64,000 bases of DNA from Methanococcoides sp. EBM-47 (lineage in GTDB: Archaea; Halobacteriota; Methanosarcinia; Methanosarcinales; Methanosarcinaceae): contig MPPA01000033.1 of the NCBI GenBank assembly GCA_001896725.1, positions 1-64,000 on the forward strand, in the 5' to 3' direction. The notes below the pieces were generated by a model that ran no database searches, had not been told where the DNA came from, and was given only the letters and a program-made list of their open reading frames with translations. Numbering within the stretch: the first letter of the stretch is position 1; every line of letters starts with the position of its first letter. The position numbers and the translations under genes are program-made. This document shows, one piece after another, positions 1 through 64,000 of the stretch.

Positions 1-87
1 AAGGGAATTGCTGCAAAGATGAACATCGAAAAGCTGCTTGATATTAAGATCAACAGCTGTGAGAAGTTCAGAGAAAAATTGAAGTAA
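1..87 (+). CDS. mtbB: C-terminal tail of probable dimethylamine methyltransferase MtbB (partial)
   Basis: An open frame enters from the left edge and ends at TAA 85-87. The 28 visible residues include GIAAKMNIEKLL and KINSCEKF, which match my recollection of the C-terminus of MtbB, the pyrrolysine enzyme that moves a methyl group from dimethylamine to its corrinoid protein. The downstream methylamine-type permease supports this. Only the tail is visible, so the Pyl codon cannot be seen and the call rests on memory of the family plus context. Confidence 0.55.
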   Translation, partial: KGIAAKMNIEKLLDIKINSCEKFREKLK

Positions 88-105
88 ATTCGTTTGGAGT
101 GTAAA

Positions 106-136
106 GGCTGGGAACTTGCGGTGCAAGAAACCAGCC
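106..136 (+). terminator. Two-tier hairpin between mtbB tail and permease
   Basis: Outer stem GGCTGG (106-111) pairs with CCAGCC (131-136). Inner stem CTTGC (115-119) pairs with GCAAG (123-127) around a GGT loop. The two stems are separated by purine internal-loop sides GAA and AAA. A pyrimidine-rich run follows. It may terminate or attenuate transcription, or protect the 3' end of the upstream mRNA. Confidence 0.55.
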
Positions 137-222
137 CTATTTCTATTAATTTATATTTTTTATTGTTATAGTATGGATAGGATCAATAAGCAGAGTACTT
201 AAAAAATAAAGGAGTGATATTT

Positions 223-1683
223 ATGGCTTCTAAAGAAGAAGGAGTCGATTGGCAGCATGCTCAGCAGTGCGCAAAGGTAGTATGTGAAGGTGGTAGTCTG
301 GAGCGGACCATTGACTGGAAGCAGGGTCTTGCTATTGCTATCGGTGTACCTCTCCTTATATTACCGTCTATAGGTTATTTCGCAAGTTATCTATATTCAT
401 TTGCAATTATTGTATGGGGTCTTTCTGTATTCCAGGGTTTTATGCAGAACCTTGCATACGGAGAACTTGCCACAACTTTCCCCAATGCTTCCGGACTTCC
501 CGGATTTGCTCAGAATGTCTTCAAAGGTGATGGCAGATCAAAATATGATAAGGGTAAGCTCATAGGAGGTTTCAGTGCGTGGGGATACTGGTTCGCATGG
601 AACCCTGTGCTTGCTATATATGCTATTCTTGTGGGAAGTTATCTCCAGGGTCTGGTCCCAGCACTTGCCGAATATTCAGCATATAGTGTTTCACTTGCTG
701 CCGGTATTGTGATATATTCAGTTTTGCTCATAATCAACTCCCGCGGGCTTTCAAGCGGTGCGACCATGGGTTATATACTTGCTTTTCTGTCCCTTGCACC
801 TCTGGCGATCATCACACTGTCCCCCTTCGTAACAGGTGACTTTGCAATGGCCAACATTACCAGTTCATGGATCCCTGATGACTGGGCATGGGATTTGCAT
901 CACATCCTGATCTTGCTGGGTATTTTTGCAATGGCGCAGTGGAGTGCATGTGCCTGGGAAACAGCAGCTATATATGGGCCTGAATATAAGAACCCAGGTT
1001 CTGATGTTCCTAAGGCCTTGTTCAGTTGTGGTGCAGTTTGTCTGTTCACTTATATCCTTGTTCAGGCAGCTGTTACAGGGACACTAGGTATTGAAGGAGT
1101 GCTCGCACAACCTATTTCCCCTATGCTGCCACTGGCTCAGGCTGCATTGGGTACTGTTGGTACATACATATCCATTGTCATGCTTATGGCAGCAATGGTA
1201 CTTATTATCCAGACGGCTTTCCTGGGATCTGCAAGGGCTATGCATTCCCTGGCAACAGAAGGAAACCTGCCGCGTGTACTAGGTAAGATCAATAGTAATG
1301 GTACTCCTGTAGTTGCCATGGTCGTGATAGCTCTGTTCAACCTGGGGCTCATATCTTTCGGCACGCCTACTGCCATCCTGGCAGCATCTGCCATAGGTTA
1401 TGTCTGTGCCAATGGGATCAGCCTGTTCGCATATGTCAGGGCTAAGACCAACCCGCGTCTTGCTGCTCTGGAAAGGCCGTTCAAGGCACCATCCGGCTGG
1501 AAGAACGTTGCAATGCTCTTTGGTCTTTTCAACCTTCCTCTGTGTCTTATTGGTATAATCTACCTTAACAGCCTTGAGGTTGGCTGGACCTCTACGATCG
1601 TAGGGTTCATTGTTCTGGCATTGTACATTCCTTTGTGGTTCTACTCCCAGCACGAAGTACATACAGCTAAGAACAATGCCTGA
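223..1683 (+). CDS. Methylamine-type permease, APC superfamily
   Basis: An integral membrane amino-acid/polyamine/organocation family transporter of 486 residues with about twelve hydrophobic segments. The N-terminal block ERTIDWKQG followed by GVPLLILPS is the pattern I recall in the methylamine permeases (MtmP/MtbP/MttP) linked to methylamine methyltransferase genes in Methanosarcina. The ATG at 223 is preferred over an upstream GTG because GGAG at 211-214 lies 8 nt before it. Placement behind an mtbB-like tail suggests import of dimethylamine or a related methylamine. Family call is firm; the exact substrate is inferred. Confidence 0.78.
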   Translation: MASKEEGVDWQHAQQCAKVVCEGGSLERTIDWKQGLAIAIGVPLLILPSIGYFASYLYSFAIIVWGLSVFQGFMQNLAYGELATTFPNASGLPGFAQNVFKGDGRSKYDKGKLIGGFSAWGYWFAWNPVLAIYAILVGSYLQGLVPALAEYSAYSVSLAAGIVIYSVLLIINSRGLSSGATMGYILAFLSLAPLAIITLSPFVTGDFAMANITSSWIPDDWAWDLHHILILLGIFAMAQWSACAWETAAIYGPEYKNPGSDVPKALFSCGAVCLFTYILVQAAVTGTLGIEGVLAQPISPMLPLAQAALGTVGTYISIVMLMAAMVLIIQTAFLGSARAMHSLATEGNLPRVLGKINSNGTPVVAMVVIALFNLGLISFGTPTAILAASAIGYVCANGISLFAYVRAKTNPRLAALERPFKAPSGWKNVAMLFGLFNLPLCLIGIIYLNSLEVGWTSTIVGFIVLALYIPLWFYSQHEVHTAKNNA

Positions 1684-1694
1684 ATATGGTTCAA

Positions 1695-1720
1695 AATGCC
1701 CTCTTGTATAGAGTGGCATT
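1695..1720 (+). terminator. Terminator of the permease gene
   Basis: Inverted repeat AATGCC / GGCATT extended inward by CTC / GAG with one unpaired T, followed directly by CTTTATTTTTATG, a T-rich tail. It lies 11 nt after the permease stop. Confidence 0.7.
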
Positions 1721-1828
1721 CTTTATTTTTATGCGTTTATTCTCTGAGAAATAGCTTCTTTTATGATCCATGTTCTGATAAAGGACCATTCTCATATAGT
1801 ACAATCCCATAAAAGATAGAGGATCAAT

Positions 1829-2470
1829 ATGAACGTACTCTATATATGTGCACACCAAGAACCTGCATCTTTTAATGCTGCTCTGAAGACCGTTGCTGTG
1901 AAAACACTTGAAAGGGCTGGACATAATGTGAAGGTCAGCGATCTCTATGCCATGCATTTCAAGCCTGTGCTTGATGCCTCTGACTTCCTGCAAAGGAAAA
2001 AACCGGAAAAACTAGCTCTTTTTCCAGAGCAGATCAATGCTACCAAAACAGGTACTTTTGTGCCGGACATAATGGAAGAAATGGATAAAGTAAAATGGGC
2101 CGATCTGCTTATATTCCAATTCCCAATGTATTTCACTGGTATGCCTGCTATTATGAAAGGATGGCTGGACAGGGTCTTTGCAGCAGGTTTTGCGTTTGAC
2201 CCCATTACTCAGGGTTTTTATGAAAAAGGTCTGTTAAAAGGCAAAAAAGTCATGATGACCATTACCACAGGAGCAGATGAGCTCACGTATTCTGAAAAAG
2301 GGGCCCACGGGGACATCCACACACTCCTGAAATATATAACCCATTGTATCTTTGAGTACACTGGCCTTGAAGTATTACCTTCGTACATTATGTTCTCTGT
2401 GAACAGCCAATCAAAGGAAAAAGGGCAGCAACGTCTGGATCGGTATGAAGAGATATTGAAAGACCTATGA
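1829..2470 (+). CDS. Flavodoxin-fold NAD(P)H dehydrogenase (quinone) family protein
   Basis: A 213-residue protein of the NQO1/KefF/MdaB-like flavodoxin_2 family, cytosolic and probably FMN or FAD dependent. The N-terminus MNVLYICAHQEP with SFN is the flavin-phosphate loop. FQFPMYFTGMPAIMKGWLDRV followed by FAAGFAFD is the signature second flavin-binding segment. GAGG precedes the ATG by 6 nt. It probably reduces quinones or other small electrophiles by two electrons. Gene context gives no specific partner; it stands alone between the permease terminator and a 380 nt spacer. Confidence 0.85.
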   Translation: MNVLYICAHQEPASFNAALKTVAVKTLERAGHNVKVSDLYAMHFKPVLDASDFLQRKKPEKLALFPEQINATKTGTFVPDIMEEMDKVKWADLLIFQFPMYFTGMPAIMKGWLDRVFAAGFAFDPITQGFYEKGLLKGKKVMMTITTGADELTYSEKGAHGDIHTLLKYITHCIFEYTGLEVLPSYIMFSVNSQSKEKGQQRLDRYEEILKDL

Positions 2471-2853
2471 AAAACCACACTATGAAAAGCAGTTATTCAC
2501 TCCTTTAGAAGACTTCGAGATATGGAAGGCCCAAGCCCTTATATGAAGCTTCAAAATAAATCTCAAACAGATAGCATCCTGGAAAGGCTCATATCACTGC
2601 AAGTCTGCAAGGATCTTGCTATTTTGTAGCCTCTTTTATCCAGGATATCCCATGGACCACAGTTATCCTAGATGATCACAGATAACGGAACCACATTCAG
2701 AATATAGTGGAAATATTTTTATTAGTATTATCATTATATTTTTAATCAATGTATATAAAAAAGGAAAGCTCATTCTTTTTTGCTAACGAACGAGCGTATA
2801 AAAACAATGACGAAATTTCTGCAGATAAGTGGTTTCCCAAAGGAGAAGTAGTG
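2471..2853. other. Spacer with a possible transposase scrap and the helicase promoter
   Basis: No intact gene seen. Around 2675-2712 a short plus-strand frame reads MITDNGTTFRI between stops; ITDNGT-F is the motif around the second catalytic Asp of rve/DDE transposases, so this may be a decayed insertion-sequence scrap, although it is very short. An AT-rich stretch at 2710-2750 probably carries the promoter of the helicase gene. Confidence 0.3.
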
Positions 2854-5800
2854 ATGAGTGAACTAAATACCGGACAATCAAAAGCAGTATCTTATACTTC
2901 TGGTCCCCTGCTCATTCTTGCAGGTCCCGGATCAGGAAAAACACTGACAATAACACAGAAAGTACTGAAACTGATCAATGATGGGATATCTCCGGACAGG
3001 ATACTTGCTCTTACATTTTCAGAAAAAGCCACCGAAGAAATGCAGGATAGGATCGAAAAGCACATTGGCATTGGTACCGGTATTACAGTTTCTACATTCC
3101 ACTCATTCTGTAATGATCTTATTAGGGAGTTCTCCCTGGACCTGGGCATCAACCAGGGGGTCAGGCTCATTTCAAAGGAACATTCCCATGTATGGGGCAT
3201 TAGGAACATCGATCTTTTTGGATTTGATCACATTACACTTCCCTCCAAACCCACTGACCTTATCACAAGCCTTCTTGAAGGTGTTTCCCAGTTCCATGAT
3301 CATCTTATTCTCCCAGAGGAACTGAAGACATATGTTAATGCTTCCCTTACGTCTGGAGCTGCTCTTACTAATGACGAAGTTGATAGACTACTAAAACTTG
3401 GAGATCTTGCAAAATTCTATGATCATTATCAGCAATATAAAAGACATAACAATTTCATCGATTATGATGATATGATATACCTTGCCTGTGATCTGCTGGA
3501 GAACAATCATTTTGTAAGGACCAAAATAGGTAGTCGTTACGATCACGTCCTGGTTGATGAATTCCAGGATACTAACTATGCACAATTGTATCTTATTTAC
3601 CTTATAGCCGGTGATGGGAACCTGACATGTGTGGCAGATGATGACCAGTGTATATACAGGTTCAGGGGGGCATATCTTTCAAATATCAGCCAGTTAAAGA
3701 CCTTCTATCCTTCTCTTGAAAAGGTTACCCTGGACATAAACTACAGGTCCACTGAGCAGATCGTGAACATTTCTCAACAGCTCATCGAGGCCAATATTGA
3801 AAGAGAGCAAAAAGATCTTGTTTCCAGCAATGGTACCGGAGAGCAGGTGAAAGTGGTAAAGGCACCAGATGATGAAAGTGAGGCACAGTGGGTTGCAATT
3901 GAAGTTAAGAGACTTGTGGAAGAAGAACTTATTGAACCCAAGGACATCTACATCCTTACACGTAAAAGGGATGATGGCAGGAAGTTCAGTGATGCTCTAA
4001 GGTTACAGATGATACCGGCAGAAGATGTGGGAAGGTTAGAACTTGCTCATTTTTTTGTCATTCAGGAAGCTCTTGCATATATGAGGATCGTGTCCGATCC
4101 TTTCAATAATGGGATAGCTTTTGCAAAGGTACTTTCAAGGGAAGGCGTGAAAGAGCAAAATCTAAAAGTGATCAATGTTGAGGCAAGACGGCTTGTCCGG
4201 AATAACAGTGCATCAGGTGATGGAATATACGAAGTTCTCCTCAATCAGCTCGATAACATTGGCATCGATCAAAAGGAGCTGGTATCTTCGATCATGGCCA
4301 GAATTCAGGAACTCATTGACCATAAAAAGAACCATGTGCCTTCCGATACCTTGAAGTATCTGCTCATGGAAAAGACAGATCTTTATCGTTCTGCTCTGCA
4401 GGAAGATACCAGGACTTCAAGAAAGAACATCGAGGTACTGAACGCTCTCGTGAGAATGGCTGAAGATCTCGAACTGATCGGCGGGAATTCAGGATTTGAA
4501 GAGGTCATGGAACATATGTCACTGGTCTTTGATATGGAAATCGAGGATGGAGAAGCGAAAGACGAGAACGCTGTAAAGATAATGACCATACATCAGTCCA
4601 AAGGCAAGGAGGCCAGGGCAGTTTTTGTATGCGATATGGCTGCACGGCATTTACCTTTACAGTATTGGAAGAAACCATTTACTGTACCTTCTCAGATGGC
4701 AAAAGGAGTACAACGGGATGCAGAAGAGAAAGTACTGCATTTGGAAGAGGAAAGAAGGCTTGCCTATGTGGCCATGACCCGGGCAAAAGAAAAATTATAT
4801 TTGGTCTACCCTGAAAAATATGTGAAGAACTCCAATGCTTCCAAGCCAAGCCAGTTCCTGGAAGATATTGATCATACACGAAACCCGCATGTGCAAATGA
4901 TAGAAGCTGGTTCAGTTGTACGGCGATCAGGCCTTACATCAGTTTCTTCTCTTCAACTTAAGATGAACGAGTATGAGGATATGGTGAACATGTACACTAG
5001 GCAGGGACAACTGAAGCAGGCCCTTGAGTCGCTGCTTGTACTGGCACAGTTAAGGGAGCTTGAACAAAGTGGAGATCCTGCAAATTTTGATGTGCAGAGG
5101 TTCCTGCAGGTCACTTTGAAGGACCCCTCGCAATTGCAGGACCTTGTAGATGACAGATCGCCTGCCCTGGTCGATCCTACCATGAGATTCTCAGCTTCTA
5201 AAATAAAGGAATACATGGATTGTCCGTTGAAGTTCAAGTACAACAGTATTTTAAGGATACCCACTCCGCATAAGGCACATCTGCAGGCGGGCACCTGGAT
5301 ACATGCTATCTATGAAGAGATGGCAAGACAAAAGATGCAGGGTAAAACACCGCTGGTCTCTGATGCCATACAAATGCTCTCTGAAATCTGGGACAGCTCG
5401 GTCTTTTCCTCGTGCATCCAGGAAAAACAGGAGCGCAGTAATATGGAAAAGATGCTGGGTTTCTGGTTCCAGTTCGAGCAGAATAACCTCAACGAGACCA
5501 TTTCCATAGAGGAACGGTTCGATCTTTCCATAAATGGATCGTTATTCACGGGTTTTATAGACAGACTGGACAGAACACCAACGGGTGATCACATCGTTAT
5601 CGATTATAAGACGAATAAGACACCGTACACGAGGAACGATCTTAAGGAAGATGTGCAGATAGCACTTTATTGTCTGGCAGTGAGGGAAAAGTATGGAAAA
5701 CTGCCTGTTAAAGCAGGTCATATGTATGTACATCCCAATGTAGCTAAGCTGAACCTAATAGATATCGAAGTTACGAAGGTCAATGTGGTCCTTGAAAAGA

Positions 5801-5964
5801 TAAAAGAAGCTGTTGCAAGGATACTTAATGAGGATTTTGAGTTGAAGGTCCGGCCGAACTGCTATTCCTGTGATTATAAAGGGATATGTGAGCGATACAA
5901 GAATGAAAGATGTTGCTTGAATATCGATCGTTCTGACTATGGACTAAAAGATCAAGAAAACTAG
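2854..5964 (+). CDS. SF1 (UvrD/AddA-like) DNA helicase fused to a RecB-type Fe-S nuclease
   Basis: An ATP-dependent 3'-5' type helicase-nuclease of 1036 residues. Walker A AGPGSGKT is at about 23-30, DEFQD at 235-239, the motif III region DDDQCIYRFRGA shortly after, and motif VI YVAMTRAKEKL near 640. A C-terminal PDDEXK domain begins at FSASKIKEYMDC (about 780) with IDYKTNK near 917, and ends in CYSCDYKGIC near 1003-1012. The early Cys plus this C-terminal triplet is the AddB/Cas4-type 4Fe-4S cluster. AGGAG at 2841-2845 selects the ATG at 2854; a longer frame from 2749 lacks a good site. Likely role is double-strand end processing or repair. It ends in tandem TAG TAG. Confidence 0.88.
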   Translation: MSELNTGQSKAVSYTSGPLLILAGPGSGKTLTITQKVLKLINDGISPDRILALTFSEKATEEMQDRIEKHIGIGTGITVSTFHSFCNDLIREFSLDLGINQGVRLISKEHSHVWGIRNIDLFGFDHITLPSKPTDLITSLLEGVSQFHDHLILPEELKTYVNASLTSGAALTNDEVDRLLKLGDLAKFYDHYQQYKRHNNFIDYDDMIYLACDLLENNHFVRTKIGSRYDHVLVDEFQDTNYAQLYLIYLIAGDGNLTCVADDDQCIYRFRGAYLSNISQLKTFYPSLEKVTLDINYRSTEQIVNISQQLIEANIEREQKDLVSSNGTGEQVKVVKAPDDESEAQWVAIEVKRLVEEELIEPKDIYILTRKRDDGRKFSDALRLQMIPAEDVGRLELAHFFVIQEALAYMRIVSDPFNNGIAFAKVLSREGVKEQNLKVINVEARRLVRNNSASGDGIYEVLLNQLDNIGIDQKELVSSIMARIQELIDHKKNHVPSDTLKYLLMEKTDLYRSALQEDTRTSRKNIEVLNALVRMAEDLELIGGNSGFEEVMEHMSLVFDMEIEDGEAKDENAVKIMTIHQSKGKEARAVFVCDMAARHLPLQYWKKPFTVPSQMAKGVQRDAEEKVLHLEEERRLAYVAMTRAKEKLYLVYPEKYVKNSNASKPSQFLEDIDHTRNPHVQMIEAGSVVRRSGLTSVSSLQLKMNEYEDMVNMYTRQGQLKQALESLLVLAQLRELEQSGDPANFDVQRFLQVTLKDPSQLQDLVDDRSPALVDPTMRFSASKIKEYMDCPLKFKYNSILRIPTPHKAHLQAGTWIHAIYEEMARQKMQGKTPLVSDAIQMLSEIWDSSVFSSCIQEKQERSNMEKMLGFWFQFEQNNLNETISIEERFDLSINGSLFTGFIDRLDRTPTGDHIVIDYKTNKTPYTRNDLKEDVQIALYCLAVREKYGKLPVKAGHMYVHPNVAKLNLIDIEVTKVNVVLEKIKEAVARILNEDFELKVRPNCYSCDYKGICERYKNERCCLNIDRSDYGLKDQEN

Positions 5965-6222
5965 TAGTTAAAGAAAGATATGATGGAAGTGATCATATAT
6001 CAAACTTTTTAGTAAAGATAAGGTCAATAGCTGATGTTGTGTATATTTTTTTAAATATTTGCAACACTATAGAGCGGAATGTGAGATCTTTCTGGCACAG
6101 CTAAAGTTGCATCAACAAACATTAAGTACCTATTTGACAAAATAAGATTATCTTATAATGCATAGAAAAAATGCTATGAGACGAAGTCTGTTAAGGCCTT
6201 TAAAAAAATCATAGGTGGTATG

Positions 6223-7953
6223 ATGGGAATAAAAACAGTAGCTTTACTTGTGGTCTTTCTTCTGATCCTTATTATCGTTCCTGCAGAAGCTGCAGACTGG
6301 ACTATGTCACAAGCTGATATCTACCATAGTGGAATTACAAGTGACAGGGCACCCACAACAATTCCCAATGTCTCGTTTTCGTGGGAATACAGATTAAATG
6401 ATGGTGTGATCACTTCCCCGCTGGCTGTAAATGATCTTGTTTATGTAGTATCTTCTGACAATGCAATAACTGCCCTGAATGTGAGCATAGGTGAAGAGAT
6501 CTGGCAGGTTTCTTCAAGCGGAAACGGGGCCATAGGAAGCCCGGCGTATGGTGATGGTCAGTTATTCGTGGCAACCGGTGATGGGTATATATATTCTTTT
6601 GATGCAGCTACAGGAGGAAGTATCTGGAGCGAGCAGGTCATTAGTGGAGTTGTCAGTACACCTGTTGTATATTACAATAAAAAGGTGTATTTTGGGGCAG
6701 GGTCTGTCTATTATTGCTTTAGTAATAGCGGAGCATTGGAGTGGAGTCGTAGCTCACCTCATGGTGCGACCTACGATGGGGCAGGTGCAGTAGTCATAGG
6801 CAATCATGTTGTATATGGAGATAATAGTGGTCATTTGGTTTCTCTTGAAACTGGCCATGGGACTTTAGTTGATGATATAGATGGTCAGGAAGCTGCAGAT
6901 ATATACGGAACTTCTGTAAGCGGCATCCGATCCTCGGTGGTCTATGATTCAAAGCATCAGAGGATATATTTCACATCTGATGATGGTACATGTTATTATC
7001 TTGGTTTTAACTCAGCATCAGGTACCTTTGATACTTCTGATGCAGGAAAAAACAATGTGTTCACTTCTACCGAAGCTTCCACAGTTATCTACAATAATAG
7101 GATATATATAACAGGCGAATCAAGCGGAGCATATTTTCTCAGGTGCCTTGATGCAGATGACCTTTCTATTGTGTGGAGTTTGCCTGTCAGTGAAAAGATT
7201 GTCCATTCACCTGTTCTGTCCTCGTTCAACGATGCTGTGGATGGCGAAGTGTTCATCTACTTCGGTACAGTTCCAGGAAAGATATATTGCATCAAAGATA
7301 AGTATGTCAGAAGCTCCCCTTCCGAACAATGGTCATATAGCAAGCATGATGTTACTTCGATACCGTCAGAATTGGTCATATCTTCCGGGAAGGTACTGTT
7401 TGGAACAACAAGCGGGTATTTAGTGGCCCTTGGCACTACACAAAAACCAGTTGCTGATTTTAGTGCATACCCAAAAATGGGGGTTGTACCCATGACGGTT
7501 TCTTTTACAGACAAATCTTCTGATGCTACTGCATGGGAATGGGATGTGGATAATGATGGTGATGTAGACTATACCACAAAGAGCTGTCAGCACAAATATG
7601 AGTATGTGGGCAAGTATACAGTGAAACTCAAGGTAACCAATATTTTTGGGGAGGATATAGAGATAAAGACTGATTATATTGTGGTAAATGCGCAGGGTTC
7701 ACCTTCAGGTGAAATGGGTGGGTATGCACGTCAGAATAATATAACTTCGTCTGCAGTTCATGAGGAAGAAGAGGTATTTGTTGTAGATATGGGAGCTAAA
7801 GCCTCACCAAACATCAATATTGGAAAAGATGAAATATCAGTAGAGGATGTCTCATCAGAGAGCGATACGAACAAAAGAGCTTTAGGTTATACTGGTATTG
7901 AATCTCTGTTGCTTTTACTCATAAGCGTGTACTATATGAAAAATAAAAAATAA
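6223..7953 (+). CDS. Secreted PQQ-repeat beta-propeller protein with PKD domain
   Basis: A 576-residue cell-surface protein. A signal peptide of about 24 residues ends at AEA before ADWTMSQ. Residues 30-400 hold repeats of the pyrrolo-quinoline-quinone-like propeller type (patterns such as ALNVSIGEEIWQ and SFDAATGGSIW). Residues about 405-490 are a PKD domain with VSFTDKSSDATAWEWDVDND. The C-terminus is a hydrophobic segment and KNKK, resembling a degenerate PGF-CTERM-like anchor. Two adjacent ATGs (6220 and 6223) are possible behind GGTGG; the second has the better spacing. Ligand unknown; probably a surface-layer associated binding or adhesion protein. Confidence 0.8.
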   Translation: MGIKTVALLVVFLLILIIVPAEAADWTMSQADIYHSGITSDRAPTTIPNVSFSWEYRLNDGVITSPLAVNDLVYVVSSDNAITALNVSIGEEIWQVSSSGNGAIGSPAYGDGQLFVATGDGYIYSFDAATGGSIWSEQVISGVVSTPVVYYNKKVYFGAGSVYYCFSNSGALEWSRSSPHGATYDGAGAVVIGNHVVYGDNSGHLVSLETGHGTLVDDIDGQEAADIYGTSVSGIRSSVVYDSKHQRIYFTSDDGTCYYLGFNSASGTFDTSDAGKNNVFTSTEASTVIYNNRIYITGESSGAYFLRCLDADDLSIVWSLPVSEKIVHSPVLSSFNDAVDGEVFIYFGTVPGKIYCIKDKYVRSSPSEQWSYSKHDVTSIPSELVISSGKVLFGTTSGYLVALGTTQKPVADFSAYPKMGVVPMTVSFTDKSSDATAWEWDVDNDGDVDYTTKSCQHKYEYVGKYTVKLKVTNIFGEDIEIKTDYIVVNAQGSPSGEMGGYARQNNITSSAVHEEEEVFVVDMGAKASPNINIGKDEISVEDVSSESDTNKRALGYTGIESLLLLLISVYYMKNKK

Positions 7954-7986
7954 TTTATAGTTGCAGGCGTGAAAAAAATCGGAAAA

Positions 7987-8006
7987 GGACTGCAAGCACG
8001 CAGTCC
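7987..8006. terminator. Shared terminator between convergent PKD protein gene and leuS
   Basis: Perfect 7-bp stem GGACTGC / GCAGTCC with loop AAGCAC. On the minus strand the hairpin is followed by TTTTCCGATTTTTTT, a good leuS terminator. On the plus strand AATGATTTTATT follows, which is weaker. Confidence 0.7.
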
Positions 8007-8013
8007 AATGATT

Positions 8014-10902
8014 TTATTCAAGATAGATAGCCGGTCTCATGGGAATAGCGAACCTTGACTTGTTCTCAGGGTCATAACCAGGTTCATCTGCGCTGTAAAC
8101 TTCTACTGTACAGTTAAATTCTTTCTCAAGGAATTGTTGGTTTTCCTTAAGTATTGCAAGCTCGTCCAGTTCATAGTCATCGAACATTTCCAAACGTTCC
8201 ACTCTCATGCTGATGATATCGGGAACGATTTTCTGTACGAACTTGGGTATTTCTTTTCCGTACGCCCGGTTGACAGGTTCTGCCATTAAGGTCTTGATCA
8301 GGATACCAGGATTAAGTGTACCTTCGCTTTGCATTTTAAGAGCTGTTTGGAAAGCATTTACTTTCCATGCTGTGGATGTATACAACACTATCTTTTGAGG
8401 GGTCATCTTTGTGACCTTTATTATCTCTTCAATGTCTTCCAGTGTATTGTCTACAAGTTCCTCTGCAAGTTCCGCACTGTTGTTTAGCAGTTCCGGATCA
8501 AAGATAGGATAACCGGCAAGTGATACGATATCGCTCCCCTCATGTCCCAATGCCCTCCAGATCTCTTCACATACATGTGGCATAAATGGTGCCATTAGGC
8601 GCACCCAGGTATCCAGCATGTCATATAGTAGATTACCCCCTCCCCTTTTTTGATACCATTTGATGTCATTAAGCAGTAGGAAGAATGCATTTTGCAGTGC
8701 ACTGCGAGTTCTCAGTGATCCCATATCATTGTTAGTTTCCCTGATGCGGTGTTGCAGACGGCTAAGCATCCATTTATCAATGAGCTTCAATTCTCCACAC
8801 ATGCCACATACTGCACCTGATTCTATGATCTCCCTGGCAAAGGAGTAGAACCTTTCAACCTGTTTTTTTGCAGCTTCGACTCCACTGTTCCGCCAGTCTG
8901 CATCCTGTGTCTGCTCGGCACTGGAAAGGATGTACATGCGGCTGATGTCAGCACCATATTCCTCCACTGCGGTTCTCAGGGTGAGCAAGGGACCTTTAGA
9001 TTTGCTCATCTTTTGTCCTTCAAGGGAAACAAAACCATTAACGGCAAGGGCCCGGGGCCACTTCTCTTCTTCAAATATAGCTACATGATGGAAAAGGAAA
9101 AACAATAAATGATTGGGTACAAGGTCTTTACCTGAAGACCTGAGGTCCACTGGATACCAGTAATCCATATCTCTTTTCATCTGTGCTATGAGCTTCTCAT
9201 CAAGACCTGTAGCCGCTGCTGCTTGCTGCACGCTGCCTTTTCCCAGGAGCACATAATCGAAAAGCTGATGGGTAAGATGTTCTGGTCCGATACCGTGTGC
9301 AAAGAACTTGTTGGTGATATAGTATGTCATGTAGATAGTGGAATCGCCAAGTGACTCAATGAGCCATTGATCATCAAAAGGTAGATGAGTACCCAGCCCT
9401 TTCTTCCTTGCACAGGCCTTGTCCTTGAGCCAATCGACCTTGTTATTGAACTCCACCCTATATTCTTCAGGAATTATCTCCATTTTCTCAATACATCTGT
9501 AGACTTTTTCCTTCCACTCCGGGTTCGAATAGTTGAGGAACCACTGGCCTTCTACCATGTTGACCACACAGGGCGTCCCACATCGGCATACCACAGGTTC
9601 GCTGAACTCGTAGAAGACCTCTCCTATGCCTTGATCTATAAGGTCCTGTGTGAGCATATCCTTGATCTTGGAAATTGCTATGCCTGCATACTTCCCGGTA
9701 TTCTCTTTGAGCACCCCGCCATGGAACTCTCTTCTGTAAACGATCTTTGTTGCCTCTTCAGCTTTGGGATCGTTCTGGTCTTTCACACCAAGCTGTTGTA
9801 CAGCCTCCACAGCAGGATAATCTCCAAACTCCTTTGTTGCTATCAGGGAAATTAGCTTTATATTGCGCAGGTCTTCCCTTATCCCGTATTGTGAAAGGTC
9901 CTTATCATAAAGGTCTTTCAGGGCAAGATAGTCATAAGGTGCATGCGCAGGTACGCTCATAACTATTCCACTGCCATTATCTCCCCTTACAAAAGAGGCA
10001 GGCAATGTAATGATATCATTGCCTGTGAGAGGGTTCCTCACCTTTATACCTATCAGAGATGTGGATGGCACATCATCTATTATTTCCACTTTCCTGTCAG
10101 TGAAAGTTAGCTTTCTGTAAGCTTCCCTGCTTACGATCCAGAACTCTGTTTTTCCATCTTTTTCCACTTTGATCTTGACATGTTCTATATCTGGATTGAT
10201 CCAGAGGTTCGTAACACCAAAAATAGTTTCAGGGCGCAGGGTGGCACAAGGCAGTACAGTATTATCATATTGGAACTTAATAAAAGTGTAATCAACAATG
10301 GTTGCCTCTTCTCCATGTAGGATATCGTGATCCTCAACAGGATTGTTATCGTTAGGACACCATTTTACAGGATGTGATCCCTTGACAATGAGGCCTTTTT
10401 CGTGCAACAGATCGAACTGCCACTCGATGAACTTTTTGTAAGCTGGGTCCGTGGTGGTGAACTTGCGTCTCCAGTCAATTGAATAACCAATTGATCGCAT
10501 GGCCCTTTCAGCCTCTTTGCTGAAATACTCCACGATACTCTCAGGAGTGGTCAGTGTTTCCAGGATATCTGCAGGTATGCCATGCAGTTCCGAATATACT
10601 TTCATGGTCTGAGGGTCACGGTTAGCTATTAGCTCGGCAAGACCTACGATAGGTGTTCCCGTGACATGGAAACCCATAGGAAAAAGTACGTTATATCCTT
10701 GCATCCTTTTATATCGTGCTATAACATCTCCTATGGTAAAGGTCCTGGTATGTCCTGCATGTAAGTTACCGTTGAGATATGGGTAGGGTATTGTAATAAA
10801 GAACTTTTTTCTTTCATCTGGTTCAGGCTGGAAGACCTTTGTATCATCCCATATCTTCTGCCATTTTCTTTCTACCTCATACGGTATATAATCCTGTTCC
10901 AT
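8014..10902 (-). CDS. leuS: Leucyl-tRNA synthetase, archaeal type
   Basis: Charges tRNA-Leu with leucine (class Ia synthetase, cytosolic). The 962-residue protein has the HIGH motif as HAGH in YLNGNLHAGHTRT near residue 50 and the KMSKS loop in EGQKMSKSKGP near 630, with a CP1 editing domain between them. The length and the C-terminal helical domain fit archaeal/eukaryotic LeuRS rather than bacterial LeuRS. The ATG at 10902 is preferred to an in-frame GTG two codons upstream because AAAGG is suitably spaced only from the ATG. Single gene. Confidence 0.97.
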   Translation of the reverse strand: MEQDYIPYEVERKWQKIWDDTKVFQPEPDERKKFFITIPYPYLNGNLHAGHTRTFTIGDVIARYKRMQGYNVLFPMGFHVTGTPIVGLAELIANRDPQTMKVYSELHGIPADILETLTTPESIVEYFSKEAERAMRSIGYSIDWRRKFTTTDPAYKKFIEWQFDLLHEKGLIVKGSHPVKWCPNDNNPVEDHDILHGEEATIVDYTFIKFQYDNTVLPCATLRPETIFGVTNLWINPDIEHVKIKVEKDGKTEFWIVSREAYRKLTFTDRKVEIIDDVPSTSLIGIKVRNPLTGNDIITLPASFVRGDNGSGIVMSVPAHAPYDYLALKDLYDKDLSQYGIREDLRNIKLISLIATKEFGDYPAVEAVQQLGVKDQNDPKAEEATKIVYRREFHGGVLKENTGKYAGIAISKIKDMLTQDLIDQGIGEVFYEFSEPVVCRCGTPCVVNMVEGQWFLNYSNPEWKEKVYRCIEKMEIIPEEYRVEFNNKVDWLKDKACARKKGLGTHLPFDDQWLIESLGDSTIYMTYYITNKFFAHGIGPEHLTHQLFDYVLLGKGSVQQAAAATGLDEKLIAQMKRDMDYWYPVDLRSSGKDLVPNHLLFFLFHHVAIFEEEKWPRALAVNGFVSLEGQKMSKSKGPLLTLRTAVEEYGADISRMYILSSAEQTQDADWRNSGVEAAKKQVERFYSFAREIIESGAVCGMCGELKLIDKWMLSRLQHRIRETNNDMGSLRTRSALQNAFFLLLNDIKWYQKRGGGNLLYDMLDTWVRLMAPFMPHVCEEIWRALGHEGSDIVSLAGYPIFDPELLNNSAELAEELVDNTLEDIEEIIKVTKMTPQKIVLYTSTAWKVNAFQTALKMQSEGTLNPGILIKTLMAEPVNRAYGKEIPKFVQKIVPDIISMRVERLEMFDDYELDELAILKENQQFLEKEFNCTVEVYSADEPGYDPENKSRFAIPMRPAIYLE

Positions 10903-11181
10903 GGTCACGCCTTTCCGGTATACCTGTTATTTTACATTCATTGAGCGATCCCGTCCGGGACCATTGATGCTTTATTTGCATGTTGATTAACAGCTAAATA
11001 ACTTACGTCCTCATAAAGTCTACTCTTTAGAATGGTCCTTTCATCAGAAAGATCCCTTCTTTAATCCTTTCTCTGATCAGATAAAACGGGTTCATTGGAA
11101 CACGGTCCAGTAATACCCTCATGTTTTCAAGTATCTATATCATACCGTTATGCTTATTCTCAAAGAACTGAATTTAGTCCC

Positions 11182-11691
11182 ATGCATATTGAGTTCGTAA
11201 GCGGTCGTATATTCATAGAGGACCTTAAGTCATTTCTCAGGTCATTAGAGGATATATCAAAGGCAACCGATTGTATAGTTCAGTCTATGAACGCAGATAA
11301 GGTAGCAGGTAAAGACCATTTGCGCTTTGCAGTAGCAAAAGCTATCAGAGCATTCGAGCAGGAAAGAAATGTTGCAAAGGATGTGGGTATTGAGATCATG
11401 CGCTATGCTTCAGGGAAACGTCAGATCGAGGAGGCGTTCTCCATGGGTGTCAAACAAGGTCAGAACAATGTTGTTTTCATAGTAATGGGTAAGGCGCGTT
11501 CTGTTACTTCATGTGTGGACATGCTTAAACAGATAGTTGTACCAGAGGATGTCATTACATATCTGCCGTCCAAGAGGGACGAAGTGATCATGCATTTCAG
11601 CATCACTGCAGATGAGATCGAAGTTGTGGGTGAACAAATGGTCCCTGAACTTGTCATCGAGCGAGTGGCGCTTGTGGATGTATTGAAGTGA
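11182..11691 (+). CDS. cgi121: KEOPS complex subunit Cgi121
   Basis: A 169-residue homologue of Cgi121/TPRKB, the KEOPS subunit that helps bind the 3' end of tRNA for N6-threonylcarbamoyladenosine formation at position 37. Diagnostic segments are NADKVAGKDHLRFAVAKAIRAF and RYASGKRQIEEAFSMGVK followed by a hydrophobic strand. A longer frame opens at a TTG at 11095, but the family usually spans about 150-170 residues, so the ATG at 11182 is chosen. It lies near e-MtaB, which thiomethylates t6A, a functional match. Confidence 0.85.
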   Translation: MHIEFVSGRIFIEDLKSFLRSLEDISKATDCIVQSMNADKVAGKDHLRFAVAKAIRAFEQERNVAKDVGIEIMRYASGKRQIEEAFSMGVKQGQNNVVFIVMGKARSVTSCVDMLKQIVVPEDVITYLPSKRDEVIMHFSITADEIEVVGEQMVPELVIERVALVDVLK

Positions 11692-11794
11692 TATCTACGA
11701 AATAATAATATATGACCGGCCAGTAAACTTGCCATCATTAATAAACCAATAATATATCATACAATTATAGATGTTTATGGGAGAGTTTGAACTC

Positions 11795-12886
11795 ATGTCA
11801 CATAAGAAAACAGCAGAATCAATGATCAAATGTGCAGGTCCTATAGAATCGGCCCTGTTACCACGACTTCTACATGTTACAGAAGCAGCAGCAATAGCGG
11901 CATCTTATCAGATGGGCAGGGGAAACAAGTATTATGCTGACCAGGTTTCAGTGGAAGCTATGCGCCGGACTCTCAATTATCTTGACATGAAAGGGATCAT
12001 AAAGATCGGCGAAGGGGAAAGAGATGAAGCTCCTATGCTGTACATAGGTGAACATGTTGGGACTTGGAAAGGCGATCTTGAAGTGGACATTGCTGTGGAC
12101 CCTCTTGAAGGTACCAACCTGGCAGCAAATGGTACTCCGGGTGCGATATCCGTGATGGCGATGGCAGAAAGGGGCGGCCTTTTCCATGGACCTGACATCT
12201 ATATGGACAAGATAGTAGTGGGTTCGGAAGTGGTTAGGTATGAAAAGAGGCATCCTGAAGATAGCATTAGTCTGGATGCTCCTGTCAGAGACAATCTGCA
12301 AATAGTGGCCAAAGCACTTAACCGCAACATCGATGAGCTGGTGGTTGTGATCCTTGACAGGCCAAGGCATGAGGCAAAAATAAAAGAGATCCGGGAGACA
12401 GGTGCCAGGGTGAACCTGATCACAGATGGTGATCTGATGCCAGGGGTTTCTACAGCCATACGTGGTTCAGGGGTCCATGTGGTAATGGGTGCCGGTGGTT
12501 CCGGAGAGGCGGTACTTATTGCTGCTGCTATGAAGATACTAGGTGGTAAGATCCTTGCAAGGCTTGTACTGCCTACAGTTGCTAATGCTGGATCTGAGGA
12601 AGCCATAGCTAAGGAAAAAGCTGAGAAGATGCCAAGACTTGAGAAGATGGGCATTACGGAAATGAACATGAGCGATGTGCTTGACACTAACCAGCTTGTT
12701 CCCGGAAACGATGTGATATTCTCAGCAACAGGTGTTACCCCGGGTACTATCCTAAAAGGTGTGAACCTTTTTGGTGAAGGCGATGCAAGGGTACACAGCC
12801 TGACCATGGGCAGTTCCGGCGTGGTAAAATTTACAGATACCATGTACATACATGACAAAGAGGCCACACCTCTGCGTTTCATTTAA
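11795..12886 (+). CDS. glpX: Class II fructose-1,6-bisphosphatase (GlpX type)
   Basis: Hydrolyses fructose 1,6-bisphosphate to fructose 6-phosphate for gluconeogenesis. The 363-residue protein carries IKIGEGERDEAPML, the metal-site block DIAVDPLEGTNLAANG, the GAGGSGEAV segment and LTMGSSG near the C-terminus, all typical of GlpX. GGGAG at 11779-11783 selects the ATG at 11795 over upstream ATGs. Its TAA shares one base with the next ATG (TAATG), so it is translationally coupled to the methylthiotransferase. Many archaea use the bifunctional FBP aldolase/phosphatase instead, so a bacterial-type FBPase is notable. Sedoheptulose-bisphosphatase activity cannot be excluded. Confidence 0.93.
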   Translation: MSHKKTAESMIKCAGPIESALLPRLLHVTEAAAIAASYQMGRGNKYYADQVSVEAMRRTLNYLDMKGIIKIGEGERDEAPMLYIGEHVGTWKGDLEVDIAVDPLEGTNLAANGTPGAISVMAMAERGGLFHGPDIYMDKIVVGSEVVRYEKRHPEDSISLDAPVRDNLQIVAKALNRNIDELVVVILDRPRHEAKIKEIRETGARVNLITDGDLMPGVSTAIRGSGVHVVMGAGGSGEAVLIAAAMKILGGKILARLVLPTVANAGSEEAIAKEKAEKMPRLEKMGITEMNMSDVLDTNQLVPGNDVIFSATGVTPGTILKGVNLFGEGDARVHSLTMGSSGVVKFTDTMYIHDKEATPLRFI

Positions 12887-14190
12887 TGATGAAAGTACAC
12901 GTATCGACATTTGGCTGTTCAGCGAACCAGGCTTCTGCAGAGGTCATGATGGCGGCCATCAGGGACCAGGGTCATGAACTGGTACCTGAAGAGCATGCTG
13001 ATGTTGTGGTCCTCAACACCTGTACTGTCAAGTATACCACTGAACAGAAGATCCTGTATAAGATCAGGGAGCTAGGGATAAAAGGCATCGAATTAGTAGT
13101 ATCCGGATGTATGCCTGAAGTGCAGCTTGAGGACATCATCCGTAGCAACCCCAATGCACATGTTTTGGGAGTGAACTCAATATCAAGGATAGGGGAGGTG
13201 CTAAATTCCATAGCATCACCCGACATCCGTTCTCAAAGTACTTCCCGGCAAGCTCTGCATGTGTTCTCTCATGAACCTGAAGGTTTCATCAATGTGCCTA
13301 GGTTGCGGTTCAACCCCAACATCCACATCTGCCAGCTTTCTCAGGGTTGTAATAATACCTGTTCCTATTGTATTGTCAGGTCCGCTAGAGGTCCGCTCAG
13401 ATCTTTCCATCCGGATTCCATTGTAAAGGATATAGAACAGGGAATTAATGAAGGCTGCAGGGAGATATGGCTTACCTCACAAGACAATGCTCAGTACGGC
13501 ATGGATACAGGTCTCAGACTTCCTCAGCTGCTTGAAAGGATATGCGCTATACCAGGTGATTTCAAGGTCCGCGTGGGGATGATGAATCCTTTTTCTGCAC
13601 TCCCCATACTGGAAGAGTTGTTGGATGCTTTTGAGAACAGCAAGATCTACAAGCTCGTTCACTTGCCTGTACAATCAGCATCCAATGATGTATTAAAAAA
13701 GATGAACAGGTTCCATTCCATAGAAGAGGCTAATCTTGTGATCAACAGTTTTAGGGACCGTTTTGATGATCTTACTCTTTTCACTGATATAATTGTAGGT
13801 TTTCCAGGGGAGAAAGATGTTGATTTTCTTAAAACGATTAAATGGGTGAGGGATTACATGCCTGAAAAGGTGAACATTTCCAGGTACACTCCCCGTCCAC
13901 ATACTAAGGCGCTTGAATATAGGAACATTGATTCCCGTATCGTTGCACAACGTTCCAATGAACTCCATGATGTATGTGAAAAGGTCAAGGTCAGTGTCAG
14001 AAACAGCATGATCGGATGGCAAGGCAGGGTCTTTATTTCCAAAGAGGCTAAATTAAAAGGTCTTATGGCCCGTACAGCATCCTATAAGCCAGTGGTCATT
14101 CCGGAGTCATCTGCTGTTCCGGGAAGTTCTTGTGATGTTGAGATCTTCGATGCAACCCCAGGATATTTTCTGGGAAGGGTTATTATCTAG
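12886..14190 (+). CDS. tRNA t6A37 methylthiotransferase, e-MtaB (CDKAL1) type
   Basis: A radical SAM enzyme that converts t6A37 to ms2t6A37 in tRNA. The 434-residue protein has an N-terminal UPF0004 domain with Cys in TFGCSANQ, NTCTV and SGCMPE (auxiliary 4Fe-4S cluster), then the radical SAM motif CNNTCSYC, and a C-terminal TRAM domain from about 370. The first ATG overlaps the FBPase stop; a second ATG follows at 12889. It ends in TAG, with TGA in frame eight codons later. Confidence 0.93.
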   Translation: MMKVHVSTFGCSANQASAEVMMAAIRDQGHELVPEEHADVVVLNTCTVKYTTEQKILYKIRELGIKGIELVVSGCMPEVQLEDIIRSNPNAHVLGVNSISRIGEVLNSIASPDIRSQSTSRQALHVFSHEPEGFINVPRLRFNPNIHICQLSQGCNNTCSYCIVRSARGPLRSFHPDSIVKDIEQGINEGCREIWLTSQDNAQYGMDTGLRLPQLLERICAIPGDFKVRVGMMNPFSALPILEELLDAFENSKIYKLVHLPVQSASNDVLKKMNRFHSIEEANLVINSFRDRFDDLTLFTDIIVGFPGEKDVDFLKTIKWVRDYMPEKVNISRYTPRPHTKALEYRNIDSRIVAQRSNELHDVCEKVKVSVRNSMIGWQGRVFISKEAKLKGLMARTASYKPVVIPESSAVPGSSCDVEIFDATPGYFLGRVII

Positions 14191-14324
14191 GGTCTTAGAA
14201 GTTATCCTTTTTGACATCCGCTCATTTTCCTTGATATAACGGGATACTTAAAACAATGCTCTTTGTGCAGGAGGTATCAGGTACATATCAGGATCATGTT
14301 TTAAAATAAGTTTTAATAGACCCA

Positions 14325-14332
14325 CTATATAA
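14325..14332 (+). promoter_or_regulatory. TATA box of the acd operon
   Basis: CTATATAA within an AT-rich stretch about 95 nt before the acd start. This implies a 5' leader of roughly 65-70 nt. GGAG precedes the ATG by 7 nt. Confidence 0.45.
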
Positions 14333-14422
14333 GGTATATATATTTTGTTTTTTATCTTTACCACCCCTTAACTTTATCTATTATTATTCCATATAAAATA
14401 ATATACATGGTCAGGAGAAAAT

Positions 14423-16513
14423 ATGCTAGATAAATTGTTCGATCCGGATGTTGTTGCAGTTATAGGGGCATCCCGTACAGAAGGTAAGGTCGGTCATGCT
14501 GTACTAAAGAATCTCCTGCAGGGAGCAGGTCATAATGTCATTCCTATCAACCCTAATGTCACTGAGATATTAGGGTTAAAATGTTATGCCGATGTTCTTG
14601 ATGTGCCAGAAAAGATCGATCTGGCAGTAATAGTGGTCCCTGCAGCTGCAGTTCCTTCTGCAATGGAGAAATGTGGACAGGCAGGTATAAACTATGCTGT
14701 TGTGATATCTGCAGGTTTTAAGGAGGCTAGTATAGAAGGTGCAAGGCTGGAGAGAGAGGTCACAGCCATCGCTGAAAAATATGGTATAAGGATGGTTGGT
14801 CCGAACTGCTTGGGAATAATCGATACTTCTTCCTCTCTCAATGCGTCATTTGCTGCGTCCATGGCCTTTCCGGGGAATATAGCTATGATGTCCCAGTCAG
14901 GAGCCATCTGTACCGTGACACTGGATTGGGCGGACAGGATAGGAGTAGGTTTTTCCAAGTTCGTAAGTCTCGGTAACAAGGCTGACCTTGCAGAGAATGA
15001 TTTTCTTGAGCTGTTCAGAAAGGATAAGTCTACCGCTGTGATAGCTGCATATCTGGAAGGTGTGAAAGATGGTCCACGTTTCATGGAAGTTGCAAGGAAT
15101 GTGTCCAGAGAGAAACCTATTATAGTAGTAAAATCGGGTCGTACGGCTGTGGGTTCCAGGGCAGTGTCATCACATACAGGTACTCTTGCAGGTTCTGATG
15201 CTGCATACAATGCAGCCTTCAGACAAAGTGGTGTGATTAGGGCCAATTCTCTGGAAGAGATGCTGGACTATAGCAGGGCTTTTTCCACGTATCCTTTTCC
15301 ACGGGGAAAAAAAGTTGCAATACTCACCAATGCGGGAGGACTTGGCATACTTACTGCTGATGCATGTTATAGTATTGGCCTTTCAATATCCTCTTTCGAG
15401 GAAGGGACCATTACTAAGTTAAAACAGAAACTTCCTGAAGCTGCTGGTTTGTACAATCCAGTTGATGTACTGGGAGATGCCGGTCCACAGCTATATGAAC
15501 ATGCTTTAGAGGTTCTTCTTGCCGATTCTAATGTTGACGGTATAATCGTACTTGTTTCTCCTCAGGCTATGACAGATGTACCTGCTATAGCCCGGTCCCT
15601 GATCAAAATGATCAAAATCTCGGACAAGCCCATCCTGTGCAATTTTGCAGGTGGAACACGCATTGCTGCGGGCGAGGAACTTCTGAACAAGCATGGCATA
15701 CCGAACTACCCTTCTTCTGAAAGGGCAGTTGCCAGTCTGAAAGCATTGTGTGATTACAGTTCCATAAGGATAAAAGAATACAATGCGCCACCATTGAGGG
15801 CAACTGACAGGACCACTGCAAGAAAGATCATAGATGATGCTATTGCCAGTGGAAGGAGAACTTTGGGTCTTGAATCCATGGGGATGCTCGAGGCATATGG
15901 GATCCCAGTGGTACGGTCAAGGATGGCTGGTAACTTGCCAGAAGTTATTGAAGCATGCGAAGAAATAGGTTATCCTGTGGTCATGAAGATCATCTCTCCC
16001 GATATCTCGCATAAGACCGATGTAGGTGGTATCAAGCTTAACCTGTTGAATGCTGAGGATGTGGAACATGCCTATCTGGCCATGATGTCGGATGTTAAAC
16101 ATTATATGCCCAACGCTCAGATAACAGGTGTACAGGTGCAGCAAATGGTCACAGGTGGTAAAGAAGTGATCATAGGTATGGACCGTGACCTCCAGTTTGG
16201 CCCGCTCCTAATGTTCGGGCTGGGGGGTGTTTATGTGGAATTCCTCAAGGATGTATCTTTTGCTGTAGCCCCTATCGATGATAAGGAAGCTCAGCACATG
16301 ATATCTTCTATCAAGACATATCCGCTGATAGCTGGTGTAAGAGGTGAGAAACCATCGGATATCAAGGCTATTATCGATACTTTGCTCAAGGTGTCACAGC
16401 TTGTGATGGACTTCCCATGCCTGACGGAATTTGAGATAAATCCTCTTATGGTCATGCCTGAAGGCAAAGGCTGCCTTGCCATGGATATCAGGATGACTTT
16501 GAGAAAAGAATAA
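14423..16513 (+). CDS. acd: ADP-forming acetyl-CoA synthetase, alpha-beta fusion
   Basis: Interconverts acetyl-CoA (or another acyl-CoA), ADP and phosphate with acetate, CoA and ATP. The 696-residue single chain has a CoA-binding Rossmann domain (1-95, VAVIGAS), two succinyl-CoA-ligase-like domains with the phosphorylated His251 in SSHTGTLAG, and a C-terminal ATP-grasp domain from about 470 (KIISPDISHKTDVGG). It is followed after 72 nt by the DRTGG gene on the same strand and converges on acs. In a methylotroph it may make ATP and acetate from surplus acetyl-CoA. Acyl specificity cannot be read from sequence. Confidence 0.92.
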   Translation: MLDKLFDPDVVAVIGASRTEGKVGHAVLKNLLQGAGHNVIPINPNVTEILGLKCYADVLDVPEKIDLAVIVVPAAAVPSAMEKCGQAGINYAVVISAGFKEASIEGARLEREVTAIAEKYGIRMVGPNCLGIIDTSSSLNASFAASMAFPGNIAMMSQSGAICTVTLDWADRIGVGFSKFVSLGNKADLAENDFLELFRKDKSTAVIAAYLEGVKDGPRFMEVARNVSREKPIIVVKSGRTAVGSRAVSSHTGTLAGSDAAYNAAFRQSGVIRANSLEEMLDYSRAFSTYPFPRGKKVAILTNAGGLGILTADACYSIGLSISSFEEGTITKLKQKLPEAAGLYNPVDVLGDAGPQLYEHALEVLLADSNVDGIIVLVSPQAMTDVPAIARSLIKMIKISDKPILCNFAGGTRIAAGEELLNKHGIPNYPSSERAVASLKALCDYSSIRIKEYNAPPLRATDRTTARKIIDDAIASGRRTLGLESMGMLEAYGIPVVRSRMAGNLPEVIEACEEIGYPVVMKIISPDISHKTDVGGIKLNLLNAEDVEHAYLAMMSDVKHYMPNAQITGVQVQQMVTGGKEVIIGMDRDLQFGPLLMFGLGGVYVEFLKDVSFAVAPIDDKEAQHMISSIKTYPLIAGVRGEKPSDIKAIIDTLLKVSQLVMDFPCLTEFEINPLMVMPEGKGCLAMDIRMTLRKE

Positions 16514-16585
16514 GAATATGTTGTTAGATGACATTTATAAAAAGTAATAGAATAGTTGCTGTTAAAGTGTATTAGGAGGGAGATC

Positions 16586-17659
16586 ATGGCTTCAATGCTG
16601 GTAAGTTCATCGGAACAGTACTCAGGAAAAAGTTCTCTGTGCCTGGGTCTTGGAGTGCTCCTTAAAGAGAGGGGTTACAAAGTAGGATACATGAAGCCCA
16701 TTGGCAATTTGCTCATAGATGTCAATGGATCACTTGCAGATGAGGATGCTCAGGGCATCAGGAAGTTATTGGGATTACAGGACGATATGAGTTCCATTAC
16801 TCCCATTTTGCTTACGGAGAACCTCACGGATGATGCTCTCATGGGAGTGGAGAAAGGACTAGATTCGAGATTGAAGGAAGCTTATGAAAAAGTCTCAAAG
16901 GGCAGGGATGTTGTGCTACTTGAAGGAGCAGGCGGCATCGGCGGAGGAGCTATGTACAATCTCTCCGACCCGGAAGTAGCCACTAAGCTTGATACTAAGA
17001 TATTGCTCATCACACGATATGATTCTGCCCAGGCTGTTGACCGGATCCTGTGTGACCTACGTATAATCCAGAACACAGAGATCCTTGCAGGTATAATACT
17101 TAATGAGGTCCCACCAGATAAACTGGAACAAGTTTCCCATCTGGTAGTACCTTTCCTTGAGAAGAAAGGTATCAAGGTGTTCGGTGTTATTCCGGAAGAC
17201 CATATGCTGCGTTCCGTATCAGTAGCTGAGATCGTAGAGGACCTTAATGCGGAGGTACTGGTGGGTGCAAGCCACATGGAAGACCTAGTGGAGCACTATC
17301 TGGTGGGAGCCATGGAAGTTGGTTCAGCTATCAAATACTTCAGACGTATGCCAAACGCAGCTGTGATCACAGGTGGTGATCGTTCGGATATACAGATGGC
17401 TGCCATTGAGGCCAAAGTCAAATGTCTGGTGCTTACAGGTAATCTGCGCCCAAGCGGAGCAGTGCTTGGAAGTGCCGAAGAGGCCAACATTCCTGTGATA
17501 CTTGTCAGGGGCGATACCATGAGCACCATCGAAAAGATGGAGAATCTCATAGGTCACGCACGCATAAAACAGGAAGTGAAAATAAAAAGGATAGTGGACC
17601 TCATCAAGGAATATGTGGATGTTGATGGTTTGATCACGGAAATGGGACTTGGCAAATAA
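16586..17659 (+). CDS. BioD-like P-loop / DRTGG domain protein (phosphotransacetylase N-domain family)
   Basis: A 357-residue protein. The N-terminal half is a BioD/CobQ-like P-loop domain (SSSEQYSGKSSL; EGAGGIGGG further on). The C-terminal half has a DRTGG domain near residue 260 (ITGGDRSDIQ, LTGNLRPS). The same pair of domains forms the N-terminal regulatory part of long bacterial phosphotransacetylases, but the catalytic PTA_PTB domain is absent. A strong AGGAGGG (16574-16580) selects the ATG at 16586. Position directly behind acd suggests a regulatory or sensing role in acetyl-CoA metabolism; this is inference. Confidence 0.8.
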   Translation: MASMLVSSSEQYSGKSSLCLGLGVLLKERGYKVGYMKPIGNLLIDVNGSLADEDAQGIRKLLGLQDDMSSITPILLTENLTDDALMGVEKGLDSRLKEAYEKVSKGRDVVLLEGAGGIGGGAMYNLSDPEVATKLDTKILLITRYDSAQAVDRILCDLRIIQNTEILAGIILNEVPPDKLEQVSHLVVPFLEKKGIKVFGVIPEDHMLRSVSVAEIVEDLNAEVLVGASHMEDLVEHYLVGAMEVGSAIKYFRRMPNAAVITGGDRSDIQMAAIEAKVKCLVLTGNLRPSGAVLGSAEEANIPVILVRGDTMSTIEKMENLIGHARIKQEVKIKRIVDLIKEYVDVDGLITEMGLGK

Positions 17660-17671
17660 GTCCCTTCCCCA

Positions 17672-19618
17672 TTATACATTCTCCATTTCTTTTGTCCTTT
17701 GCCTGAGCATTTCCACAATATCGGGATTCTGTAGTGTTGTCACATCACCTGTTTCTCCTTCATTGACAATGGCCTTGAGCACCCGGCGCATTATCTTCCC
17801 GCTTCTTGTCTTAGGCAGGTCATCTGTGAATATCACTTGCTTTGGTCTTGCAATGGGGCCGATGTTCTGAGCAACATGGCTCACAAGTTCCTTTCTGAGC
17901 TCTTCGGTGGCTTCCACACCGGAACGTAGTATGACATAACAATAGATCACTTCTCCTTTGAGCTCGTCCCGCTTTCCCACAACTGCCGACTCTGCGACCG
18001 CAGGATGTGATACCAGTATGCTTTCCACTTCTGCAGTACCTATGCGGTGCGCCGCCACTTTGATGATATCGTCCACACGTCCTATTATCCAGAAGTAACC
18101 ATCTTCATCCTGTTTAGCTCCATCTCCTGCAAAATAGGTCTTCCCATCCCATTTGTTCCAGTATGTTTCTTTGAACCTTGCCTCGTCGTTGAATATGGTA
18201 CGTGCCATACTTGGCAAGGGTTTTTTTATCGCCAGCAGGCCATCAGTTCCTCTGGGTACTTCATTGCCTGCCTCATCAAGAACAATTGCCTCGATCCCAG
18301 GGAAAGGTCTTGTAGCGCTGCCGGGCTTGAGTGTGGTAATGCCAGGCAGGGGTGTGATGAGGACCATGCCTGTTTCTGTCTGCCACCAGGTATCAACAAT
18401 GGGGCATCTTCCATGTCCGATATGCTCATGGTACCAGATCCAGGCTCCGGGATTGATGGCCTCACCCACACTTCCCAGCAGGCGCAGCGTGGAAAGATCG
18501 TGCTTTTCCGGCCATTCCGTACCCCATTTCATGAAAGTCCTGATGGCGGTAGGTGCGGTGTAAAGTATGGTCACTTTATGCTTTTCTATAAGGTCCCACC
18601 ATCTGTCCTTATCTGGAAAATCAGGTGCTCCTTCATACATTATCACAGTAGCACCGTTGGAGAGAGGTCCGTATACGAGATATGAATGGCCTGTGATCCA
18701 GCCGCAATCAGCTGTACACCAGTAGATATCATCTTCCTTCAGGTCAAATATCCATTTAGTGGTGATATATGTGCCCATCATATAGCCGCCGGTAGTGTGC
18801 ACAATGCCCTTGGGCCTGCCGGTGGTACCGCTGGTGTACATCAGAAAGAGCATGTCCTCTGCATCCATAGGCTCAGCCTCGCACACCGAGCTTTCACCTT
18901 CCATTAGCTCGTGCCACCACAAGTCCCTTTCAGGATACAGTTCCATCTCATTGCCTGCCTGCTTTACCACGATCACCTTTTCGATGCACTGGCACATCTG
19001 TGCACCTCTATCGGTCTTCTTTTTCTGTTCCACCACACTGCCCCTGCGGTAATATCCGTCACAGGTGATGATGAACCTGCTATGGGAATCTCCTATTCTG
19101 GTAAAGAGGGCTTCACCGGAGAAAGCTGCAAAGACCACATTGTGGGGTGCGCCTATCCTTGCACAGGCCAGCATGGAGATCACAACTTCCGGTATCATGG
19201 GCAGGTAAATGGTTACAATATCACCCTTTCTTACACCCAGTTTTTTCAGGGCATTGGCACAGCGGCAGGTTTCTTCCAGAAGTTGCCTGTATGTATATGT
19301 CCTGACATCTCCCATCTCCCCTTCCCAGATGATGGCTGTCTTGTCGGCCCTTTTTTCCATGTGCACATCCAGGCAGTTGTAGCAGGCGTTAAGTTTCCCT
19401 CCTGCGAACCATTGTGCATGGGGTGGCTGCCAGTCAAGTACTTTATCCCATTTCCTGAACCAGTGAATATCATGTGCAAGTTCATCCCAGAATCCTTCCA
19501 GGTCCCGGGCTGCTTTCTGATAGATATCATGGTCGTTGATATTTGCATTCCCTGAAAAATCCTGTGAAGGTGTAAACTCTCCACTATTATGATTATCCTT
19601 GTTTGTGTTCACTCCCAT
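17672..19618 (-). CDS. acs: Acetyl-CoA synthetase, AMP-forming
   Basis: Activates acetate with ATP and CoA through acetyl-AMP. The 648-residue ANL-family protein has MYTSGTTGRPKG, the WWQTETG block, and the C-terminal PKTRSGKIMRR with the catalytic lysine usually controlled by acetylation. The ATG at 19618 is chosen over in-frame GTGs four and three codons upstream. It converges on the acd/DRTGG operon with only 12 nt between stops, so transcription from the two sides may interfere. Confidence 0.96.
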   Translation of the reverse strand: MGVNTNKDNHNSGEFTPSQDFSGNANINDHDIYQKAARDLEGFWDELAHDIHWFRKWDKVLDWQPPHAQWFAGGKLNACYNCLDVHMEKRADKTAIIWEGEMGDVRTYTYRQLLEETCRCANALKKLGVRKGDIVTIYLPMIPEVVISMLACARIGAPHNVVFAAFSGEALFTRIGDSHSRFIITCDGYYRRGSVVEQKKKTDRGAQMCQCIEKVIVVKQAGNEMELYPERDLWWHELMEGESSVCEAEPMDAEDMLFLMYTSGTTGRPKGIVHTTGGYMMGTYITTKWIFDLKEDDIYWCTADCGWITGHSYLVYGPLSNGATVIMYEGAPDFPDKDRWWDLIEKHKVTILYTAPTAIRTFMKWGTEWPEKHDLSTLRLLGSVGEAINPGAWIWYHEHIGHGRCPIVDTWWQTETGMVLITPLPGITTLKPGSATRPFPGIEAIVLDEAGNEVPRGTDGLLAIKKPLPSMARTIFNDEARFKETYWNKWDGKTYFAGDGAKQDEDGYFWIIGRVDDIIKVAAHRIGTAEVESILVSHPAVAESAVVGKRDELKGEVIYCYVILRSGVEATEELRKELVSHVAQNIGPIARPKQVIFTDDLPKTRSGKIMRRVLKAIVNEGETGDVTTLQNPDIVEMLRQRTKEMENV

Positions 19619-19762
19619 TTTCCACACCACAAAGTAGTTGTTCTTATTTTTTTATTGGAGTGGATGGCTGAAATAGTTTGCTGTGACAGCAAAAGAGGTC
19701 AAAGAAATGGATGATCAGAGAAAAGGATAAGTTCTCTGTAGAAAAATCGCACATTATGCTTT

Positions 19763-19826
19763 AACACCGAGTTCACAGAGAACACAGGGGATGAGAATAG
19801 TTATCCATCTCCGTGAACTTTGTGGT
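19763..19826. repeat. Imperfect inverted repeat with CAGAGTTCACAGAG-like arms
   Basis: Left arm 19763-19780 (AACACCGAGTTCACAGAG) and right arm 19809-19826 (CTCCGTGAACTTTGTGGT) pair at about 14 of 18 positions across a 28-nt loop. The arm resembles a dispersed noncoding motif (accacagagttcacagag-like) that I recall from many prokaryotic genomes. Function unknown. Confidence 0.5.
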
Positions 19827-20122
19827 CGCATCTGCATAGAGTTGGGATTATGGCATGAGGAATTCTACAGGGCTTGGGTGATTTCACCAAGGATTTTTTG
19901 TCATTGAATATTATTTTCAATTGCATATATAATGCTTGTAGTTACGTCAGGATGAAGTAGCTGAAAAGTAAATTTATACTCTTTACAGATGCTTATTTTC
20001 CTTACTTATGCCATGATTTTCATTGGTTGTAGTCTGTTTCTCTTGTCTGATTGGATAGAATGGAGTTGCAATATTTAATACTTGATGTATGTAGGTGCAA
20101 ACTACCCGAGATAGCTACAACT

Positions 20123-20130
20123 CTATATAA
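20123..20130 (+). promoter_or_regulatory. TATA box of the zinc-ribbon gene
   Basis: CTATATAA, about 97 nt before the start codon at 20227, giving a predicted leader of about 70 nt that contains the hairpin at 20187-20208. Confidence 0.4.
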
Positions 20131-20186
20131 GGCAATATTTATCAGTTTCCAACTAGCATGTGAATTCCACAACTGACTCGGAGACT

Positions 20187-20208
20187 CCCAAATAAATGTC
20201 TATTTGGG
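20187..20208 (+). promoter_or_regulatory. Leader hairpin before the zinc-ribbon gene
   Basis: Perfect 8-bp stem CCCAAATA / TATTTGGG with loop AATGTC, 18 nt upstream of the start codon. It could influence translation or mark a recombination scar. Confidence 0.45.
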
Positions 20209-20226
20209 TGAATTCGGGGTTCTACA

Positions 20227-20517
20227 ATGCCTCAGACCTATGTGCATCTTTCAGGCAAGCAGATCGATGAAGCTGTCCTGAAGATCCATGGTATCATCAA
20301 GGAGAAGGACACAATGCCGCAGCTTACAAGTACGGTGTGTCCCAGGTGCAGGCAGGTGAACGGCCCGACTTCTACTTTTTGTTCCCGGTGTGGTATGGCT
20401 ATGAGGGTTGATAGTGCTGTGGATTTGGAAAAGAAGCGGTCTGATATTGCCATGGCTTTGATGGAGCTTGTGGAGAAGGAGCCGGCGATCGCGAAGATAT
20501 TGAGGGAGAGTGTGTGA
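20227..20517 (+). CDS. Small zinc-ribbon protein equal to the C-terminal tail of a XerD-like integrase
   Basis: A 96-residue product. MPQTYVHLSGKQIDEAVLKI is the segment that follows the catalytic core in many Methanosarcina-type tyrosine recombinases, and CPRC...CSRC is their C-terminal zinc ribbon. The recombinase core (R..HxxR..Y) is absent. Homology continues for a few codons upstream of the ATG (RGST before MPQ) up to a TGA at 20209, so this is most likely a truncated integrase. It has its own TATA box, leader and terminator, so expression as a small protein remains possible. Confidence 0.6.
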   Translation: MPQTYVHLSGKQIDEAVLKIHGIIKEKDTMPQLTSTVCPRCRQVNGPTSTFCSRCGMAMRVDSAVDLEKKRSDIAMALMELVEKEPAIAKILRESV

Positions 20518-20540
20518 GGGGGTTACACTCCCTCTGTTTT
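20502..20540 (+). terminator. Terminator overlapping the end of the zinc-ribbon gene
   Basis: GAGGGAG(A)GTGT pairs with ACACTCCCTC (one bulged A), an 11-bp stem that includes the last codons and stop, followed by TGTTTTT. Confidence 0.65.
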
Positions 20541-20625
20541 TCATTAATGTTCTTCAATATCTTGTGAGGATTTTCAACATCAATACATGACTTATATTCT
20601 TTAGAGAATATGTGATTAGTAAATC

Positions 20626-20643
20626 AGAACAATCTTTTGTTCT
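20626..20643 (-). terminator. Hairpin downstream of the orc1/cdc6 gene
   Basis: Perfect 7-bp stem AGAACAA / TTGTTCT with a 4-nt loop, about 55 nt past the stop of the minus-strand operon. No T-tract follows, so it may be a processing or weak termination site. Confidence 0.35.
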
Positions 20644-20697
20644 AAAGCACATACAAATTTACCCACTCAATGTTGTGGAGATTCAGTTATGTTAATG

Positions 20698-21879
20698 TTA
20701 AAGCTCCTTTAGTCTGTAGTCCCTGTAAAGTATGTCTTCTATCTTCTTTTGGTTATTTTTAATTGATATTAGGCGAGTTTTTCCATATCTACCCCTGCTT
20801 CTAACAGGTGCTGAAATAATCCCCATCATATCGAATTCAGAGACTATCCCTGAAACACTTGTGCGCCCTAGGGGAATCATACCTAGATGTTCACAAAAGT
20901 TCCTGTAAAGCATCTCTATCTGCCCCGTTGTGACTTTATCGTTCAGTTTTCCGGTAAGCTTGATGATGCTTAGAAGAACAAGTTTTGAATTGATCGGTAG
21001 ACTTTCCAGCGAGTTTAACAAATCATTCTTCTCTATTTCTTCATTTGCTAGCAGTACATGTTTTTCAGTTACCTTTTCAGCGTTTGAGATATCTGCAATG
21101 GCACCTGCACTTTCCAGTAATCTCAGAGCTTTTCCACAGTCATACTCATTCCCGGATAGCTCCGCACATAACGTAATAACTTCTTCATCAACAACACCTT
21201 CCGCAAATGCAATTGCACATCGCTCGTCTAATATTTGTTCTACCTGTTCCTTATTGTAAGGTGGGAACACGATATTCCTATGCTGGAGTGCTGAAAAAAT
21301 ATTTTGTTCAACCTTTTCTGGAAAAAACAAATTATCACTAATTCCAACGATGCCGATGAATACGTCTTCTTCAATACTCATATTTTCACCTGCATAATTG
21401 AACTCATTAAATATGTTCTTGTCTTTCAGCGAGTCTACATCATCAAAGGCCACAATGATTGTGGTTCTCTTTTCGTTCAGCACTTTCCATAATGTTCTGT
21501 AATATTTTCCCACTGAGAGTCCAGTTCTCGGTACTTCCGTTTCAGGTGATACCTTGTTCAGGATCTCAACTATGATCTTGCTGGTAGTGCTGATCTTCTG
21601 ACAGTTGATGAAGATAGGAACAACGTTAAGACCTTTATTCTCAACGTTGTTACTCAGCTGTTTCAGAACAAATCTCACAACAGTCGTCTTCCCTGTTCCT
21701 TTATTTCCGGATATCAGCACATTTGTGAGTTCCCCGTTATGCATAACAGGACGCATCAGTAACGCAAGCTCAACTATCTGTTTTTCCCTTCCGATAAGCC
21801 TTTCCGGCACATACTTTGAAGAGAGTGCCGCCCTGTTCCTGAATATCTGGGTTCCATCAGTTCCAAAAATATCATTCAT
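20698..21879 (-). CDS. Orc1/Cdc6 family AAA+ ATPase
   Basis: A 393-residue archaeal origin-recognition/helicase-loader homologue. The N-terminal IFRNRAALSSKYVPERLIGRE is the classic Orc1/Cdc6 entry sequence. Walker A is GNKGTGKTT near residue 60, Walker B is VAFDDVDSL near 143, and a C-terminal winged helix carries LPINSKLVLLSII and RGRYGKTR, the DNA-contacting region. It starts 17 nt after the stop of the MtmB-like gene, so the two are almost certainly co-transcribed. Whether it is a functional initiator or a paralogue recruited for another task cannot be decided here. Confidence 0.9.
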   Translation of the reverse strand: MNDIFGTDGTQIFRNRAALSSKYVPERLIGREKQIVELALLMRPVMHNGELTNVLISGNKGTGKTTVVRFVLKQLSNNVENKGLNVVPIFINCQKISTTSKIIVEILNKVSPETEVPRTGLSVGKYYRTLWKVLNEKRTTIIVAFDDVDSLKDKNIFNEFNYAGENMSIEEDVFIGIVGISDNLFFPEKVEQNIFSALQHRNIVFPPYNKEQVEQILDERCAIAFAEGVVDEEVITLCAELSGNEYDCGKALRLLESAGAIADISNAEKVTEKHVLLANEEIEKNDLLNSLESLPINSKLVLLSIIKLTGKLNDKVTTGQIEMLYRNFCEHLGMIPLGRTSVSGIVSEFDMMGIISAPVRSRGRYGKTRLISIKNNQKKIEDILYRDYRLKEL

Positions 21880-21895
21880 GCTGATTCCAAAACTA

Positions 21896-23266
21896 TCATT
21901 CTATACCACAGTACTTTTTAACTTCTGCAGATACATCCTTATAAATCCCAAGATATTCATCATTGGGACTCATCTTATATACTGATTCCACTTTATAGCA
22001 TTCGTTGAATGGTTTACCCTCTGGAGCATTTGTCAGTAGATTCTCATATTTTTTGTAAATGTTGCGGACAGCTTCGTCTGCTTCCTGAAGTGACAGGCCG
22101 GTTGCCATGTATGCAACTTCTCCCATAAACCTGGATTCAAGTCCTGTTGACTGATCTGCACCTGCTCCACGCGCACCTACTGGTCCTATCAACATGTCTC
22201 TTCCACAAACAGTGTCACCAATGGCCTGTGCAGCAGTCTCATAGAACATCATATGGGTACAGCAGCCGGCAAGATTCCAATAGTATCTTGCTATGTAGTG
22301 GTGCATGTTGCGTGAAATGGCAATGGATGATAAGTTTGATCCCCACATTATTTCTTTTGTTGAAGATGAATTAGTATTCACATGGACTGCACCAGAAACG
22401 TGTAAACTGGCACCTGTAACTATTTTTGACTGAATGGTCTCTGCAACATCAACAATAGCAAGACCTTCAGGTGAGCCGATGCTTGTACCTCCAAACACAG
22501 GACACTGCCCGCTGAGGAAATGATTTCCATGCTCAAGGTGGAATATAGATTTGTAAAATGTCTCATAGTCAGTCTTAAGCTCGTCCAGCTGGTAAACTTC
22601 TTGGACATCTGCACTGGAATACAGTTCTTCGGAAGAAACGAGCATGTATGCTGGCGAGATGGTTGGTGTGCCAGGTCCCATCAATGCAAGACCTTCACGC
22701 CCTGCAAGTTTCGTTGCGAGCCTTTCCTCCCTGGCCTCTTTCAGGGCGGCAAGCATCTCAAATGGCGTTTTCCCTCGTATACTTTTTCCTCCCATTTTCT
22801 CTAGGGCACCGGCATACACCCCTTGCACGATAGGCTCTATGGCGGAACTCACATGCAACTCAAGGAAGTTCTCCTCAGAAACCGTACCTCCCATAGGACC
22901 TCCTATAATTACTGGTGGCTCGGAGTCCATAATGTACCTGAATGGAACTATGACCTTTTCGCTTTTTCTTCCGATCTCAAGCATCTCAGAAGTGTTCAAG
23001 GACTTTATAATGTCCTCTTCTTCGATATGTATCGTTTTCTTTGTGTCAATACAGTAGATGCCCACAGATGTCAATAACTGGACTGCAGCTTCAAATACAG
23101 AATCTGCAAGACTTGTATCAGTTGGTACAATAGTTTCTCCGTCATATTTTATATCGAATTCATTTGCCAGTTCCTGTGATTTCATGAATACTTCCATGTC
23201 ATGTTTTTCTTCTGACTTCACTTCACCTGTGGTAGCAGATTCGAGATATTTGTATATGTTATTCAT
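21896..23266 (-). CDS. MtmB-family monomethylamine methyltransferase homologue lacking pyrrolysine
   Basis: A 456-residue homologue of MtmB (about 458 residues), which transfers the methyl group of monomethylamine to a corrinoid protein using a Pyl residue encoded by UAG. Blocks shared with MtmB as I recall it include AGREGL..GP, VFGG, TIVDVA-like IVDVAETI, DTVCGRDML, TGLESRFMGEVA and APEGKPFNECY. At the Pyl202 position (AGRPGMGV-Pyl-GPE in MtmB) this protein has AGREGLAL-Met-GPG: an ATG codon at 22681-22679, Met196. A conserved Glu near the Pyl site (MDEQMPIFGG) is also replaced (LSGQCPVFGG). The ATG at 23266 has AAGGAAG 8 nt upstream and gives the family length; an extra ATG lies at 23296. 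Substrate unknown; it may act on another methylated compound or be non-catalytic. Confidence 0.85.
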   Translation of the reverse strand: MNNIYKYLESATTGEVKSEEKHDMEVFMKSQELANEFDIKYDGETIVPTDTSLADSVFEAAVQLLTSVGIYCIDTKKTIHIEEEDIIKSLNTSEMLEIGRKSEKVIVPFRYIMDSEPPVIIGGPMGGTVSEENFLELHVSSAIEPIVQGVYAGALEKMGGKSIRGKTPFEMLAALKEAREERLATKLAGREGLALMGPGTPTISPAYMLVSSEELYSSADVQEVYQLDELKTDYETFYKSIFHLEHGNHFLSGQCPVFGGTSIGSPEGLAIVDVAETIQSKIVTGASLHVSGAVHVNTNSSSTKEIMWGSNLSSIAISRNMHHYIARYYWNLAGCCTHMMFYETAAQAIGDTVCGRDMLIGPVGARGAGADQSTGLESRFMGEVAYMATGLSLQEADEAVRNIYKKYENLLTNAPEGKPFNECYKVESVYKMSPNDEYLGIYKDVSAEVKKYCGIE

Positions 23267-23336
23267 TATGTCAACTTCCTTATTTTTATTCATCATTTGG
23301 TCTTTTTCATTTTGTCTTGTTTTGCCTAGTTAAGAT

Positions 23337-23427
23337 TCCATGAAATTATGCCCTTAACCTCTAGTGACATGGAACATATATATGTATTTCCATGTCACTC
23401 ATAGAATAAACTATTTTGACATGGAAC
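23337..23427. repeat. Cluster of TGACATGGAA repeats upstream of the MtmB-like/orc1 operon
   Basis: TGACATGGAAC occurs at 23365-23375 and 23417-23427. The exact reverse complement TTCCATGTCA lies at 23388-23397, so the first and second copies form a perfect 10-bp palindrome around CATATATATGTAT. A partial TTCCATGA lies near 23337. The centre resembles a TATA box on the minus strand. Either an operator for the operon or an origin-recognition-box-like array for the Orc1/Cdc6 paralogue. Confidence 0.75.
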
Positions 23428-23807
23428 TAGTTTATAATGCTTTTTTGAATACTAGAAAAAATAAATAAGACCTATCGGGAATCTAATATTGTTTTATCAC
23501 AGTTTTTCAGTAAACAAAAAAGAAGTATCTACCTATGTTTTTTAAATTTATTTCTTCAGTTCACCGAACTTACCTGCCGTCGCCATCAGACGGGCGACCT
23601 GGGTCGCTTGCCATGATGTGCGAAGCGGGCGAAACGGTAAATCAGGTAGGTGGATCGAGTTCTTTGGAGGTGTCATAGAAGTGCAGAACCTGCGAGACAT
23701 CAAAGAAATAGAATCTAAAGAAACACTGCAAGCATATGATAAAACTAAGAACTGGAATACAATGGTTAAATATTCCTCACCTATTTTTCTACATATGCAC
23801 TTACCTT
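23428..23807. other. Spacer with degraded DNA between operator repeats and hsdR relic
   Basis: AT-rich at 23430-23540, then a markedly GC-richer patch at 23570-23680 unlike its surroundings. Short frames exist on both strands but none shows a recognisable domain. Probably decayed accessory DNA linked to the adjacent hsdR relic. Confidence 0.4.
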
Positions 23808-23939
23808 TCAAGCCACTGCCCATTCATGTGACAGCATTTCTGCCTGCATCAGCACAGTCTGAGTAGCCTTCTCCTGCTTGTCTGGAGAATAGCCATACTT
23901 ACGCAGTATGCGGCTTAACACTGACCTTACAAAGAAACC
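23808..23939 (-). pseudogene. C-terminal relic of type I restriction enzyme subunit HsdR
   Basis: The minus strand reads [20 protein letters not shown] then [21 protein letters not shown] and TGA (23810-23808). This is the C-terminal helical end of HsdR, the motor/nuclease subunit of type I restriction systems (family pattern [22 protein letters not shown]). About 43 codons remain; no start or upstream motor domain is present, because an intact flavoprotein gene occupies the next 560 nt. Confidence 0.75.
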
Positions 23940-23978
23940 GAAGGATTGTCTACAAAGCCGCAATAAGCAAAAATTATA

Positions 23979-24539
23979 TTACTTCATTCTTTCCAGCACA
24001 TCGCACATTTTATTGATGGTGTCGATGGCCGTTTGCATGCCTTCTGCGTCATCAAGAGCGGGTTTTTGCAGAATACCGCCGAAATGACCTCCATCACCTA
24101 CTACGATCATTCCATGTATATGCATCCAGTCATGAATGGTCTGTATGGTCTTCTCCTGCCCTCCGTTGCGTGATCCTCCCACTGCTAAGGCTGCACCTAC
24201 TTTGTTCTTTAACTGGAACCCCTGCCTTCTGTGCAGTACGCTGCGGTCGAACAAGGCTTTGACCTGGGCCGTAACTGAGCCGAAATATACCGGAGATGAC
24301 ACAATTATAGCATCTGCTTCTTTCAGCTTCTGATACGCCTGCTGCATATCATCATCTATAGGGCACATTTCTTCATCTCTGCAGATCCCACATGCAGTAC
24401 ATGGGGCTATCTTTGCAGATGACATAAGAACACTATCAACTTCAAAGCCTCTGCTTTTTGCTATTCCAAGTACTTTCTCTATCAACTTGTCGTTATTGCC
24501 ACCTTTGACGGGGCTTGCGGAGATGCCTAATATTTTCAT
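23979..24539 (-). CDS. Iron-sulfur flavoprotein (Isf / FMN reductase family)
   Basis: A 186-residue flavodoxin-like protein. The N-terminus MKILGISASPVKGGNNDKL is the FMN phosphate loop. The compact cysteine motif CTACGIC followed by C five residues on (residues about 47-59) is the 4Fe-4S ligand set of archaeal Isf. SSPVYFGSVTAQVKALFDR is the flavin ring segment. In Methanosarcina Isf takes electrons from ferredoxin and is linked to oxygen/peroxide reduction. Monocistronic in appearance, divergent from pgk. Confidence 0.9.
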   Translation of the reverse strand: MKILGISASPVKGGNNDKLIEKVLGIAKSRGFEVDSVLMSSAKIAPCTACGICRDEEMCPIDDDMQQAYQKLKEADAIIVSSPVYFGSVTAQVKALFDRSVLHRRQGFQLKNKVGAALAVGGSRNGGQEKTIQTIHDWMHIHGMIVVGDGGHFGGILQKPALDDAEGMQTAIDTINKMCDVLERMK

Positions 24540-24735
24540 ATATATCGTATGTGAAATGCTATCGAACTTATTATCTTTTGCTTTTGATGACAGTGTTCAT
24601 GGCACATCAGAAGGATAAATATAAGAATAAATCCAATTATAATTCTGTTCCGATGTTTCATATATCAGATATATATACATCGAGATCCTGTGCTTTAATG
24701 TTATTATATTAACTATTGATAGCGGTGATAGAATT

Positions 24736-25968
24736 TTGTCAGCTAAGGATATCCTCACTATAGATGACTTTGATGTGAAAGGTAAAACAGTGCTGGTGCG
24801 AGTGGACATTAACACTCCCATGGACCCGGAAGGGAACATCCTGGACGATATGCGTATCAAAAGCCATATCCCCACGTTGTTAGACCTGCATGAGGCAAAA
24901 GTGGTACTGCTGGCTCACCAGAGCAGGCCTGGCAAAAAAGACTTCACTACTATGAAAGCACATGCTGCCCGGATGTCCCAGTATCTGGGCCGAGAAGTGA
25001 AATATGTGGACGATATTTTCGGCACGTGGGCAAGGAACAGCATCTCTGCCATGAAAAATGGCGATGTCATCCTGCTGGAGAATGTGAGGTTCTATTCTGA
25101 AGAGTCCATGGAAAGGCCTGCAGCAGAACATGCAAGGTCCCATCTGGTAAAAAAGCTCCTTCCGCATATTGACATTTTTCTCAACGATGCTTTTGCCGTG
25201 TCACACAGAGCTCATCTTTCCATATTAGGATTCACTGAAGTTCTTCCTACAGGTGCGGGAAGGGTCATGGAGAAAGAGGTCCTTTCTCTGGACAGGGGTA
25301 TAAAAGGTGGCGCACGCCCGTGTATCTTTGTGCTGGGCGGTGCAAAGGTGGACGATTCCCTGAAAGTCGCAGAGAACGTGCTAACCAATGGAGGTGCCGA
25401 TAGGGTCCTTTTTACCGGTGTGGTTGCAAACGTAATGCTTGCAGCCTCGGGTGTGGATATTGGCAAGGCAAACATGGATTTCATAGCATCCCAGGGATAT
25501 ACCGAGCAGATCGAAAAGGCCAGGAAAGTGCTTGAAAAATTCAATGGGAAGGTTTCTCTGCCGGTAGATGTGGCTCTGAGCGAGAACGGTAAACGCGTAG
25601 AGGTACAGGTCGAAGAGCTGCCCAATGGCAACTTGCCAATTTATGACATTGGGCTTGAGACGATAGTAGCTTTCTCCAAAGAGCTCAAAAATGCAAAAAC
25701 CGTGGTTCTCAACGGTCCTGCCGGGCTCTCCGAAATGGCTGATTTTTCTCTGGGCACGCATGAGATCATAAAAGCTGCTATTAACTCTGAATATTCCATA
25801 GCTGGCGGCGGCCATATCTCTGCTGAGATCCGCAACCTGGGTTTTGAGGAGCAGTTCTCACACTTAAGCACAGGCGGTGGTGCATGTATAGACTATCTTG
25901 CAGGAGAGAAGTTGCCAGGGGTCGTGGCACTTAAAGAAGCTGCTACCAAGCGTAAAATCAACAAATAA
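24736..25968 (+). CDS. pgk: Phosphoglycerate kinase, archaeal type
   Basis: Interconverts 1,3-bisphosphoglycerate and 3-phosphoglycerate in glycolysis and gluconeogenesis. The 410-residue protein has VRVDINTPMDPEG, DDMRIKSHIPTL, GGAKVDDSLKV (nucleotide domain), NGPAG and GGGHISAEI. The start is TTG at 24736 with GGTGA 8 nt upstream; the next ATG lies inside the conserved substrate-binding block and cannot be the start. AMMECR1 follows after a short gap on the same strand. Confidence 0.96.
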   Translation: MSAKDILTIDDFDVKGKTVLVRVDINTPMDPEGNILDDMRIKSHIPTLLDLHEAKVVLLAHQSRPGKKDFTTMKAHAARMSQYLGREVKYVDDIFGTWARNSISAMKNGDVILLENVRFYSEESMERPAAEHARSHLVKKLLPHIDIFLNDAFAVSHRAHLSILGFTEVLPTGAGRVMEKEVLSLDRGIKGGARPCIFVLGGAKVDDSLKVAENVLTNGGADRVLFTGVVANVMLAASGVDIGKANMDFIASQGYTEQIEKARKVLEKFNGKVSLPVDVALSENGKRVEVQVEELPNGNLPIYDIGLETIVAFSKELKNAKTVVLNGPAGLSEMADFSLGTHEIIKAAINSEYSIAGGGHISAEIRNLGFEEQFSHLSTGGGACIDYLAGEKLPGVVALKEAATKRKINK

Positions 25969-26000
25969 GTATCCATCGATAATAAGTGAGTGTGGGAATC

Positions 26001-26606
26001 ATGCTAACAATAACTGAGGGAAAAATAGCTGTGCAACTTGCACGCGATACTATCAAGGCATATTTTGTTACAGGGAAGACGATGAATGGCTCTGAAACAG
26101 AGCTCCCTAATGTCTTTGAAGAAAAAAGAGGCGTATTTGTTACGCTTACAGAAAACGGTATGCTCAGAGGTTGCATTGGGCATCCGTATCCTGAATCCAC
26201 ACTTAAGTATGCTATCACGGATTCTGCCATCTCCGCAGCTTTCCGGGACCCTCGTTTTCCACCGCTGCATATTGATGAACTTGATAAGGTGGAAATAGAA
26301 GTGACAGTTCTCACTCCTCCTGAAAGAATTAAAGCTGCACCAAAAGACCTCCCTTCAAAAATAGAGATCGGGAAACATGGGCTTATTGTGAAGAAAGGTT
26401 ATCGTCAGGGCCTTCTTCTGCCCCAGGTAGCCCCTGAGAACGATATGGATGAGGTGGATTTTCTCGGTCATACGTGTCTGAAGGCAGGATTGGAACCCGA
26501 TGCATGGCTTACAGGTGCCGATGTTTACTCTTTTGAAGGTCAGATTTTCTCAGAAGCCACACCTAACGGTGAAGTTATAGAAAAACACTTTGAAAAGAAG
26601 AAGTGA
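26001..26606 (+). CDS. AMMECR1 domain protein
   Basis: A 201-residue protein of the AMMECR1/MEMO-associated family, conserved in archaea and eukaryotes, with the signature GMLRGCIGHPYPESTL near residue 50, followed by SAAFRDPRFPPL and a C-terminal LPQVAPEN. Biochemical role is not established in the family; recent work connects it with radical SAM or RNA-related functions, but nothing in this window settles it. The ATG at 26001 is preferred over an upstream GTG. It lies 32 nt after pgk, likely the same transcript. Confidence 0.9.
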   Translation: MLTITEGKIAVQLARDTIKAYFVTGKTMNGSETELPNVFEEKRGVFVTLTENGMLRGCIGHPYPESTLKYAITDSAISAAFRDPRFPPLHIDELDKVEIEVTVLTPPERIKAAPKDLPSKIEIGKHGLIVKKGYRQGLLLPQVAPENDMDEVDFLGHTCLKAGLEPDAWLTGADVYSFEGQIFSEATPNGEVIEKHFEKKK

Positions 26607-26739
26607 CCTTTACTAACTTTATTGTTCCACAACTGCAATGGTCGTAAAGGATATGGAATTAAAGATCTGATCTATGACAGTTATAAATAAGGTTGATGTA
26701 TGTACAATTTCTGAAAGGCATAATGTTAGGTAAGCCTGT

Positions 26740-27168
26740 TCATAAATATCCCTCCAGTGAAGAGAACAGCTCCTGAATATCTTTTTTAAGCGCATCCAAT
26801 GAAACTTCTATCATAAGATTGACATTTCCTTCCGGACCGAAGGTCCTGAAATCTGTGCGCAGGCCCAGGAGATCCTTACCTTTTGCGTAAGCATAACCTA
26901 TCTCCCAGGCAGTGCCGGAATCCACATCACTTCCCCCGTCAAGCACTGCTACCACGATGTCACAATCATCGATACCTTTCACATCGTTCCTGAAGATGTT
27001 CTTCTGCTTCACCTCAAGCCTGGTTTCTGCATCATCATTGCCATCTTCCTGCGGCAGGAACACCGAGAAACCTTTTTCCACGAGCTTGTCGCGCAAATAT
27101 ACATTAAAGTCCCTTTCAGCTTTTGAAAAGAGAGGGCCTGCAAGATAAATTTTCTTTTTGACTGGCAT
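26740..27168 (-). CDS. Nucleoside 2-deoxyribosyltransferase-like protein
   Basis: A 142-residue protein of the NDT family. IYLAGPLFSKAERDF at the N-terminus binds the nucleoside sugar; DDCDIVVAVLDGGSDVDSGTAWEIGYAYAKGK carries the catalytic Glu region. Members exchange bases on deoxyribonucleosides or hydrolyse (d)NMPs (Rcl/DNPH1-like). Several upstream starts exist, but AGGA lies 9 nt before the ATG at 27168 and this start gives the family length. Substrate undetermined. Confidence 0.85.
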   Translation of the reverse strand: MPVKKKIYLAGPLFSKAERDFNVYLRDKLVEKGFSVFLPQEDGNDDAETRLEVKQKNIFRNDVKGIDDCDIVVAVLDGGSDVDSGTAWEIGYAYAKGKDLLGLRTDFRTFGPEGNVNLMIEVSLDALKKDIQELFSSLEGYL

Positions 27169-27279
27169 ATGGACCATTCCTACTGGAGCAAAATCTCTAC
27201 TTTTAGTGTTCTTTATAGATAAACATGACCCGGAAGATCTATGGATATAAAATACTGCTTTGATAAGTTTAAAAGACAC

Positions 27280-27314
<35 letters not shown>

Positions 27315-27389
27315 CATGTATTTCTTGTATATTTCAAATTCTTGACCTTACAATGATGAGCATGTTCATTTAATTGCACTTCTTTTAAA

Positions 27390-29021
27390 TCACTTCTGGA
27401 ACATGAGCACGCTCAGGAAAAGGGATGCTAAGAACCCTATTGTCCCAAGTATCATTGTGTTGTTCTCCCCCTGTATTATCAAGTATGCAGAGATCAGAGC
27501 CACTACTGCAAGGAACAGGTTCCTGGTCAATCTGTCAAGCAGTCTGTATCGTTTCACCTTATATGTGCTTTCTTGGAGTTTTTCAAATCTGTATCCTCTA
27601 ATGGTCTCAATGACATCATTGATACCTGCAGGAAAGTCTCTAAAGATCTCCAGATATCTATCCCCTTCAAGCTGAACAGCTTCAAAAGCTTTTTTTGGGG
27701 CGTATCGATCCCTTAAGGCTTTTGAGATAACAGGTTTTGCTACATCCATCAGATTAAATTCCGGATCAAGGTCCAAACAAACAGATTCTATAAGCATCAA
27801 TGATTTTTCCAGTGTGGAGAACTCACTTGGCAGAGACATGTTATATTTCAGGGCGATCTTTGCATAATTGTCACTTTTCCTTTCTCTAAACCCATATTTC
27901 TGATCGGCTATCAGATCGTCCATGTCCCGTCTGAACCTGCTGATATCCACCTCTTCTTTACGCAACTTTCCTATCTTCAGGAACGCATCCGAGGCGATCT
28001 CCACATTTCCGGTATACACTCCATAGAACAGATTGAGCATATCTCGTTTAAGTTCATTGTCCAGCTTGTCCACAGCACCAAAATCAATGAAAGCAATTTT
28101 TCCTTCCTTCACGATAATGTTTCCGCCATGCGGGTCTGCATGATAGAACCCATCGATGTATACCTGTTTCAGGTAACTGCTGGCAATTAGCTTTGCATAG
28201 TGTGTTCTAGTTGCCAGGTCCACGTATTTCAGGTCCTTGACCTGTACTCCTTCCACAAAGTCCATCACAAGGATGTTTTCCCGGCTGTAGTCAGTATAAA
28301 CCCTTGGCACCAAAACATTTTCATCATCTTTGAAATTTTCATAGAAACGCATCATGTTCCTGGCTTCTATTCTGTAATCCAGTTCACTGATAAGCACTTC
28401 TCTGAATTCCCTCAGGAAACCCTCTACATCAAAATTATTTCCAAGACCAACGATCTTCACTATCAAGGGTTTTATGTCTTCGATGATGGCAAGATCAAGG
28501 TTCATGATATCAATGAGGCCCGGACGGGATATTTTCACTGCCACTTCTTTTCCGTTCAATACGCCTTTGTATACCTGTCCGATCGAAGCACTGGCTATGG
28601 GTTTAGTGTCAAATTCATCAAAGATCTCAAGTATATCCTGAGCTTCATAGTTAATGCCCATATTTTCGTTCTTATTGTCAAGTGCACTGCACGCGCAGCC
28701 AGTTTCAAATGAAGGTCTCATCTGGTCGAAATCAAGAGGTTTTACCTTGTCCTGTAGCTTTTGCAGTTCGATGACGTATGCCCTGGGAACAATGTCTGGC
28801 CGCCTGCTTAACATTTGTCCGAGCTTTATAAAACTGGGACCAAGTTCTTCAAATGCATCACGGAGTTTTGCTGCACCTTCACGGGCTTCAAGATCAAGGT
28901 TGCATGTACATTTATTGTTGGATATGTGATTGCGTTTTATATCTTTATATAACAGAAAAAATAGATTATATTTGATGAATACCCGGAAGATCGTGAGATA
29001 TCTGCGTGTTTTTTTGAACAT
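27390..29021 (-). CDS. UbiB/ABC1 (ADCK) atypical protein kinase-like protein
   Basis: A 543-residue member of the UbiB/COQ8 family. The KxGQ motif FIKLGQMLSRRPD is at about 62-74, the Ala-rich loop is PIASASIGQVY, the catalytic loop HADPHGGNI and metal motif IDFGAVD are present, and two hydrophobic C-terminal segments form a membrane hairpin. In bacteria and mitochondria these ATPases support isoprenoid quinone synthesis; in Methanosarcinales a link to methanophenazine or other prenyl lipids is plausible but inferred. The two cysteines in GCACSALD near 107 are an unusual insertion. Confidence 0.93.
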   Translation of the reverse strand: MFKKTRRYLTIFRVFIKYNLFFLLYKDIKRNHISNNKCTCNLDLEAREGAAKLRDAFEELGPSFIKLGQMLSRRPDIVPRAYVIELQKLQDKVKPLDFDQMRPSFETGCACSALDNKNENMGINYEAQDILEIFDEFDTKPIASASIGQVYKGVLNGKEVAVKISRPGLIDIMNLDLAIIEDIKPLIVKIVGLGNNFDVEGFLREFREVLISELDYRIEARNMMRFYENFKDDENVLVPRVYTDYSRENILVMDFVEGVQVKDLKYVDLATRTHYAKLIASSYLKQVYIDGFYHADPHGGNIIVKEGKIAFIDFGAVDKLDNELKRDMLNLFYGVYTGNVEIASDAFLKIGKLRKEEVDISRFRRDMDDLIADQKYGFRERKSDNYAKIALKYNMSLPSEFSTLEKSLMLIESVCLDLDPEFNLMDVAKPVISKALRDRYAPKKAFEAVQLEGDRYLEIFRDFPAGINDVIETIRGYRFEKLQESTYKVKRYRLLDRLTRNLFLAVVALISAYLIIQGENNTMILGTIGFLASLFLSVLMFQK

Positions 29022-29378
29022 TTAAGGATAATGATGTCTTTTAGTAAATATATGTTCGCAATGTCCTAGTGCTCACGCGTCATTCCAGGCAAGCTTTTTA
29101 TCATAGAGCACAATCAAATAGCTCTGATGCTCATTAATATTGTGTGATGGGTCCATCAGGGAAATCCTATGAAAAAAGATATTTTATGTGAAATGGGATA
29201 CTTGGCAGGTACATGGTCGTGACGGTCAGTGAGGGCCCATTGTTCATAAATGATGACAATTGTAGGCGAATATATAGGATGTACTATGTTAGATGATCTT
29301 TATGCTATATCTTCATAGGATTCAATATATTTATCATACAATAAGGAGAACATGTATAAAGGAAGATGATAGAGGAAG
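29022..29378. other. Divergent intergenic region with a five-codon leader ORF
   Basis: Holds promoters for ubiB (left) and the sensor kinase (right). A short hairpin TGATGG / CCATCA lies at 29145-29158. Just before the kinase, AAGGAGA (29343-29349) precedes ATG 29352 of a five-codon frame (MYKGR) ending in TGA TAG, 7 nt upstream of the kinase start. No RNA gene recognised. Confidence 0.45.
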
Positions 29379-32015
29379 ATGGCAGATACTGATATAATTT
29401 GGCAGTTGCAAGCTGGAGATCATGTAGCTCTGTTATATGGTACCACCTTTGAGCTGATCGATACAGTGACGAACTATGTGCAATCCGGTATAGATAACGG
29501 TGGAAGCTGTATCATTTCCATGCCTTCAAAGCTAGCAGAAGAAACCATTGATGCATTTACGGAGATGGGCATGGATGTGTCTGATCTTATGTTGAAAGGT
29601 CAGCTTCAGCTAATATCTTCTGATATCTTACCGTCCGTTTCACGAACATTTGATGTCCTAGGACCAGATGAAGTAAAAAAAATCAGTGATAGAACAAAAA
29701 GTGCCGGATATACAGAACTACGGATGGTATCGTTCCCTGCATCAACAGCTAAGGAAGGATGGTCACTTTTCCTCTCACATGAAAAGAACGTTCGGCAGGT
29801 GATCAAAAGTAGTGGCGCTATTATGATGCGTGCTTTTCCCAAGGATTCCCTTTCTGGTTCCCAAATGCTGGATGTGCTTGGGTTTTATGATAAGGTGATG
29901 ATGAGAAACCAAGGAACCTTATCCTCTATAAGCGCATATCAGGATCGAATTCAGGTGAATGATCAGTGCTCTGAAAAACTTGGCCTTTATAATAGTATCC
30001 TTAGTAAAATGTGGACAGGTTTGTGGGTAATAGACCGGAATAACAGGGTAGTTTTCTTTAATCCAGGTATGGAAGCAATTTCAGGGATTTCCAGAGAACA
30101 GGTACTTGGAAATGATCTGTTTGATTTAGTAAAGGATATGGCTATAGATGCAGGTGAAAAGTTCCTTAGTGTTTTCCATAAAGCAAAAAACACTAGAAAA
30201 GCCGTGTCTTATGATCTTTTGCCATTTGTGAACCCCGAAGAGGGTCTACTGTATCAAAGCGGCGTAATGTACCCTCTTTTTGATATCTCAGGTGAATATG
30301 AAGGTATGGCGGGAACGGTAGAAGATATAACCGAAAGGAAAAGAGCAGAAGAGGCATTGATCGCAGCTGAAGAGAAATATCGTCTGATATTTGAGAACTC
30401 TCCTCTTGGCATATTCCATTTCGATGATAAGGGTACTATTACTCATTGTAATGACAGGTTCCTCAAGATCGTGGGTGCCACAAAGGATAAGCTTATCGGT
30501 TTCAGTATGGTCACTTCCATAAAGGATGAACAGATGGCGGAAGCTGTAAGATCGGTGCTTTCCAGACAGTTGGGGCATTATGAGGGAGAATACAGGTCAG
30601 TGATAAGTGGCAAGATCACCCCTATCAAGGCTGATTATAGTCCAAACATATCTCCAGATGGCAAGCTTCTTGGTGGGATTGGGATATTTGAGGATATCAC
30701 TGAAAGGAAAAAGGCTGAAGAAGCATTGAAGCTTGATGATTCCAGATTACAGGCCTTGCTGAAACTGAGTCAGATGGCTGATACTTCCCTTAAGGAAATA
30801 GCTGATTTTGTTCAGGAAGAAGCAGTGAGGCTCACACAGAGTAAACTAGGATATCTGGCTTTTATCAACGAAGAGGAGACTGTGTTTTCCATGTATTCTT
30901 GGTCCAAAAGTTCTTGGTCCAAAGGTGCCATGGAAGAGTGCAAGCTTGCAGATATGAATATTGATTATGAGGTGAGCTCTATCGGGTTGTGGGGTGAGGC
31001 TATCAGGCAACGTAAGCCCATCATTACCAATGACTATTCTGCTCCTAGTTTATGGAAGAAAGGCTATCCTGAAAACCATGTAAAAATAACAAGGCACATG
31101 AACATACCGGTATTTGACGGAGATAGGATAGTAGCAGTTGCCGGGGTGGGTAACAAAGAAACAGATTATGATGAATCTGATGTGAGACAACTTACGCTGC
31201 TTATGGCAGGTATGTGGCGCCAAGTTCAGCGCAAGAGGGAAGGGGACCGTCTCAAAAAATATACTGAGGACCTGGCCAAAGCTAATGAGGAGCTTTCAAA
31301 GGCTAACGAGGAACTAAAATCCCTGGACCGCATGAAGGATGAGTTCTTGTCTAATGTAAGTCATGAGTTCAAGACACCTCTTACATCTATCAGAGGATAT
31401 AATCAGCTTGTCATTGATGGGACCCTCGGCGAGATCAACGATCAGCAAAAAAAGGCCATGGACACTGCCATCCGCAATACAGACAGGCTTCGGCGTCTTG
31501 TGGATTCACTGCTCTACCTGAGCAGGACCCAAGTAGGGAAGATGAGGTATTATTTCGAAAAACTGCAGCTTGAAGAGCTTATCAATAACTGTGTCCATGA
31601 TCAGCTCTTGCAGGCAAAGAACAAGGGTATTTCACTTCAAACGAACATTGGAGAAATTCCGCCGATCAGAGGAGATAAGGACAAACTGACAGATGTGCTG
31701 ATAAATCTTATTGACAATGCCCTTAAGTTCACTTCAGAACATGGAAAGGTCACTGTTAGTGCAAGCAAAATACCCGAGGGTGTCCATATTCAAGTCAGGG
31801 ACACTGGTATAGGTATACCCGCTGACCAGCTACCCCATCTGTTCCAGAGGTTCTACCAGGTCGATTCATCTGCCAGCAGAAGGTATGGAGGTACAGGGCT
31901 GGGATTGTATATCTCCAGAACTATAGTGGAAGCACATGGAGGAAAGATCTGGATAGAGAGCGAAGAAGGCAAAGGTACCACAGTTCATGTAGAACTGCCT
32001 CAGTGGCAGAAGTAA
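29379..32015 (+). CDS. MEDS-PAS-PAS-GAF sensor histidine kinase
   Basis: An 878-residue cytosolic sensor kinase without membrane segments. Residues 12-180 form an MEDS domain (methanogen/methylotroph DcmR sensory; HVALLYGTTFELIDTVTNYV at its start). PAS domains span about 205-325 and 330-445, a GAF domain about 455-615, then HisKA with the phospho-acceptor His662 in NVSHEFKTPL and HATPase with NLIDNALKFT near 776, DTGIGIP near 808 and GGTGLGL near 837. A C1-compound signal is suggested by the MEDS family name and distribution. No response regulator is adjacent. Confidence 0.92.
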   Translation: MADTDIIWQLQAGDHVALLYGTTFELIDTVTNYVQSGIDNGGSCIISMPSKLAEETIDAFTEMGMDVSDLMLKGQLQLISSDILPSVSRTFDVLGPDEVKKISDRTKSAGYTELRMVSFPASTAKEGWSLFLSHEKNVRQVIKSSGAIMMRAFPKDSLSGSQMLDVLGFYDKVMMRNQGTLSSISAYQDRIQVNDQCSEKLGLYNSILSKMWTGLWVIDRNNRVVFFNPGMEAISGISREQVLGNDLFDLVKDMAIDAGEKFLSVFHKAKNTRKAVSYDLLPFVNPEEGLLYQSGVMYPLFDISGEYEGMAGTVEDITERKRAEEALIAAEEKYRLIFENSPLGIFHFDDKGTITHCNDRFLKIVGATKDKLIGFSMVTSIKDEQMAEAVRSVLSRQLGHYEGEYRSVISGKITPIKADYSPNISPDGKLLGGIGIFEDITERKKAEEALKLDDSRLQALLKLSQMADTSLKEIADFVQEEAVRLTQSKLGYLAFINEEETVFSMYSWSKSSWSKGAMEECKLADMNIDYEVSSIGLWGEAIRQRKPIITNDYSAPSLWKKGYPENHVKITRHMNIPVFDGDRIVAVAGVGNKETDYDESDVRQLTLLMAGMWRQVQRKREGDRLKKYTEDLAKANEELSKANEELKSLDRMKDEFLSNVSHEFKTPLTSIRGYNQLVIDGTLGEINDQQKKAMDTAIRNTDRLRRLVDSLLYLSRTQVGKMRYYFEKLQLEELINNCVHDQLLQAKNKGISLQTNIGEIPPIRGDKDKLTDVLINLIDNALKFTSEHGKVTVSASKIPEGVHIQVRDTGIGIPADQLPHLFQRFYQVDSSASRRYGGTGLGLYISRTIVEAHGGKIWIESEEGKGTTVHVELPQWQK

Positions 32016-32115
32016 TTGGTCATTAGCATAAGGAATTTAAAGAGGGTATCATTATCTGTTCTGCTGTACAAGTGTCTCTTTCTGGTCACCGTATAACTAG
32101 CTCAGGTGTTATAAA

Positions 32116-33171
32116 ATGAAAGTGATAATCATTGGTGGATTTCTCGGAAGCGGAAAAACGACAACGTTGATAAGTCTTGGCAAACACATGGTGAAAAATG
32201 GCCATAGGGTTGCTATAATAGTGAACGAGATCGGTGAAGTGGGGGTAGATGGAGAGACTTTGTCAGGTTTAGGACTTATTGCAAAAGAGCTGACAAGCGG
32301 ATGCATTTGTTGTACACTTAGGATCAGCATGGAGTATACATTACAGATCCTGAAAGAAGAGTACGATCCCGATGTGTTGATCATCGAGCCAACCGGTATT
32401 GCTCTTCCTCTGCAGATCAAGGAACATGTGGCTTTGATGGAATTGCCTGACCTTTCGTTTGCTCCTGTGGTCACTATTGTGGATGCCAGCAGGTTCGATG
32501 TGGAGCTTTCCCAAGTGCCCAGGTTCATCATGATGCAGATCAAGGAAGCTGAGATCCTGTGTGTGAACAAGATCGATCTCGTGGACAGGGAAAAGCTGGT
32601 CAATGTGACAGAACGGCTGATGGATGCAAATCCTGATGCACTTATTGTGGAATTCTCTGCCAGACAGGCAGATACACAGTTCATAAGGTTCATAGACCTG
32701 CTGGCAGAAGAAGGTACTGCCCGCCATGCAGGTGAGAACAGAAATTCCATTGAGCTGTCCCAGGTATCTAGTTATTCAGGTAAATATTCCATTGATGTTC
32801 ATGGGCTTGATAGGAACGATATGGCAGTCACGGTCCTTAAAATGTTGGAAGAAGTGAAAGAAAGGATCGAATCGATCAATCCTGTATTTATAGGTCATGT
32901 GAAGATCTCCCTGAATTTAGGAAAGGATCTGATCAAGGGTAGCCTGACATCTTCTCAGGGAGAGCCTCTGATAGAGCTGTTTGAAAGTCCGGGGCAGGAC
33001 CATGGGCAACTGAAGTTCCTTTCTGCGGTCACTCAAGTGAGTAGATCAGATCTGATCAGTATTGTTGATTCTGCCATTCGCAGCAACCTGAATAAAAGGA
33101 ATGCGGCATATGAAGCTGAAGCTGTAAACCCTGCAGACGGTCTGATCAGTATAGCCGGGAGCAAGAAGTGA
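32116..33171 (+). CDS. CobW/HypB/UreG-family GTPase (COG0523 type)
   Basis: A 351-residue G3E P-loop GTPase. Walker A GGFLGSGKTT is at 7-16, the metal-binding GCICC motif is near 62, EPTG follows, and NKIDLVD is the guanine-specificity motif. COG0523 proteins act as metallochaperones for zinc, cobalt or other metals. In methylotrophic methanogens related proteins are found near corrinoid methyltransferase genes. Here no such gene is adjacent, so the metal and client are unknown. Confidence 0.9.
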   Translation: MKVIIIGGFLGSGKTTTLISLGKHMVKNGHRVAIIVNEIGEVGVDGETLSGLGLIAKELTSGCICCTLRISMEYTLQILKEEYDPDVLIIEPTGIALPLQIKEHVALMELPDLSFAPVVTIVDASRFDVELSQVPRFIMMQIKEAEILCVNKIDLVDREKLVNVTERLMDANPDALIVEFSARQADTQFIRFIDLLAEEGTARHAGENRNSIELSQVSSYSGKYSIDVHGLDRNDMAVTVLKMLEEVKERIESINPVFIGHVKISLNLGKDLIKGSLTSSQGEPLIELFESPGQDHGQLKFLSAVTQVSRSDLISIVDSAIRSNLNKRNAAYEAEAVNPADGLISIAGSKK

Positions 33172-33273
33172 ATCGCTTTGCATCTTTTTATTTACTTTTG
33201 CTCCATGTTCTTTTAAAATAAACAAAACCGAAAAGCATTATAAGTCTGCAAGACCTGTTTTATATGGTAAAAG

Positions 33274-33732
33274 TTGGTCATTTGCTTAGAAGGGGATGGT
33301 ATCCTGGGTGTAAAAATAGGTGACATAGTTGCAGTAGAATATATTGGTACACTTGATAACGGAGGGGTCTTCGATAGCTCTGAAAGTCAGGGTGGTCCTC
33401 TGGAATTTAAGGTTGGTGGCGGTCAGGTATTACAAGGTTTCGAAGATGCCATATTGGGCATGGAGATAGGGGACAAAAGGGCCATAGTACTTGAGCCTTC
33501 TCAAGGTTATGGTGAATATAGCAAGAATCTAGTAGAAACCATTCCCAGATCCTCTATTCCTAACAATGAGAAGTTAACAAAGGACACGATGCTGCTGGTA
33601 AGTCTACCCGATGGTTCCAAGATGCCAGCCACTATCATCGCCATTAACGAGGAAAGTGTTACTCTTGACATGAACCATCCACTGGCCGGTGAAGCGCTGC
33701 ACTTTGAGATAAAGGTTGTGGGAATAAGCTGA
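33274..33732 (+). CDS. FKBP-type peptidyl-prolyl cis-trans isomerase (SlyD-like)
   Basis: A short archaeal FKBP with an IF (insert-in-flap) domain, up to 152 residues. VAVEYIGTLDNGGVFDSS and VLQGFEDAILGMEIGDKR are the PPIase active-site blocks, and LEPSQGYGEY leads into the chaperone insert. The start is uncertain: the only conventional in-frame start is TTG at 33274, while a CTG at 33304 sits 9 nt behind AAGGGG and better fits family N-termini (GVKIGDIVAVEY). An ATG at 33295 is out of frame. Confidence 0.88.
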   Translation: MVICLEGDGILGVKIGDIVAVEYIGTLDNGGVFDSSESQGGPLEFKVGGGQVLQGFEDAILGMEIGDKRAIVLEPSQGYGEYSKNLVETIPRSSIPNNEKLTKDTMLLVSLPDGSKMPATIIAINEESVTLDMNHPLAGEALHFEIKVVGIS

Positions 33733-33898
33733 TTTCTTGTTTTTTCTCGGTTTTATTTAATTTTTTTTTGTATGTGTGCTAATGCAATATACTTATATTA
33801 GATAAGGAGTATGATGTTCGCTTAATCTCATATAGAGATCATATTATTCATATTCAATAAATTTTAGGTATTTATTTTATCAACTGGTGATATTAAAA

Positions 33899-36139
33899 AT
33901 GGGTTTTACTGAAAAACTTGGACCAAGACTGCTCGACCGATACGAAATACCTCTACTCTTTTCTTTCTTTTTCCTTCTTATAGTACTAAAGATGATCTTA
34001 ATATTTCCATTCACTACTCCCTGGATGTTTGCAGATGAGATTGTATACTCTAAACTTGCTCAAAACATTTTGAACCTTGTTTTTCTAATTGATATAAAAT
34101 ATGCTCAAACGTATCCACCAGGCTATTCGATCTTCTTAGCTGTTGCTGATCTCTTTTCTTCAGACAAACAGGTATTATATCGTAATATGCTGTTTGTGAA
34201 CAGTTTTCTTTCCTCTTCGATCATTTTCCCGGCATATTTCATATTGAAGAAGTACACTTCAAAGTTCCAAGCTCTGGGTGGTTCTTTAGTTATATCTACG
34301 CTTCCAAGTGTTGTAACATATACATTTGTACTGATGAGTGAGAACCTTTTTATTCCTCTCACGCTCTATTCAGTTTGGTTTCTCCATGAGTGTTTTGAAC
34401 ATGGTAAGATGCAATGGTATTTTCTGGCAGGCATATCTATCTTTTATCTTTATCTTACAAGAGAAACAGGGATCGTATTCATTGTTTCAGTACTTTTGGC
34501 GATTTTTTATTTTTTTTGGATCACGAGAAGTAATATCACATCAAAGGGCCTGAAAAATTGGTTAGTTCTAGCATTTTCTTTTACGTTACCAACTGTTGGC
34601 TGGTCTTTATATAAAAAAACAAGGTACTCTACAGGTTCATTATATGATACTTCAACATATTCTTCTTCTCTGCTGGACAGCTTCACCAATATCGATTCAT
34701 TTGAGCTATTTGTTCACTTGGTGCTCAATGAGATAGGATATATATTATTGTCCGCCTACGTTATTATTTTTATTGCATGTTTCGTATTAATTTCAAAAAG
34801 CATCTGTAAATTAAATCTTGCTGGACCTACTGGAGGTCTTACGATAAGTGGTCCGAAAAATGCTATTGCTTTTAATTCGATCATTGTATATTTCATCAGT
34901 TTTAGTGCAGGATTAATATTAATTACAGTTGCACATATGAAGAGATATATAGGTAATCCTGAGAACTTTATTTTTGGGAGGTATATCGATCCGATAGTAC
35001 CTGTGGTCTTTTTATTTGGCCTGATAGGGATAGCTTTCTTACAGGCCAGATATGATGACATTGTCATTAAACGGAAGTATAAACAAATAATGTTCTTAAC
35101 TCTTTTAGCCGTTCCTTTGCTTTACTACTTACCACATACCTATTATGGTTTTCCAAATATGTTCGGCATTTTTTATGTCATATATCTACAAAAATATATG
35201 AGCTACATGGTCTTACTTTTTTTATTTGCAGTATTTTTTGTGATCGTACCGCTCTATCTCCTGAAAGATACATATAATAGCAGGTCGATGAATTTGTTCT
35301 TTGTATATCTCATACTCTTATCTGTACTTCTCTGCATACCTACATATAAAACGCAGCTTGAACATGTGAGGAATGTAAATAGTGGTAATCAGATAGGAAG
35401 ATACTTAGAGGACCACAGTTCAGATGATACTCTTATTTTAGTGGACCAGGAGGATATAAATAAACATATATTCTTAGGTTATCAAATGTGGTTCCGCACT
35501 CTATATTGGATAAATGGCGAATTTGTCCAAGCTCATATTTATGATGATCCTTCAGAACTTAGCACGAAAAAAATTATAAATGATGCAGATTACATAATCT
35601 CAAAAAAATTATTACCTTATGAATGTGTACAGGCAACAAATGACGATTACAAGCTATATGATCTAAAAGCATCTTCGCAGCTTGGTTCAAATGTTGCACT
35701 GCCATATACTTTAGATATTGGGAAGGATGATAAATATTTCATTGAGGGTTTTTATGGTCCGGAACTGGAAAAAATAAGATGGACAACTAATTCCTCAAAG
35801 ATCAAAATAGAATACGATCAAGATCAAGGACCATTGGTTTTACATATAATGATGCAAGCATTAAGACCCGAAAAAGACCCTGCGAACGTTACTTTCTATA
35901 TGAATGGGAATAAGATCGGTTCCTTGGAGAAATTAATAGGAGTTAGATATTATTCAGTTATAGTACCTCAAAACTATTTAGAGGCAAGGTATCAGATACT
36001 GGAGATTAGGACCAATACTTGGAAACCCATTGATTATGGAATAGCAGATGATCGGGTTCTTGGAGTTCAGATAGATTGGATAGATGTCGATTCTCTGTCC
36101 AATGGAGCTACAGATGAAATAGCAGCAACTTCCAGTTAA
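33899..36139 (+). CDS. GT-C fold membrane glycosyltransferase-like protein (PMT/ArnT type)
   Basis: A 746-residue polytopic protein with about 12-13 membrane segments and a C-terminal soluble domain of about 200 residues. The acidic pair in MFADEIVYSKLAQ lies in the first external loop, where GT-C enzymes bind the lipid-phosphate sugar donor, and YPPGYSIFLA is a typical following motif. It would use polyprenyl-phosphate-linked sugars on the outer face of the membrane. The gene is clearly AT-richer than its neighbours and codon-biased to A/T, suggesting transfer. GGTGAT 7 nt upstream selects ATG 33899. Acceptor unknown. Confidence 0.75.
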   Translation: MGFTEKLGPRLLDRYEIPLLFSFFFLLIVLKMILIFPFTTPWMFADEIVYSKLAQNILNLVFLIDIKYAQTYPPGYSIFLAVADLFSSDKQVLYRNMLFVNSFLSSSIIFPAYFILKKYTSKFQALGGSLVISTLPSVVTYTFVLMSENLFIPLTLYSVWFLHECFEHGKMQWYFLAGISIFYLYLTRETGIVFIVSVLLAIFYFFWITRSNITSKGLKNWLVLAFSFTLPTVGWSLYKKTRYSTGSLYDTSTYSSSLLDSFTNIDSFELFVHLVLNEIGYILLSAYVIIFIACFVLISKSICKLNLAGPTGGLTISGPKNAIAFNSIIVYFISFSAGLILITVAHMKRYIGNPENFIFGRYIDPIVPVVFLFGLIGIAFLQARYDDIVIKRKYKQIMFLTLLAVPLLYYLPHTYYGFPNMFGIFYVIYLQKYMSYMVLLFLFAVFFVIVPLYLLKDTYNSRSMNLFFVYLILLSVLLCIPTYKTQLEHVRNVNSGNQIGRYLEDHSSDDTLILVDQEDINKHIFLGYQMWFRTLYWINGEFVQAHIYDDPSELSTKKIINDADYIISKKLLPYECVQATNDDYKLYDLKASSQLGSNVALPYTLDIGKDDKYFIEGFYGPELEKIRWTTNSSKIKIEYDQDQGPLVLHIMMQALRPEKDPANVTFYMNGNKIGSLEKLIGVRYYSVIVPQNYLEARYQILEIRTNTWKPIDYGIADDRVLGVQIDWIDVDSLSNGATDEIAATSS

Positions 36140-36263
36140 ATTTCAGATAATATCACTTTACAGAATATTCAATATATACTCTAAAAAAATTGGTCTTCAC
36201 ATGACCAATTGCGTTATATTTATCTTAGATGACTGATAATGGTCTCTAATTGAGGCGATGTAC

Positions 36264-36677
36264 ATGGAATGCATTTTCTGTAAAATTATCTCAGGGTCTA
36301 TTCCTTCTTATAAAGTTTATGAGGATGAGCTCGTTTTAGCTTTCCTTGACATCTATCCATGTTCCGAAGGGCATACTGTAGTACTTCCCAAAAAGCATAT
36401 TGAGAGATTTACTGACTTGGATGTAAAGGATGCTTCGGATCTATTTGCTTCAGTGCATAAGATCTCAAAGGGCCTGTGTAAGGCTTTTGATCTGCATGGG
36501 ATGAACATAGGTATGAATGTAGGTGAAGTTGCCGGACAAAGCATACCTCATGTGCATGTTCATATAATTCCCCGTAAGGAGGGAGATGGTGGTGGGTCGA
36601 TGCACAGTATAGTGAAAACAAATCCGGACACTGAAAATTTAGCTGATCTAGTAAAGAAGGTTAGAGGATCTTTATAA
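36264..36677 (+). CDS. HIT family nucleotide hydrolase
   Basis: A 137-residue histidine-triad protein. MECIFCKIISGSIPS at the N-terminus and HVHVHIIPR with the triad near residue 97 define the family; members hydrolyse AMP-lysine, AMP-NH2 or dinucleoside polyphosphates. GAGG at 36252-36255 lies 8 nt before ATG 36264, preferred to ATG 36258. It is 53 nt before the UbiA gene and may begin that transcript. Confidence 0.93.
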   Translation: MECIFCKIISGSIPSYKVYEDELVLAFLDIYPCSEGHTVVLPKKHIERFTDLDVKDASDLFASVHKISKGLCKAFDLHGMNIGMNVGEVAGQSIPHVHVHIIPRKEGDGGGSMHSIVKTNPDTENLADLVKKVRGSL

Positions 36678-36729
36678 GACCTTATCCTCAAAAAACGAGA
36701 GCTAAATTCTCAAGTAAATGAGGCTTATC

Positions 36730-37572
36730 ATGCTTAGATCAGTGATCAGGTCCATGCGCCCTTATCAATGGTACAAGAATCTTGTGATTTTTTTATGTAT
36801 AATTTTTTCAAACAACCTACTTAATCTTGAAATGTGGCTGTATCTTATTATGGTTTTTTTTGTGTTCTGCATGCTTGCGGGTTCACAGTACATGTTAAAT
36901 GATATCAAAGATATAGAAAAAGATCGCCTGCATTCCAAGAAAAGATACAGGCCCATTGCAGCAGGGATCCTTCCTGCCAGAACTGCATTGCTCATATCCT
37001 TCACAATTATGACATTATCGCTTGTTATTGCTTTTGCAATGGGAAGGCTGGTAGGAGTTGTAAGTTTGATGTATGTAGTCAACAGTATTGCCTATTCTCT
37101 TTATTTTAAAAACTATGCCATTGTTGATGCAATCTTTATTGCTGTGGGTTTTGTCATAAGGGCAATTGCTGGTTGTGTTACGATCAATATCACTGTTTCT
37201 CCATGGTTGATATTATGTGTATTTCTTTTAGCACTGGTCCTTGCATTCGGGAAAAGAAGGCATGAACTGGAAGAAGGTCAAAATTCGCGGGATAGCCTGG
37301 CACAATATACTATAGCAATGAGTGAAACTTTGTTGAACTCTTCTGTCTCAATGTTGTTAATGTCATATGCTTTGTATACTATCTCGATACACACGACAAT
37401 GATGCTGACCCTTCCATTTGTGTTTTATGGTACATTTCGCTACGTTCAGCTGATCAATTTGAAAGGTATCGGAGAAGAAGTGGAACTATTACTAAAGGAT
37501 AAACCTTTTGTTTTGAATGTAGCTTTATGGATATTCCTTACTGTGCTTATTCTATATGGAGGTTCTTTTTGA
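36730..37572 (+). CDS. UbiA-family prenyltransferase (decaprenyl-phosphate phosphoribosyltransferase-like)
   Basis: A 280-residue membrane protein with about nine segments. SMRPYQWYKN at the N-terminus and the Asp-rich NDIKDIEKDRLHSKKRYRPIA match the UbiA subgroup that moves 5-phosphoribose from PRPP to a polyprenyl phosphate (DPPR synthase) rather than quinone enzymes. The product would be a lipid-linked pentose for glycan assembly. GAGG in the upstream ATG context selects ATG 36730. It overlaps the PHP gene by four bases, indicating coupled translation. Confidence 0.82.
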   Translation: MLRSVIRSMRPYQWYKNLVIFLCIIFSNNLLNLEMWLYLIMVFFVFCMLAGSQYMLNDIKDIEKDRLHSKKRYRPIAAGILPARTALLISFTIMTLSLVIAFAMGRLVGVVSLMYVVNSIAYSLYFKNYAIVDAIFIAVGFVIRAIAGCVTINITVSPWLILCVFLLALVLAFGKRRHELEEGQNSRDSLAQYTIAMSETLLNSSVSMLLMSYALYTISIHTTMMLTLPFVFYGTFRYVQLINLKGIGEEVELLLKDKPFVLNVALWIFLTVLILYGGSF

Positions 37573-38216
37573 AGTTCGATCTGCATGTACATTCAAAGTA
37601 CTCTCTAAAATGTGGGTACATGGAACCAAAAATGATCGCCAGGCTTGCACGGAAAAAAGGCCTTAATGGGATCGCTGTTACTGATCATGATACAATAAAG
37701 GGAGCACTAAAGACCAGGGAATACGCAGATAAAGGCCTTATCGTGGTAACAGGTTCTGAAATAATGACATCAAGGGGAGAGGTCATCGGACTTTTCCTGT
37801 CAGATGAGATCCTTTCAACAGATTTCATAGATGTTATAGAAGAGATCCATGATCAAAGTGGTATTGCAATTGTTCCACATCCTTTTGATACATTGAGAAG
37901 ATCAGCACTCCGGCCTACGAAGAACGATGTTGGGCTTATTGATGGTGTGGAAGGGTTCAATGCTCGGAACATTTACCAGAAAAGTAACAAGGACGCTATT
38001 AAGTTCGGAAAGGAACATAAACTGGCTATCACGGCCGGAAGTGATGCTCATTTCAGTAATGAGGTCGGGAATGCAGGGGTCATAACTGACAATGAGGACC
38101 TCAGAGAGGCTATTCTTTCAAGGCAGATCGAAATATTCGGTAAACAAAATGGGCTATATAATCATGCTTTCACAAAAGGGCTCAAAATATGCCGAAAAAT
38201 AAAACAATCCTTATAA
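37569..38216 (+). CDS. PHP-domain phosphoesterase
   Basis: A 215-residue metal-dependent phosphoesterase of the PHP superfamily with DLHVHSKYS, VTDHDT, PHPFDT and GSDAHF as metal-ligand motifs. The start is TTG 37569 overlapping the TGA of the UbiA gene, with GGAGG (37558-37562) 6 nt upstream. In DPPR pathways a phosphatase must remove the 5-phosphate of the lipid-linked ribose; a PHP enzyme encoded inside the UbiA operon is a good candidate. This assignment is inferred from neighbourhood. Confidence 0.85.
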   Translation: MKFDLHVHSKYSLKCGYMEPKMIARLARKKGLNGIAVTDHDTIKGALKTREYADKGLIVVTGSEIMTSRGEVIGLFLSDEILSTDFIDVIEEIHDQSGIAIVPHPFDTLRRSALRPTKNDVGLIDGVEGFNARNIYQKSNKDAIKFGKEHKLAITAGSDAHFSNEVGNAGVITDNEDLREAILSRQIEIFGKQNGLYNHAFTKGLKICRKIKQSL

Positions 38217-39136
38217 TTTTCTTTGCATTGGCTGTTTATGTAGCAATGGGCATATATGCCGATATCAGCCAGCTTACTATAGCTATGCAGAGCTTTGGCT
38301 GGCCTTATTTTATTCTTCTATTGTTCTTTACGAGCGCGGGTTATTTTCTCAGGTATCTCAAATGGGACATCTTCCTGAAAAAAGCCGGAGTGGATCTTCC
38401 CTTCAGGCAGAGCTTCTTTGTGTTCATCAGCGGACTTTCAATGATCATAACTCCCGGAAAGCTTGGAGAGGTCTGGAAAGCCTGGCTCATTAGGGATATT
38501 TCTGGAGATGACCTGAACAGAACAGTTCCTGTGGTAATAATGGACCGCATGACCGATGTCCTGAGCCTTGTTATACTTTCAGCTTTCGGGATATTCTCTT
38601 ATAAGGAAGGTATTTACCTTCTGACTATCTTGTTTTTCATGGTACTGACCTTTTGTATTGCGATCACATCAAAGAGCATTTCTGAAAAAGTGATAGGGAT
38701 AATTGAGAAGAAGGCAATGAAATACTCAGGTAACATTAAGAACATACATGAAGTTTTTCAAGGGCTGCTAGAACCAAAGACCTTCATTTCACTTTCCCTC
38801 CTCAATGCCCTTGCATGGTTTTGCGAATGCCTTGGATTTTATTTCATTGTAATAGGTTTTGATCAACATCTTACTATACCCCTTTCAGTGTTCATCTTTA
38901 GTTTTGCCTCTCTTGCCGGTGGGGTGAGCATGGTCCCTGGAGGCATCGGGCTTGCTGAGGTCACCATTACAGGCTTTTTACAGCATTATGGTTTTAACCC
39001 TGCTATAGCTACCGGTACTACACTTATTGTACGTCTTGGATCGTTCTGGTATGGTGTGGTATTAGGGCTTGCTGTGTACCTGCTTTTCAGAAAGAAGATC
39101 ATTCCCAATAATGGAAATCGATTGAACGAAGATTAA
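38189..39136 (+). CDS. Flippase-like integral membrane protein (UPF0104/AglD C-domain family)
   Basis: A 315-residue protein with seven or eight membrane segments of the lysylphosphatidylglycerol synthase TM region / YbhN family. Conserved elements are GYFLRYLKWDIFL, ITPGKLGEVWKAWLI, GGVSMVPGGIGLAEV near 250 and ATTLIVR-like TGTTLIVRL. It overlaps the PHP gene by 28 nt. Such proteins accompany polyprenyl-phosphate sugar enzymes and are thought to move or bind lipid-linked sugars; proof of flippase activity is lacking. Confidence 0.85.
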   Translation: MPKNKTILIIFFALAVYVAMGIYADISQLTIAMQSFGWPYFILLLFFTSAGYFLRYLKWDIFLKKAGVDLPFRQSFFVFISGLSMIITPGKLGEVWKAWLIRDISGDDLNRTVPVVIMDRMTDVLSLVILSAFGIFSYKEGIYLLTILFFMVLTFCIAITSKSISEKVIGIIEKKAMKYSGNIKNIHEVFQGLLEPKTFISLSLLNALAWFCECLGFYFIVIGFDQHLTIPLSVFIFSFASLAGGVSMVPGGIGLAEVTITGFLQHYGFNPAIATGTTLIVRLGSFWYGVVLGLAVYLLFRKKIIPNNGNRLNED

Positions 39137-39158
39137 CTATCACCAATTGAGGGATCAA

Positions 39159-40286
39159 ATGTCAAATGTCAGTGTGTTAAAGACGTCACCCAAGACAATA
39201 TTGGAAGATTATCAAGAATTGATGGACCTGGCAGATTACAGATCAGCTGTTCCGAAAGATAATGCAACGATCATGAAAATAAACCTTTCATGGAGCCTGT
39301 TCTATCCGGCATGTTCAACTCCTCCCTGGCAACTTGACGGTGTATTGAGTAAACTCCACAAAGATAGTTACAAGGATGTCACATGTGTGGAAAATCAGAC
39401 AGTGGTTACACATCCATGGAAAGGAGCATATGGGAACAAATGGCTTCCTGTCCTTGAAAAATATGGTGTGGAGTATATTCCTCTGACAAATGCCGAGTGG
39501 GTGCCGTTCAGGCCCAAAGCTGAAATGCTTGCAATGACCGATCTTTTCGGAGAAGTTCTTGTTCCCAAGCAGTTCTTCGAAAGCAATGTCATCCATTTGC
39601 CTACTGTTAAGACCCATGGTCACACTACTACTACCGGTGCCATGAAAAATGCATTTGGCGGACTCATACCCAAATACAGGCATCATGCTCATAAGAAGAT
39701 CCATGAGGTGCTGGTGGACTTGCTGGCGATCCAGAAAGAGATACACAAAGGGATCTTTGCGGTCATGGATGGCGGTGTGTGTGGTAACGGAGCAGGTCCA
39801 CGCACTATGGAACCTTTCATTGGTAACGTGCTTCTGGCAAGTGATGATCAGGTCGCTATCGATACCATATCGGCTAAAATAATGGGTTTTGATCCCCTTA
39901 AGATCGATTATATCAGAATTGCCCATGACAGGGGTCTTGGAATGGGTGATCATGATCAGATAGAGATCAGTGGTATGGATAAGCAAGAACTTGATAAATT
40001 AAATTTCAAGTTCTCTACCGCAAAAAGCCCTATAATAGAATGGGACCAGAGATTAAGGAAAGGGACATCTAACATACACTGGCTGCACAGGATCTTGTTC
40101 CACTCTCCAGTATTCAAGACATTTATCTTTGCATCAGGTTTCTATCACGACAAACTGTGGTACCCCACTATTGGGAAAAGGTATATCGAAGAGTTCATGA
40201 AAACAGAATGGGGAAAACTATTTGAGACTTATGGGTATGGCCGGTTCCCTGAATATCCAGAGGTAAAGGATTGGGACCCTTATTGA
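39159..40286 (+). CDS. DUF362 domain protein
   Basis: A 375-residue protein of the DUF362 family, often annotated as iron-sulfur related but here with no ferredoxin motif. The family core includes KINLSWSLFYPACSTPPWQ, LPTVKTHGHTTTTGAMKNAF and AIDTISAKIMGFDP. GAGGGA lies just before ATG 39159. It starts 22 nt after the flippase gene and closes the UbiA-PHP-flippase operon. Biochemical function unknown. Confidence 0.82.
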   Translation: MSNVSVLKTSPKTILEDYQELMDLADYRSAVPKDNATIMKINLSWSLFYPACSTPPWQLDGVLSKLHKDSYKDVTCVENQTVVTHPWKGAYGNKWLPVLEKYGVEYIPLTNAEWVPFRPKAEMLAMTDLFGEVLVPKQFFESNVIHLPTVKTHGHTTTTGAMKNAFGGLIPKYRHHAHKKIHEVLVDLLAIQKEIHKGIFAVMDGGVCGNGAGPRTMEPFIGNVLLASDDQVAIDTISAKIMGFDPLKIDYIRIAHDRGLGMGDHDQIEISGMDKQELDKLNFKFSTAKSPIIEWDQRLRKGTSNIHWLHRILFHSPVFKTFIFASGFYHDKLWYPTIGKRYIEEFMKTEWGKLFETYGYGRFPEYPEVKDWDPY

Positions 40287-40716
40287 AGGGTGCAAATGAG
40301 CTAACTGGGCGTATAAAGAGTTAAATGTGAGCAGGTTAAAAATTTAGGTCTGTAAAAAATCGCGTTGATCATACAATTTTCTATGCCTAGAATGTTTTCA
40401 AATGTACTTCTATATATTGGTCGTATTTGTGGAATTAAATTGGATGATGATTTTACGAGCATTTCTGCAGATTCAGACCAAAATAAAATTTGGAGTATGT
40501 TTTATACAGAGCGGTTCTAACAGGATGTTATATATTGTTAAAATTCCATCATGTTTTGTCCTAGTAGGTATTCAACATGTGTGTAAACTGGAAGAAGGAT
40601 ATGTTTCAAACATCATTTCAAAAATCACTATGTTATAGTTACATTTGGTTTTTCAGTAAAACCTGGATACACTTTTACGGACGTTGATTTGGGATGTTAT
40701 ATGAGGAAGGATATAA
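40287..40716. other. 430-nt spacer, no gene supported
   Basis: AT-rich DNA. A 78-codon frame at 40402-40638 has no ribosome binding site, no domain and a non-coding look. The right end carries GAGGAAGG before the EamA gene. Nothing else recognised. Confidence 0.5.
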
Positions 40717-41565
40717 ATGATACCCGCTGAGCTTCTTGTGGTGTTTTTTGGATTACTGGCAGCAGCATCGTGGGGTGCAGGTGATTTTAGCGGAGGTTTT
40801 GCCTCAAAAAAAGCAAATGTCTTTAGCGTTGTGCTCATAGTTCAGACAGTTGGGGTTTTTCTTCTTGTAGCTTCTGCTTATTTGATGGGGGAAGAGATAC
40901 CAGGCATCAATGGAATTATATGGGGAGCAATTGCTGGGATCTTTATAGGTATAGCACTTCTGGCGCTTTATCACGGTCTGTCACAGGGCAAGATGGGTTT
41001 CATAGCTCCAATTTCAGCAGTTGTAGCTGCATCGGTACCTGTGCTGTATGGTGCTTTCTATGAAGGACTACCTGCTACACATCAGATAGTCGGGTTCGTT
41101 TTTGCACTGGCGGCCGTTTGGTTAATTGCAGGCGGAAATAACGAGATGGGAAAAATACGGGTCCATGATCTGAAGTTTCCTTTAATCGCAGGTATAGGCT
41201 TTGGTATTTTTTTCATATCTATTGATCACGTCAGTGAGACCGCAGTTTACTGGCCATTGGCCGTTGCCAGGGCTGCAGCCGTTCTGATGGTACTGGGATT
41301 TATCATTTTCAAAGGTTCCATGTCTGTCCCTTCAAGAAACATATTGCCTATAATAATACTAGCTGGTGTTTTTGATACCGGAGGCAACACCTTTTTTGCA
41401 CTGGCCTCCCGGGCTGGCAGGCTGGATATAGCATCCATCACTTCATCCCTTTATCCGGCAGGCACAGTGCTGCTTGCATGGCTGATACTGAAAGAAAGAA
41501 TGGTTATCAGGCAGTGGGCAGGTGTGCTTTTTGCTCTTATTGCTATTGTATTGATATCTGCATGA
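40717..41565 (+). CDS. EamA (DMT superfamily) transporter
   Basis: A 282-residue ten-segment membrane protein with two EamA repeats (1-140 and 148-282). WGAGDFSGGFASKKAN opens the first repeat, a form seen in archaeal/actinobacterial paralogues. Members export amino acids, nucleobases or other small metabolites; the substrate is not predictable. GAGGAAGG precedes the ATG by 6 nt. Confidence 0.88.
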   Translation: MIPAELLVVFFGLLAAASWGAGDFSGGFASKKANVFSVVLIVQTVGVFLLVASAYLMGEEIPGINGIIWGAIAGIFIGIALLALYHGLSQGKMGFIAPISAVVAASVPVLYGAFYEGLPATHQIVGFVFALAAVWLIAGGNNEMGKIRVHDLKFPLIAGIGFGIFFISIDHVSETAVYWPLAVARAAAVLMVLGFIIFKGSMSVPSRNILPIIILAGVFDTGGNTFFALASRAGRLDIASITSSLYPAGTVLLAWLILKERMVIRQWAGVLFALIAIVLISA

Positions 41566-41698
41566 GGGTCGAACGAAAGAAAAAAAGGTATCATATGCAA
41601 AAGCCTTTTTTCTTTTAAAGCGATGAGTATGTGTTTCCCCTGTATTTGTTTTCTTCAGTTCCAAAGGCTCAAATAGGATGTTAACGATTATTATTAGC

Positions 41699-43138
41699 AT
41701 GAGTCAAAAGACTGAAGCTCTTTTCAAGTCCCTTAATCCTAAACAACAGGCTTATGTGAATTTGCAACTCCAAGACCCATATAATGGAGAATATCTGCTG
41801 GGAGTATTCCATCTGATCCCGGAAGGGAAATTAAATATACTTCAGGCTGCAGCGGAAATTGCAGCCGAATCTTCGACGGGGACGAATTTCAAGGTCAACA
41901 CCGAAACCCCGTTTTCCAGGACCATGAACGCTCTGGTATATAGACTGGACCAGGAACAGGGTCTGGTATGGATAGCCTATCCCTGGAGGCTTTTCGATAG
42001 AGGTGGAAATGTCCAGAACATTCTGACATATGTAGTTGGCAATATCCTCGGCATGAAAGAGATCAAAGCCCTCAAATTACTAGATGTATGGTTCCCTTCA
42101 TCGATGCTCGAACAATATGACGGGCCAAGCTATACTCTTGATGACATGCGAAAATACTTAGGGGTATATGACAGACCAATACTCGGTACTATCGTAAAGC
42201 CAAAGATGGGGCTCACTTCTGCAGAGTATGCGGAAGTATGTTATGATTTCTGGGTAGGGGGAGGTGATTTTGTCAAGAACGACGAACCTCAGGCGAACCA
42301 GGATTTCTGTCCCTATGAAAAAATGGTAAAACATGTTAAAGAGGCTATGGACAAGGCGGTTAAGGAAACCGGCAGAGAAAAGGTCCATTCTTTCAATGTT
42401 TCAGCTGCTGATTTTGACACCATGATCGACCGGTGTGAAACGATAGTGAACGCGGGTTTTGAGCCAGGTAGCTATGCGTTCCTCATTGATGGGATAACTG
42501 CTGGCTGGATGGCTGTGCAGACCCTTAGAAGACGATATCCTGATGTATTCATTCATTTTCACAGGGCGGCACATGGAGCTTTTACAAGACCTGAGAACCC
42601 AATAGGCTTCTCAGTTCTGGTATTGTCCAAGTTTGCCAGGCTTGCCGGTGCTTCAGGTATACACACAGGTACTGCAGGCGTTGGAAAAATGAAAGGTACT
42701 CCCGAAGAGGATGTTGTTGCTGCTCATGGGATCCTGTATATGAGGTCAAAAGGTCATTTCTTTGATCAGACATGGACAAAGATACCTGAAAATGATAAGG
42801 ATGCATTATATCTTGTGTCAGAAGATTCTGCTCATCATATCGTTCTTGAGGATGACAGTTGGAGAGGTATGAAAAAATGCTGTCCGATCGTTTCTGGCGG
42901 ACTTAATCCCATCAGATTGAAGCCTTTCATCGATGTAATGGGGAATGTGAACTTCATCACAACCATGGGCTCGGGGGTACATGCTCATCCTGGAGGGACT
43001 AAAGCAGGAGCTCAGTCACTAGTTCAGGCATGTGATGCCTATCTTAAAAAAATGGATATCACCGAATATGCCAGAGATCACGAAGAACTGGCACAAGCTA
43101 TCGAGCATTTCTCAAGGGCACAGAAGGATGCCATGTGA
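41699..43138 (+). CDS. rbcL: Ribulose-1,5-bisphosphate carboxylase, form II/III
   Basis: Carboxylates RuBP into two 3-phosphoglycerates. In archaea it usually works in the AMP/nucleoside salvage route with AMP phosphorylase and ribose-1,5-bisphosphate isomerase. The 479-residue protein aligns nearly end to end with my recollection of the Methanococcoides burtonii enzyme. Catalytic KPKMGL near 167, carbamylated Lys193 in GGDFVKNDE, HFHRAAHG, loop-6 Lys330 in GTAGVGKMKG, SGGLNP and TTMGSGVHAHPGG are all present. The start at 41699 aligns with the homologue; an in-frame ATG at 41678 adds seven residues. No phosphoribulokinase or small subunit is seen in the window. Confidence 0.95.
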   Translation: MSQKTEALFKSLNPKQQAYVNLQLQDPYNGEYLLGVFHLIPEGKLNILQAAAEIAAESSTGTNFKVNTETPFSRTMNALVYRLDQEQGLVWIAYPWRLFDRGGNVQNILTYVVGNILGMKEIKALKLLDVWFPSSMLEQYDGPSYTLDDMRKYLGVYDRPILGTIVKPKMGLTSAEYAEVCYDFWVGGGDFVKNDEPQANQDFCPYEKMVKHVKEAMDKAVKETGREKVHSFNVSAADFDTMIDRCETIVNAGFEPGSYAFLIDGITAGWMAVQTLRRRYPDVFIHFHRAAHGAFTRPENPIGFSVLVLSKFARLAGASGIHTGTAGVGKMKGTPEEDVVAAHGILYMRSKGHFFDQTWTKIPENDKDALYLVSEDSAHHIVLEDDSWRGMKKCCPIVSGGLNPIRLKPFIDVMGNVNFITTMGSGVHAHPGGTKAGAQSLVQACDAYLKKMDITEYARDHEELAQAIEHFSRAQKDAM

Positions 43139-43166
43139 CATCTATGGATAGTTGTGCTCTAGTCTT

Positions 43167-43192
43167 TGGCGAACAGGATTTAATGTTCGCCA
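43167..43192 (+). terminator. Hairpin after rbcL
   Basis: Perfect 9-bp stem TGGCGAACA / TGTTCGCCA with an 8-nt loop, 28 nt after the rbcL stop. No T-tract follows. Confidence 0.55.
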
Positions 43193-43284
43193 GGTCCAAG
43201 CCCAATGAAATTAACTAAGATATCCTTCATCCGGCATCCTATTCTTCAGCTGCGAGTTACATTATAGTAATTGAGATCCAAATA

Positions 43285-44034
43285 ATGTTCGATATTATGG
43301 GACATCAGAGCAAAAAGCTCTTCTTAAATGCGGTCAAGATCACTTTTCCTGTACTTCTTGGTTATATTCCGCTAGGAATTGCTTTCGGTTTCTTGCTTAC
43401 AGGAGCAGGATACCACTGGATCTATTCTTTTCTAATGAGTGTTTTTATATACGCCGGATCAGCGCAGTTCATTTCTGTAACACTACTGGCGGCAGGGGCA
43501 GGGCTCATGGAATTCCTGTCCCTCACGCTTCTTATTAATCTCAGGCACTCATTTTACGGTATATCAATGCTTGAGAAGTTCTCTGATGTGGATAAATTTA
43601 AAACATATCTCATATTTTCACTCACTGATGAAACATATGCCTTGCTTACGAGTACCAAGGTCCCTGATGGAGTTCCCAAAAGCGATTTTTATTTTTATAT
43701 TGCTGCTCTGAACCACTTTTATTGGATCACAGGATCGGTCATTGGAGCCATGCTGGGATCATTACTTGATATTGATCTGGATGGTATGGCTTTTGTGCTA
43801 ACTGCATTATTTGTAGTGTTGACCATTGAGCAGTACTATCATTCGAAGGTACTTTTTCCCTTTATAGCTGCTATAGGTGCAGGTGTGGTCTCTATTGTGC
43901 TGTTCAGTCCTAAAAATATGCTTATAGTATCAATCATAATTGGAACGCTCATTCTGCTGGCACATGAGAAAATAGTACAGGCTAAACGCACCTCTGCATT
44001 GATGTCCGATGTTGATCAGGAGGGTGATCTCTGA
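43285..44034 (+). CDS. azlC: AzlC family branched-chain amino acid exporter, large subunit
   Basis: A 249-residue membrane protein. ITFPVLLGYIPLGIAFGFLL and the conserved YAGSAQFI with NLRHSFYG define AzlC/YgaZ. With AzlD it forms an exporter for branched-chain amino acids or analogues. The downstream azlD-like gene begins within 20 nt, confirming the pair. Start ATG 43285 or, equally possible, ATG 43297. Confidence 0.92.
   Translation: MFDIMGHQSKKLFLNAVKITFPVLLGYIPLGIAFGFLLTGAGYHWIYSFLMSVFIYAGSAQFISVTLLAAGAGLMEFLSLTLLINLRHSFYGISMLEKFSDVDKFKTYLIFSLTDETYALLTSTKVPDGVPKSDFYFYIAALNHFYWITGSVIGAMLGSLLDIDLDGMAFVLTALFVVLTIEQYYHSKVLFPFIAAIGAGVVSIVLFSPKNMLIVSIIIGTLILLAHEKIVQAKRTSALMSDVDQEGDL
44018..44028 (+). 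promoter_or_regulatory. Near-perfect Shine-Dalgarno directing ATG 44038
   Basis: AGGAGGGTGAT inside the end of azlC is an almost full complement of the archaeal 16S tail. It points to ATG 44038, which is not in the frame of the remaining azlD sequence. Confidence 0.7.
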
Positions 44035-44051
44035 CCCATGGAATATTCCAT

Positions 44052-44378
44052 ATGGTTGCTGTTATAACAGTTGTAGCCCTTGCTACATTCAGCACAAGGG
44101 TATTGCCTTTTGTTCTGTTCAGGTCAGTGCAGCCACCTAAAATATTGTTCATTATTGAAAAGAACCTTCCACCTATGATCCTTTTGTTGCTTGTTTTTTA
44201 TTGTCTTAAGGATACCCAATGGTCCCAATCCCCCTATGGAATCCCAGAAATTTTTACAATAATAGTGATCATAGTTCTGCATGTATGGAAAAGAAATGCA
44301 ATGATCAGTATTTTTACAGGCACCTGCCTGTATATGTTGTCAGTTAAGTATAATGTGTTCTCAAATCTCTTTTTATGA
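44052..44378 (+). CDS. azlD: AzlD family branched-chain amino acid exporter, small subunit (N-terminal frameshift likely)
   Basis: A 108-residue protein with about four membrane segments and the family hallmark TFSTRVLPFVLF. Starting at ATG 44052 it lacks the usual first turn of helix. In the frame of ATG 44038, which has the excellent Shine-Dalgarno, the DNA reads MEYSIWLLL and then TAA; joining that to ITVVALATFSTR by a -1 shift at about 44064 recreates a full-length AzlD N-terminus. Hence a frameshift mutation, a sequencing error or re-initiation. Confidence 0.8.
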   Translation: MVAVITVVALATFSTRVLPFVLFRSVQPPKILFIIEKNLPPMILLLLVFYCLKDTQWSQSPYGIPEIFTIIVIIVLHVWKRNAMISIFTGTCLYMLSVKYNVFSNLFL

Positions 44379-44396
44379 TCATGGGTGTAGGTATTA

Positions 44397-44419
44397 TTTT
44401 AATAAAAATTTTATTAAAA
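44397..44419 (+). terminator. AT-only palindrome after azlCD
   Basis: TTTTAATAAAA and TTTTATTAAAA form a perfect 11-bp inverted repeat with one central base, 18 nt after the azlD stop. Confidence 0.5.
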
Positions 44420-44744
44420 TGCATTAATATATTTTGATTTTTACGACATTGTGTGTATAAGCTAATATGTTATATCTAAATCTTTTTTAATGAAAGGTTG
44501 TCAAAAAGATAAAAAATATGCGCAGGAATTCTTAAAGTAATAAAGAACGTTCTAAGCAAGTGGATCGCGGGGGACCTATCTGATGACAGGGAAATTAATA
44601 TTGCGCATACGATGTTGAAGGGAACCTGTTCTTCCATATGTTACACATTTGTTGGTGTGGGTATTCCACTTTTTGGAATAGGACCGATAACATATAGGTA
44701 AATGAGACGTTTTGGGAAAACCATTCCTAAGGCATGATCTGTGG
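44420..44744. other. Spacer with an orphan open frame
   Basis: Between azlD and the minus-strand redox operon. A plus-strand frame from about 44508 to TAG/TAA at 44700 reads about 63 sense codons, ending in a hydrophobic YTFVGVGIPLFGIGPITYR, but has no ATG or ribosome binding site near its beginning. It may be the end of a decayed membrane protein gene. Not called as a gene. Confidence 0.35.
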
Positions 44745-45725
44745 TCAGATCTTCCTCATAACTATGGACCCATCCCTCATGTGTACTTTTACAAACTTTT
44801 CTTTTTCCTTTTCAGGCTCATACTTGTTGTAGAGCATGGATTCAACGCGACCGGTTTCCATGTTTTTACGGATAAATTCGATATCATCTTTTTCAAGTCT
44901 TGTCTTGGCTGCCGGAGGACTTGTACTGAACTTTTTCTTTGAATATATGGTTCCTCCTGTCATGCCAGCTCCAACATAACCCTTTGCATTTAAAAAGATC
45001 AGTCTTCCGGCTTTCATATAAGCACCGGAGAACTCACCAACACTGCCATGGACCACGACGGTCCCGCCATCAAGGTGCGAACCCGTGTTCATTCCCGCAT
45101 CTCCTTTGATAATTATGGTCCCCTGCTGCATAAGTACTCCAGTACCATTGTATACATCTCCTTCCACAAGGACAGTGCCTTGCCAATTGCATCTTGACCC
45201 AATGGTCCCCCTAAGGATACCATCATTCAATTTGAGGGTATTTTCAGACAGTGAATTGTTCTTTAACGTATCCTTGCCAAGCCCGTTGGAAAGCAAATCC
45301 GTTATAGATCGGAATTTTCTGTAACCTTCTATATCAGAAGTTACTTCCAGTATGTTTCCCAAAGGCTCTTCTATATCACCTTTTATATAGAGGCTTCCTG
45401 CTGCCATTCCCATACCAGCTTCTGGTCCTACATCACCCTCGACGAATATGTTCCCAGCCATTTCGGTTCTGCCTGTACCTCCCATATGCTTTATGTCGGT
45501 TCCTACACCATATGCGAGCCTTTTACCTGTATCCCCCTCTATGCATACGTTCCTGCCAGCCCTGAGCTCAGCTACAAGGTCTGCATATGTGAAGGAAGTA
45601 TCTTCCTGGGAAGGTATCACATCTACAGGCTGCAGTTTGCTGTCGTTCCAGCAAAAATTGAACGTATAATCGCACAGGTTATCGATTGGTTTTAGGGTCC
45701 TTATCTTCAACATGTTCTCATCCAT
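44745..45725 (-). CDS. GXGXG-domain protein (GltB C-terminal / FwdC-like beta-helix)
   Basis: A 326-residue protein built on the right-handed beta-helix shared by the glutamate synthase alpha C-terminal domain and formylmethanofuran dehydrogenase subunit C. Glycine repeats include GTGRTEMAGNIFVEGDVG, AGSLYIKGDIEEPLG, GTIIIKGDAGMNTGSHLDGG and KGYVGAGMTGG. It overlaps the ferredoxin gene by 8 nt and is the last gene of a four-gene operon. No glutamine-amidotransferase or FMN domain is nearby, so it is not simply glutamate synthase; a scaffold role in a ferredoxin-linked oxidoreductase is inferred. Confidence 0.8.
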   Translation of the reverse strand: MDENMLKIRTLKPIDNLCDYTFNFCWNDSKLQPVDVIPSQEDTSFTYADLVAELRAGRNVCIEGDTGKRLAYGVGTDIKHMGGTGRTEMAGNIFVEGDVGPEAGMGMAAGSLYIKGDIEEPLGNILEVTSDIEGYRKFRSITDLLSNGLGKDTLKNNSLSENTLKLNDGILRGTIGSRCNWQGTVLVEGDVYNGTGVLMQQGTIIIKGDAGMNTGSHLDGGTVVVHGSVGEFSGAYMKAGRLIFLNAKGYVGAGMTGGTIYSKKKFSTSPPAAKTRLEKDDIEFIRKNMETGRVESMLYNKYEPEKEKEKFVKVHMRDGSIVMRKI

Positions 45726-46086
45726 GTATCAATGATGGCAGACAGCGTGTGCACACCCAGATGCTTTCCATTTCATAGCGCATGGGCATGAGATATCTTT
45801 CATTTTCTCCTTTTCCACACTTAAAGCATTTTATGAATATATCTGTACTGCGAGGTTGCGATTCTGCCTTTTCCCTATTGAATTCAATGGTGCTCCTTTG
45901 TTCAACTGAGATAGCTCCCTGCGGGCATACACCTATACAAAAGCCCATACCATCGCATAGTTCCTCAGATATGACCTTTGCTTTACCATTGATGATCTGT
46001 ATAGCACCCTCTGCGCAGGGAGCGATACATTTTCCACAACCATTACATTTCTCTTCATCTATTTTCACTATGGTCCTTATTACCAT
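45718..46086 (-). CDS. Ferredoxin-like 4Fe-4S protein with C-terminal zinc-ribbon-like cysteines
   Basis: A 122-residue protein. CNGCGKCIAPC plus a second, variant cluster motif CDGMGFCIGVCP (the CDG.G.C...CP form seen in some MinD-linked ferredoxins) indicate two iron-sulfur sites. A C-terminal CFKCGKG and CTRC pair could bind zinc or iron. AGGAGAAG precedes the ATG. It lies between the CGGC and GXGXG genes and probably passes electrons to or from one of them. Confidence 0.88.
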   Translation of the reverse strand: MVIRTIVKIDEEKCNGCGKCIAPCAEGAIQIINGKAKVISEELCDGMGFCIGVCPQGAISVEQRSTIEFNREKAESQPRSTDIFIKCFKCGKGENERYLMPMRYEMESIWVCTRCLPSLIHG

Positions 46087-46104
46087 GATATTCCACTTCT
46101 CCTT

Positions 46105-46443
46105 TTAATGATGCGTGCCTTCCACCAGTTCCATACCAGCATTTCGGACCGTTCTTTTTATTTCCTCTATGTGTGGACACTTAGGATAGTTTGCCATCTG
46201 CATGCATGAACTGAGATGTACCACGTCTACTTTGAACTTCTTAAGGGACTTCAGCAGGCGATATATCCTGCGCCCGGAACATCCTCCACAGGTGAAGAAT
46301 GCTGCTATTTCAGTGTTGCTTCCATAGTTCTTGAAATATTCCTTTCTGTTATTAAATGCCATGAAGCAACCAACACCAGGACATGTCTCCGAGACGATGT
46401 CACATCTTATGATTGCTATTTTCTTTGTTTGGTGATCTGTCAT
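46105..46443 (-). CDS. CGGC domain protein
   Basis: A 112-residue CGGC-family protein, named for the FFTCGGCSGRR motif near residue 64. Other conserved cysteines are CPGVGCFMAFN, HLSSCM and YPKCPH. The family is thought to bind metal or an iron-sulfur cluster, but function is unknown. GAGGTG lies 4 nt before ATG 46443, preferred over ATG 46455, whose ATGA overlaps the cupin stop. Confidence 0.88.
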   Translation of the reverse strand: MTDHQTKKIAIIRCDIVSETCPGVGCFMAFNNRKEYFKNYGSNTEIAAFFTCGGCSGRRIYRLLKSLKKFKVDVVHLSSCMQMANYPKCPHIEEIKRTVRNAGMELVEGTHH

Positions 46444-46451
46444 CTTGCACC

Positions 46452-46784
46452 TCATGAGCGTACCATGACCAATAGCATCTTGAACTTCTTCAAAGCCATC
46501 AGGCTATGAGATTGATTTGCGGGCATTATGATCATCTCTCCTGCCTTCACTAAATGTTCTTTTTCCTGTATATTTATCTGAGCTTCTCCTTCCAACAGGA
46601 ATGCTATTGCGTCAAAGGGAGCAGTATGCTCGCTCAATCCCTGTCCTTTGTCGAAAGCAAAAATGGTTACAGTCCCATTCTTTGTTTGCGAGAGGGTGCG
46701 GCTGACAACCGCTTCTTCCTGGTAGTTTACCAGTTCGGATGTTGTAAGTACTTCTCCCGATGGGGTTCTATTGAGGAATTGCAT
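46452..46784 (-). CDS. Small cupin domain protein
   Basis: A 110-residue single-domain cupin. HTAPFDAIAFLLEGEAQINI carries the first motif and AGEMIIMPANQSHSLMAL the second, with His and Glu ligands suited to a metal. AAGGAG lies 9 nt before ATG 46784. First gene of the redox operon. Could sense or stabilise a small ligand; exact role unknown. Confidence 0.87.
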   Translation of the reverse strand: MQFLNRTPSGEVLTTSELVNYQEEAVVSRTLSQTKNGTVTIFAFDKGQGLSEHTAPFDAIAFLLEGEAQINIQEKEHLVKAGEMIIMPANQSHSLMALKKFKMLLVMVRS

Positions 46785-46840
46785 GATATGTCGCTCCTTT
46801 GAATAGGCAGGCAAGGCCCGGCCACTTTCATTTTATTTAG

Positions 46841-46871
46841 TATCTTTAAGATATTAAGTATAAATAAGATA
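46841..46871. promoter_or_regulatory. Probable HxlR operator between divergent genes
   Basis: TATCTT(T)AAGATA at 46841-46853 is a 13-bp palindrome; an extra half-site AAGATA lies at 46866-46871. A TATA-like element for the cupin operon lies just left (about 46829-46838, minus strand) and TTTATATAT for hxlR just right (about 46875-46883). Confidence 0.6.
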
Positions 46872-46897
46872 TCGTTTATATATCATGTAGTTTCTAT

Positions 46898-47263
46898 ATG
46901 GATACTATGAAGGATTGTACCGTTTATAAGACAGTAGATATCATTGGGAAAAAGTGGTCTATGTACATATTATTTGAGCTTCATAAGGGGGAAAAGGGAG
47001 AAAAGGGTTTCAATGAGCTTAAGCGTAAACTCAAGGACATTACGCCAAAGACCCTTTCAGTCAGGTTAAAGGAACTAGAAGAGCAGGGTTTGGTACAGAA
47101 GATCATTGATGATTCTACGCTTCCGGTCCGCTGTGAATATTCTCTTACTGCCAGTGGAGAGGACTTCATATCAATAATACGCGACATCAAGGCATGGGGT
47201 CTTAAATGGAAATTTGGCAATAAAACATGTGAAAACTCTGTGTGCAGACTTTGTGAACTATAG
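46898..47263 (+). CDS. HxlR family winged-helix transcriptional regulator
   Basis: A 121-residue MarR-related HxlR regulator: VDIIGKKWSMYILFEL opens the wing-helix domain and PKTLSVRLKELEEQGLV is the recognition helix. Cysteines occur at the N-terminus (DCTVYKT) and in the tail (KTCENSVCRLCEL), suggesting redox or metal sensing. It is divergent from the cupin-CGGC-ferredoxin-GXGXG operon across a palindromic intergenic region and probably controls it. TATA spacing suggests a leaderless or nearly leaderless mRNA. Ends in TAG. Confidence 0.88.
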   Translation: MDTMKDCTVYKTVDIIGKKWSMYILFELHKGEKGEKGFNELKRKLKDITPKTLSVRLKELEEQGLVQKIIDDSTLPVRCEYSLTASGEDFISIIRDIKAWGLKWKFGNKTCENSVCRLCEL

Positions 47264-47520
47264 ACAACCATCTTTACTTAACACATCATTTGTATTTGGT
47301 AGACGATAAGGTCGAATGATTTAAGAAGATTTAAGTAGATAGAAAAAGTTTTGTTCTGGCACGGTTATCACAAGTTGTGACCCCCTGGATTATGGACAGC
47401 AGTATTTCATGGCAGTAGGACATTTCGGTCCATAAGTGCAGATTTCCAGTCAGATTAAGGGAGACAGATGGTAACCTTGGAAAACAATAAGAAAGAACCG
47501 AGTTCTTGAGTGAATAGATT

Positions 47521-48840
47521 ATGCGCAATGGTCTAAAGAAAGATGCAGCTGAGATCCTTGAAAGTGCCATAGAGGCTGTGGAGCCTTCTGTTGCTGTTAA
47601 AAGGGCACTGACAAGAGAGAAGAACACATTACAGGTGGGGAGCCGTTCATATGATCTGGACATGTTCCGAAACATATATGTCGTAGCTTTTGGAGAAGCT
47701 TCGGTACCCATGTCAAGAGCTCTCGAGGAGATCCTCTATGATATACCGCTTAAGGGTGTGGCGATCACTAAGTACGGGCTTGGGAGCAAGCTTGAGCAGA
47801 TCGAGGTCTCTGAGGCAGCACATCCGGTCCCTGATGAGAATAGTCTTAAAGCAGGTCAATTGGTAAAGGAGATCTTAGCTCAGGCAGAAAAAGAAGATCT
47901 TGTTATTTTCCTCATCTCAGGTGGTGGTTCTTCTCTATTGACACTTCCACGTAAGGATGTATCTTTCAAGGAGTTGGTCAAGCTACATGAAGCTTTGCTC
48001 TCTTCGGGGGCGACTATAAAAGAGATCAATACTGTAAGAAAACACCTGTCTACAGTGAAAGGCGGAGGCCTTGCAAAAATGGCCTTCCCTGCCCAATCGA
48101 TAAGTCTTATGCTATCAGATGTAGTAGGAGATACTCCCGATATAATTGCTTCAGGACCTACAGTTCCGGACCCATCCACATTTGAAGATTTTTATGATAT
48201 TGTGGAACGATATCAGATCACGCTTCTTCCTTCCATAAGTCGTTTACTGGAAGACGGGCTTAACGGATTGATCGAAGAAACGCTCAAAACAGGAGACCCT
48301 GTATTTGGTAATTGTTATAGCGAACTTATAGGTACTAATTGTACAGCCCTTTGCTCTGCTCAAAAGAAGGCATCACAGCTGGGATACAATACTTTATTGC
48401 TAAGTTCATACGTTACAGGTGAGTCCAAGGAAATTGCAAAAGTATTTGCCGCTTTGGCAAAGAATGAACTTTTACATGGGAGGCCAATGTCAAGACCAGC
48501 CTGTATCCTTGCAGGTGGGGAAGTCACTGTCACCGTCAGGAATAATGGTAAGGGTGGAAGATGCCAGGAAATGGCACTATCCTTTGCGATAGAGGTGGAA
48601 GGTCTGGAAGATATGTTGTTCCTTGCAGCCGGTACGGACGGTATCGATGGACCCACCGACGCGGCAGGTGCATTTGCTGATGGAAGTAGTGTGGAGAAAG
48701 CCTCAATGCAAGGTATGGATGCTACGAAGATGTTGAGCTCACATGATTCATATTCTTTCTTTAATAGTATTGGAGATCTACATAAGATAGGTCAGACCGG
48801 TACAAATGTGATGGATATCTACATTCTGCTTGTGAGGTAA
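47521..48840 (+). CDS. Glycerate 2-kinase (MOFRL family)
   Basis: Phosphorylates D-glycerate to 2-phosphoglycerate. The 439-residue protein has the DUF4147 N-domain (VVAFGEASVPMSRALE, ISGGGSSLL, INTVRKHLSTVKGGGLA) and the C-terminal MOFRL domain (AGGEVTVTVRNNGKGGRCQEM, AAGTDGIDGPTDAAG). Feeds glycerate into lower glycolysis/gluconeogenesis. It converges on the TatD-like gene with a 14-nt gap. Confidence 0.93.
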   Translation: MRNGLKKDAAEILESAIEAVEPSVAVKRALTREKNTLQVGSRSYDLDMFRNIYVVAFGEASVPMSRALEEILYDIPLKGVAITKYGLGSKLEQIEVSEAAHPVPDENSLKAGQLVKEILAQAEKEDLVIFLISGGGSSLLTLPRKDVSFKELVKLHEALLSSGATIKEINTVRKHLSTVKGGGLAKMAFPAQSISLMLSDVVGDTPDIIASGPTVPDPSTFEDFYDIVERYQITLLPSISRLLEDGLNGLIEETLKTGDPVFGNCYSELIGTNCTALCSAQKKASQLGYNTLLLSSYVTGESKEIAKVFAALAKNELLHGRPMSRPACILAGGEVTVTVRNNGKGGRCQEMALSFAIEVEGLEDMLFLAAGTDGIDGPTDAAGAFADGSSVEKASMQGMDATKMLSSHDSYSFFNSIGDLHKIGQTGTNVMDIYILLVR

Positions 48841-48854
48841 ATATCTGCACGTTG

Positions 48855-49697
48855 TCAAAGCTCGATGTCGACATCGTATACAAGTTCGGGGTTCTCTTTA
48901 TGGACCTTCCAGAAGGGCTCATCCCCGTACCTTTCCACAAGTTTCAATGTTCTCTTAGGTATTGTCTTTGGTCCAAGCACAGCTCCAGGCCTTTGTGGAT
49001 CATCTATGTAATCTGATTCCATCATGAACCTGGTTCCCTGGTCCAATGCTTTTTCTATGGAATCTTTGCCCGCCAGCACTCCGGGAAATATACCCAGCTC
49101 TTCGCAGACATTCACCAATGGAGGAGCATAGTGTTTCACCACCCTGTGAAGATCGATGCCCGTTTTTCTAGCACGGGCAGTAATGTCCTCAAGCTCGGAT
49201 ACTCCTACGCTTTCTGTATGCAGTTGCACGGCACAATCTAGGTCTTTTGCCAAGGTGAAAGCGTGTTCCATTATTTCATTGGAAGCTTCCCATACTTCTG
49301 ATGTTACAGGATAATGTGGTCTCCCGCTTTTCAAACCCACAGCATGTCCCTTTTCCACATATCCGGCAGCTATGTCCAGACCACCTTTCATCGTCCTTAC
49401 TGCAGTTTGCAGGTCCATGTACTCCAGAAGATGAGTTATCTCGGCAGGATGCACACCCAGCACAGGAAAAGATACCACGCCGGTCTCGTTGATCTGTCTG
49501 GAGATGTCTATGGTCTCTTCAAAAACAGTTATCTGGTCCTCAGGCCTTGTGACCTTGATACCAAGTGTCCATGATGGCTTCATCACAAGGAATATGTGAG
49601 TTCCTCCTGCCCGCTGGAACTCCTTGACGGCTTCAAGACCTCTGTTCCTGGGGTCTATATGCATGTGTTCATCTGTTATGGGGAAATTACCTGTCAT
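48855..49697 (-). CDS. TatD-related metal-dependent hydrolase
   Basis: A 280-residue amidohydrolase-fold protein. The N-terminal DEHMHIDPRNRG replaces the usual D.H.H, with VLGVHPAE, QLHTESVG, VKHYAPP and MESDYIDDP supplying the other metal ligands. This is the archaeal TatD subgroup rather than the DNase TatD proper. Substrate unknown. Divergent from the isocitrate dehydrogenase gene. Confidence 0.82.
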   Translation of the reverse strand: MTGNFPITDEHMHIDPRNRGLEAVKEFQRAGGTHIFLVMKPSWTLGIKVTRPEDQITVFEETIDISRQINETGVVSFPVLGVHPAEITHLLEYMDLQTAVRTMKGGLDIAAGYVEKGHAVGLKSGRPHYPVTSEVWEASNEIMEHAFTLAKDLDCAVQLHTESVGVSELEDITARARKTGIDLHRVVKHYAPPLVNVCEELGIFPGVLAGKDSIEKALDQGTRFMMESDYIDDPQRPGAVLGPKTIPKRTLKLVERYGDEPFWKVHKENPELVYDVDIEL

Positions 49698-49791
49698 GCT
49701 GGACCATATATGTTATAGCAGAATTAAGGTTTAGTCTTTATGGCGAAGGATTAAAAACGAACTAGACCTTTAGGTTTGTCGGTGATTAATA

Positions 49792-50820
49792 ATGAACAAG
49801 ACTGCAGCAGTAATCAAAGGAGATGGAGTAGGTCCCGAACTGGTGGATGCGATGTTCAATGTAATGGAAGCTAGCGGAACTGATGTGGAGTTCATAACCT
49901 GTGATGCTGGTACCACATGGTGGGAGCAGCATGGTGGAAATTCCCTTATACCCGATGAGACCTGGGAGGTTCTTAACAGTTCTAATGCATGCTACAAAGG
50001 TCCTACCACAACACCTGGTATAGTGGGAGCACCAAGAAGTGTAGCCGTCTCCATCAGGCAGAAATATGATCTTTATGCCAACGTACGCCCTATCAGGACC
50101 TTTCCTAACACCAGCAGACCACTTAGTGATGTTGATTTCGTGTGTGTCCGTGAAGGGACCGAAGGACTGTATGTTGGTGAGGAGATACGTCTTACCGATG
50201 ATGTGGCCATAGCTATCAGAAAGATCACTCGCACAGCAAGTGCTAAAGTTGCAAGATACGCCTTTGAGGAGGCAAAAAGAAGAAATTATGATGCCGTTGT
50301 GGCTATTCACAAAAGTAATATTCTCAGACGCACATGTGGTCTGTTCCTAGAAGAAGTGAACAAAACAGCTGAAAACTATCCGGATATCGAAGTATGGGAA
50401 TACCACATAGATAATATCGCACAGCAGTTGATCAAGAACCCGCAGATCTTCAACAACAAAGTTTTACTATCCACCAACTTGTTCATGGATGTGCTCAGTG
50501 AGGAATGTTCTGCCCTTGTGGGGAGTATCGGCCTGATATATTCTGCCAATATAGGTGACAATTTCGCAATGTTTGAGCCAGCCCACGGTTCTGCGCCTAA
50601 ATATGCTGGATTGGACAAAGTGAATCCTGTGGCTACAGTACTTGCAGGTGCCTGGATGCTCGAATATCTGGGTGAATCGGCACAGTCAGCAGCCATATTC
50701 AGAGCAACTGAACGTGTTATATCCGAAGGTAAGTATGTGACGTATGATCTGGGTGGCAATGCAAAGCTCAGTGAAATGACAGATGCCATCGCAAAATATA
50801 CTGCAGAGGAGCTTAAGTAA
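49792..50820 (+). CDS. icd: Isocitrate/isopropylmalate dehydrogenase family, probable isocitrate dehydrogenase
   Basis: A 342-residue beta-decarboxylating dehydrogenase. IKGDGVGPE is the nucleotide loop, CVREGTEGLYVGEE and HKSNILRRTCGLF contact substrate, and MFEPAHGSAPKYAG with the NPVATVLAGAWML block ends the active site. Next to a probable Re-citrate synthase it most likely makes 2-oxoglutarate in the oxidative partial TCA route used by Methanosarcinales. 3-Isopropylmalate or homoisocitrate specificity cannot be ruled out. GGTGAT lies 6 nt before the ATG. Confidence 0.85.
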   Translation: MNKTAAVIKGDGVGPELVDAMFNVMEASGTDVEFITCDAGTTWWEQHGGNSLIPDETWEVLNSSNACYKGPTTTPGIVGAPRSVAVSIRQKYDLYANVRPIRTFPNTSRPLSDVDFVCVREGTEGLYVGEEIRLTDDVAIAIRKITRTASAKVARYAFEEAKRRNYDAVVAIHKSNILRRTCGLFLEEVNKTAENYPDIEVWEYHIDNIAQQLIKNPQIFNNKVLLSTNLFMDVLSEECSALVGSIGLIYSANIGDNFAMFEPAHGSAPKYAGLDKVNPVATVLAGAWMLEYLGESAQSAAIFRATERVISEGKYVTYDLGGNAKLSEMTDAIAKYTAEELK

Positions 50821-50881
50821 TAGCTTCTCTTTTTATATCACTTCCTGAAAAACGATCCTTGTCAGGAAAACAAAAAACAGA

Positions 50882-50921
50882 TGGCAGACCTTTTTTTCAT
50901 TCTATGTTAAGCGGTCTGCCA
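50882..50921. terminator. Shared hairpin between convergent icd and Re-citrate synthase genes
   Basis: Perfect 9-bp inverted repeat TGGCAGACC / GGTCTGCCA with a 22-nt loop that begins with seven T. It lies 62 nt past the icd stop and 23 nt past the stop of the minus-strand gene, so it can serve both. Confidence 0.65.
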
Positions 50922-50943
50922 GCGTTCCAGTTTTTTATGCCAT

Positions 50944-52293
50944 TCAATCCACTTCGTCGTACATGCGAGGTTTTAGCTCACGCTTATTGTTTGCAGGAGC
51001 AGGGTCTTGGCTGTCATCATCCTCTCTGCGGTGCAGGTCCTGGTTCATAATGGTATTGAACATAAAATACTTCTTGACATAGGCACGGATCTCTTCATCG
51101 GAAATACAGGAAACCCTCTTATCTTCATTGAAAAGTCTCTGGATGTCTGCCTGTATGCTCCTCAGACGTTTATCACTTTTATCTACTTCTATATGAACAT
51201 CCATCATTTCCTTGAGCGTTTCCTGGACCTTGAACTTAAGGACCTCTATTCCTGAAGAATCCCCGATGAGGAAGTTCCTTTTACCTCCAACTATCTCAGG
51301 AGGATATGGTTCATATGTGAAGGGGTTCTTGATAACACCTGCAGTATGAATGCCGGACTCGTGGGCAAATACGTTCTGTCCCACCACAGATTTATTACGG
51401 GGTATCCTTATGCCGATCTCCTTCTCCATGAACTTGGCAAACTCCACAAGACAGCTCAGATCATATTTCTCAAATCCATTGACACGCATTTTCAGGAATA
51501 CAAGCAGTTTTTCCATCTCTGCATTGCCCGCCCTTTCGCCAATGCCCAGGTATGTCACATTTGACCAGTTGGCACCGTGCCAATAGCCTGCCAGAGAGTT
51601 TGCAACTGCAAGTCCAAAGTCATCATGGCAGTGGGTTTCTATGTTCTTTGCACCGAGCTCGTGCTTCAAATATTTGACAATAGTGGGTATTCCGTAGGGT
51701 TCATCCACATCCATGAAAGGGATGCCATATCCTATGGTGTCACATATCCGGATGATACAGTCCGGATCGATCTCAAGTATCTTTTCCACCAGGGGGAACA
51801 CGAAATCATAATTATCGGCCCGTGTCATATCTTCTACATGAGCACGTGTCCTAAGACCATGGTCTACTGCATATTGCAGAGCATTAAGGTATTTTTCCTG
51901 AGCTGCTTCCCTGCTTGGAAGTTTCATCTTGTCATATATATGGGGGTCGGACACGGACATGAGGATACCTGTTTCTTCTATTCCGTCGACATTGAGCACC
52001 ATATCGATATCGGCAGGGTTTGCACGAGCCCACCCAGTTATTTCCGGGAATTCATATCCCCTGTCCTGCATAAGTTTGATAGCCTTCCTATCTCTTTCAT
52101 TATAGACAAAGGTCTCCAGCTTCTCAATGCCTATCATATGCAGATATTCGTATATCTGCACCTTGTGCTTGCTTCTTATAACAATGCCCGGCATTTGGGC
52201 CCCGTCCCTTAAGGTACTGTCACTGATCGACACCTCCTGCCCATAGGGTAGTTCTATCTTGGGCAGATCATCATAGTTCCGGTATGTCTTCAT
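50944..52293 (-). CDS. Probable Re-citrate synthase (HMG-CoA lyase-like aldolase family)
   Basis: A 449-residue member of the isopropylmalate/homocitrate synthase superfamily. SDSTLRDGAQMPG is the N-terminal barrel motif, ETHCHDDFGLAVANS carries the metal-binding HxH, and VTYLGIGERAGNAEME and HESGIHTAG follow. The divergent first motif, the length and pairing with isocitrate dehydrogenase favour the Re-type citrate synthase described in anaerobes over LeuA, AksA or citramalate synthase. It condenses acetyl-CoA with oxaloacetate. Aconitase is not in the window. Assignment among paralogues is inferred. Confidence 0.75.
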   Translation of the reverse strand: MKTYRNYDDLPKIELPYGQEVSISDSTLRDGAQMPGIVIRSKHKVQIYEYLHMIGIEKLETFVYNERDRKAIKLMQDRGYEFPEITGWARANPADIDMVLNVDGIEETGILMSVSDPHIYDKMKLPSREAAQEKYLNALQYAVDHGLRTRAHVEDMTRADNYDFVFPLVEKILEIDPDCIIRICDTIGYGIPFMDVDEPYGIPTIVKYLKHELGAKNIETHCHDDFGLAVANSLAGYWHGANWSNVTYLGIGERAGNAEMEKLLVFLKMRVNGFEKYDLSCLVEFAKFMEKEIGIRIPRNKSVVGQNVFAHESGIHTAGVIKNPFTYEPYPPEIVGGKRNFLIGDSSGIEVLKFKVQETLKEMMDVHIEVDKSDKRLRSIQADIQRLFNEDKRVSCISDEEIRAYVKKYFMFNTIMNQDLHRREDDDSQDPAPANNKRELKPRMYDEVD

Positions 52294-52527
52294 ATATTTC
52301 CTCCAGCTGAGCCAAATCTATAATATATTCTGGCAAAACAATACGTTCGCACCTGCATTTAATAAAGATATGGTCCCATAACATTTACGGATCATAGGAA
52401 CGTTCCAGCAGATGTGTACAAAGCCTGCTACTTTACATGTGTGCTCAGATTAAAAGGTTTTCTTTGGTTATTTGACTTAAGGATTTATAATTTAAACGCC
52501 ATTCTATAGACCATGTGGAGCGCTATA

Positions 52528-53016
52528 ATGCAGAAATTCGAAAAACACCCTGCTCAGCAGAAGGTCATAAGGTTGCTTTTTGAGAGGGGTTTCCAGGTTA
52601 ACGATGAGGGAAAAGTAACGTCTGGCAAGATAGAGATCCCTCATACTCAGCTTGCCAAAGAGGTAGGGGTGGATAGACGAGTGGTAGATTCGACAACAGA
52701 GGCCATACTTGAAGATCCCCTTTTGAAGAATATATTCCAGAACATTCATTCGATACCGTTTTTAAGGGATGTGGCTCCTTCTCTTGGTCTTGGGGTCATT
52801 ACCATTATTCCCGATGACGCGGCACATACGGGTATAATTGCCGATGTTACTGGTGTGATATCCATTCATGGTTTCAGCATCAGACAGGCTGTTTCTGATG
52901 ATCCTTATTTTACCAGTGAGCCGCGTCTGACAATTATCACGGATAGTAAAGTTTCAGGAGAAGTCGTAGAAGAACTGCTCAAATTGAAAAATATAAAAGG
53001 GGTAAGTATATCCTGA
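52528..53016 (+). CDS. HTH-ACT regulator of amino acid metabolism
   Basis: A 162-residue archaeal protein: an N-terminal helix-turn-helix (KIEIPHTQLAKEVGVDRRVVDSTTE region, about 35-65) and a C-terminal ACT domain (IIPDDAAHTGIIADVTGVIS onward, about 90-162). ACT domains bind amino acids, so it probably represses or activates a biosynthetic gene in response to one. GGAG 7 nt before ATG 52528 favours this start over ATG 52513. Target unknown. Confidence 0.85.
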   Translation: MQKFEKHPAQQKVIRLLFERGFQVNDEGKVTSGKIEIPHTQLAKEVGVDRRVVDSTTEAILEDPLLKNIFQNIHSIPFLRDVAPSLGLGVITIIPDDAAHTGIIADVTGVISIHGFSIRQAVSDDPYFTSEPRLTIITDSKVSGEVVEELLKLKNIKGVSIS

Positions 53017-53046
53017 TCCTTTAATATCAGATCATAGATTTGGATA

Positions 53047-54240
53047 TCACAGCACAGCCTTTGCAAAGGCCGTGAATAGTTTTACCATATGCAATGACCT
53101 TCTTGGGTCAAGCATTTTTCTGATGAGTATCGAAGGATGGTCCATATCACCATATTCTCTAATAGTGTTCACGATAGGAGGTGTGTTCATAGCACATAGC
53201 AACTCATCCAGTTCACTGTCACTGAGACCTTTGATAAAATCGTGTATCTTCATACCTATGTTTAGTTCTTTCCCAATGGAGGCTTTCCATTGTTTCTCAT
53301 ATTGTTGTAAATTACCTGCAGAAGCGTCCTCATCAAGGGAAGCTGCCACCTTCCCGGCAATTTTGGCACACAGAGCACCTGTATATATGCCACCTCCAGA
53401 CGTTGGTTTAACTTGGCCAGCAGCATCTCCAACTACCATAATCCCATCTGCATAGGTTCTGCGCAGGTATCCTATAGGTATACCACCAACCACCATGTCT
53501 GTTCGTCCGCTACGATAGCGGGCTGCAATATGAGGATGATGCTGAAGCAGCCATTGTAGACATTCATTGGTATCAGGACCATTGATACTATCAGTTGCCA
53601 ACCCTATTCTGGAAACATGTTCATCCACGGGCACTGTCCAGGCAAAGAAACCAGGTGCCTTTGAACCTACGAACAGCTCCACAAAATCAGGATCATCTGA
53701 CCTATATGGAGCCTCTATCTGTATGCCTGGCATGATCCTCTGCACATTGCCAAGACCCGCCATCTTTGCCATATTACTGCGCACTCCATCTGCAGCAATG
53801 ATCACTTTCGTCTGGATGTTCTGCAAGTTGCCTTTTTCAAGTACGCTAAGGGTCTGGCGGCTTTTACTAAGCCGCATTCCTATTGCACGTGTCCTGAGCA
53901 TCACATCAACCCCGGCATCTGCTGCCATCCTGAAAAGTGTCCTATCGAACATTTTCCTTGAGACCACATATGCTTTTGTTTTGCCCCCATCTATAGGCAA
54001 CGGTTTTTCAGTGGGTGGATGAACATAAGCTCCTCTGACAGAATTGAGGACGAAGTCATCCAAAGGTTGAACATCGCATTCTTTTACTGCACGTGTGCTG
54101 AGCAGACCTGTACATCCCACCGGCGAGCCTATAAAAGCATGCTCTTCAATAAGCAAAACCTTCGCCCCTTCCTCAGATGCGTAGCGTGCTGCAGTTGAGC
54201 CCACAGGCCCGCCTCCCACAACGATCACATCATATTGCAT
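53047..54240 (-). CDS. Geranylgeranyl reductase family flavoprotein
   Basis: A 397-residue FAD-dependent reductase of archaeal ether-lipid or polyprenol chains. VVGGGPVGSTAARYASEEGAKVLLIEE is the FAD-binding fold (split here for reading), GCTGLLS is a conserved cysteine motif, and GDAAGQVKPTSGGGIYTG binds the FAD phosphate. Likely saturates geranylgeranyl groups of archaeol precursors or a polyprenyl carrier. It starts 2 nt after the HAD gene stop, so both form one operon. Confidence 0.9.
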   Translation of the reverse strand: MQYDVIVVGGGPVGSTAARYASEEGAKVLLIEEHAFIGSPVGCTGLLSTRAVKECDVQPLDDFVLNSVRGAYVHPPTEKPLPIDGGKTKAYVVSRKMFDRTLFRMAADAGVDVMLRTRAIGMRLSKSRQTLSVLEKGNLQNIQTKVIIAADGVRSNMAKMAGLGNVQRIMPGIQIEAPYRSDDPDFVELFVGSKAPGFFAWTVPVDEHVSRIGLATDSINGPDTNECLQWLLQHHPHIAARYRSGRTDMVVGGIPIGYLRRTYADGIMVVGDAAGQVKPTSGGGIYTGALCAKIAGKVAASLDEDASAGNLQQYEKQWKASIGKELNIGMKIHDFIKGLSDSELDELLCAMNTPPIVNTIREYGDMDHPSILIRKMLDPRRSLHMVKLFTAFAKAVL

Positions 54241-54242
54241 GT

Positions 54243-54956
54243 TTATACTCTTTTTCCAGGTTTGAACTGGTCGAGCACTTCGCTGATATCGTTCAAAATG
54301 ACATCAGGATCAGCAGTCCCGGACCTTTTGTATGTATCGTTGTTCCTGTCCCCGTAAGCTGCATAGGCAGTAAGCATTCCTAAAGCCTTTGAAGGTGCAA
54401 TGTCCCTGCGCAGGCTATCACCTACAAAAAGAGTATTACAGGGCTGCAGGTCAAGTGCTTCCAGAGCAAAAAGGAAGGTTTGATGTGATGGTTTGCTCGA
54501 ACCTGTGATATCTGCACAGAAGAGGGCATCCAACCATTGAGAGAAACCGGTCTTTTCAAGTCTTTTTTTTGCGTTGTTACTATGTGCATCTGTAAGTATT
54601 GCAATTTTCAGTCCCATTTTTTTGAGTTCCCTGATCGTGGAAATGGCATTAGGATATGGGCTTACAGCTCTTAATTTCTCAGTTTCGTATATCTTACAAC
54701 ATTCGTTATATGTGGATTGTGAAAATACATCCATGTCCAGAATATAGTCCCTTATATTGTTCCAGTCTTCGAAGCCATAGCCTGGCCTTCTGAAATACTG
54801 GAAAAGTTCAAGGGCATCTCCACATCCAATATAGTTCACTATCTCCTGACAAGCATGTATTTTTGCTTCCACAAGATCAAAAAGTGTATTGTCCATATCG
54901 AACATGATGCAGGTAAGGTCATCTGTATTGAGCGTAGCCTGTATTTCAAGCGTCAT
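54243..54956 (-). CDS. HAD superfamily phosphatase
   Basis: A 237-residue HAD hydrolase: motif I FDMDNTLFD at about 19-27, motif II ILTDAHS near 119, motif III Lys in SSKPSHQ near 149 and motif IV FVGDSLRRDI near 173, with an alpha-helical cap between motifs I and II. Coupling to a geranylgeranyl reductase raises the idea of a lipid or prenyl phosphate substrate, but this is conjecture. GAGAGAGG precedes the ATG. Confidence 0.9.
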   Translation of the reverse strand: MTLEIQATLNTDDLTCIMFDMDNTLFDLVEAKIHACQEIVNYIGCGDALELFQYFRRPGYGFEDWNNIRDYILDMDVFSQSTYNECCKIYETEKLRAVSPYPNAISTIRELKKMGLKIAILTDAHSNNAKKRLEKTGFSQWLDALFCADITGSSKPSHQTFLFALEALDLQPCNTLFVGDSLRRDIAPSKALGMLTAYAAYGDRNNDTYKRSGTADPDVILNDISEVLDQFKPGKRV

Positions 54957-55668
54957 AAACTTCCTCTCTGTATCTCTCAGACAATACGTAATAGTTAAGG
55001 TCTATAATAAAGATGTGTATCTTGCACATGGATATATTTATATATATTCTAATTTATATTAGATATAAGTAGCTCTATGATTTTTAAATGCAGGTGATCA
55101 TCAAATGCCTTTCGATACTGTTGAACATAATAAAAAAAGAAATTTTGAGAAAAATGCACAAGTATATGAAGGATATGAACGAACGGATGGTTTTTACTCA
55201 TCCTGCGGGCAGGCTTTTATCCGGATAAAACCAGATAAAGGTCGTTGAGATCCTGGTTTTCTTCATTCTGATAATATCATGTTCTTGTCAGAAGGAACTG
55301 CTTGGTATCTGGATGCGCTAATGTCAATATATCTTAATATATCTTGGGATCAAGGGATGTCCCAACTGAGCATCTCTATCTTTGTTACTGATGCTAAACA
55401 TTTTTATATTTGCAGGATCTGTCCTTTTTGCCTCTTAACATCCCAGCAGCCATTAGGACATCTATGCCATCTATATCCAATAGGTTCAATATGAGGGTTC
55501 TGTAGGTATAAAATGTTACTCATCTCAATTTTTGTATGTTTTTATAAACTATTTTATGTTAGATATAATAAATTATATATAGAATATTATATATGTGACC
55601 GCAGAGTATATTCTTAATCTGTTAGTTGACAATAAAAATGAAGTTCGCATATTCATTGAGGAAAAATA
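54957..55668. other. 700-nt spacer with a truncated methyltransferase-like start
   Basis: A 47-codon frame at 55105-55248 (MPFDTVEHNKKRNFEKNAQV and onward, ending KPDKGR, TGA) looks like the first residues of a SAM methyltransferase, then breaks; the following DNA is AT-rich with several TATA-like stretches (55030-55080, 55540-55600) and a repeated ATATATCTT at about 55328-55350. Probable gene remnant plus the kinase promoter. Confidence 0.4.
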
Positions 55669-57177
55669 ATGGATATCATGAAACTTAATTCCGCAGAGAC
55701 CGAAGCGCTCGTACTCAAGAACCTGAAGCATCAATCTATGAAAAGTACGATATATTTGAACGGTGAGTTTCTGATAGTATATATGAATAAAGCTGCTGAG
55801 GATCTTTTTGGCTGGAAGTCAGACGAGTTGAGAGGAAAATCACTTGATGTTTTAAAAGTGGAAAACCTTAGCAAACAAATAAAAGATAATATAAAAAATG
55901 TTCTGAAAAATGGTGGAAGCTATTCTCTTGAGTCTACTTCTGAAAAAAAAGAAGGAACCACATTTTTTTGTGAGTTGAACTTCTATCCTCTCTACGATAA
56001 CAATAGAAATCTATACGGTATTCTTACCAGTCAAAGAGATATTACAGAAAAGAAACTTCTTGAGACAAACTTAAAAGAAAGTGAAGAAAAATTCCAGGCC
56101 TTGTATGAAAATATTCCTAGTGGGACTCTGATCATTGGGCAGGATTATATTATCGAGGACGTAAATCAAAGGACCTGTGATATCACAGGTTTTTCAAAAG
56201 AAGAACTTGTTGGCCAGTCATGTGACATTCTGTGTCCCAAAGGATCAAGATCAAAGAAATGTCCTATATGGGTTGAAGGACTTGATGGGTTTCAGGGCAT
56301 GGACACTACTATCAAATGTAAGGATGGTAGGGAAAATCCCATTCTCAAGAATGCGAAAAAGATCACTCTTCATGGTAAACAGTATATCCTTGAGAGCTTT
56401 CAGGACATCAGTGAACGTAAAGCATCAGAAGAAGCACTGTTACATGCGAAGTTGGTAGCAGAAGAGGCCAGCAGGGCAAAGTCCGAATTCCTGGCGAATA
56501 TGAGCCATGAACTAAGAACCCCACTTAATTCTATAATTGGCTTTTCTCAGATATTGAATGAAGGGACATTTGGAGCTATGAATGAAAAGCAAGCAAAATA
56601 TATCCAACATATTTTGAACAGTGGGAATCATCTGCTACAACTCATCAATACAATACTGGACCTTTCTAAAGTAGAATCTGGAAAAATGGAATTATATTGT
56701 GAGAACTTTTATATACAAGAGCTAGTGGGTGACCTAAGTATAGTCATCCGTCCCATGGCAGTTAAGAAGAATATAAGATTTGAGCTCAATGAACTTACTG
56801 ATAATACCCAGATATATGCAGACAAGACAAAGCTCAAGCAGATAATGTACAATCTGCTTGACAATGCAATAAAGTTCACTTATTCAGGGGGGTCAGTGAC
56901 ACTTACCCTGGAACTTATCGATAATGAACTACAAGTATCTGTAGCAGACACAGGTATCGGAATTCCTCAGCATGCTATTGATAGTATTTTCAAACCTTTT
57001 AAGCAGGCTGATCTTTCAACCTCAAAGATCTACGGTGGTACTGGACTAGGACTTGCGCTTGTAAAGGAATTTGTTGGATTACATAAAGGTAGTGTGTGGG
57101 TAGAGAGCGAAGAAGATAAAGGGTCTGTATTTAAATTACGGCTTCCACAGCAGGACCCGAACAATGCAGGCCATTAG
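55669..57177 (+). CDS. PAS-PAS sensor histidine kinase
   Basis: A 502-residue soluble kinase. PAS domains at about 20-130 and 140-250; the second holds three cysteines (CDILCPKG then KKCPIW), a form that may bind a metal or respond to redox state. HisKA follows with His280 in NMSHELRTPLNS, then HATPase with NLLDNAIKF, DTGIGIP and GGTGLGL. No receiver-domain gene is adjacent. Ends in TAG; the next in-frame stop is TGA more than 30 codons later, inside the antisense of the tRNA gene. Confidence 0.9.
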   Translation: MDIMKLNSAETEALVLKNLKHQSMKSTIYLNGEFLIVYMNKAAEDLFGWKSDELRGKSLDVLKVENLSKQIKDNIKNVLKNGGSYSLESTSEKKEGTTFFCELNFYPLYDNNRNLYGILTSQRDITEKKLLETNLKESEEKFQALYENIPSGTLIIGQDYIIEDVNQRTCDITGFSKEELVGQSCDILCPKGSRSKKCPIWVEGLDGFQGMDTTIKCKDGRENPILKNAKKITLHGKQYILESFQDISERKASEEALLHAKLVAEEASRAKSEFLANMSHELRTPLNSIIGFSQILNEGTFGAMNEKQAKYIQHILNSGNHLLQLINTILDLSKVESGKMELYCENFYIQELVGDLSIVIRPMAVKKNIRFELNELTDNTQIYADKTKLKQIMYNLLDNAIKFTYSGGSVTLTLELIDNELQVSVADTGIGIPQHAIDSIFKPFKQADLSTSKIYGGTGLGLALVKEFVGLHKGSVWVESEEDKGSVFKLRLPQQDPNNAGH

Positions 57178-57234
57178 AACATCATTGATGCAATGGGGCA
57201 GATCCATTATACCAAGATATCTAAAATGTTTCAG

Positions 57235-57306
57235 CGGACCTGCCGGGGATCGAACCCGGGTTCTAAGCTCCGGAGGCTTAAGTGATATCCGCTACACTAC
57301 AGGTCC
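57235..57306 (-). tRNA. tRNA-Arg (anticodon CCG)
   Basis: On the minus strand the acceptor arm GGACCTG pairs with CAGGTCC plus discriminator G. A D-arm GTGT...TCAC-like pairing, the anticodon stem TAAGC / GCTTA with loop CTCCGGA (anticodon CCG) and a T-arm CCGGG-TTCGATC-CCCGG are all present. No intron and no encoded CCA. Located 65 nt downstream of the DEAD-box helicase gene on the same strand. Confidence 0.95.
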
Positions 57307-57312
57307 ATAGAG

Positions 57313-57333
57313 TGAATACCGATAAGGTATTCA
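57313..57333 (-). terminator. Hairpin between DEAD-box gene and tRNA-Arg
   Basis: Perfect 8-bp stem TGAATACC / GGTATTCA with loop GATAA, between the helicase stop and the tRNA 5' end. Could terminate the mRNA or mark tRNA 5' processing. Confidence 0.45.
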
Positions 57334-57371
57334 TCACTGATAAATATGCTGTTGATCTTATTTTCAGACGG

Positions 57372-58640
57372 TCAGCGACCTTTTGCAGGATAAGGTTTCC
57401 CTGATACTGGATACTGTCTGCCTTGTTTTTGTGGCCTGGCCCTCTGTCCCGGTCCATGCTGTTTTCTTGGTGCAGGTCTAGCTGCATCACCAATCGCATT
57501 CTTTGCCTTTTCCGAATGGTAATGATGTTCTGCAATCTCTATTTTCTGACGTATTAGTTTCTCGATGTTACGCAGGTAATCACGCTCATCTGCCGCACAA
57601 AATGAGTATGCCGTGCCATCTGATCCTGCTCTTGCTGTACGACCGATGCGGTGCACATAATTCTCTGGTTCGTTAGGGATATCATAGTTTATAACATGGG
57701 ATATATCCTCAACATCAATTCCGCGCGCAGCGATATCGGTCGCCACCAGCACTCTCACACTTCCTGACCTGAAATCATCCATGGCTTTAGTGCGCTGATT
57801 TTGTGATCTGTTCCCATGGATCGCATCTGCTTCTATATTGTTCCTATTGAGCAACAAAGCCACTTTATTTGCACGATGTTTTGTACGGGTAAAAACTAGA
57901 ACCGATGTTAAATGGTTATGTTGCAAAAGGCCGAGCAAGAGTTTATCCTTATTTTCCTGGTCCACAAAAAAAATGAATTGGTCTATTTTCTCTACAGTTG
58001 TTGCCTGTGGTGAAACTTCCACAAGAATGGGACTGGTAAGAAGTTTGCGCGCAATTTCTGATATTTGTGGGGACATAGTAGCAGAAAAGAAAAGAGATTG
58101 CCTTTTTACAGGAAGTAAGGAAACTATGCGATACACATCTTTCATGAAGCCCATATCAAGCATCCTATCTGCTTCGTCAAGTACAAAGAACTCAACGGCA
58201 ATTAGTTTTACATATCCTTGGTCAAGAAGGTCAAGCAGTCTGCCTGGTGTGGCTATCAGGACATCAACACCATGTGATAAGGCCTTTACCTGGGGTCCTT
58301 GTCCAACACCGCCAAATATAACAGTATGTCGGAACTTTATGAATTGCCCATAAGTGGCAAAACTATCTCCTATCTGAGCCGCAAGCTCTCTTGTGGGTGC
58401 AAGGACAAGTACCCGTGGCATTCTGGGCTTAGAATGTTTACGAATATCTGAAATTTTTTGAAGGATTGGTAATACGAATGCAGCAGTTTTGCCAGTGCCG
58501 GTCTGAGCGATACCTATCAGATCCCTGTTCTCTAACAAATGGGGTATAGCCAGTGCCTGTATTGGAGTAGGAGCAGTGTATCCTTCATTTTCAAGCGCTC
58601 TTTGAAGTGGTTTTTTGATCCTTAGGTTTTCAAATGACAT
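57372..58640 (-). CDS. DEAD-box RNA helicase (RhlE/CsdA-like)
   Basis: A 422-residue ATP-dependent RNA helicase. TPIQALAIP (Q motif), AQTGTGKTAA, PTRELAAQI, TPGRLLD, DEAD, SAT, ARGIDVED and HRIGRTAR are in canonical order. The C-terminal tail from about 375 is rich in Arg, Lys, Gly, Pro and Gln (RPAPRKQHGPGQRARPQKQG), typical of RNA-binding extensions. A predicted 5' leader of about 90-100 nt recalls the cold-regulated deaD of Methanococcoides, suggesting stress control. Looks bacterial in type, as often in Methanosarcinaceae. Confidence 0.94.
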   Translation of the reverse strand: MSFENLRIKKPLQRALENEGYTAPTPIQALAIPHLLENRDLIGIAQTGTGKTAAFVLPILQKISDIRKHSKPRMPRVLVLAPTRELAAQIGDSFATYGQFIKFRHTVIFGGVGQGPQVKALSHGVDVLIATPGRLLDLLDQGYVKLIAVEFFVLDEADRMLDMGFMKDVYRIVSLLPVKRQSLFFSATMSPQISEIARKLLTSPILVEVSPQATTVEKIDQFIFFVDQENKDKLLLGLLQHNHLTSVLVFTRTKHRANKVALLLNRNNIEADAIHGNRSQNQRTKAMDDFRSGSVRVLVATDIAARGIDVEDISHVINYDIPNEPENYVHRIGRTARAGSDGTAYSFCAADERDYLRNIEKLIRQKIEIAEHHYHSEKAKNAIGDAARPAPRKQHGPGQRARPQKQGRQYPVSGKPYPAKGR

Positions 58641-58752
58641 TTTTCCTCTTGATTTAATAGCACAGGTATAGAATTAATTGCAGACTTTGTGTTCAGGGTA
58701 GACAAATTGAAGTTTACAGTACGGCAAAAAGCTCACTGAAGGGCTTAATCCT

Positions 58753-58760
58753 CTTTTATA
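58753..58760 (-). promoter_or_regulatory. TATA box of the DEAD-box helicase gene
   Basis: TATAAAAG on the minus strand, 113 nt before the start codon, implying a leader of roughly 90 nt. Confidence 0.45.
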
Positions 58761-59285
58761 GCTCATGTGTTCCCAAAACAAAGGAACCCAGTTTTAGTAT
58801 GTTGCTGGTCTCCTTTTTCCCGTGCTTATGTAATAATATATACATGCGTATATACATATATATTATATATCGCATAATATTCTGTTCAATCTTAGCAGAT
58901 GAGTTCATTGAACTACTTTTTATTATTTTAATCTATTTACAACTTACTCAGAAAAAGTTAGAACTTTTCAATTCTTTGGTCTGAATTTTAAACACTTCTT
59001 TTTTACAAGATAGTGTATATAGATAAATACCAGTTTCCAGTTGTCCACTTTTCATTGATGGAGGTCAATATTGGGACTGAAAGTCTCAATAGAACTTCTT
59101 TGTTTGGAAATGTAACATTTACAAACTTTAGTGCGATAAATTCAATGTTCTTAATGTAAGATAGGACAATAACGTGACAATAACGTAGAATTGTACACGA
59201 GATTGCTAAAAATGTCAAACTGTTTTTTCTGATAGAAAATAAGGATAAAAGAGAAGATATTCTCTTTATCAAGGAGCGACAACCA
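58761..59285. other. AT-rich spacer, no gene supported
   Basis: A hairpin GTTCC / GGAAC lies at about 58769-58790 and alternating TATA/ATAT tracts at about 58838-58880. Small open frames on both strands (58799-58984 plus, 59003-59272 minus) lack ribosome binding sites and recognisable domains; their compositions look like chance reading of AT-rich DNA. Confidence 0.45.
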
Positions 59286-61781
59286 TCAAACTTGGACCGT
59301 GATTTTCTGCTGTATTGTCTTTACAGATTGCCATCCAAACCAAGTAATCCCTTCATTCACAAGATCAAGTTCAAGTACATAATGACCTGGGTATGGTGGC
59401 GCACTTATTATCATTTCAACCGTTGCATTTTGCCCAGGTGAAATATCAGATGGTAAAGAAGACCGTTCACTAATCCACAATTCATTGTCATCCTGTAACC
59501 ACCTACTACCTAAATAAACTGTACCGTTTGGCCTAGAAGTTGAAACTTTGGATTGCCACAAAACATGTCCATCATTCAAAGCATTGACAGATACTCTAAA
59601 TTTACTGCCAGTTGAAACTGTTGAAGGAATGTCATAATCTAAATATTCCGCATGTACAGAATTTGAAGAGATACTATCATCTAGATAATCAACCACTTGG
59701 ATAGCATACTTAAAATACCTGGTTATATTTTGTGATTCATCACTAATAGTAATGAATAGGTCATACATTCCGGTTGTTTTTGGCATTTCTACATTAAAAC
59801 TAACATATGTAGAGGATTGAGATGCGAGTATTAATGGAAGCATACTAGTCAATGGACCTAAATCATAAGTACTTTGGTTAGAACTAAATTTTATTGATAT
59901 TTCTATATTTTCATAGGGCTCACTTATATAGTCAGCATTACCATAATTGAAGAATATAGCTGAACTGCGGTAATTTTTTCCTTTTTGAACTATATTTGGT
60001 ATTGAAACGGCCACAAGATCAATATTTTTTATATCAGGTTCTGATGTATTGAAATTAACTTTATAGACATAATCCTGGCCAAAAATCTTTATTAATGTTA
60101 AATCCTTATAGTTGTCATTAATTTCATCTTTCATATCATTCCATCGATGCTGATCGAGATTTTCTGAATGAATGATTATATATTTAACCTTCAAATTTTT
60201 TAGAATATTAATTGATTCATTTGAAGGAAACATTTGTAATTTTTCTAAAAGCATAAAATACTTAGGTGGAAAAAAACCACTATACCCATTCACTATTTTT
60301 TTCCAATGATATGTTGAATAATACATATATATTGTATCATAATATAAACTATTAGCATTTATATTACCAGTTGGCAATTCTACGATTGCAAAGTCACCTG
60401 ATTCATTAGATAACCATTTATAAACATCTGGTATGTCATCACCTACTGGAGTAACAGCAACAACAAATGGTACATAGGATTCAAAAATGATCACTATTGT
60501 AAACAACAATGTTATGAAGATCTTCAATGTGCTGCTCTTATCATTTAGTAATTTATGCAAACCATATCCCGCCAAAACAGAAAGCGAAAGCATAACAACA
60601 ATGTTTATTCTCGAGGGGACCCGCATTGAATCAAAACCTGGCAAATACTTATAAAAATAGTAGTAAGGCAAATGCAGATCGATGATTTTACCAAAAAAAT
60701 GAAGTTTAGGTCCAAGTGATAACACAAAAGCGCAGAGAGCTAGGATAACATAGAAATTCTGTATTCTTCCACCAGTATAAAATTTAATACTTGATGGTCC
60801 TGATGAACTCCTTTTAGACAGCCGGGATAAACCGGTCAGCGATAATACAACAACTAAAAATCCTGGAAAAAGAGAATGTTCTCCCCAGTTTCGGTTTTCC
60901 TGGTAAGGCTGTGATAATTTACCATATAATACGTTATGGGGTGAGGTAAGGAAATAGTCCATGACATCAGCAGAGTTAACATCAAGCTCAACTATAGATC
61001 GAGTAAATCCATACTCATATTGTAATTGAATATAAGGCAAAGTAAAAGGTAAAATAATTATCATACAAAGCACTATAAAAATCACAGATTTTAAATGGAA
61101 ATCCGAATCATGCAAGATTTTATTTCTGATGGACTGATCAAATATTGATAAATAAACAAAATAAAGACCTAATGCAATTGTGATGTAAAATGCATAATAC
61201 CATGATGATAAAACCTGCAATACAAAAAACAGGATCAATAGGAACAAATTAGTATATGTGGTTTTATGCAAAAACTTGTCTAAATATAACACCGAAAGTG
61301 GCATCCATTGTGCAGTGAGCAGTTGTAAATGCCCAAGATGAGCAAATCTGTAAGTACAGAAAGCAAAAATAATCCCTGCCAAAAACGCTGAATATTTGTC
61401 ATTCAAATAGTGATCGGTCAGTAAGAACATTCCAAATCCCGAAAGAATAAAGGATAATATAAAAATAACATTATAAGATAGAACTGGATTGTCGGTTGCT
61501 ACAATTATTGGTAGTGCAATGAAAATGTTTGCAAGCAAATGCTCACTGAAAGCCAGGCTATTGTCAACAAAAGGATAAAACGCATTAGCATCAAACAGAT
61601 GCATAGGATCTGTTAAAATACTATGGACGTCCCATGCAAGTATCCATGTGTTCAGTGATGGATCCCCAGAGATCAAATTAGTCTCGATGTTTAAAATCAA
61701 AGGATAAGTTATGATCAGTGTAATAGCTGCATACAACAATATTACGATTGTATATAATCTAATTCTGTTTTGGTCCATCAT
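59286..61781 (-). CDS. Large GT-C-like membrane protein with C-terminal beta-sandwich domain
   Basis: An 831-residue protein. About 12 membrane segments fill residues 1-450 with an acidic first loop (SGDPSLNTWILAWDV) and DANAFYPF, as in putative GT-C mannosyl/oligosaccharyl transferases. A soluble region of about 150 residues follows. The C-terminal 250 residues carry two extracellular Ig-like sandwiches (NIDLVAVSIPN and VSVNALNDGHVLW ending in GITWFGWQ). Last gene of the GT2-flippase operon, AT-rich. Likely transfers a lipid-linked sugar on the outer membrane face; not proven. Confidence 0.72.
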   Translation of the reverse strand: MMDQNRIRLYTIVILLYAAITLIITYPLILNIETNLISGDPSLNTWILAWDVHSILTDPMHLFDANAFYPFVDNSLAFSEHLLANIFIALPIIVATDNPVLSYNVIFILSFILSGFGMFLLTDHYLNDKYSAFLAGIIFAFCTYRFAHLGHLQLLTAQWMPLSVLYLDKFLHKTTYTNLFLLILFFVLQVLSSWYYAFYITIALGLYFVYLSIFDQSIRNKILHDSDFHLKSVIFIVLCMIIILPFTLPYIQLQYEYGFTRSIVELDVNSADVMDYFLTSPHNVLYGKLSQPYQENRNWGEHSLFPGFLVVVLSLTGLSRLSKRSSSGPSSIKFYTGGRIQNFYVILALCAFVLSLGPKLHFFGKIIDLHLPYYYFYKYLPGFDSMRVPSRINIVVMLSLSVLAGYGLHKLLNDKSSTLKIFITLLFTIVIIFESYVPFVVAVTPVGDDIPDVYKWLSNESGDFAIVELPTGNINANSLYYDTIYMYYSTYHWKKIVNGYSGFFPPKYFMLLEKLQMFPSNESINILKNLKVKYIIIHSENLDQHRWNDMKDEINDNYKDLTLIKIFGQDYVYKVNFNTSEPDIKNIDLVAVSIPNIVQKGKNYRSSAIFFNYGNADYISEPYENIEISIKFSSNQSTYDLGPLTSMLPLILASQSSTYVSFNVEMPKTTGMYDLFITISDESQNITRYFKYAIQVVDYLDDSISSNSVHAEYLDYDIPSTVSTGSKFRVSVNALNDGHVLWQSKVSTSRPNGTVYLGSRWLQDDNELWISERSSLPSDISPGQNATVEMIISAPPYPGHYVLELDLVNEGITWFGWQSVKTIQQKITVQV

Positions 61782-61789
61782 ATATCACA

Positions 61790-62785
61790 TCACAAATTAT
61801 TCAAATCAGTTTTAATAAACCTGACTGTATCAAATCCTATCATAGAGGTCGCAGGCACTCCGATCAATATGATATATAGGTTCTTCACCAGATGATCTAA
61901 TACAGCTATTACCAAAGCATCATTATATCCAACATCTGCTGCAGAAAACACAGCAACTATAATTCCTTCGTAAAGACCAATTCCACCGGGAGTAGCAGGG
62001 ACTATCTTGGCGATATTGGCAAGCGCAACTCCAAATATCATAAATAATATCGGCACCGAAATATTCATGCTTAAAGCTATGAAATAAAGAGTGAATATTT
62101 CGAAAAACCAGATAAGTAACGATAATAGAACAGACTTACTCAACAAAAGGAAGCTGGAAAACAGATCAATTAGGCCAACGTGCATTCCTTTTCCAATAAC
62201 AATGAAACTTTTTGTAAATTTAAGTGTGGTACTATTTTCAATAATGTTTAAAATACGGGAAAAAAGAGATATTTTCTTGAAAAATATCAGTCCCATAAAA
62301 AAAATTAAACAACCTCCTATCAACATTGATGCATACTTATTAATGGTTGGCACTTTGAACCCAATAAATATGAAGGACATTGCAAACACTCCTGCAGCAA
62401 TTAGATCCAGTATCCTAGTGAACACAATTGAAGAGAGAGATTCCTCAATTTTCATACCATATAATTTCAAATAGAGAACATTAGCTATATCTCCTATTTT
62501 AGCTGGAAGTAGTACATTGAGTGCATAACTTGAAATATGTAATAAAAAAAGATCTTTTGACTTAATGTTTGCTTTGAAGTGAGCAGTTACATATTGTAAC
62601 CTAAACACCCTCAAAACCCATGAAATAGAGTAAATGAATATAGCCAGTGCAAATATTTTCTTGGACATAGTAGATATCAAGAGTAAAAAGTGATCAATAT
62701 TTCCATAGTGAATCATGGTCCCTAAGATACACAGTCCAAATAAGAATGAAATAATATGTTTGACATATTGTTTTGTGGATGACAT
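61790..62785 (-). CDS. Flippase-like integral membrane protein (UPF0104 family)
   Basis: A 331-residue protein with about eight membrane segments. LLPAKIGDIANVLYLKLYG near 100 and VPATPGGIGLYEGIIVAVF near 260 are the family signatures. It starts one base after the GT2 stop and ends 8 nt before the large GT-C-like gene. Probably works with the polyprenyl-phosphate sugar made by the GT2 enzyme. Second member of this family in the window. Confidence 0.86.
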   Translation of the reverse strand: MSSTKQYVKHIISFLFGLCILGTMIHYGNIDHFLLLISTMSKKIFALAIFIYSISWVLRVFRLQYVTAHFKANIKSKDLFLLHISSYALNVLLPAKIGDIANVLYLKLYGMKIEESLSSIVFTRILDLIAAGVFAMSFIFIGFKVPTINKYASMLIGGCLIFFMGLIFFKKISLFSRILNIIENSTTLKFTKSFIVIGKGMHVGLIDLFSSFLLLSKSVLLSLLIWFFEIFTLYFIALSMNISVPILFMIFGVALANIAKIVPATPGGIGLYEGIIVAVFSAADVGYNDALVIAVLDHLVKNLYIILIGVPATSMIGFDTVRFIKTDLNNL

Positions 62786-62786
62786 G

Positions 62787-63680
62787 TTAATTTTTCCACA
62801 ATTTTTCTTCTATGCGATCTAATTTCTTAGTTAGGTAATCCATGATAAGCCCAATGGAGATCAATTGTATTGCAATAAAAAGAAACAATAACGTGAGTAA
62901 AGGATAATATGCATGTTCCAGAACACCAAATATTATTTTTTCATATAATGAAGTTATTCCAAAAAAGGCACCTGTGATAATTAAAAATATGCTTGAAAGC
63001 ATAATTGTCTTTGCCAGCAGGGATGTTTCACGATAAGCGATCGACATTAGACCTCTAAACATTTTAGCGCCGTCTCTCATTGGCCTGAGTTTAGAGGTAC
63101 CAACCCTGCTGCGATATCTTATAGGGATTTCCACTATCCTGTAACCAAGTTTTGCGGCTCTGACCGTCATTTTAGTTTCATATTCCAGACTAACAGCACG
63201 CACATCTAATTTCTCAAAATATTCTTTTTTAAAAGCCCTGTAACCAGTCTGACCATCAGTAATATTAATGCAACTGATATATGCTGCCAGAAGCGAAAAT
63301 AACCTGTTTCCGATCATATTCAGGAAAGGCATATTATTAATTCCATCCATGAACCGGGAGCCCAGCACAAGGTCTGCACCTTTTTCGATCTCATTGACAA
63401 ACAGAGGCACATATTCAGCTGGATAAGTACAATCAGCATCTGAAAAAATGATTATATCTCCAGCAGCATGTTCTACACCTGTGCGCAATGCTGATACTTT
63501 CCCTTTGTTTACCTCGTGTTTGTAGACAATAACGCTGCAGTTTTTAGCAACGTTATAAGTATTATCTGAAGAGCCATCGTCTACAACAATGATCTCATCG
63601 ACCTTGTCAATATATTCTTTGATGACTAAAGGTAATGCCTTTTCCTCATTCCATGCCGGAAGAATTAAAGATGTCTTCAT
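62787..63680 (-). CDS. GT2 polyprenyl-phosphate glycosyltransferase (DPM1-like) with C-terminal membrane domain
   Basis: A 297-residue glycosyltransferase: ILPAWNEEKALPLVI opens the GT-A fold, VDDGSSD and FSDADCTYP bind the nucleotide-sugar and metal, GSRFMDG and GQTGYRAFKKEYF follow, and two C-terminal hydrophobic segments anchor it. It should move a sugar from a nucleotide donor to dolichyl phosphate. AAGGAAAG before ATG 63680 selects this start. First intact gene of the operon, directly behind the decayed epimerase. Confidence 0.9.
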   Translation of the reverse strand: MKTSLILPAWNEEKALPLVIKEYIDKVDEIIVVDDGSSDNTYNVAKNCSVIVYKHEVNKGKVSALRTGVEHAAGDIIIFSDADCTYPAEYVPLFVNEIEKGADLVLGSRFMDGINNMPFLNMIGNRLFSLLAAYISCINITDGQTGYRAFKKEYFEKLDVRAVSLEYETKMTVRAAKLGYRIVEIPIRYRSRVGTSKLRPMRDGAKMFRGLMSIAYRETSLLAKTIMLSSIFLIITGAFFGITSLYEKIIFGVLEHAYYPLLTLLFLFIAIQLISIGLIMDYLTKKLDRIEEKLWKN

Positions 63681-63693
63681 CAAATCACTTTCC

Positions 63694-63795
63694 TTACTTC
63701 TCACTGAAACTTTTTATTGTATGTTCAAGCTCTTCACGCAGGTCTACAACAGGTTCTCATCCCAGGACTTCTTTTGCTTTGTCAATACTTGTTCT
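63694..63795 (-). pseudogene. C-terminal relic of an NAD-dependent sugar epimerase
   Basis: The minus strand reads SIDKAKEVLG, TGA, EPVVDLREELEHTIKSFSEK, TAA. The family C-terminus is normally ...KAKELLGWEP.VDLEEGL..TI.., so a TGA stands exactly where TGG (Trp) is expected. A further TGA lies upstream (63798-63796) and the rest of the gene is missing. It sits 13 nt before the GT2 gene, suggesting it was once the first gene of that operon. Confidence 0.7.
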
Positions 63796-63897
63796 TTCAG
63801 TGCATGATTACTGAAATTAGGTATCCCTCTTCGATTACCAGCTCTACTCCTCTTGGTCCGATGAGGTCAACATTTCCAGTAACTTTCAGGTTGCGGG

Positions 63898-64000
63898 TTA
63901 ACAAGGGGTTGCCATAGAACTCGGATGTAAATCAAGAACCGTACACCCTAATCCTTTGTAAGGTTCAGAATATTCCTTAAGTTCTAATTCATTCCCCTTC
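63898..64000 (-). CDS. Partial open frame at right edge, unidentified
   Basis: An open minus-strand frame of 33 codons runs in from the right edge and stops at TAA 63900-63898 (it contains YSEPYKGLGCTVLDLHPS). Another short frame (VDLIGPRGVELVIEEGYLIS) lies between it and the epimerase relic. I do not recognise either; they may be pieces of the same decayed sugar-nucleotide locus. Confidence 0.3.
   Translation of the reverse strand, partial: KGNELELKEYSEPYKGLGCTVLDLHPSSMATPC

Follow-up and report, generated by a model that had tools for sequence, protein, structure and literature searches.

The window, that is, the whole stretch of 64,000 nucleotides analysed here, carries on its reverse strand an MtmB-family methyltransferase gene with an ATG codon at the pyrrolysine position, followed in tandem by a gene for an Orc1/Cdc6-like AAA+ protein. 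Both lie in a segment that is missing at the same site in related genomes. The features concerned are the following (position in the window, strand, description and basis).

19815..23951, no strand: inserted segment, which three other Methanomethylovorans genomes lack at this site (genome comparison)
20227..20517, forward: 96-aa frame within the insert, similar to the C-terminus of tyrosine integrases (an annotated tyrosine recombinase matches over 82 aa with 29% identity, E 5e-5)
20698..21879, reverse: Orc1/Cdc6-like AAA+ protein, 393 aa (TIGR02928, 340 bits, cut-off 181; AAA+, lid and winged-helix domains)
21896..23266, reverse: non-pyrrolysine MtmB-family methyltransferase, 456 aa (ORF, Pfam, alignment, model)
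22679..22681, reverse: ATG (Met196) where UAG/Pyl202 stands (alignment to 1L2Q/MtmB1 and family alignment)
23336..23345, reverse: second inverted box TTTCATGGAA, at -79 (alignment)
23357..23374, reverse: proximal promoter box TTCCATGTCACTAGAGGT, at -108, repeat D5 (alignment, pattern scan)
23379..23387, reverse: presumed TATA box lying among the boxes, where most relatives have TATATATA (sequence and alignment; putative promoter element)
23388..23397, forward: inverted box TTCCATGTCA, on the gene strand TGACATGGAA, at -131 (alignment)
23409..23426, reverse: distal promoter box TTCCATGTCAAAATAGTT, at -160 (locus alignment, pattern scan)

The methyltransferase frame (23266-21896) is intact, without interruption, and its product matches the PF05369 profile over its full length (537 bits, model positions 2-448 of 450), while the alignment with M. 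barkeri MtmB1 covers residues 4-445. An AlphaFold model built on an alignment of 36 sequences (mean pLDDT 94.6, pTM 0.94) gave an intact MtmB barrel that superimposes on crystal MtmB (1NTH/1L2Q) with a TM score of 0.95 and an rmsd of 1.5 Å. An enzyme of the MttB type (COG5598, MtgB) was rejected, given that PF05369 is the sole Pfam domain and the TM scores to MttB and MtgB are 0.50-0.57. Comparison with one Methanococcoides orthologue gave dN 0.054 and dS 1.02, i.e. a dN/dS of about 0.05, which rules out a pseudogene; as judged from these rates, the gene is under purifying selection and kept as a protein.

Within this conserved frame the pocket has changed. Met196, encoded by ATG at 22681-22679, aligns with Pyl202 of 1L2Q, where an MtmB would have an in-frame UAG, and the three residues round pyrrolysine are exchanged as well (Glu259 to Gly253, Gln333 to Tyr328 and Tyr335 to Trp330). 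In an alignment of 140 MtmB-family sequences, the pocket signature (positions 202, 259-261 and 333-335) reads Pyl-E-Q-M-Q-Y-Y in 62 of the 63 pyrrolysine proteins, the remaining one being incomplete at these positions, and M-G-Q-C-Y-Y-W in the window protein. Among the 16 closest relatives, all with 68% identity or more, 14 have Met in the pyrrolysine column and two have Phe; G-Q-C-Y-Y-W is common to all 17 closest proteins. On the strength of these alignments, the pocket is uniformly re-specified across genera and not decayed. A sequencing error or misread TAG was discarded because Met is kept in close orthologues. The initial annotation, which had described a protein collinear with MtmB and of the family size, with ATG at the pyrrolysine position and a nearby Glu replaced, was thus correct on each of these counts, and the alignment and structural modelling that it suggested agreed with it: the position falls at Met196, in an intact predicted barrel.

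Its suggestion that no pyrrolysine-less MtmB had been described was, however, mistaken. MtqB of Methanococcoides methylutens Q3c is a non-pyrrolysine MtmB homologue that transfers methyl groups of tetramethylammonium and choline to cob(I)alamin (PMC13044021, March 2026), many non-pyrrolysine members appear in a tree of 1,061 MtmB sequences (PMC13044021), and a strongly induced homologue of this sort was reported from a bacterium in 2022 (PMC9768040). The kind of enzyme was already known by 2026; it is the window clade and its Cdc6-like partner that are uncharacterised. Three Methanococcoides genomes encode a second non-pyrrolysine MtmB, whose gene stands directly 3' of one for a corrinoid protein, the arrangement described for mtqC-mtqB. 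We infer that this is the MtqB type, the proteins having been picked by context and motif and not from the Q3c MtqB sequence. They have Cys-Met-Cys at positions 259-261 as against Gly-Gln-Cys in the window protein, and the Met-Cys pair would be the one described in PMC13044021. They are only 31-32% identical to the window protein, which the tree (FastTree, another check that the initial annotation had called for) places in a clade of its own with a support of 0.999, set apart from the MtqB-type candidates. Clade and gene context, measured against those candidates only, rule out an MtqB orthologue.

As expected from the initial annotation, the organism does encode pyrrolysine: its genome contains pylS above its cut-off, followed by genes whose sizes and order correspond to pylB, pylC and pylD, and close by there is an mttB-like gene whose frame contains a TAG. 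Two hydantoinase-A-like genes lie directly 5' of pylS (L206:8505-12427), members of a family with several paralogues per genome that is often found within methylamine gene clusters. Two contigs of this assembly stop within the 3' end of an mtmB gene (C44:1-132 and C43:31379-31510), and the pyrrolysine mtmBC genes were probably lost in a repeat-caused assembly gap. Contig C43 also carries a second non-pyrrolysine MtmB (C43:29887-31230, or L081:15888-17261), 62% identical to the window protein and head to head with an mtbA-like gene, a layout that recurs beside pyrrolysine mtmB in Methanolobus and other Methanomethylovorans.

Neither in the window nor in the Methanococcoides loci does a corrinoid-protein gene adjoin the pair, so the window enzyme would depend on a corrinoid protein encoded elsewhere. 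No orphan corrinoid protein dedicated to it was found in its own genome, where the mtmC region may sit in an assembly gap; the best match there is the corrinoid gene beside the TAG-containing mttB-like gene (64%). Among the relatives, the L046 orthologue (73.5% identity) adjoins a corrinoid protein above the TIGR02370 cut-off (267 versus 215 bits), and a related Methanolobus bombayensis protein (L080) has a corrinoid gene directly upstream.

The Orc1/Cdc6-like gene begins 16 bp 3' of the methyltransferase gene in an operon-like arrangement. Its product has the AAA+ domain with Walker A and B motifs, the lid and the winged helix typical of its family, with Asp in place of Glu as the second acidic residue of Walker B. 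The Methanococcoides loci have a hydantoinase-A-like gene after the pair, which is missing beside the window pair. Cdc6-like homologues at 48% identity or above turned up solely in genomes that also have this MtmB clade or the L080 protein. No paper on a Cdc6-MtmB pairing was found in the literature searched, the coverage of which was incomplete.

Upstream of the methyltransferase gene, two direct TTCCATGTCA boxes 52 bp apart (distal to proximal) and two inverted ones surround the TATA-like stretch. The box columns are more conserved than those outside (0.92 versus 0.66, with a permutation test that ignores the relatedness of the loci), and the spacing of 52-53 bp is found in nine of the ten Methanococcoides loci as well as in the window. 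A scan of the own genome allowing at most one mismatch returned three matches, two of them this promoter, and none for the control. One locus (L071) has no distal box, two have diverged boxes 49-50 bp apart (L046 and L075), and three have neither boxes nor a neighbouring Cdc6-like gene (L076, L077 and L079). L080 does have a Cdc6-like gene, and no box array was found there, just one similar site elsewhere in the locus. The chromosomal origin boxes of these genomes (TTCCAGTSGAAA..GGGG) are similar in layout yet different. The promoter boxes resemble origin recognition boxes (ORB) and are nearly unique in their own genome; ORB elements are where Orc1/Cdc6 proteins initiate replication, but these ORB-like boxes stand at a promoter.

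Through the genus group that it shares with genome G067, we infer that the window genome belongs to Methanomethylovorans. The limits of the insert are approximate (~19815-23951); in one of the three Methanomethylovorans genomes without the segment the break starts earlier. Within it, the DNA from 20688 to 23426 is 80-82% identical to Methanococcoides, and most Methanococcoides orthologues share 88-90% identity with the window protein, which nests among them in the tree (support 0.99, FastTree), whereas the housekeeping Orc1/Cdc6 protein shows just 80% identity between the two genera. These comparisons indicate that the cassette is horizontally transferred, probably from a marine relative. In Methanococcoides it is found in several differing gene neighbourhoods, as expected for a mobile unit. 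The integrase-like frame, which resembles the end of such an enzyme with a zinc ribbon, is probably a remnant of the element that delivered the cassette. One Methanococcoides genome (G024) holds two copies of the MtmB-Cdc6-hydantoinase cassette (L072 and L073), the L072 copy having its Cdc6-like gene broken into two frames.

The best reading, to which we give about even chances, is a corrinoid methyltransferase whose substrate is a bulky N-methylated amine and which comes with its own Cdc6-like switch. The window protein would be a working corrinoid-dependent enzyme of the MtmB fold. Without pyrrolysine it would form no covalent adduct with a small amine and would most likely bind a bulkier N-methylated one instead, quaternary or tertiary and related, for example, to choline or betaine. 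The pocket would be lined by Met196, Cys255, Tyr328 and Trp330, aromatic and sulphur residues that are compatible with a bulky methylated ammonium, and one methyl group would be handed to the Co(I) of a corrinoid protein encoded elsewhere in the genome. The Cdc6-like protein of the mobile cassette would bind the four promoter boxes round the TATA box and so turn the operon on or off. That an initiator-type AAA+ protein has become a dedicated, operon-encoded switch, and that the unit passes from one methanogen genus to another as a substrate cassette, we propose more tentatively, at somewhat less than even chances. Among the three roles offered by the initial annotation, a new substrate is the best supported; a corrinoid-free role is disfavoured by the two relatives that adjoin a corrinoid-protein gene, and a regulatory decoy fits poorly. 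Against the proposal stand the missing corrinoid neighbour, the Cdc6-like gene without a box array in L080, the facts that Orc1/Cdc6 proteins normally start replication and that the closest plasmid-borne homologue is annotated as an initiator, and the distribution of the clade, which does not track choline use. Methanococcoides vulcani uses choline (PMC7374477) and has this clade's gene and no MtqB-type gene in its assembly, while M. seepicolus LLY has the same complement and does not use choline (PMC8547467); more generally, the substrate use of cultured species shows no clean match to the clade (PMC8547467, PMC6498239, PMC7374477).

The boxes might instead be the replication origin of an integrated plasmid or other mobile element and the Cdc6-like gene its initiator, with the methyltransferase as an unregulated passenger. 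Archaeal origins usually have a cdc6 gene with ORB-like repeats nearby, the insert does contain an integrase-like fragment, and the nearest plasmid Cdc6 homologue (41%), that of pMETEV01, is annotated as a plasmid initiator and accompanied by repeats that end in AGGGGT. We nevertheless consider this unlikely, as the four boxes bracket a TATA-like stretch at constant spacing directly 5' of the methyltransferase gene and not of cdc6, the cassette is chromosomal in two single-contig Methanococcoides genomes and, for the little that it tells, GC skew shows no sharp reversal at the site. In pMETEV01 (L220, ~1375-1625) the tandem repeats of about 50 bp (TACGTGCAGAGAGGGGTKGGA...) lie just 3' of the plasmid cdc6 and are likely its origin repeats; a common identity with the promoter boxes was dismissed, the layout being alike with no sequence in common.

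A similarly small chance attaches to the window protein doing the job of MtqB, as a tetramethylammonium or choline methyltransferase. Both are non-pyrrolysine proteins of the MtmB fold present in Methanococcoides, three pocket positions are alike, and the choline user M. vulcani could be explained in this way. Yet, apart from the low identity and the distinct clade, the three Methanococcoides genomes with MtqB-type genes hold both types, M. seepicolus LLY, with only this clade, leaves choline unused, and the window gene has no adjacent corrinoid gene and Gln-Cys in place of Met-Cys. Least probable, and in our view doubtful indeed, is a catalytically dead relative acting as a sensor or decoy for a corrinoid protein or methylamines, which would suit the exchange of pyrrolysine with all its surrounding residues and a partner that is a putative DNA-binding AAA+ protein instead of a corrinoid protein, but sits badly with a uniformly re-specified pocket, strong purifying selection, an intact predicted barrel, relatives tied to corrinoid genes and the activity of another non-pyrrolysine MtmB homologue (PMC13044021).

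Most non-pyrrolysine MtmB homologues have no known substrate, and the presence of this clade in nine of the 11 Methanococcoides genomes examined points to a possible part in the methane formation of marine sediments. Should the Cdc6-like partner be a regulator, an Orc1/Cdc6 protein would here serve metabolism, and a single operon. Through the cassette, both substrate and regulation can be approached in cultured strains.

With respect to known systems, the window protein has the family, length and fold of MtmB1 (1NTH, 1L2Q), from which it differs in the pyrrolysine and pocket residues described above and with which it shares about one third of its residues. Closer are the Group-B non-pyrrolysine paralogues of Methanolobus and Methanomethylovorans, including that of contig C43, sister proteins at ~60-65% identity with the pocket M-G-Q-V-Y-Y-W; unlike the window gene, they adjoin mtbA-like and pyrrolysine mtmB genes, have no adjacent Cdc6-like gene and, in the two loci scanned, lack the promoter boxes. 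MtqB has in common with the window protein the fold, the absence of pyrrolysine and its occurrence in Methanosarcinaceae, and at positions 261, 333 and 335 the MtqB-type proteins likewise have Cys, Tyr and an aromatic residue; a corrinoid-protein gene, however, adjoins the MtqB-type genes and not the window gene. What is new here is the tandem with an Orc1/Cdc6-like gene in a mobile cassette, together with the ORB-like promoter boxes; the initial annotation mentions none of these, nor the horizontal transfer. For this the nearest parallel is Orc1-2 of Saccharolobus islandicus, an Orc1/Cdc6-type protein that acts as a transcription regulator and not as an initiator (PMC9738581), the role that we propose for the window Cdc6-like protein; but while Orc1-2 is a global regulator of the DNA-damage response, the latter would be dedicated to the operon that encodes it.
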